Virus record (IMG/VR): IMGVR_UViG_3300028812_000021
Span: 1 to 22,379 of that record
DNA from: a virus
DNA: 22,379 nt
Strand: one strand, 5' to 3'
In this document: piece after piece, positions 1 through 22,379 of the stretch
How positions within the stretch are numbered: position 1 is the stretch's first letter
Layout of the letters: every line of letters begins with the position of its first letter
The notes under the pieces: generated by a model
Databases searched by the model: none
What the model saw: the letters and a program-made list of their open reading frames with translations, nothing else
What the model was told of the DNA's origin: nothing
Program-made: the position numbers and the translations under genes

Positions 1-114
1 ATGAAGCGTACTCGCGTGTGTAAGCGCTGTTTCAGGGAGCAGTACACATCCCAGCCCCTTAACGAATTGACGCCTATGCAACGCGAGCCCTTTATGTCCG
101 AGAACACTGCATAA
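1..114 (+). CDS. Small hypothetical protein with CxxC, possibly truncated by the window edge
   Basis: An open frame of 37 codons runs from the first base (ATG) to TAA. It has one CxxC pair (Cys7, Cys10; sequence VCKRC) near the N-terminus, as in small phage zinc-ribbon proteins, but no second pair. Because it begins exactly at the edge, the true start may lie outside and the ribosome binding site cannot be judged. It is followed 36 bases later by another plus-strand gene, and the two may form a short rightward transcript opposite to the late genes. The function is not recognised. Confidence 0.35.
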   Translation: MKRTRVCKRCFREQYTSQPLNELTPMQREPFMSENTA

Positions 115-150
115 GACATATAGTGCGAACCATCCATAACGGGGGTAGTT

Positions 151-435
151 ATGACCACTGAGACGAAGCCGTGGCGCAACCAGTACATCGAAGAGTCGTA
201 CGAGTGCTATCGGCTCATCGACTCGGAAGATGTCGAGGTCGCTACTTTCTTCAACGCAGACGAGGCCGAGCGGCTGACGGATCGCCTGAACGCCCTCGAA
301 GCCTGCGCCTCGGCGCTGCGCTGGGCTCTGGGATGCCTCGACCGCGGCGACGGCGTGCTGGAGTACACCGGCCCCATAGAGGACGGTAACAACGCACTCG
401 CAGCCCTCGCCCGCCTCGACGCGCTTAGACCGTAG
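151..435 (+). CDS. Hypothetical acidic phage protein, 94 aa
   Basis: ATG start with GGGGGT five bases upstream. The 94-residue product is acidic, with no signal peptide or membrane segment. Its middle (about residues 33-62) is Ala/Leu-rich and probably helical, and the chain ends in a second Ala/Leu-rich stretch. It resembles the small unnamed early or accessory proteins found at phage module boundaries. I do not recognise a family. It lies on the plus strand, and its 3' end overlaps the 3' end of the minus-strand late cluster by 11 bases, so two transcripts converge here. A TATAGT box at 119-124 could be a -10 element, but no matching -35 is visible. Confidence 0.6.
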   Translation: MTTETKPWRNQYIEESYECYRLIDSEDVEVATFFNADEAERLTDRLNALEACASALRWALGCLDRGDGVLEYTGPIEDGNNALAALARLDALRP

Positions 436-556
436 GCGCGCCCTGGATGCTCTCCAGAAACTTCGTCAGCCACTCGACCGCGACGCCACCGAGCAGCACC
501 ACGATAGTCGTGATGATCGGACTCGTCCGGATGAATGTGCGAATCTTGTCAATCAT
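425..556 (-). CDS. Small single-span membrane protein, 43 aa (holin-like candidate)
   Basis: ATG at 556 is preceded by an excellent ribosome binding site, GGAGGAAG, and the frame runs to TAA at 425-427. The product has a short basic N-terminus (MIDKIRTFIRTS), one hydrophobic stretch (PIITTIVVLLGGVAVEWL, about residues 13-30) and a short polar tail. It is the last gene of the minus-strand cluster and starts 12 bases after the stop of the zinc-binding protein upstream. One span with a charged N-terminus fits a very small holin or another phage membrane peptide, but the sequence alone does not prove lysis activity. It overlaps the convergent plus-strand gene by 11 bases. Confidence 0.6.
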   Translation of the reverse strand: MIDKIRTFIRTSPIITTIVVLLGGVAVEWLTKFLESIQGAPTV

Positions 557-568
557 TGTCTTCCTCCA

Positions 569-766
569 TTAGTCATAGACATACCTCACCTCGGACCGCC
601 CGAGGCCGGGGACGTGTGGGATCCACGTTTTGCGCTCGTCGTCTATCGATGCTCGCAGCCACCTGACCCGGCCGCACTTCTTGCAGGTTGCCGGCAGAAA
701 CTGACGACCGTCGGGCATCGGGATAACCTCGTGATGTACGCATGGCTCAGGCTGCGTCGTGGTCAT
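569..766 (-). CDS. Small putative zinc-binding protein, 65 aa
   Basis: The product has a possible metal site made of Cys and His near residues 9-12 (CVHH) and CKKC at residues 28-31 followed by GRVRWLR. This is a zinc-ribbon pattern common in small phage proteins. I chose ATG 766, which overlaps the end of the upstream gene by 20 bases. A TTG at 781, five codons earlier and behind a GAGGCG stretch, is an alternative start. Nothing beyond likely metal binding can be assigned. It lies between a hypothetical protein and the small membrane protein. Confidence 0.6.
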   Translation of the reverse strand: MTTTQPEPCVHHEVIPMPDGRQFLPATCKKCGRVRWLRASIDDERKTWIPHVPGLGRSEVRYVYD

Positions 767-1178
767 GGCCCAGCTCGCCAAGGAACGCCTCGCGGAAGCC
801 GGGGCAGAGCTTCTCCCAGTCGAGCGGAGAGCCAGGATAGACGGCGAGGATGCGCTGCTGCCTGCCCTCGCTCATGCACATAGGGACGTTGATCCCTGAT
901 TGCGTGATCGTGGCGCCCGACTTCTCTCCGTAGGCCGCTGCTAGGGAGTACATGGCGCCGGCCGCGTTGCGCTTCTGCGTGTGCCCATCGAAGCTATGGA
1001 TGGGCGGGCTCAGGCTGATCTCCATCGTGTCGTCTGTCAGCCTCACCGATACCGACGTGTGCTCGTCCTCGAAGTTGCGCACGTAGACACCCGAGGGGGA
1101 GAGCACCCATCCGCCTACCGTGAGTTGAGCCTCGGCGAGTTCCTTGTTCAGCGGCCAGCAGATCGTGCGGCAGCACAC
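747..1178 (-). CDS. Hypothetical protein, 143 aa
   Basis: The frame starts at GTG 1178, just below the TGA of the wHTH gene at 1182-1184, with AAGGCGG upstream. The composition is that of a soluble alpha/beta protein. The middle (about residues 20-60) has alternating hydrophobic residues typical of beta strands, and the C-terminal third holds several Cys and Met. The N-terminus is Cys-rich (MCCRTIC). No family is recognised and no membrane segment is present. Its end overlaps the next gene, so it is part of the same transcript. The first few residues would be missing if a later start is used, but no better start was seen. Confidence 0.55.
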   Translation of the reverse strand: MCCRTICWPLNKELAEAQLTVGGWVLSPSGVYVRNFEDEHTSVSVRLTDDTMEISLSPPIHSFDGHTQKRNAAGAMYSLAAAYGEKSGATITQSGINVPMCMSEGRQQRILAVYPGSPLDWEKLCPGFREAFLGELGHDHDAA

Positions 1179-1181
1179 GGC

Positions 1182-1448
1182 TCAGCCCGCCTTCCGTGGA
1201 AGCTGCACGCCCGTCCCGAGACAGTGAGGGCAGCGGTCAACACCCTCCAGCCGGATGCCGACTCCCTTTGTCACTTCGTACTGGAAGCCCGGAATCTTGC
1301 GCTTGAGGCGCCACAGGTGCATGCGCAGGCTGCCCATGTTGTAGTAGCCCGACGCAGCCGTGGTCAGAGTCTTCCATGAGACCAGTTCGCCCGTGCCCAG
1401 CGCCTTCAGGATGCGCCGTTCTGCGGGACGGAGGTGGACCGTCGTCAC
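1182..1448 (-). CDS. OmpR/PhoB-like winged-helix DNA-binding protein with CxxCxGxG tail
   Basis: The 88-residue product carries a pattern close to the C-terminal DNA-binding domain of OmpR/PhoB response regulators. An opening strand and helix (LRPAERRILKAL, residues 6-17) is followed by a helix after LVSWKTL, a recognition-helix region (GSLRMHLWRLKRKI, residues 39-52) and the closing wing TKGVGIRLE (residues 60-68). There is no receiver domain. The tail carries CPHCLGTG (Cys73, Cys76), one half of a DnaJ-type zinc finger. I chose GTG 1448 because it overlaps the TGA of the beta-helix gene (GTGA); a longer frame from 1490 is open but overlaps that gene more. It is probably a phage transcription regulator. 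The target is unknown. Confidence 0.65.
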   Translation of the reverse strand: MTTVHLRPAERRILKALGTGELVSWKTLTTAASGYYNMGSLRMHLWRLKRKIPGFQYEVTKGVGIRLEGVDRCPHCLGTGVQLPRKAG

Positions 1449-2425
1449 TTGAGGCCAGCGCTTCCCGTGCTCGGCGGCATGATGCAGCACAGCTCGCCCA
1501 TCCCACCCGCGACCACGTTGCCCGTGAAGGACAGGTTCGTGCTGCCGCAGCAGTGCCAGCCGAGCCAGTCGCCGGCCGGACCCTGCGCCGTGTTGTCGGC
1601 GACCTTCGCCCCGAACACCCGCGGCAGCTCAATGCCTAACCAGTTACCCGGCTCTGAGGTCAGGTCGAAGGTATTGCCGGTGATGCTCACGTTGACGCCA
1701 TCGGGCAGGCTCACGGCCCAGTCAGACTTAGGCGTAAACCCGTTGCCCTCGATGCGCACGTCCTGAGCGCACTTCATGTACAGCATCTCGAAGCCTGACT
1801 GGTTCTTGAACTCGCTCGCCCGGACCGTGATGTTCCGGTTGGGTCTCGGCGTGGTGTTCTCACAGCCTGACCCGATGAGCTGCAGCGCTACGGTCTGCAC
1901 GTTGAAGGCCACGCTGTCGAAGGTGACATTGACCTTGTGGAAGCCCGACGCGCCGAGTGGTGCGGTGATCGTGCCTCTGAGGATGGTGTTGTTGTTATCG
2001 AACTGGAGGCCGTAGCCCTGCCCTGAGACGATGGTGAAGTCCTGGAGGGTGACGCCGTTGCTATTCCAGATGTGGACGCAGTGGGCGCCACCGCCGATGT
2101 TGCCGCAGGTGGCGTTACCGCTGTAGATCCCCGGCTCGCGGATGTAGTACGTGCCGTCCGCGCTCTTTGCCGGTAGCGGCTTCACGTTCGTCGGCATCGG
2201 CGTCGAGGTGGGCGTCGGCTGGGGTGTGGGCGTGCTCGTAGGGCGTGCCGTTGGCGTCGAGGTGGGTGTGGGTGTGGGTGTCTGGGTCCGTAGGTCGCAT
2301 GTCAGGATGCCTCCGTCGATGGTGCAAGTGATGGGCTCCTGCGCCACCGCCGAGGCGACGTGAGACCAGAACAGCCACGTCAGCGCGAAGCAGACGACGA
2401 ACAGGGCAGCGTAGAAGCGCTTCAC
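1445..2425 (-). CDS. Secreted right-handed beta-helix (pectate-lyase-like) protein with Thr/Pro linker
   Basis: The 326-residue protein starts at GTG 2425 with GGGGAG upstream. Residues 1-28 form a signal peptide: basic MKRF, a hydrophobic core and a likely cut near ASAVAQ. A short Cys-containing segment follows, then a Thr/Pro-rich linker (residues 48-79). Residues about 90-326 have repeating turns with Asn stacks such as FDNNNTIL, PNRNITVRASEF, VNVSITGNTF and STNLSFTGNVV, which is the signature of parallel beta-helix proteins (pectate lyase or tailspike-like polysaccharide enzymes). Cys-rich loops (HCC, LCC) suggest disulfides outside the cell. No catalytic residues can be assigned. A signal peptide is unusual for a phage depolymerase and suggests export from the infected or lysogenic cell. 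Confidence 0.75.
   Translation of the reverse strand: MKRFYAALFVVCFALTWLFWSHVASAVAQEPITCTIDGGILTCDLRTQTPTPTPTSTPTARPTSTPTPQPTPTSTPMPTNVKPLPAKSADGTYYIREPGIYSGNATCGNIGGGAHCVHIWNSNGVTLQDFTIVSGQGYGLQFDNNNTILRGTITAPLGASGFHKVNVTFDSVAFNVQTVALQLIGSGCENTTPRPNRNITVRASEFKNQSGFEMLYMKCAQDVRIEGNGFTPKSDWAVSLPDGVNVSITGNTFDLTSEPGNWLGIELPRVFGAKVADNTAQGPAGDWLGWHCCGSTNLSFTGNVVAGGMGELCCIMPPSTGSAGLK
2189..2284 (-). repeat. Thr/Pro-rich low-complexity linker
   Basis: This stretch codes residues 48-79 of the beta-helix protein and is built from short TPTP, TSTP and PTPT units. On the plus strand it reads as runs of GGTGTGGGTGTG. Such linkers join a membrane-proximal part to an outer domain, and they are frequent in secreted proteins of Chloroflexota and some Actinobacteria. 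Confidence 0.8.
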
Positions 2426-2508
2426 GTCTCACGCTCCCCGTAATGCTCGAGGAACGCCCACAGCGCCGCCGCTAGGGTGCAGGAAAGCAGAATGCCAAAC
2501 AGATCCAC
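2422..2508 (-). CDS. Very small membrane peptide, 28 aa
   Basis: GTG 2508 is preceded by AGGAGGAAG (2512-2520), one of the strongest ribosome binding sites in the window, and runs to a TGA that overlaps the GTG of the beta-helix gene (GTGA). The peptide has one hydrophobic stretch (LFGILLSCTLAAALWAFLE) and a charged tail (HYGERET). Its start lies inside the 3' end of the metalloprotease gene, where the binding site also codes Gly-Gly, so it could be chance. Possible roles are a small membrane protein or a leader that couples translation to the beta-helix gene. It is reported because of the binding site, the hydrophobicity and the exact coupling. Confidence 0.4.
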   Translation of the reverse strand: MDLFGILLSCTLAAALWAFLEHYGERET

Positions 2509-3362
2509 GCGCTTCCTCCTGCGTGTCTCCAGAACGTCGAACCCTTCATGTGGTAGGCGTTCTCGCGGTAGTTGAACCATTGCTCGCCACCCTCGACCGC
2601 GGTGACGAACGAAAATTCCTGCGTGCCGTTCGTGTGCACCCAGTTCCCCGGCGTGCCGTAGTAGGGGCTAGGTGTCGATGGGTTGTACTTCCACCCGCTC
2701 TCGAAGACCCACTCGTCGCCATCCCAGAAGGGAAAGACTGGGGGAGTCTGGGCGCCGCACCAGGTGGTCTTGATGATGGCGCAGCCGAGGTTCACGTCTC
2801 GCGGCTGGGGATACTTCACGAAGGGAGAGCCGCAGCTCATCACCGTGTCCGGCCGGAAGGTGCAGCCAATGGTCCCGCCCGAGTCCTTGTACTGCTCGTG
2901 CAGTCCTAGCAGGCCGTGGCCGAGTTCGTGGCCGAAGGCTGAGCGCCAGTCGGTGTAGCCCAGGCTCACCTTGTACTCGACCACTACCGGCCAGTTGGCG
3001 TAGAAGATGTGCGCCGCGCAGCCGTTGCAGGAGAACTCGGTAAGGTTGTGCTGCACCTGACAGCCGGTCGACGCCATCGACCCCCATGCGACGCGCTCGA
3101 AGCGGATGCCGACGTCGCGGGCATAGGCCGCGTGTACGTCCTCAAGCTGCGAGACGAAGTTCGGATATGTTTGACCAGTAGCATTGACACAGTATTTGAC
3201 GGTCTGTGTTTGAATGATGCTTTGCATCAAGGGGGTGTTCGGAACAAGCGGAAGGTACGTGAGGTGGTCAAACGCAGCCGTGCTGCGAACCTGCACAAAT
3301 AGTAAAATAGAGACGGCTACGGCGATTGCACCGCCGAGCCGCCAGACACCGGAAGGAGTAAT
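2472..3362 (-). CDS. Secreted metzincin-type zinc metalloprotease
   Basis: The full metzincin zinc motif HELGHGLLGLH (HExxHxxGxxH) is present, followed 20 residues after the last His by a Met-turn (TVMSCG). With the start at 3362 these are His145, Glu146, His149, His155 and Met175 of 296 residues. The N-terminus has a signal peptide or anchor (LGGAIAVAVSILLFVQV), then FDHLTYLPLVPN. Eleven Cys residues follow the anchor segment, which suggests disulfides outside the cell. The start is uncertain. The natural N-terminus would fall at ATT 3362 (giving TPSGVWRLGG), where no ATG, GTG or TTG exists. The next ATG is at 3452, inside the antisense of the HNH gene. It may digest a surface layer or proteins at exit. 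The protease assignment is firm; the role is inferred. Confidence 0.8.
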   Translation of the reverse strand: MTPSGVWRLGGAIAVAVSILLFVQVRSTAAFDHLTYLPLVPNTPLMQSIIQTQTVKYCVNATGQTYPNFVSQLEDVHAAYARDVGIRFERVAWGSMASTGCQVQHNLTEFSCNGCAAHIFYANWPVVVEYKVSLGYTDWRSAFGHELGHGLLGLHEQYKDSGGTIGCTFRPDTVMSCGSPFVKYPQPRDVNLGCAIIKTTWCGAQTPPVFPFWDGDEWVFESGWKYNPSTPSPYYGTPGNWVHTNGTQEFSFVTAVEGGEQWFNYRENAYHMKGSTFWRHAGGSAWICLAFCFPAP

Positions 3363-3368
3363 CTCCCG

Positions 3369-3881
3369 ATGCCCTCTCAGCCTACCATTCGCCCCTGCTC
3401 CGTTGAAGGCTGCGACCGCCCCTATCGCCGCAATGGGTACTGCGATCTTCATGCTCGCAGGATGCGAAACCATGGCGATGTGACCATCGTCCTGAAGACC
3501 GGCCCGAAGCCCCAACCGCGTGCCCCGAGACCGGTCGCTAGTCGATCCAATCGCATCGTGCATGGCTACGCGGTTTCGACCTTGGCTAAGCGACCACCGG
3601 AATACCAGTCGTGGGCGCATATGAATCAGCGCTGCCACAATCCCAATAGCGACGCCTACGCCTATTACGGCGGGCGCGGCATTACTGTCTGCGAACAATG
3701 GCGCGGGCGCGGCGGTTTCAGTAAGTTCTTGGCCGACATGGGGCCACGGCCTGAGGGCAAAACTCTGGATCGCATAGATAATGACAAGGGCTACTCCCCA
3801 GAGAATTGTCGATGGGCGACGTACAAGGAGCAGTCCGCCAACACGCGTCCTTACCCACAGATGCGCAAGCCGCGCGATTAA
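3369..3881 (+). CDS. HNH-like homing endonuclease with N-terminal zinc finger
   Basis: ATG 3369 follows GGAAGGAG with a 10-base spacer. The 170-residue product has an N-terminal Cys/His site (Cys10, Cys15, Cys25, His28; an EGCDRPYRRNGYC loop). Next comes the conserved block of a large phage endonuclease family: YQSWAHMNQRCHNP, YYGGRGITVCEQW (residues 99-111) and LDRIDNDKGYSPENCRWAT (residues 133-151). Free-standing genes of this type are selfish mobile elements that cut DNA at sites lacking them. It is the only well-supported plus-strand gene among the late genes. It abuts the metalloprotease start (7 bases away) and overlaps the next minus-strand gene tail to tail by 4 bases. TAAAAT at 3303-3308 could be its own -10 box. 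Confidence 0.85.
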   Translation: MPSQPTIRPCSVEGCDRPYRRNGYCDLHARRMRNHGDVTIVLKTGPKPQPRAPRPVASRSNRIVHGYAVSTLAKRPPEYQSWAHMNQRCHNPNSDAYAYYGGRGITVCEQWRGRGGFSKFLADMGPRPEGKTLDRIDNDKGYSPENCRWATYKEQSANTRPYPQMRKPRD

Positions 3882-4192
3882 CGAGGCCATCCCGGCACCT
3901 CCCCAGGGCTGAACTTGAACTGCGCCCCTTCGGTGTTGAGCTGCACGCCGTGGCCGAACGACCCGTCAGGATTGAGGACCACCAGCCAGTTATTGCGAGC
4001 GCAGGAGAGGACGATGGTGTGCTCGTCCGCGGTCGAGGTGTCTTCCCATCCGTCAGGGCAGGGAGCGTGGACTGCGGGCGTCGCTGGCGGCTTGTCCGTC
4101 ACCGCGGGCTCTACCAGCCCCACCGCCACGCCTGCGCCCACGACCAGGCCGGCGAGTGCCACAGCCGCCATCTTCATCAGGTCATCGCTCAT
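3878..4192 (-). CDS. Membrane-anchored small exported protein, 104 aa
   Basis: The ATG at 4192 overlaps the TGA of the upstream membrane/coiled-coil gene (ATGA), so the two are translationally coupled. An N-terminal hydrophobic segment (AAVALAGLVVGAGVAVGLV, residues 9-27) is followed by a Pro-rich spacer and a compact domain of about 65 residues. Two Cys (45 and 64) could form a disulfide outside the cell. There is no lipobox. Pairing with a coiled-coil membrane protein recalls holin/spanin-type lysis cassettes, but the sequence fits no family I know. The 3' end overlaps the stop of the plus-strand HNH gene by four bases. Confidence 0.65.
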   Translation of the reverse strand: MSDDLMKMAAVALAGLVVGAGVAVGLVEPAVTDKPPATPAVHAPCPDGWEDTSTADEHTIVLSCARNNWLVVLNPDGSFGHGVQLNTEGAQFKFSPGEVPGWPR

Positions 4193-4626
4193 GGCTTATC
4201 CTCCAGGGGTATCTGCGGATGCAGGGGCATGCCTTGCTTGGCTTCATTCCAGCCTTGTTGCCGGCCCGTCTGCACGCCCTCAACAAATGACAGACGCGAC
4301 TCGTGGCCGAGGACGGATGAGTTGAGCTTCGAGAAGGCTTCCGTAAGCTCTTTCTGGTTGTGCTCGACCTTGCCGGCGAGTTCTCGCTGACTGGCCTCGA
4401 CCTTCGCGGCGAGTTCCCTGCGGTTCTCTTCGACCTTGACCTCGAAGGCGTGCTGAGCTTCGGCCATCTCGGCCTGCTTCTCAGCGAGCGGCTCGATAAG
4501 GCGTTCGGTGCCCCGTAGTACAAAGCCCATCGTCCATCGCAAGCCGCCTGCGGCGATGCCCGCGAAGATGCCGACCGCGATCAGCAGGTTGAGAATCTGC
4601 GTGAGTTGCGGTGCGTCTATCTGCAT
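4189..4626 (-). CDS. Membrane protein with long coiled coil (holin/XhlA-like candidate), 145 aa
   Basis: The N-terminus carries one membrane segment (ILNLLIAVGIFAGIAAGGL, residues 11-29). An amphipathic, highly charged region (residues 46-100) then predicts a coiled coil. Near-identical 11-residue units occur in it: ELAAKVEASQR, ELAGKVEHNQK, then ELTEAFSKLNS. A single span followed by a coiled coil resembles XhlA-type or other phage accessory lysis proteins, though the coiled coil is usually C-terminal to none or shorter. The start ATG 4626 has only a weak upstream GGTAGC. It begins the cluster after the tail operon and its two stem-loops, and is coupled to the next gene by ATGA. Confidence 0.65.
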   Translation of the reverse strand: MQIDAPQLTQILNLLIAVGIFAGIAAGGLRWTMGFVLRGTERLIEPLAEKQAEMAEAQHAFEVKVEENRRELAAKVEASQRELAGKVEHNQKELTEAFSKLNSSVLGHESRLSFVEGVQTGRQQGWNEAKQGMPLHPQIPLEDKP

Positions 4627-4678
4627 CGCGTGCTACCGTTTGCCTGCATCTGGAAGCTCTACCTTCTAGGTGCCTCTT

Positions 4679-4692
4679 GGGGCTTCGGCCCC
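4679..4692. terminator. Stem-loop with cUUCGg tetraloop
   Basis: GGGGC-TTCG-GCCCC forms a perfect 5-bp stem. Read on the plus strand it carries the very stable C(UUCG)G loop; the minus-strand copy has CGAA instead. No clear T-run follows on either strand, so it would be a weak intrinsic terminator, or a processing or stabilising hairpin. It lies in the 103-base gap between the tail-tip gene and the membrane/coiled-coil gene. Confidence 0.4.
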
Positions 4693-4704
4693 TTGCTTAC
4701 TAAC

Positions 4705-4723
4705 GCGGCGTCCCGCCCGCCGC
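4705..4723 (-). terminator. GC stem-loop at the end of the tail operon
   Basis: GCGGCG pairs with CGCCGC across a 7-base loop, beginning 7 bases past the stop codon of the tail-tip gene. Together with the neighbouring UUCG hairpin it makes two tandem hairpins at the boundary between the tail genes and the lysis/accessory genes. There is no T-tract, so termination is only suggested by position. Confidence 0.35.
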
Positions 4724-4729
4724 TAGCGA

Positions 4730-6877
4730 CTAGTCCGGGTCAAACGTAATCTGAATATATGAGTCCTCCGTCGGGTTATAGCGATGGATCAGGTTCGGCC
4801 CGACCGTCCGATAGAACTTCGCCTTGACGCCCGTGTGTACTCCGTCGTCAAACTGCGCAGTAACGACGGGCACGATGCCCACGCCCTGGTCGTTGATGTC
4901 GCCGGGGTTTTCCATGAGCACAGGCACGCCGGGGTACTCGATGACACCGCCAGTACCGCCGGTGCCCTCAATCGCAACCATGTAAGTGCATGGCCCAGCC
5001 CCGAGCGGGTCTGCCCGCAGGCTCACGCGAGCCGTGACTGAGAACGTGCCGGCGCCCAGAGATGGGAGCGTGACGACATTCAAGGCTGGGGGAACCGTTG
5101 TCCAATCGTTGGGGTCGCTGATCTCAAAGTGCCAGATCGCGCTTCCCGTGATAGAGAGCGCGGGCACCATGAATGCGCCGAGGCGTACTGTGAGCGGCAC
5201 GGGTGGCGGGTAGTTCTCTTCGAACTCGTCCTCCGGCCCCTCTTCCTCGTCGTCGTTCGGGTCTTCGCAGCAGGGCTCAGAGCCTGGAGCGTCAGGCGTG
5301 CCGGGGTCGTCGGGACCGCCATCGTCGGGTGGCGGTAGGCTGATCTCCTCACCCGGCAGCCCAGGTACGGGGAACTCCATCACGGGCGCCTTGACCTTAT
5401 AAGACACGCGCCTGATGCCGGATGGGTGGCTCTCCTCGTGCCGTTCGGTGATCAGCATCCGCTTGTCGAGGTCGAGCCACACGACGGCGCCATCGACCGT
5501 CTGTACTTCGCCGTGGTACTCGACCACGCACTGATCGCCCGGGAGCGCCCAGATTTGCGCGCCGTTCGCCAAAGGCGGCAGCGTTAATTCGAGCATCTCG
5601 CTGCGGCGCTTGATCATCTCGTTGACGGCCTTCATGTAGAGGACGTTCGCCGCCTTCGTCCGCGACACGCTGTCGTCGTTGGGGTTCTTGACCTCCGAGA
5701 AGGTCAGGGTGACCTCAGTCAGCCCGTACTGGTCGATGCTGTCCTCGTCCTCGATGTAGTAATAGAGGGTCGCGTCCGGGTTGGCGCCGGCCTTGACCGT
5801 GTACGGCGATGAGAAGCTGGCGAACTGCAACGTCAGGTCGGCGCTGATTGTGCTCTCCGGGTCGTCTGGGTCTTCGATGGTGTCGACGCCCTTTGCGATG
5901 ATCCGGTTAACGAGGTTCGCCCCGGCGTAGCTCACCACTGGACGGCCGGCGATCAGCGCCACGCCTGAGCCGCCGTTCTCGTGGTCGTAGCGGTTCTCGT
6001 CAGGGTTCAGCGGGCGGAAGGTAATGCCGGAGTTAGGCGGGCCGTCGTAGGGCACGATCTCCGGGCGGTCGTGGTCCCAGCTCTCGCGGATGACGTGACG
6101 GCCCAGCGATGCGCCCCTTACCCACGCGGCGTACTTGGAGAGGTCGGTAAACGAACCCTTGACGTGCGAGTTGACCAGGCGGGCGAGGTCGTAATAGATC
6201 GGCCCGCCCGCAAGACTGCCGACAAGATCGACCGTGAGTGAATACAGACTTCCGTCGAACTCGTAGTTGCGCAGCACCGACCGGCGCACGATCTCGTAAG
6301 TTCGGAAGGAACCACGCATCGCGAGGAAGGACGCGCCGCCTTCGGTGATGCGGTAGGCCCTGTCTTCGACTATGCCCTGGTAGAGCAGGAAGCCTTCTTC
6401 GGGTGCGTGGTCGGGGTTGAAGTTCTCCTGCTGGATGGAAATCTTCCAGCCGTAGGTGATGTCCCGCGACAGCGGCACGCCTAGCGTGACGTCCTCATCG
6501 ACCGGGATGTCACACTCCCACTCGCCTACCTGGTTCTCGAATCGTGAGATGCGATAGCGCAGCGGGGTTAACGTTCCCTGCGCCACGCCCGAGGGGTTGT
6601 AAACCGTGACCGTGGACTCGCCGGGTTGCGGAGGAGCGAATAGCCTGAGTCCTGCCTCGACCTCGATCTCCATGTCGATGCTGCCGGTGAACTCGAAGTC
6701 CAGCCCGTCCGGGACGGGCGACTCTGCGAAGTCGATCTCCATGTCGATGGTGCCGACGTGTTCGAGGCGTATCGCAACGGGGGAGCTCAGTTCTATCTCA
6801 ATCCCGATTGAGCCCCCGACCTCGCCGGTATCGAAGATTTCAGCGTCGAAGATGCTGCCCTCGAAGATCGGAGGCAT
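4730..6877 (-). CDS. Tail-tip / baseplate protein (ReqiPepy6 Gp37-like), about 715 aa
   Basis: I prefer ATG 6877 (MPPIFEGSIF); TTG 6898 adds seven residues. Three near-repeats of the form G-S/T-I-x-M/I-E-I (GSIGIEIE, GTIDMEID, GSIDMEIE) open the protein. Then comes a region typical of siphovirus tail-tip proteins (about residues 90-210): VTVYNPSG, LRYRISRFENQVGEWECDIP, LLYQGIVEDRAY, FRTYEIVRRSVL. These are the elements of the Gp37-like / prophage endopeptidase-tail fold. After about residue 510 there is an acidic Pro/Asp linker containing a CC pair, then a beta-rich C-terminal domain, probably receptor-facing. It is the last gene of the tail operon. No peptidase motif is visible, so it is structural. 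Confidence 0.75.
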   Translation of the reverse strand: MPPIFEGSIFDAEIFDTGEVGGSIGIEIELSSPVAIRLEHVGTIDMEIDFAESPVPDGLDFEFTGSIDMEIEVEAGLRLFAPPQPGESTVTVYNPSGVAQGTLTPLRYRISRFENQVGEWECDIPVDEDVTLGVPLSRDITYGWKISIQQENFNPDHAPEEGFLLYQGIVEDRAYRITEGGASFLAMRGSFRTYEIVRRSVLRNYEFDGSLYSLTVDLVGSLAGGPIYYDLARLVNSHVKGSFTDLSKYAAWVRGASLGRHVIRESWDHDRPEIVPYDGPPNSGITFRPLNPDENRYDHENGGSGVALIAGRPVVSYAGANLVNRIIAKGVDTIEDPDDPESTISADLTLQFASFSSPYTVKAGANPDATLYYYIEDEDSIDQYGLTEVTLTFSEVKNPNDDSVSRTKAANVLYMKAVNEMIKRRSEMLELTLPPLANGAQIWALPGDQCVVEYHGEVQTVDGAVVWLDLDKRMLITERHEESHPSGIRRVSYKVKAPVMEFPVPGLPGEEISLPPPDDGGPDDPGTPDAPGSEPCCEDPNDDEEEGPEDEFEENYPPPVPLTVRLGAFMVPALSITGSAIWHFEISDPNDWTTVPPALNVVTLPSLGAGTFSVTARVSLRADPLGAGPCTYMVAIEGTGGTGGVIEYPGVPVLMENPGDINDQGVGIVPVVTAQFDDGVHTGVKAKFYRTVGPNLIHRYNPTEDSYIQITFDPD

Positions 6878-6928
6878 TAGAGGCACGCCCCGTAACAAAC
6901 CGGCTCTGAGTCGGCTTTAGCTAGTGAG

Positions 6929-7039
6929 ATGTCAGGAACAGAAGTCGCTATCGTCGAAGGGCTGGCGCTCCTAGCCATCGTCCTCGTGGGCGTGTTCGCC
7001 TGCGTGGGTGGCGTCATCCAGTGGTGGCGCAACAGGTAG
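6929..7039 (+). CDS. Possible small single-span membrane peptide, 36 aa, plus strand
   Basis: In the gap between two minus-strand tail genes there is a plus-strand ATG frame of 36 residues. It has a polar start (MSGTEV), a continuous hydrophobic segment (LALLAIVLVGVFACVGGVI) and a basic, Trp-rich end (QWWRNR), a textbook single-span topology. The minus-strand reading of the same bases gives an unlikely composition. The ribosome binding site is weak (GTGAG directly upstream), and no promoter or terminator is obvious. It may be a small phage membrane protein, or chance in a hydrophobic-prone frame. Confidence 0.4.
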   Translation: MSGTEVAIVEGLALLAIVLVGVFACVGGVIQWWRNR

Positions 7040-7046
7040 CCCATCG

Positions 7047-7868
7047 TTAGACCTCGAAGACCGAAGGGTGAGCCGGGACATACGCCAGTCCGGGGTATGT
7101 GCATTCGACCGGCGTCGTCCACGTCGCGAAGTCGTCCGAGCTTTCGGACCAGAAAATCCCGTTACCGGTGTAGGCGTCGAGGTAGATGCGATAGGTGCCG
7201 CTGCCCACGTCGATCACGCACGGGGCTTCTACCGTGTCTCCCCAGCCCGCCCAATCGCCTGAGTCTGCCAGCGTCCATCCACTCAGCAGCGACGACGACT
7301 CGTAGTGCTCGACGTACTTCGGGTCCGCGCGTTCGTCCTTGGCAAAGCAGTGGTAGGTCGAGCCTATCTTCTGGATGTGCATGTCGATGACGCCGGACCG
7401 CCACGCGCCCGTAATCAGCGTGGGCGTCGACCAGAACCGCCACCTGTCGTCTAAGGGGTGAACCTCGTAGGGCTGGTGGTTTACGTCGGTCGTGCCGATG
7501 GCGACGATGATGTGCACCGAATCGTCGGCTGGGTCGACAAACCACTCAGGCGCCCAGACGTGCTTGACGCTGGCGATGTCGCAGACGACGTCCTTCCAGT
7601 AGACCGCTTCCCATGTCGTGAGGTCCGTCGATCTAGTGATGCGGAACGAGTTGCTAGGGATGATCCCGGCGAGCGCGTTCGCCATCGTGTGCGCTACCCA
7701 GTAGTACCCATTGTGGAAGAGGACGCTCGGGTCGCGCTGGCGCCACACGCCATCAGGGAGCGTGACGATGGGGCTTGCGCTAACCTCCGTCCAGGCTTTG
7801 CCGTCTGTCGACGTGAGGTGATAGATGCGCTCGTCCGAACCGCGGTGGCAGAGCATTCGATAGGCCAT
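7047..7868 (-). CDS. GH43-like five-bladed beta-propeller glycosidase, 273 aa
   Basis: The sequence has the layout of the GH43/GH117 clan. An Asp-Pro pair in RDPSVLFHNGYYW (Asp46) fits the general base, HVWAPEWFVDP (residues 103-113) the second blade, IDMHI (Asp162) the pKa-modulating Asp, and EAPCVIDVGSGTYRIYLDAY (Glu214) the general acid. Blade repeats such as STDGKAW, STDLTTW and SSDDFATW recur. There is no signal peptide, so it should act as part of the virion tail, trimming arabinose- or xylose-containing surface glycans during adsorption. The whole chain is about one GH43 domain, shorter than most enzymes with extra modules. The substrate cannot be inferred. The start ATG 7868 has a weak binding site. 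Confidence 0.7.
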   Translation of the reverse strand: MAYRMLCHRGSDERIYHLTSTDGKAWTEVSASPIVTLPDGVWRQRDPSVLFHNGYYWVAHTMANALAGIIPSNSFRITRSTDLTTWEAVYWKDVVCDIASVKHVWAPEWFVDPADDSVHIIVAIGTTDVNHQPYEVHPLDDRWRFWSTPTLITGAWRSGVIDMHIQKIGSTYHCFAKDERADPKYVEHYESSSLLSGWTLADSGDWAGWGDTVEAPCVIDVGSGTYRIYLDAYTGNGIFWSESSDDFATWTTPVECTYPGLAYVPAHPSVFEV

Positions 7869-7877
7869 CGGGTGAAC

Positions 7878-8795
7878 CTACTCCCACTCCCAATAGCCCC
7901 AGAGGCTTATCGCGCCGTCGCCTATCGACCCCGACCCGGAGAAGCGGTCGAGGATGTATTCGAAAATCTGAACGTCATCGAGGATGACTTCGCCGGTCAT
8001 CGTGGGCCGAATCTCGACGTTGGATGAGGTGCCCATGAACTGGTTAATGGCTCCAAGAGCGTCAGATGACCCGTTGCGCCGGATGCCCAGCGCCCAGGAA
8101 CTACCAGACACGCCGAGTATCTGCGTGTGAATCTGCGCAATCGCCGCAAGAGGTGAGGCGGACGACGTGAGGTCTATGTCCGTCCATGTGTTCGGGTCGC
8201 CCGCGCCGTCCAGAGACACCACTTCGACGGGGGTTACGTGGCGATAGGTCAGTCCTCGCGGGGCCAGTTCGACCACGTTTCGGCCCACCATAACGGTGAT
8301 GTTGCCGCCCGCGTAGAACGTGCCCGAGGCGTCCTTGGTGACCACCAGTTCGACGTAGGTGCCGGCGCAGGCATGGTCGGCGATCTTGTAGAGACTGAAG
8401 TCGCCGTCCGTTGCGACCACCGTTCCCGTCGTGTTGGAGGCGTCCGAGTTCACCAGCTTGACCGTCAGCCCCGAACTACCGCCTGACGTCGTGCCAAGCC
8501 AAATCTGCCCGGAGATTTTCTTCCCGCTCTTAATGCGGGGCTCGTCGGCGTAGGTGTAGCGCTGCGACCATCCTTCGTTAGCGGCATCGGTCACGCACTT
8601 GATCACCTGGAGGAACTTCGCGTCGAGGGAGGCTTCGCCCGATGCAGGGACGGCCGTTGCTTGAGTCGTAGGCGTCCCTACTGCGTCGAACCAATGATTA
8701 GCCGTTACGAGGTCGAAGCCTGAGCCGATACGGACTAGCGGAGGCCACGCCTTGAACTCGTTTTGCAGGCTGGCAGCGTCGGTGATAAGGGCCAT
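7878..8795 (-). CDS. Tail fibre / carbohydrate-binding-like structural protein, 305 aa
   Basis: ATG 8795 follows AGGAG. The protein is rich in Gly, Ser, Thr and beta-prone stretches. A region at about residues 65-190 resembles jelly-roll modules of the carbohydrate-binding type: paired strands, SGQIWLGTTSGG, GLTVKLVNSD, TYVELVVTKDASGTF. The C-terminus is Gly/Ser-rich and ends in aromatic residues (ISLWGYWEWE). It lies between a small tail protein and the GH43-like enzyme, consistent with a fibre or adhesion protein that presents the enzyme to the cell surface. No catalytic motif was found and the family is not named with certainty. Confidence 0.6.
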   Translation of the reverse strand: MALITDAASLQNEFKAWPPLVRIGSGFDLVTANHWFDAVGTPTTQATAVPASGEASLDAKFLQVIKCVTDAANEGWSQRYTYADEPRIKSGKKISGQIWLGTTSGGSSGLTVKLVNSDASNTTGTVVATDGDFSLYKIADHACAGTYVELVVTKDASGTFYAGGNITVMVGRNVVELAPRGLTYRHVTPVEVVSLDGAGDPNTWTDIDLTSSASPLAAIAQIHTQILGVSGSSWALGIRRNGSSDALGAINQFMGTSSNVEIRPTMTGEVILDDVQIFEYILDRFSGSGSIGDGAISLWGYWEWE

Positions 8796-8804
8796 TTGAG
8801 ACTC

Positions 8805-9215
8805 CTAAACCTTCTGGTACAGCCTGATTCGCGGTGTTACAGCGATCTGGTCGAGGTCGTTCTGGATTACCTGCGGCGAAGCGAACCGCTCGGCACCGAC
8901 GAAGGTGTCATCCGCCAGGAAGACCGCGTAGCCGTATTGGGTCTCGGGCGTCTGGTCGTCGTCGGAGACGAACTCCTGCTGTGCGTAGCTCGCCACTGAG
9001 GGATCAGCGGACGTAACGCCCCAGCTAGACCCCGTCAACACCTTTTGGGTGTAGCCGGAGAACGTGGCCTCGGTGTAGTCCGCGAGCACGTCGTCAACGG
9101 CCGGCGTGTGGTCGTTCGTGAACAGGATCATGTACTGGTCCTGGTCTTGGGCCGTGTGGTTTAGGCCCGCCAGTAGACACTTCTGCTTGAAAGCGTTACC
9201 CGCTACTCCTGCCAT
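8805..9215 (-). CDS. Minor virion structural protein, 136 aa
   Basis: ATG 9215 follows AAGGAG. The sequence LFTNDHTPAVDDVLADYTEATFSGY is typical of a common small phage structural protein found among tail genes, in which a short N-terminal segment is followed by ADYTEATFxGY and a beta-rich body. The length suits the family. It lies after the distal tail protein and before the fibre-like protein, so it is probably part of the tail tip or a fibre adaptor. Its ribosome binding site is formed by the last codons of the 14-residue peptide upstream. Confidence 0.65.
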   Translation of the reverse strand: MAGVAGNAFKQKCLLAGLNHTAQDQDQYMILFTNDHTPAVDDVLADYTEATFSGYTQKVLTGSSWGVTSADPSVASYAQQEFVSDDDQTPETQYGYAVFLADDTFVGAERFASPQVIQNDLDQIAVTPRIRLYQKV

Positions 9216-9218
9216 CGA

Positions 9219-9263
9219 TTACTCCTTCGGCTTGCGCCGCTTCTTCTTCTTGCAGTTACACAT
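9219..9263 (-). CDS. Basic 14-residue micropeptide with CxC
   Basis: A short frame, MCNCKKKKRRKPKE, runs from ATG 9263 to TAA and is preceded by GTGGAGGAA at good spacing. It starts 2 bases after the stop of the distal tail gene, and its last codons (AAG-GAG) form the ribosome binding site of the next gene. Nine of 14 residues are Lys or Arg, after a Cys-Asn-Cys. It may be a real nucleic-acid-binding or virion peptide, or only a spacer that couples translation. It is too short to be judged by homology alone. Confidence 0.45.
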   Translation of the reverse strand: MCNCKKKKRRKPKE

Positions 9264-9265
9264 CG

Positions 9266-9691
9266 CTATTCCTCCACGACTTCCCAGTCGCTCATGCGCG
9301 CGAACACCAGCACGACCGGCATGTGCCGCGCGTGGGTGACGTTCAGGTTCCTCGACGGCATAGAGAGCAGCCGCGCGTACGCCGTCTCTTCGTCCGTGCC
9401 GTCAGTCCTGAGCAATTGGATGCGACCCAGCAGGAAGGTCGTGATGTCCTCGTACAGTTCGTTCACGTCGTCCGCGTCGTCCTCCACGATGGTGAAGGCG
9501 ATACGCTCGATGGCGTTCTTCTTCGCGGGGTTGCCGACGCCGAGCATGTCGTAGGCGTAGTCCGCACCCGTCAGGTCGGTGAAGCTCGTCCACAGTTCCT
9601 GCTCTGTCTCCTGGACGGAGTTGTGCGTGGGGAACTCGATGAAGTCGTCCTCACCGACGCCGTAGATCGCCCGCGTGATGCGCTTGATCAT
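9266..9691 (-). CDS. Putative distal tail / tail-tip component, 141 aa
   Basis: The ATG at 9691 overlaps the TGA of the tape measure gene (ATGA), the usual position of a distal tail or tail-tip assembly gene. The sequence is mixed alpha/beta and acidic: a short N-terminus, then FIEFPTHNSVQETEQELW, a helical region with DDADDVNELYEDITTFLL, and a C-terminal strand (HARHMPVVLVFARMSDWEVVEE). It has no signal peptide or membrane segment. The residues do not let me name a family; position is the main evidence. Confidence 0.55.
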   Translation of the reverse strand: MIKRITRAIYGVGEDDFIEFPTHNSVQETEQELWTSFTDLTGADYAYDMLGVGNPAKKNAIERIAFTIVEDDADDVNELYEDITTFLLGRIQLLRTDGTDEETAYARLLSMPSRNLNVTHARHMPVVLVFARMSDWEVVEE

Positions 9692-11706
9692 GGCCGCCCC
9701 TGAATCACGCCCGTGCCCGTGGTCGGGCTCGAGCTACTGAGGAGATAGCCACGCCTGCGAACTTCGCGTTGCATGGTCGCGGTGACGGCGAAGGCGACGT
9801 CCTTGACCTCGCGGTCGTCCTTCTCGTAGATGTTTAGGGTGGTGACGTTGAAGGCGAAGCCACCCGGAGCCATCGCACCTGCCAACGCTGGCGAACCACC
9901 GCCGCCACGGAAGGCGCCGCCGATGCTCCCAGCCGCGCCGCTCAGGTAGGGCGCCACGTTCCGGTTAAAGCCCGTGGATAGTCCGGTAGCGAGACCCTGC
10001 ATGATCGCCTCGCCCTCGGGCACAAGAAGGGTTCTATCCTTCTCAAGTGGGCCCTTCAGCTTCTTGATTTCAGCGCCGAGACCCTGCACCCAGTCCAGCA
10101 CGTCTGGCGCCGCTTCCTTCATCCCGTCCCAAAGGCCCTTGATAATTGCCTTGCCTGCTTCAAAGAGCAGGTCCTCCAAGTCACCCAACGCTTCGAGCAT
10201 TTTCCCCGGCAATTCCGACATCCATGTAAGTAGTTTGGGTAGTGCCTCTTCCAAGGCAGAACGGATGCCGAATGCGTCAGTTGCCAGGATGACCAGCGGG
10301 GCGAAGGGTCCCGAGATCAGCGTCGCGATCTCCGGCCAGTTGTTGGCGAACCACGCCTTGACCTCATCGAAATTCTTTACGAGCAGGTAAATAGCCGCCG
10401 CCGCGATAGCGACCGCCGCAGGGATAGCGAGGATTGGAGCCGTGGCCGCGATGACGCTGATAGCTGCTGCTGCCGCCGCGATGCCCAGCGCCACGAACGC
10501 CGCGACTAGCACGGTCCCGATAGCCGCCGCCACCGCAATCAGCAGGGCCGTCTTCTGCTGGCTGAACCACTCGAAGAAAGGCGCAAGCATCTGCCCCGCC
10601 TTTAGCGCCGCCTCGCCGAGCTTGCCGAGTTCGCCGCCTGCGTCACCACCCTTGAGGCCCAGGATGAACAACTCCCACGCCTTGCTAACTTCCTCGATGG
10701 CGGGCTTGAGGACGTTGCGCCATGTCTCGCCGAGCTTGAAGGCGGCTTCCTCAAGGATGGTGAACTCGCCACCTATCTCGCCACCCGCCGCCCCGAGGCT
10801 TACCAGCCGTCCCAACTCCTTAAAGAAGTCCACCACCGATCCGAGAGGTTCCTTCAGCCTCTCGAATGTGGCCCACGCTTTGTCTATCGCTGGGACTAGC
10901 TTGGTCGCCACGATCTGCACTAGCTTGGCCTTGACCTCGACTAGCTTCAGTGAGATCGGCAGCAGCCGCGCGCCGATGGTGGCCTGCAACTCCTCCATGC
11001 GCGCCTTCTGAATGCGCGACTTGTTGGCGAGCTGGTCGGACGTGTTCACGAAGTCGCCAGCCACCGCATCGGTCTGTTTGAAGATCAACGCCAGCCGAGC
11101 CGCCGCCTTCTCCTGGTCGGTCAGGCTCGCGGCGGTCTTCTTGCCGGTCATCGCCATCGCTTCCATCTCGACCTTCGCCGCATTCACCGCCACGCCGTAT
11201 TTCTCGATGGGGTCGGACTCACCACGTAGCGCGGCCTGAATCGCCGTCAATGCGTCCTCAACATCGGTGTTGAACACCGACGCCATGTCTGCCGCGCGCT
11301 TGGTGAGGTCGATGGTCTTGCCTGCAACCTCGTCCATGCCCATGCCGGTGTTCTTGAGCATGGCGCCGAGAGGGGTCGCGAGTTGGTTGAAGGCACGCTG
11401 CGACAAGCCGGCCTGAGTCGCTGCCGTCTTACCCCAGTCCAGAATCTCCCCGGCGCTGTCGCCGAACACGACATTGACCGCGTTCATGGACTCGCCCAGA
11501 TCGGACGCGGCCTTAATGGAGTCTCCGATGAAGCCTGTTACCTTGCCCGCTGCACCAGCTATTACGTTCGCCGCTAGAAACCCGGCGGCGATTTTCCCAA
11601 CGGACGCGAAGGTAGAGCCGAGGCCCTTAGCCTTGGAGTCAACACCATCAAGGACGCGCGATGCGTCGTCCTTGGCTGTAACCGTGAGGCGGATGTCATT
11701 AGCCAC
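9688..11706 (-). CDS. Tape measure protein, 672 aa
   Basis: Starts at GTG 11706 (GTG-GCT-AAT-GAC), overlapping the TAA of the chaperone frameshift product. The N-terminal region (residues 1-280) has repeating helices with many Ala, Lys and Asp. It contains the sequence around RLTVTAKDDASRVLDGV typical of phage tape measure proteins, and SKVGKIAAG-type segments (here ASVGKIAAGFLAANV). A long hydrophobic, Ala/Ile/Val-rich stretch (about residues 386-444) is the membrane-associated region seen in this class. A Gly-rich C-terminus follows the LLVPEGEAIMQGLATGLSTG block. At roughly 0.15 nm per residue it implies a tail near 100 nm. No lysozyme or peptidase domain is visible. Confidence 0.85.
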   Translation of the reverse strand: MANDIRLTVTAKDDASRVLDGVDSKAKGLGSTFASVGKIAAGFLAANVIAGAAGKVTGFIGDSIKAASDLGESMNAVNVVFGDSAGEILDWGKTAATQAGLSQRAFNQLATPLGAMLKNTGMGMDEVAGKTIDLTKRAADMASVFNTDVEDALTAIQAALRGESDPIEKYGVAVNAAKVEMEAMAMTGKKTAASLTDQEKAAARLALIFKQTDAVAGDFVNTSDQLANKSRIQKARMEELQATIGARLLPISLKLVEVKAKLVQIVATKLVPAIDKAWATFERLKEPLGSVVDFFKELGRLVSLGAAGGEIGGEFTILEEAAFKLGETWRNVLKPAIEEVSKAWELFILGLKGGDAGGELGKLGEAALKAGQMLAPFFEWFSQQKTALLIAVAAAIGTVLVAAFVALGIAAAAAAISVIAATAPILAIPAAVAIAAAAIYLLVKNFDEVKAWFANNWPEIATLISGPFAPLVILATDAFGIRSALEEALPKLLTWMSELPGKMLEALGDLEDLLFEAGKAIIKGLWDGMKEAAPDVLDWVQGLGAEIKKLKGPLEKDRTLLVPEGEAIMQGLATGLSTGFNRNVAPYLSGAAGSIGGAFRGGGGSPALAGAMAPGGFAFNVTTLNIYEKDDREVKDVAFAVTATMQREVRRRGYLLSSSSPTTGTGVIQGRP

Positions 11707-12201
11707 TGGTCTCGCGCTTCCCCTTCGCTACAACATCCAGGTACCAGAGAACCGAGGCGTCTTCCGCCAGCACTTCGCTCGGCAGCTTGTGAAACTCCCT
11801 GCCAATCCCGATCACGATCTCCGCCTCGTCCAACTCCTGCGGCCTCAGTGCTGGTAGTCCGAGGTGCTGCCATTGCTCGAGGCGCCGACTAAAGGGGCAG
11901 AGGCCGTCCCTATCGCGTCAAGCCATGCCTTCACAATCGAGAGCATGAAGTCGGTGTCCTGTGCCTTCATGCCCGCGAGCGTTGGCGGGACTGGACCGTT
12001 GTCGTCTTCGAGGTTCCACTCGATCAGCGCGTTCTCCGCGAAGTCCTGAAAGAGCTGCGCGGTCTTAGCGCTGTCCGAAGACGAATCCAGCATCGCCAGG
12101 AACGTGCCCAGCGGCACGCTCCTCGTGACGACCTCCAGCCCGTTGAACTCGGGGTCAGCAAAGTCGAGGGTGATCCGGCGTGATTCGCGCCTGTATCCCA
12201 T
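11699..12201 (-). CDS. Tail assembly chaperone, frameshifted long form (gpGT-like), 167 aa
   Basis: A -1 frameshift at CCCTTTA (11890-11896) would join the first 104 codons of the chaperone to a 63-residue extension ending in TAA at 11699. The extension reads as real protein (LPALRPQELDEAEIVIGIG, then REFHKLPSEVLAEDASVLWY). It is coded in the -1 frame, is open from the shift site to 8 bases into the tape measure gene, and has no good start of its own; only a TTG abuts a GCAGGAG. The gene directly precedes the tape measure gene, as in lambda gpG/gpGT. The two forms probably bind and chaperone the tape measure protein at a fixed ratio. The frameshift is predicted from the sequence, not shown. 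Confidence 0.75.
11845..12201 (-). CDS. Tail assembly chaperone, short form (gpG-like), 118 aa
   Basis: The frame opens with ATG 12201, just after the TAA of the tail tube gene. The 118 residues are acidic and helix-rich, for example TKTA-type and FQDFAENALIEWNLEDD stretches, with VKAWLDAIG near the end. This is typical of the short partner in tail chaperone pairs between the tube and tape measure genes. The last 14 codons overlap the -1 frame extension. The binding site is weak, so its translation probably depends on coupling to the tube gene. Confidence 0.75.
   Translation of the reverse strand: MGYRRESRRITLDFADPEFNGLEVVTRSVPLGTFLAMLDSSSDSAKTAQLFQDFAENALIEWNLEDDNGPVPPTLAGMKAQDTDFMLSIVKAWLDAIGTASAPLVGASSNGSTSDYQH
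11890..11896 (-). promoter_or_regulatory. -1 ribosomal frameshift slippery heptamer CCCTTTA
   Basis: In the short-form frame the codons are (GC)C-CCT-TTA. This is the X-XXY-YYZ pattern, allowing both tRNAs to re-pair in the -1 frame. The following AGT-CGG-CGC-CTC codons then begin the long extension. A weak stem (GCCTC with GAGGC, about 30 bases apart) could act as a stimulator; a folding test is needed. Confidence 0.75.
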
Positions 12202-12204
12202 CGC

Positions 12205-12603
12205 TTAGCTCCACTGCCCAGTCGTGCCGTCTGCCTGACGTGCCGTCACCGAGTACGTCATCGCGCCGTTGTCGCCGCGCACGACGTTGTAGGACTCGAT
12301 CACGGCCGTGAGGGTGTACTCGGTCATATCCGCCCACGTCAGGACGAACTCGCGCGCGTTGGTCTTGTCCTTAAACACGTCGTGCGCCTTGTTCGTCCCG
12401 GTGTCGAAGGGGCCGGAAATCTGAAGCTCGGCGTCGGCGAGTCCGACGAGCCGTTCACGGGCGAACTTGTCCACGCCCGTCACGTCGATCAACTCGTTGT
12501 TCTCAACGATGTTGAACGTGTTGATGTCCTCGGAGATGTCCCGCGCCATCGCCGCGCTGTCTTCGACCGTGATGGTCATCCCAAGGCCGGTGATCTTTGC
12601 CAT
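12205..12603 (-). CDS. Tail tube protein, paralog B (132 aa)
   Basis: ATG 12603 follows GGGAGGAAA. The chain contains NNELIDVTGVDKFARERLVG, then LADAELQISGPFDTG, and later YNVVRGDNGAMTYSVTARQ. This framework also appears in the upstream 363-residue protein and is characteristic of siphovirus major tail (tube) proteins. Length is that of a core tube domain only. It is the last gene before the chaperone pair, the usual place of the major tail protein, so this copy may be the actual tube subunit, or one of two that co-assemble. Confidence 0.7.
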   Translation of the reverse strand: MAKITGLGMTITVEDSAAMARDISEDINTFNIVENNELIDVTGVDKFARERLVGLADAELQISGPFDTGTNKAHDVFKDKTNAREFVLTWADMTEYTLTAVIESYNVVRGDNGAMTYSVTARQADGTTGQWS

Positions 12604-12615
12604 TGTTTCCTCCCT

Positions 12616-13707
12616 TTACTGGCCTGCTACTCGCGGGCCGAACCGCTTAATCGCTATCACGTAGGTGACCGTGCTAAATCCCATGTCGTCGTCCACTTCG
12701 ACCCAGACATAGGGCTTGATGGGGCCGTCGATCTCGATGCGCTCCTTCGCGGGAGCCGCCGTCACGGTGGTGAACTGACCGCCCGTGATGTCTCCGAAGG
12801 CACCCGAGACTGCCTTGACACCGACCTTTATGGTCTCGTTGCCGCCACCGCCCAGCGTCACGACGTCGTTCAGCGTGCGCACCTCTGTAACGGTCTTAAA
12901 TCGGTCAGTGGTCTCGTAGGCGCCGGCGCCGGCCGCGATGTTGATGTTCTCGATCAGTGCGGCGCCGTATGCATCCGTGCCCGTGATCCTGACCGTGCCA
13001 GCCGTGATCGATGGCGTCGAGTCGACCACTGTCACCGTGAGGATGCGCGCGTCCCCTGCGATCTGTCCGGCGAGCGTGAAAACGTTGTTCGTGAGCAGGT
13101 TCGTAACTACCACGAGCAGGTCGTCGTCGGCTGGCAGGGTGTCGGTCACGTAGTCGCTGTGACGGAGACGGAAGATCACGTCGTCACCCGTCAAGGCGAG
13201 CACCTGGAGGTAGGCGATTAGCTGGCCTGACGATCCGGCCGCAAACTGATCGTCGTGCACGACGGCCAATTCTTCCGGGGCGGTCGAGGTCTCCGGGCCG
13301 TCCGTGAGCGCCTGACCCCAATCGAGTAGATCGCCGCTCTTGTTCATCACCTGAGCACTGATCGCCATCGCGCCGTTGTCCCCACGCGTCACGTTGTAGT
13401 TGGCCTGCGAAGCGACCATCGCCGCCACCGGCACGCCTGCGGTTGAACCGCGCATGTAGATCGCGTGGCGGTTGTCGGCCTTCGTCTTGAGCTGGTCGTG
13501 AGATGCATTGAGGGCCGTGTTGTACCAGGCGTTAAAGGTCATCTCGGAGTCGCCGAGGCCGACCAGCCTTTCCCTGGCGCTCTTGTCCGTGCCCGTCACA
13601 TCGATCATCTCGCTGGACATGAGCACCGACTGAATCGCGCCCACGTCGCCGGAGATGTTGAACCCATCGAGGAAGAACCGGTCCCCGAGTCCTGTCTGCT
13701 TCGTCAC
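12616..13707 (-). CDS. Tail tube protein, long paralog A (363 aa)
   Basis: Starts at GTG 13707, overlapping the TGA of the tail terminator gene (GTGA), with GGAGG upstream. Residues 1-125 are homologous to the next gene: MIDVTGTDKSARERLVGLG, then DSEMTFNAWYNTALNASHD, and NYNVTRGDNGAMAISAQV. The remaining roughly 230 residues are a Thr/Val/Ala-rich beta region not present in paralog B, resembling an added Ig-like or decoration domain. It is probably a tube protein with an outward domain, or an initiator/variant of the tube. Which of the two forms the tail is unresolved. Confidence 0.7.
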   Translation of the reverse strand: MTKQTGLGDRFFLDGFNISGDVGAIQSVLMSSEMIDVTGTDKSARERLVGLGDSEMTFNAWYNTALNASHDQLKTKADNRHAIYMRGSTAGVPVAAMVASQANYNVTRGDNGAMAISAQVMNKSGDLLDWGQALTDGPETSTAPEELAVVHDDQFAAGSSGQLIAYLQVLALTGDDVIFRLRHSDYVTDTLPADDDLLVVVTNLLTNNVFTLAGQIAGDARILTVTVVDSTPSITAGTVRITGTDAYGAALIENINIAAGAGAYETTDRFKTVTEVRTLNDVVTLGGGGNETIKVGVKAVSGAFGDITGGQFTTVTAAPAKERIEIDGPIKPYVWVEVDDDMGFSTVTYVIAIKRFGPRVAGQ

Positions 13708-14204
13708 GGTGCAACCTCCAGTAACAGGGCTTCGGCGTGCTCCATCTGCACGGTTACGATGGCTTGCACGACCGACGCGCCGGTAGCTTCATAGGGCGGC
13801 TCGCCGTACTCGACGTCGATGTCACCGCCGAGGGCGAACGTCTCATCGCTGCCCTTCGTCACTTCATCGATCACCTGGAGGATCAGGTCCGTGTAGCGGT
13901 AGAGCTGGCGCTGTATCCGCTCCTGCCCTTGCACCGCGACGGCGATCCGGATCGTGTGGTTGGCGCCGAACTGCGATAGCGGTTGCTCGACGCCGTTGTT
14001 CATGCCCGTGCCCCAAACATGGATCGCCGGGAAGTTGCGGGGCGTGACCACCGTGGGCGGGTCGTCCAGCACCACGAGGATCGGCTTCAGCAAATCGAGG
14101 TCTTCGTTGTAGTGCGTGTTCATGTCTTCAACGCGGTCGTTGAAGTCCTCATCCGTGAAGATGTCCATGAACAGGTCGACCACGCGCTCGGTTAGCCGTG
14201 CCAT
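13704..14204 (-). CDS. Tail terminator / completion protein (gpU-like), 166 aa
   Basis: ATG 14204 overlaps the TAA of the HK97-gp10-like gene (TAATG). The 166 residues fit the tail terminator class by length, by position before the tail tube genes, and by alternating strands and helices: VVDLFMDIF, LKPILVVLDD, RNFPAIHVWGTGM, IRIAVAVQGQ, YRYTDLILQVIDEV, GASVVQAIVTVQME. It would cap the tail tube and join it to the head. Identification rests on context and pattern; no unique motif is present. Confidence 0.65.
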   Translation of the reverse strand: MARLTERVVDLFMDIFTDEDFNDRVEDMNTHYNEDLDLLKPILVVLDDPPTVVTPRNFPAIHVWGTGMNNGVEQPLSQFGANHTIRIAVAVQGQERIQRQLYRYTDLILQVIDEVTKGSDETFALGGDIDVEYGEPPYEATGASVVQAIVTVQMEHAEALLLEVAP

Positions 14205-14566
14205 TAGCTCAGCTCCTGCGTGATGCGCTGCGCGGTCTTACGCGCGACGTGAGGCACCATCGAGCCGATGATCCCCTTGCCGAACCCCGGACTGCCCTGG
14301 TGCTTGCGAACCCACGACGTGCCCTTCGTTCGGGGCTTGATCAGGGTCGACGTGGCCTCGACCTCCATCGTTCCTGCGCGCACCGTGACGGTGTTCTTGG
14401 CCTGCCCGACGAGGTTGCGGCCCTTCGACCGCCGCGTGCGTGCAGAGCGCTCGAGGCGTTCCCCGACCTTGCGCATCACTTCGGCCTCGACAGCCTTCTC
14501 CACGGTGCGTTTCATGTCCGCAGAGAAGAACCGGCCGGTGATCTTTACGTCGAGGTTCACGCTCAT
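14204..14566 (-). CDS. HK97 gp10-like head-tail joining protein, 120 aa
   Basis: ATG 14566 overlaps the TAA of the upstream gene (TAATG); a frame opens 42 bases earlier but would overlap it needlessly. The protein is basic and helical at the start (VNLDVKITGRFFSADMKRTV), with ERSARTRRSKGRNLVG, NTVTVRAGTMEVEATSTLIK, and a C-terminal SMVPHVARKTAQRI. This fits the HK97-gp10-like family, which lies directly upstream of the tail terminator and helps attach tails. The family is inferred from pattern and location. Confidence 0.65.
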   Translation of the reverse strand: MSVNLDVKITGRFFSADMKRTVEKAVEAEVMRKVGERLERSARTRRSKGRNLVGQAKNTVTVRAGTMEVEATSTLIKPRTKGTSWVRKHQGSPGFGKGIIGSMVPHVARKTAQRITQELS

Positions 14567-15159
14567 TACGCAGCCACCAGTGATGCGCCTGCGCTCAGAG
14601 GCATCCACAGCAGCGTCCAGAGGATGACGCCTGTACCGGCAGCGTCGAGGTCGCTTTCTAGCGTCAGCGTGCCGCCTGCCAGCCCGACGATGATCGGTGA
14701 GACGGGCCCGGCGCTGTCGAGGAAGCCCACGCGCGTGATCGGCGTGCCGGCGTTGTTTAGGACGACGGTGTTGTCGCCGCCGAAGAGGTACAGCGTGCCC
14801 ACCGCGTCCGTGGTGATCGTTGTGGCCGGGAAGATCGCCTCACCGGATGTCTTAATCCGCATGGCGTAGGTCGTGGTCGTGGCGACGATGGTGGTCACTT
14901 CGCCGGTCAGGAGCCAGATCGCCACCTTGCCCGTGACCGTGAACAGGTCGGCGTTGTCGGACGTGAGGTTGTGCGACTTCGACGCGCGACGCCATCCGCT
15001 CGCATCCGGCTGCGCTCGCCACGCTGCGCCGTCGTAGACGTACTCGACGCCCTCATCCAGCACGAGGAACGTTGACCCGAAGGGGACGCCCGTGGTCGGC
15101 TTCGTGTCGGCAGCGAGGCCGACGTACTGATGCTTAGCCGCTACTCTCCTGACGGTCAT
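14566..15159 (-). CDS. Structural protein with small repeated N-terminal module, 197 aa
   Basis: ATG 15159 overlaps the TGA of the 49-residue gene (TGATG). The first 50 residues (KHQYVGLAADTKPT, GSTFLVLDEGVEYVYDGAAW) repeat the whole of that small protein. The rest is rich in Thr, Ala and Val with beta strands, and ends hydrophobic (VILWTLLWMPLSAGASLVAA). This looks like a head decoration or head-tail fibre protein. The function is not known to me. Confidence 0.6.
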   Translation of the reverse strand: MTVRRVAAKHQYVGLAADTKPTTGVPFGSTFLVLDEGVEYVYDGAAWRAQPDASGWRRASKSHNLTSDNADLFTVTGKVAIWLLTGEVTTIVATTTTYAMRIKTSGEAIFPATTITTDAVGTLYLFGGDNTVVLNNAGTPITRVGFLDSAGPVSPIIVGLAGGTLTLESDLDAAGTGVILWTLLWMPLSAGASLVAA

Positions 15160-15308
15160 CAGAAACCTCCATACCAGGCAGCGCCTGACGACACGTAGGT
15201 GATACCGGTGTCCAGTTCGCGGAACGTCGAGCCAGCGGGCGCCGTGGGCTTCACGTCACCCGATACCCCGATGTAACGGTGCTTGAGCGCCACCCTTGCG
15301 ACTGCCAT
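15159..15308 (-). CDS. Small duplicate of the neighbouring N-terminal module, 49 aa
   Basis: ATG 15308 overlaps the TGA of the gene before it (TGATG). The 49 residues carry the pattern KHRYIGVSGDVKPT, GSTFRELDTGITYVSSGAAW and stop there. This is a free-standing copy of the N-terminal module of the next gene, at close to half identity by eye. Such one-module proteins may trimerise or plug capsid or tail sites. It is supported by perfect coupling on both sides. Confidence 0.65.
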   Translation of the reverse strand: MAVARVALKHRYIGVSGDVKPTAPAGSTFRELDTGITYVSSGAAWYGGF

Positions 15309-15823
15309 CAGGCGCCTCCGAACACGGCCACGCCGTCGACAATCTGCATAGGCGCCGTGGCGAACACGTGCCCGCCTGAGTCGTCGCGAGGCCAGAACAG
15401 GAACGTGGCGCCGCGGTAGCTCTTGACGTTCTCTTTGCGCGCTGGAGATTCCTTCGCCCAGATGCGCCAGTTGCCTTCGCGACGGTTGAAGCACATCTGC
15501 CGCACCGCGTCGTTCTGCGCCTGGTCCTGCGCTGAAGGGTTGTGAAACAGGGCGTTGCCGTCCTCATCGAGGGTCATGGCGTGCACCAGCGTTAGCCGAC
15601 CGGAGTGACCGTCTGAGTCCTCGATGAACGTGTAGCCCTCAATAGACCGGACGTAGAGGTCGAGGTCGCCTGAGCGCATGTGGAAGCATCGCTCGTCCTT
15701 AGACCAGGAGAACGTCCACGTCCGCAGGCTGTAGTCGCCAGCCTGAAACGCCATCACCGAGGGCGTGAGCTTCGACACGTATGCCGGCCTTTCGACTCTG
15801 CGAGCCTCAACAATCGCCACCAT
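15308..15823 (-). CDS. Structural protein, 171 aa
   Basis: I chose ATG 15823 (MVAIVEARRV), 2 bases after the TAG of the preceding gene and behind CGGAGCC; a longer frame from 15847 is open. The sequence is beta-rich with many aromatic residues (YSLRTWTFSWSKDERCFHM, LDLYVRSIEGYTFIEDSDG) and no membrane segment. It resembles unnamed head-completion or neck proteins of this module, but no family is recognised. Confidence 0.55.
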   Translation of the reverse strand: MVAIVEARRVERPAYVSKLTPSVMAFQAGDYSLRTWTFSWSKDERCFHMRSGDLDLYVRSIEGYTFIEDSDGHSGRLTLVHAMTLDEDGNALFHNPSAQDQAQNDAVRQMCFNRREGNWRIWAKESPARKENVKSYRGATFLFWPRDDSGGHVFATAPMQIVDGVAVFGGA

Positions 15824-15825
15824 CG

Positions 15826-16209
15826 CTAGGCTCCGATCACGTAGCACACCACCGCCGTCGCACTGACCCGCCGGAAGACAAGCAGCGCCGATTCGTTCGT
15901 GGCGATGGTCTGTCCGGTGTCAGCGACAGTCACGCCATCGCCGGCCTGGAGGGTCAGCGTCTGGTCGCCGTCGTTGATGTAGCGCACCGAGATTGATGCG
16001 CCGTTGTGCTTCAGTTTCCCGATACCGCCAGAGCCCTTGATGATGTTCGCCGCCGTGTCCGTCGTCACTGTGCCGCCGCCCGTAGTGGACGTGTGGACGA
16101 CGAGGCCGCCGGCAATCTGCGCGACCGTCAGTGTGCTGTTTTGTGCGTCAACGTCTGTCGGGGTCAACTTTTCAACGAGGCGACCACCGACCAGCGATGC
16201 AATTCTCAT
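15826..16209 (-). CDS. Beta-rich capsid or decoration-like protein, 127 aa
   Basis: ATG 16209 overlaps the TGA of the upstream adaptor gene (ATGA). The protein is Thr/Val/Gly-rich with successive short strands (NSTLTVAQIAGGLVVHTS, TTGGGTVTTDTA, QTLTLQAGDGVTV) and ends with ESALLVFRRVSATAVVCYV. This pattern recurs in small phage head or fibre proteins with beta-sandwich folds. The position near the capsid genes suggests head decoration or a connector cap. The role is inferred. Confidence 0.55.
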   Translation of the reverse strand: MRIASLVGGRLVEKLTPTDVDAQNSTLTVAQIAGGLVVHTSTTGGGTVTTDTAANIIKGSGGIGKLKHNGASISVRYINDGDQTLTLQAGDGVTVADTGQTIATNESALLVFRRVSATAVVCYVIGA

Positions 16210-16778
16210 GCCACTCTCACTTTCGTGTATGCCGAAATGACCCTCTTCACGAGGCTCATAGCCATTGGAGACATCGCCACCACTCCATCGATCTCGGCCA
16301 TGTTCCCCGTCGACCGGGGAGACTGACCGCGCCAGATCGCCAGCAGTTCGATGCCCGTCTCAATTACCAACTTCGGGACCGCAGGCCAGCCCCAATCCGC
16401 TTCGACGTCAACGATGGTGCCGGCGGCGAACACGCCTCCGGAGGTCAGCACAATTGACGTGAACGGCTTCGGCTCAGGACCGAGGGCCGCGTTCAGCGGG
16501 AACAACTCGAAGGACGTATGCCCCGTGACCGTTACGCCATCCGCGTCGGCGATGCCCGGACACCCGTCCTGGTCGACTCTGAGAACCGACGTGCCGTTGC
16601 CGACGAATCGCCGGACTTCGCCCATCTCGTCGGTGTTGAACCACTGACCCGTCACCTTCTCGAGGTAGCGCGAGATCGCCTCAGCCTGCACGTCGATGAT
16701 GTCGTCTTCCGACTCATCGAGCAGACCATTAGCGGTGCGGTACGCTTCCGCGTCGAAGTAGGGGTCAGATACTGCCAT
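16206..16778 (-). CDS. Head-tail adaptor (gp6/gp15-like connector), 190 aa
   Basis: ATG 16778 has GGAGG about 11 bases upstream. The N-terminal half is an acidic helical bundle (YRTANGLLDESEDDIIDVQA, EAISRYLEKVTGQWFN), followed by a beta region (VRRFVGNGTSVLRVD, TSIVLTSGGVF, VDVEADWGWPAVP) and a terminal helix (LVIETGIELLAIWRGQ). This is the layout of the HK97 gp6 / SPP1 gp15 DNA-packaging adaptors that bind the portal. Length and position after the capsid gene fit. Assignment is by layout, so it is probable rather than certain. Confidence 0.65.
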   Translation of the reverse strand: MAVSDPYFDAEAYRTANGLLDESEDDIIDVQAEAISRYLEKVTGQWFNTDEMGEVRRFVGNGTSVLRVDQDGCPGIADADGVTVTGHTSFELFPLNAALGPEPKPFTSIVLTSGGVFAAGTIVDVEADWGWPAVPKLVIETGIELLAIWRGQSPRSTGNMAEIDGVVAMSPMAMSLVKRVISAYTKVRVA

Positions 16779-17039
16779 CTAGTGAACCGGCCTCCAGCCG
16801 TGCGGCGTCGCGATGTAGCCGCCAACCTTGATCACCTTCGCGGGCTCTTCGACCGGCTCGGGATTTTCGTCAGCCACCGGCTCCGGGGTTTCTTCGACCA
16901 CGGGCTCCGGTTCCGGTTCCACAACCGGCTCGGGTTCGGGGATGGGAGGAGCCGGGGGCGAGACCGGCTCCTCCTCCACCACTGCCGCCACTACTTCGGG
17001 CTCATCCTGTCCGGGGGTTGCCTTTTTCCGTCGCGGCAT
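16779..17039 (-). CDS. Pro/Glu-rich small protein, 86 aa
   Basis: ATG 17039 follows AAAGGAGGG. A basic start (MPRRKK) leads to a long Pro/Glu/Val repeat (about residues 20-66; PEPEPVVEPEPEP and similar), then a conserved-looking C-terminus GGYIATPHGWRPVH. The repeat is extended and disordered. It sits between the Cys-rich protein and the adaptor. It might be a flexible spacer or head accessory protein. No function is recognised, but the terminal aromatic motif suggests a docking peptide. Confidence 0.6.
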   Translation of the reverse strand: MPRRKKATPGQDEPEVVAAVVEEEPVSPPAPPIPEPEPVVEPEPEPVVEETPEPVADENPEPVEEPAKVIKVGGYIATPHGWRPVH

Positions 17040-17051
17040 TGATGCCCTCCT

Positions 17052-17453
17052 TTAAGCGATCACGTAGCCCTTAAGGCTCGTGACTGCGGCCACCAGGATG
17101 TTCGACGTGGACTCGTACTCGATCCGAATCTCCTGACCGAGACGGCCATGCAGAATTGGGATGAACGCGAGACCACCATCCGAAGGCACTTCGAACTCTT
17201 CCGCTGCAATCGGTGAGCAGCAGTCGCATTCGTCGTGTCCCGTGACGTGGACGTAGACCTTGACCAGCACCGGGTCACACATGCAGTCCAGTGCACCGTC
17301 GTTCTTGACGAGCAGGTAAATGCCCTTGGTCCAAGAACCGGCGTGCACACCAGAGCCGATTACGTCGTAGGTGTCGCAGGAGCCTGACAGAGCAGCGACG
17401 AACTCGACCTCTGCCAGTCCTGCGGAGCCGTCCTGAAGCGTTAGAGTCGCCAT
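17052..17453 (-). CDS. Cys-rich probable capsid decoration protein, 133 aa
   Basis: ATG 17453 has GGAGGA seven bases upstream. The protein directly follows the capsid gene and has a beta-sandwich look: LTLQDGSAGLAEVEFVAALS, VLVKVYVHVTGHDE, EIRIEYESTSNILVAAVTS. A Cys cluster (LDCMCDP, ECDCCSP) in the centre could bind metal or form disulfides, unusual for a cytoplasmic virion protein. Decoration is inferred from position; the family is not identified. Confidence 0.55.
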   Translation of the reverse strand: MATLTLQDGSAGLAEVEFVAALSGSCDTYDVIGSGVHAGSWTKGIYLLVKNDGALDCMCDPVLVKVYVHVTGHDECDCCSPIAAEEFEVPSDGGLAFIPILHGRLGQEIRIEYESTSNILVAAVTSLKGYVIA

Positions 17454-17480
17454 GTTCGTGTCCTCCTTCAGTCCGTCCCG

Positions 17481-19334
17481 TTAGCCAGCCGTGTGACGGA
17501 TACCGGAGAGACCGATGGGGCGCAGCGCGTGCGTCGCGAAGTAACCGAACAGAGCGACCTCGATCATCTCAGGGCCGTACTTCTCTTCGAAACGGAACTG
17601 CAGAAGCGCGGACTCCCACGCCCAGGCGTCGGCCGAGTTGACGATGATCACGTCGGCGTCGCCGGCAGCGTTGCCGGTCATCGACCACGCGGGCACGAAG
17701 GGCAGGCCATCGATGGACCAGCCCTGCTGAACCGCGTTGCCAACGCCTGCACTGTTCGAGGCGCCGACAGACGGGAGCTGGAAGCGCCCATCCTCTGCGC
17801 TCTGAGCCGTGGCGAGCAGCGTCGTGGCCTCCTGAGACATCACCGCACCCGAGGGCGAAGCGAAGCGCCGGAAGGGGTACACCGCGAGGCGGTCACGGAT
17901 CTTGAGCAGGAGGTCGTTGCCGTCGCCAGAACTGACGTCTGCCTGACCGCCGGAGGGGACCTGCGTGCTCGTGATCACGCCGCCGACGCCATCCGTGCCG
18001 TTCAGCATGGTGTACGCCTTCGCCTCGGACTGCGCGTTGTAGGACTCACGCATCGCGGCAAAAGCGATCTGGTCGATGGCCGGGTTCGAGGAGTCGACCA
18101 TCTCGCGGGTCAACTGGATCGCACCGCTGATCGCCACCGGCGTAATCGTCTTCGTGTCGAAGGTGATGTTGCCGTGCGTCGGGTGAACACCTTCGGCGTG
18201 GTCGTTGGTCGCGTTCGTCTTCGTGGCGAACACCGGAACCGTGAAGGGCGTCGCGTTGGCGAGCTGGCCGCGGCTCAGGAGGTTGATGATCGGCCGGCCC
18301 TTCGTCAGTTCGCCGACGTAGAGGTCCGCACGATAGCCGGGGTTGATGATGTCGCCCTGGTCCGTCGTGTTGATCTCGAAGAACTGGCGCCGCTGGTACT
18401 CGACCGCGAACTGTGCCTGCTCGCGGTACTTGGAGATTCGCGCCGTGGCCTCCGGGTCGCGCCCGCCCTGAGACGATGCGTACCAGGCGTCACGCATGAG
18501 GCTGTGACCGAGGCCGTTGAAGTTGTAGATCGGCGGCTCGCGGTCGAGGGCGAACCGGGCAGCGCGTACCGAGCCCTTCGCGTACTGCGGGGCGTCGATC
18601 TTCTCCAGCGCCGACGTGAACGCCGAACTCATAGCGTTGGCGCCGTTCTCCATCGCCTTCGCGAGGGCGTCGGTGTTCTCCTTGAGAACGTCCTTGAGGA
18701 CTTCGCGGGTGAACTCGACCGCACGCTTGCGCTCGAACTCATTCGCCGGCTTGTCGAGGTCTTCGTTGACCAGTTCGTTTTCCGTGTTGTTAGCCATTTG
18801 CGGGGCTTCCTTCCTTAGCAGAACTTGAGGGGCTTCCTTGTGTGCGACGACCTTCTCGACACGGGCGTCATCGAACGCAGGAAACGCCGTCAGCGCCACG
18901 CCCGAGAGCGTGGCTTGGCGAACCAGGCGAACCGATCTGTCCGCTGGGTCTACGACCCATTCGTCTCCGTCGCGGAAATCGACCTCGATGGAGAACCCAT
19001 CCAGGACGTTGTTCTTTGCCAGTTGCAGAACGCGGTCGCCTTCCGGCACTTCCGCGATCTCGAACGTCACGTCCAGGCCGGCCGGGGTGGACTGGACGCG
19101 ACGCGCGACGCCGACAGGCTGTGACCTGTCGTGATTGAGGTTGAGCTTGATCCGGGAGATCAGCCCTTTGTCATAGCGAACGGAATCCTTCGCGAAGCGC
19201 CACTTCGCCATGCCGTTGTCAGCGACCATGCCCCACGGCAAAGCGATGCCAGAAATCGTCCGTTTCTCCGGGTTAACCCTGAAACTTGCAGCGACTTCCG
19301 CGGATTCGAACTGAATTACAGCGTTTTCGCTCAT
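17481..19334 (-). CDS. Prohead protease fused to major capsid protein, 617 aa
   Basis: ATG 19334 overlaps the TGA of the portal gene (ATGA). Residues 1-165 are an HK97-type prohead protease: RTISGIALPWG, NLNHDRSQPVG with catalytic His68, LDGFSIEVDF with catalytic Ser115, then LSGVALTAFPAFDDA. Residues about 180-255 are a charged helical region (ANEFERKRAVEFTREVLKD) resembling the delta/scaffold domain. From about 260 to 617 the chain is an HK97-fold capsid protein (INPGYRADLYVG, TFDTKTITPVAISGAIQLTR, ALFGYFATHALRPIGLSGI). There is no separate protease or scaffold gene. A strong internal start (ATG 18797) could give capsid protein without the protease. Confidence 0.9.
   Translation of the reverse strand: MSENAVIQFESAEVAASFRVNPEKRTISGIALPWGMVADNGMAKWRFAKDSVRYDKGLISRIKLNLNHDRSQPVGVARRVQSTPAGLDVTFEIAEVPEGDRVLQLAKNNVLDGFSIEVDFRDGDEWVVDPADRSVRLVRQATLSGVALTAFPAFDDARVEKVVAHKEAPQVLLRKEAPQMANNTENELVNEDLDKPANEFERKRAVEFTREVLKDVLKENTDALAKAMENGANAMSSAFTSALEKIDAPQYAKGSVRAARFALDREPPIYNFNGLGHSLMRDAWYASSQGGRDPEATARISKYREQAQFAVEYQRRQFFEINTTDQGDIINPGYRADLYVGELTKGRPIINLLSRGQLANATPFTVPVFATKTNATNDHAEGVHPTHGNITFDTKTITPVAISGAIQLTREMVDSSNPAIDQIAFAAMRESYNAQSEAKAYTMLNGTDGVGGVITSTQVPSGGQADVSSGDGNDLLLKIRDRLAVYPFRRFASPSGAVMSQEATTLLATAQSAEDGRFQLPSVGASNSAGVGNAVQQGWSIDGLPFVPAWSMTGNAAGDADVIIVNSADAWAWESALLQFRFEEKYGPEMIEVALFGYFATHALRPIGLSGIRHTAG
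18795..18816 (-). promoter_or_regulatory. Internal ribosome binding site and start for capsid-only product
   Basis: Inside the fusion gene, AAGGAAGGAAG (18806-18816) lies 8 bases before ATG 18797 (Met180, MANNTENELVN). The site is at the protease-capsid junction, in frame. It would give a 438-residue capsid protein lacking the protease and so set the ratio of fused to free capsid subunits. This fits the need for few proteases and many capsid proteins. Confidence 0.6.
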
Positions 19335-20557
19335 GTGCTTGCTCCTACTGCGGGGCGGGTGCCATTGCTCGAAGGAGACGACGGTGGGGTCTCCTTCGGG
19401 GCAATCGCCGCCTTCTCTGCGGCTGTTAGGGGCGGGCGGTCTTCGAGATCGCGTATCTCGTCCTGCGTGTAGGCGCCAACCTTCGCGCCGACTTCGTAGG
19501 CTTCCATGCGCGTCTTTGTGTCAGACCGGAGGAAGCTGTCGAGGTTTACCTTCGCTTCGTAGCCACGAGGCAGGACGTCGTTCATGGACAGGCGCTGCTC
19601 AAGGGCCGTCATGTAGGGCTTGAGGGTGAAGTCGATCAGCGCTCGGCGGCGGTCTTCGGAGTTCTGATAGGTGCGCGAGGTGGTCGAGACGCCGAGGTCT
19701 TCGGGGTCGATGCCTGTCGCCCTTGCGATCTCAAGGACGGCGTGCTGGACGCGCTCAGTGAGCTGAATCTCCGTCGCGTTCCACTGCAGGACTTTGGCTT
19801 CCCAACCGCCGCCGACGTAGCCCCACGCCTTCGTCCGGCGTGCCTTCTCCCATTCGTTCAGAAGCTCGTTGATCTCATCCGCCGTGAGTTCGGTGGTGCC
19901 TTCCTTCGGCGTGAACACGCCCTGAGGCATGGGAGACTCGGAGTAGATCGTTGCCGTCTGCTCCAGCTTGAGGCAGGTCCGAATCGCCCGCGCTGCGTGC
20001 CTGAGTAGGGGCGGGTTCGGGGAGTCGAACCGAATGATCTCTTCGTCCCTTACAGGCTGGCCGTCGATGAACACCTGACCGTTAGCAGGGAAGTGCTGGT
20101 CAGCCGTGACGTTCTGGACGGCCGGCATCCCGCCACGCCCTGCGACGTGAACGCTGGTGATCGGGACGTGGTAAGCAGAAATCGGGAAGCCCGCGAAGTT
20201 GAAGGCGAGCACGCGCCACCAGGAGACGCCCTCGAAGAGCAGGTCCTCGTATGTCTCCGTCAGCGTTACGGCGTTCGGCACGTCGGGGTCGATCTGGTCG
20301 AGTAGGGACGTGGGGTGCGCGAGGTGCTTTTCTTTGTCGCGGACGTGAATCGGCAGGGAGCCCAGCGTGCCGGCGATCAGGTTGCGCGACCGCAGCACGG
20401 CGGGCACCTGGAGGGCTTCGGCACGGGAGACGCGCGGGGCGATCTGGCCTCCGCCGGTCATGCCCTGCAACATTTCGGGCGGGACGGTGACGGTGAACTG
20501 CGCCGCCGGGGGTGGGGCTGCTAGTTCTACGGGCTTGCGTGTGAAGGGTAAACGCAA
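19331..20557 (-). CDS. HK97-type portal protein, 408 aa
   Basis: TTG 20557 is preceded by GGGAGG nine bases upstream; no better start is seen until Met29, which has no binding site. Portal-typical blocks occur in order: AEALQVPAVLRSRNLIAGTL, GSLPIHVRDKEK, LFEGVSWWRVL, YHVPITSVHV, EIIRFDSPNPPLL, and a C-terminal GIDPEDLGVSTTSRTYQNSE block followed by TLKPYMTALEQRL. The dodecameric ring is the DNA entry and exit site of the head. The length is normal for the HK97 gp3 class. The start lies next to a hairpin that hides the binding site, so its translation may be regulated. Confidence 0.88.
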   Translation of the reverse strand: MRLPFTRKPVELAAPPPAAQFTVTVPPEMLQGMTGGGQIAPRVSRAEALQVPAVLRSRNLIAGTLGSLPIHVRDKEKHLAHPTSLLDQIDPDVPNAVTLTETYEDLLFEGVSWWRVLAFNFAGFPISAYHVPITSVHVAGRGGMPAVQNVTADQHFPANGQVFIDGQPVRDEEIIRFDSPNPPLLRHAARAIRTCLKLEQTATIYSESPMPQGVFTPKEGTTELTADEINELLNEWEKARRTKAWGYVGGGWEAKVLQWNATEIQLTERVQHAVLEIARATGIDPEDLGVSTTSRTYQNSEDRRRALIDFTLKPYMTALEQRLSMNDVLPRGYEAKVNLDSFLRSDTKTRMEAYEVGAKVGAYTQDEIRDLEDRPPLTAAEKAAIAPKETPPSSPSSNGTRPAVGAST

Positions 20558-20559
20558 AA

Positions 20560-20590
20560 ACGCGGTCCTCCCGTTACGGAAGGGCCGCGT
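20560..20590 (-). promoter_or_regulatory. RBS-sequestering hairpin / terminator-like element before the portal gene
   Basis: On the minus-strand RNA, ACGCGG pairs with CCGCGU and CCUUCC pairs with GGGAGG (one G-U pair) around a GUAAC loop, with one C-A mismatch between the two stems: 12 pairs in all. GGGAGG is the portal ribosome binding site. Just 3' of the stem a run of T (20556-20560) leads into the TTG start. It could be an intrinsic terminator, an attenuator, or a translation switch. Confidence 0.65.
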
Positions 20591-20656
20591 AAACCGCTAG
20601 GGTGGGCCGCTAATGGCTAATGCGCCATATCCACTGCCTAAGATAACATGTCTACA

Positions 20657-20815
20657 CTAGTTTGCAATCCTTGTTACCCTGACCGATTTCACCATGTTTA
20701 CCGTCTTGCAGTACCGGCACTTGATCTGAGCTTCGCCGCGGACGTCGATCACGGGCAGGACCTTACCGCACCCAGGATTCACGCACCGCCAAACCGTCTG
20801 CGCTGTCGCGTTCAT
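20657..20815 (-). CDS. Com-like zinc-finger protein, 52 aa
   Basis: The ATG at 20815 overlaps the TGA of the large terminase gene (ATGA). The 52 residues contain Cys11-x4-Cys16 (WRCVNPGCGKVL) and Cys33-x2-Cys36 (IKCRYCKTVNMVK) with a short hydrophobic middle, the pattern of Mu Com and its phage relatives. In Mu, Com is an RNA-binding translation activator of mom that opens a hairpin hiding the ribosome binding site. Here a hairpin covering the portal binding site lies 66 bases downstream, so a similar role is plausible. DNA binding is an alternative. Fold assignment is good; function is inferred. Confidence 0.7.
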   Translation of the reverse strand: MNATAQTVWRCVNPGCGKVLPVIDVRGEAQIKCRYCKTVNMVKSVRVTRIAN

Positions 20816-22305
20816 TGGGCACTCCCCACCACGACCATCGGCCGTCTCACCGGAGGCAGCGTTCTCGCCAGATGCACCGCGCCCGCCGTCGCATACGCCG
20901 CGTTTACGTGCGCGTTCTTGCGCGTGAATACCCAGCCATCGCCTCGAGGCAGCTTCTCGGCGCCCTGGACGTGAACATCGAGCAGCGGGTCGCCTGAGTG
21001 CGCCACCTGGTGCGCTGTAACCTGCTCGGCGAAGCCCATGCATACCGCCGTCATCTCGCCGCGCATCGGCTCGACTAGCACGCCCCGCGGAGGCCAGTTC
21101 CTGCGTTCGGCCATGTCTGCCGCGAATGCTGCCGCTGGACCGCCGGGGAACCATCCCAGCACCACGGGCTTGACCCGCAGCACGATCTCCACGAGGTCTT
21201 TGCGCATGTCGTTGATGCACGTCGGCCCTTCCCACGCTGCCACCGGCTCGACGCGCACGCGGTTGTCTGACAGCACCGCCGCGGCATACAGCGCCGCGTG
21301 CTGGAGGTCGAGGGAGATGTCCAGGCAGAGCGCCACCCGGTCCCGATGGGCGGTGAGGTCGCCGACGTCGAGGCACGCAGCCCAATCGACGGGGTTGATC
21401 GCCGGGTTGAGCATGGGGACGTGGCGGCACTGGTGTTCGGTAAGGAACTGCGCCAGTTGTTCGCCGCCGGCTTCCTTCGCCCTGCGTGCCTGCCCGACCA
21501 GCGAGTCGAGCGAGATGCGTATGCCGAGGCTGGGATTCGCCATCGCCAGCGCTTCCGCGTCGTCGGCTTCCGCCCCGTCAGGCGCCGACCACTCGAAGAT
21601 GCCTAATCGCGGGTCTGAGTCCTTGATCGCCTGCTCTCTGAGGGAGTTCAGCACGACGCTTTTGTCGTCTCCCGCGTTCGTGATCATCCAGACCTGAGAA
21701 TCCCACACCGCCGACGTCGCGGGCACCGCAGCAGAATAGGCGGTCCAGTCGTGATGTTCGCGCAGTTCGTCCATGATCAGGCGGTCGACCGTGAGTGATC
21801 GACCACCTTTGCGGTTCGACGCTGCGATCTTGTACCGCCCACCCCTGGAGACCGTTAGCGTCTGTTCGCCGTTCGCGCGCCGGATGCCGTTCTTCGCGAT
21901 CTCTTTCGCGAGGTCTTCGTTGTCCTCGGCCAGCGTGACGGCCTTCTCCCACGATTCGCGGGCGTAGTCGAGGTTCGTGGACGTTCCCAGCACCAGCCGG
22001 ACCATCTCGACGTAGAGCCAGAACAGGGAGAGGATGACCAGCAGTTCGGTCTTCCCGTTCTGACGCGCCACCAGGACGAGCACTTCGTGAAAGCGCGGGC
22101 GCCCGTCCTCGAGCAGTTCGAGCGCGTGGATAACAAGCCACTCCTGCCACGGGTCCAGCGGACGTTTCAGGACGTCGCGGGCGAACTCGATCACCTCGAA
22201 GCCCAGCGACGTCTCAGGCGTCAGCTTGCGCCGCTCAGCCGTGAATAAGCGAGGCTCGGTTTTGCCGACGATCTCGGAGTTCGTCCAGTTTAGTAGCGCC
22301 GTCAA
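20812..22305 (-). CDS. terL: Terminase large subunit, 497 aa
   Basis: TTG 22305 has GAGGAAGGG six bases upstream. The N-terminal ATPase has a classic actinophage/HK97-type layout: ERRKLTPETSLGFEVIEFA, WQEWLVIHALELLEDG, a Walker A variant at residues 80-86 (ARQNGKT), Walker B LIMDE at residues 176-180, and the coupling motif WMITNAG around 207-213. The C-terminal half is the RNase H-like nuclease, with VALCLDISLD supplying the first acidic residue. With the small subunit it cuts and pumps phage DNA into the head. The 497-residue length is normal. The first 24 codons overlap the 3' end of the probable small terminase gene. Confidence 0.92.
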   Translation of the reverse strand: MTALLNWTNSEIVGKTEPRLFTAERRKLTPETSLGFEVIEFARDVLKRPLDPWQEWLVIHALELLEDGRPRFHEVLVLVARQNGKTELLVILSLFWLYVEMVRLVLGTSTNLDYARESWEKAVTLAEDNEDLAKEIAKNGIRRANGEQTLTVSRGGRYKIAASNRKGGRSLTVDRLIMDELREHHDWTAYSAAVPATSAVWDSQVWMITNAGDDKSVVLNSLREQAIKDSDPRLGIFEWSAPDGAEADDAEALAMANPSLGIRISLDSLVGQARRAKEAGGEQLAQFLTEHQCRHVPMLNPAINPVDWAACLDVGDLTAHRDRVALCLDISLDLQHAALYAAAVLSDNRVRVEPVAAWEGPTCINDMRKDLVEIVLRVKPVVLGWFPGGPAAAFAADMAERRNWPPRGVLVEPMRGEMTAVCMGFAEQVTAHQVAHSGDPLLDVHVQGAEKLPRGDGWVFTRKNAHVNAAYATAGAVHLARTLPPVRRPMVVVGSAQ

Positions 22306-22379
22306 ACGTGACCCTTCCTCGTAGCACGCCTGCTCTAGCCTTCGGAGACATCCCTAGCGCGTCCAGCGCGTCTAACAAC
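22235..22379 (-). CDS. Probable terminase small subunit, C-terminal part
   Basis: The frame enters from the window edge and runs 47 codons to TGA at 22235. The sequence LLDALDALGMSPKARAGVLR is typical of the C-terminal end of phage small terminases that precede large terminase genes (LGMTPKARA-like). The last 24 or so codons overlap the start of the large terminase by 71 bases, longer than the other overlaps here. Only the C-terminus is present, so DNA-binding motifs cannot be checked. Confidence 0.55.
   Translation of the reverse strand, partial: LLDALDALGMSPKARAGVLRGRVTFDGATKLDELRDRRQNRASLIHG

Follow-up and report, generated by a model that had tools for sequence, protein, structure and literature searches.

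In the known cases, genes for Com-type proteins stand before DNA-modification genes. In most of the phage records viewed, PAN70 included, the gene after the Com-type one is likewise a DNA methyltransferase gene or mom, whereas in the clade described here it is a head gene. Com-methyltransferase pairs, such as those of B3, KS5, Mana, Chuche, and 2F_1, resemble the present locus in that the Com-type gene lies directly before its presumed target, within late operons; however, the target there is a DNA methyltransferase, while here it is the portal or the head protease. Late-gene attenuators that work with antitermination, namely those of lambda Q and Xp10 P7, share with this locus a promoter, a short leader, and a terminator before the structural genes, and a small phage protein serves to open the terminator. 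This likeness is one of layout, and the present stem differs in that it also hides the Shine-Dalgarno (SD) sequence and in that the start codon lies in the T-run. The Com protein of phage Mu, which has four Cys and binds RNA, opens a hairpin in the mom mRNA that inhibits translation; the SELEX motif of Com is GAGNNCC (PMC6483171). The com-mom system (PHROG 6417 / PF10122) is similar to the locus reported here in having a small four-Cys zinc protein encoded just upstream and a hairpin in which the start region of the following gene is hidden. The differences are that the downstream gene here is a head gene and not a DNA-modification gene, that the leader carries a T-run and usually a promoter-like site, and that the Com-type ORFs do not overlap the target gene. 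In the collection of papers searched, no account of structural genes under Com-type control came up.

The locus is part of a 22,379-base fragment, held as an IMG/VR virus record, of a phage at 63% GC; this whole stretch is referred to as the window. On its minus strand the gene order is TerL, a 52-aa four-Cys ORF, a leader of about 100 nt, the portal gene, and a protease-capsid fusion (Table 1). The assignments of portal and TerL were upheld by Pfam and PHROG profiles. The TTG is the likely portal start, because upstream of it the portal frame runs into a TAG stop without passing a start codon. Given the ATGA overlap with the TerL stop, the Com-type ORF is probably translated by coupling to TerL.

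Table 1. Features between TerL and the head genes of the window, listed in the direction of transcription.
Feature	Position	Strand	Basis
TerL gene	20812..22305	-	PHROG 9, E 8e-77; stop overlaps the Com-type gene start (ATGA)
Com-type zinc-ribbon gene, 52 aa, four Cys	20657..20815	-	PHROG 6417, E 1e-4; homologues in the same position in L009, L012, L149, L151, L157
Weak promoter-like site TTGCAA-16-TATCTT, end of the Com-type gene	20640..20667	-	Putative, by analogy with the TTGACA sites of relatives
Arm 1, TTAGCGGCCCACCC	20600..20613	-	Near-copy of the hairpin 5' arm, upstream of it; kept in L009 and L012 (alignments)
Terminator-like hairpin sequestering the portal SD	20560..20590	-	Folds; compensatory changes
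SD GGGAGG, in the hairpin 3' arm	20567..20572	-	Pairing probability 1.0
T-run straight after the stem, overlapping the TTG start	20556..20560	-	Sequence; same in L009, L012, L149, L151
Portal gene, TTG start (20557-20555)	19331..20557	-	Pfam PF04860, E 2.5e-38; PHROG 12
Fused head-maturation protease and capsid gene, next in the head block	17481..19334	-	Pfam Peptidase_S78 and Phage_capsid

The sequence-only reading had proposed a 12-pair hairpin with one mismatch that buries GGGAGG and is followed by a T-run. The hairpin was borne out with a slightly longer stem: ACGCGG-C-CCUUCCG (UAA) CGGGAGG-A-CCGCGU contains 13 pairs, one of them G-U, and one C.A mismatch, and it is followed by UUUUUG, the portal TTG sitting inside the T-run. 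GGGAGG lies wholly within the 3' arm, 9 nt before the TTG, and is fully paired on average (Table 1). Folding of the 121-nt leader gave -42.5 kcal/mol against -34.3 +/- 3.4 kcal/mol for shuffled sequences (z -2.4), with no sign of a weak fold. By raw energy the portal hairpin ranks only ninth among the distinct hairpins of its own strand, because GC-rich coding DNA has other hairpins. The portal start is the most structured of the 26 starts examined in the window, and control starts that were equally stable and equally buried made up 0.65% of 463. The complete pattern of hairpin, SD, T-run, and start codon had 20 occurrences in 1.51 Mb of sense-strand sequence (1.3 per 100 kb), and a search of Rfam returned sub-threshold chance matches only.

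The protein encoded ahead of this hairpin has the Cys pattern C-x4-C ... C-x2-C. Beyond its match to PHROG 6417, annotated as 'translational regulator', it matches Pfam Com PF10122 weakly (E 0.02, below the curated cut-off), and its similarity to Mu Com itself is remote (39% identity over 28 residues). Its proposed kinship with Mu Com gained support from a profile-profile comparison, in which the family profile matched the Mu-type Com profile with an hhalign probability of 97%, bearing in mind that zinc ribbons are generic, that generic ones also score against Com profiles, and that single members score weakly. The four Cys are invariant in six members, four of which are matched by Com PHROGs (best E 2e-6). 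A fold search with an AlphaFold model of the protein (mean pLDDT 72) gave nothing significant. GAGNNCC, the SELEX motif, occurs where the SD is buried in the window and in two relatives, L009 and L012, but is given little weight because any GAG-containing SD supplies half of it. Neither the leader nor the L012 Com-type protein had a relative among phage isolates, and the window protein had a weak match only, within a glycosyltransferase gene on the opposite strand. Weak Com-profile matches in L129 and L130 were unrelated ORFs, and a Com-like ORF in L008, some 11 nt ahead of a presumed tail gene, has no hairpin of this kind.

Among the closest portal relatives (about 90 loci), a Com-type ORF ahead of the portal gene was absent throughout, and portal homologues at 46-65% identity are without the unit. 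In many of these relatives TerL directly adjoins the portal start or runs into it, so that the portal family offers no test of the hairpin. The Com-leader unit is therefore an insertion or replacement at the point where TerL meets the portal gene. Relatives of the unit came from a Com-family profile search over 50 related virus records (L012), a scan of loci (L009), and a TerL-profile scan (L149, L151, L157, and L153); every member of the clade is a metagenomic fragment. When the leader was sought by DNA pattern, L012 was the sole true match, those in L132-L146 being chance, and TerL relatives in Micromonospora and other Actinomycetota genomes reached at most 57%.

The TerL proteins of L009 and L012 are 63-70% identical to that of the window, whereas the portals are only 27% identical. 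In both relatives the Com-type ORF comes after the portal gene (5902-6072 in L009 and 3843-4004 in L012), and their leaders are 74-76% identical to the window's, with 74-90% leader identity across the three. These leaders contain TTAG(C/A)GGCCC(A/G)CCC, then the hairpin GGCCCUUCG-GAAA-CGGAGGGCC, a T-run, and a TTG that starts the head-maturation protease. The same leader and start codon therefore stand before two unrelated head genes, the portal in the window and the protease in L009 and L012. The earlier suggestion that the protein may control portal translation is partly supported, in that the SD-hiding hairpin travels with the Com-type gene; however, since the unit precedes the head-maturation protease in relatives, its target is not the portal as such. 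The rule common to these targets is that each opens the head block. The same relatives bear on whether the Com-type protein could be a packaging accessory that serves TerL with no tie to the leader. Its start overlaps the TerL stop in the window, and small CxxC...HxxxH proteins occupy that place in other actinophages, but relatives of the same TerL clade have the ORF after the portal and not after TerL, still adjoining the hairpin, which makes this role very improbable.

Compensatory changes at the sequence level, sought as a check on the hairpin, were present in the three homologous leaders (window, L009, and L012, two of them closely related) in a hand alignment, MAFFT shifting the hairpin by one pair. 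Between the window and L009 one pair is altered on both sides (C-G to A-U), and the stem of the window is longer by one complete C-G pair. The C.A mismatch of the window is a C-G pair in the other leaders, with an intermediate C.U in L012. The regulators themselves diverge strongly: L009 and L012 are 96% identical in the portal protein and 98.6% in the protease DNA on the two sides, but their Com-type proteins are only 40% identical. Both 5' arms change jointly (GAGG in L009, GCGG in L012), and the 3' arm is unchanged. Exchange of protein and site as a pair could explain this divergence, in what is one case that could also be drift. In its own right, the comparison of the two ORFs shows a regulator that is fast-changing or has been exchanged between near-identical flanks. 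With somewhat less than even confidence, we propose that the Com-leader cassette recombines, the fast-changing zinc protein and its leader sites being swapped as a pair before the gene that opens the head block and serving as a timing switch, which would give the Com family a role beyond DNA modification.

The variability of the Com-type ORF, far above that of its neighbours in L009 and L012, would also be expected of a passenger, that is, a moron with its own terminator between late genes, where the terminator overlaps the next start for lack of space and nothing is regulated; Com-methyltransferase pairs are indeed inserted in late operons of many phages. However, such a terminator would silence the essential head block, there being no space for a promoter after it, and the SD and start codon move with the leader to unrelated genes. 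In addition, the SD is buried in L157, which has no T-run, and we consider a passenger improbable.

The wider clade (L149, L151, L157, and L153) repeats the design with other hairpin sequences. L149 and L151 have a Com-type ORF, a hairpin, a T-run, and the TTG of the protease, while L157 has a Com-type ORF and the SD GAGAGG buried in a hairpin before an ATG. In L153 a zinc ribbon is followed, after a gap of about 1.2 kb, by a promoter-like site, a buried SD, and the protease TTG, with TTT only in place of the T-run. L011 has the promoter-like site, hairpin, T-run, and protease TTG without a zinc-ribbon ORF, and its leader is perhaps an RNA-only version; this leader (6186-6358, about 170 nt) contains several hairpins from the TTGACA site to the terminator-like, SD-holding hairpin before the head protease. 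Neither a zinc-ribbon ORF nor a buried SD was seen in L010, L013, L152, L154, L155, and L156. Within the clade, a zinc-ribbon ORF went with a buried SD in 7/7 versus 1/7 (Fisher p 0.005, kinship not corrected), and the element of hairpin, SD, T-run, and start codon was found within 160 nt of five of the six Com-type ORFs, where 0.002 per ORF would be expected. In an unrelated podophage, L131, a 709-aa portal-like gene (as read from its translation) precedes a 35-aa ORF of Com type, which is followed by a 14-pair stem, TTTTTT, and ATG.

That a zinc-finger/hairpin unit recurs ahead of head genes of different kinds suggests that it times the onset of head building. Whether the Com-type gene acts together with its leader as a single regulatory unit gating head-gene translation is, on comparative sequence evidence, an evenly balanced judgement. 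The Com-type protein would be made by coupling to translation of TerL or of the portal, and until it binds the leader the closed hairpin would keep the head block untranslated. Its predicted binding would open the stem and free the SD, as Mu Com does for mom. The closed hairpin may also end transcription, as most versions have the T-run, and opening may then act twice. As an outcome, the head genes would come on only once the preceding gene and the regulator had been made.

The same elements could instead form a transcriptional attenuator. In five members (L009, L012, L149, L151, and L157), TTGACA or TTGACT lies no more than 50 nt from the stop of the Com-type gene, against a background of 0.26 per kb of sense strand, followed by CATAAT 18 nt downstream in L157 and by TAGATT in L009 and L012; the window's own site has a poor -35. 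From a promoter upstream of the hairpin, transcription must pass the hairpin to reach the head genes, and a promoter ahead of a terminator is sensible only if the terminator is conditional. A GC-rich stem passes directly into a T-run in the window, L009, L012, L149, L151, L011, and L131. Attenuation is a real rival because most members have a terminator-like hairpin, whose T-run fits termination at least equally well, and most have a promoter-like site between it and the Com-type gene. In this reading, transcription starting where the Com-type gene ends would yield a short leader RNA that stops at the hairpin, antitermination would fall to the zinc protein or to some other phage factor, and SD burial would be a by-product of compact design. 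However, L157 and L153 do not have such a T-run and both still bury the SD, and the Com-type proteins studied so far work on translation (PMC6483171). We regard attenuation as the sole mechanism as rather unlikely. Translation control is favoured, with attenuation as a possible second layer, because the SD is buried in all members and the T-run is present only in most.

Arm 1 raises the further question of an RNA-only switch, in which it would compete with the hairpin 5' arm for the SD arm while the zinc protein is a bystander. Pairing of arm 1 with the SD arm exceeds that of shuffled sequences in L009 (p 0.002), L151 (p <0.002), L012 (p 0.016), and L157 (p 0.04), L153 has a perfect 10-pair partner, and L011 manages without a zinc ribbon. 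However, neither the window (p 0.16) nor L011 shows significant pairing, arm 1 overlaps the promoter in L153, and both pairings hide the SD, so that a switch of this kind is hardly probable. If translation control by the Com-type protein is correct, gating of the portal or head protease would represent a small, portable, protein-operated RNA switch that orders virion assembly, and it would offer a role for some of the many small zinc-ribbon ORFs among phage late genes.

Two more small CxxC ORFs lie at the other end of the window on the minus strand (1182-1490 and 569-781), with no confident family. The minus-strand ORF at 2472-3890 contains HELGHGLLGLHE, an HExxHxxGxxH zinc-metallopeptidase-like motif, its C-terminal part being without a Pfam match, and inside it, on the plus strand (3369-3881), lies a 170-aa ORF with a Cys/His-rich start and the look of a putative homing endonuclease, without a confident Pfam match.

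A structured portal start was also observed as a separate case in Decurrovirus, where Kels and Maggie, like the window, encode a small putative zinc protein downstream of TerL and have a strong hairpin where the portal gene starts, with an A-U/G-C compensatory change. They differ in that the protein, located between TerL and portal, is of CxxC...HxxxxH and not Com type, that the hairpin holds the AUG, and that there is no T-run and no sequence homology. The 13-pair hairpin in Kels (L022, 2078-2110), and at the same place in Maggie (L024), holds the annotated portal AUG, with an A-U to G-C double change between them. A hypothetical CxxC...HxxxH protein is encoded directly after TerL, mostly overlapping its stop, in the small actinophages Emperor (L021, 1859-2137), Schiebs (L029, 1352-1597), SallySpecial (L030, 1285-1536), and RRH1 (L031, 1275-1607).
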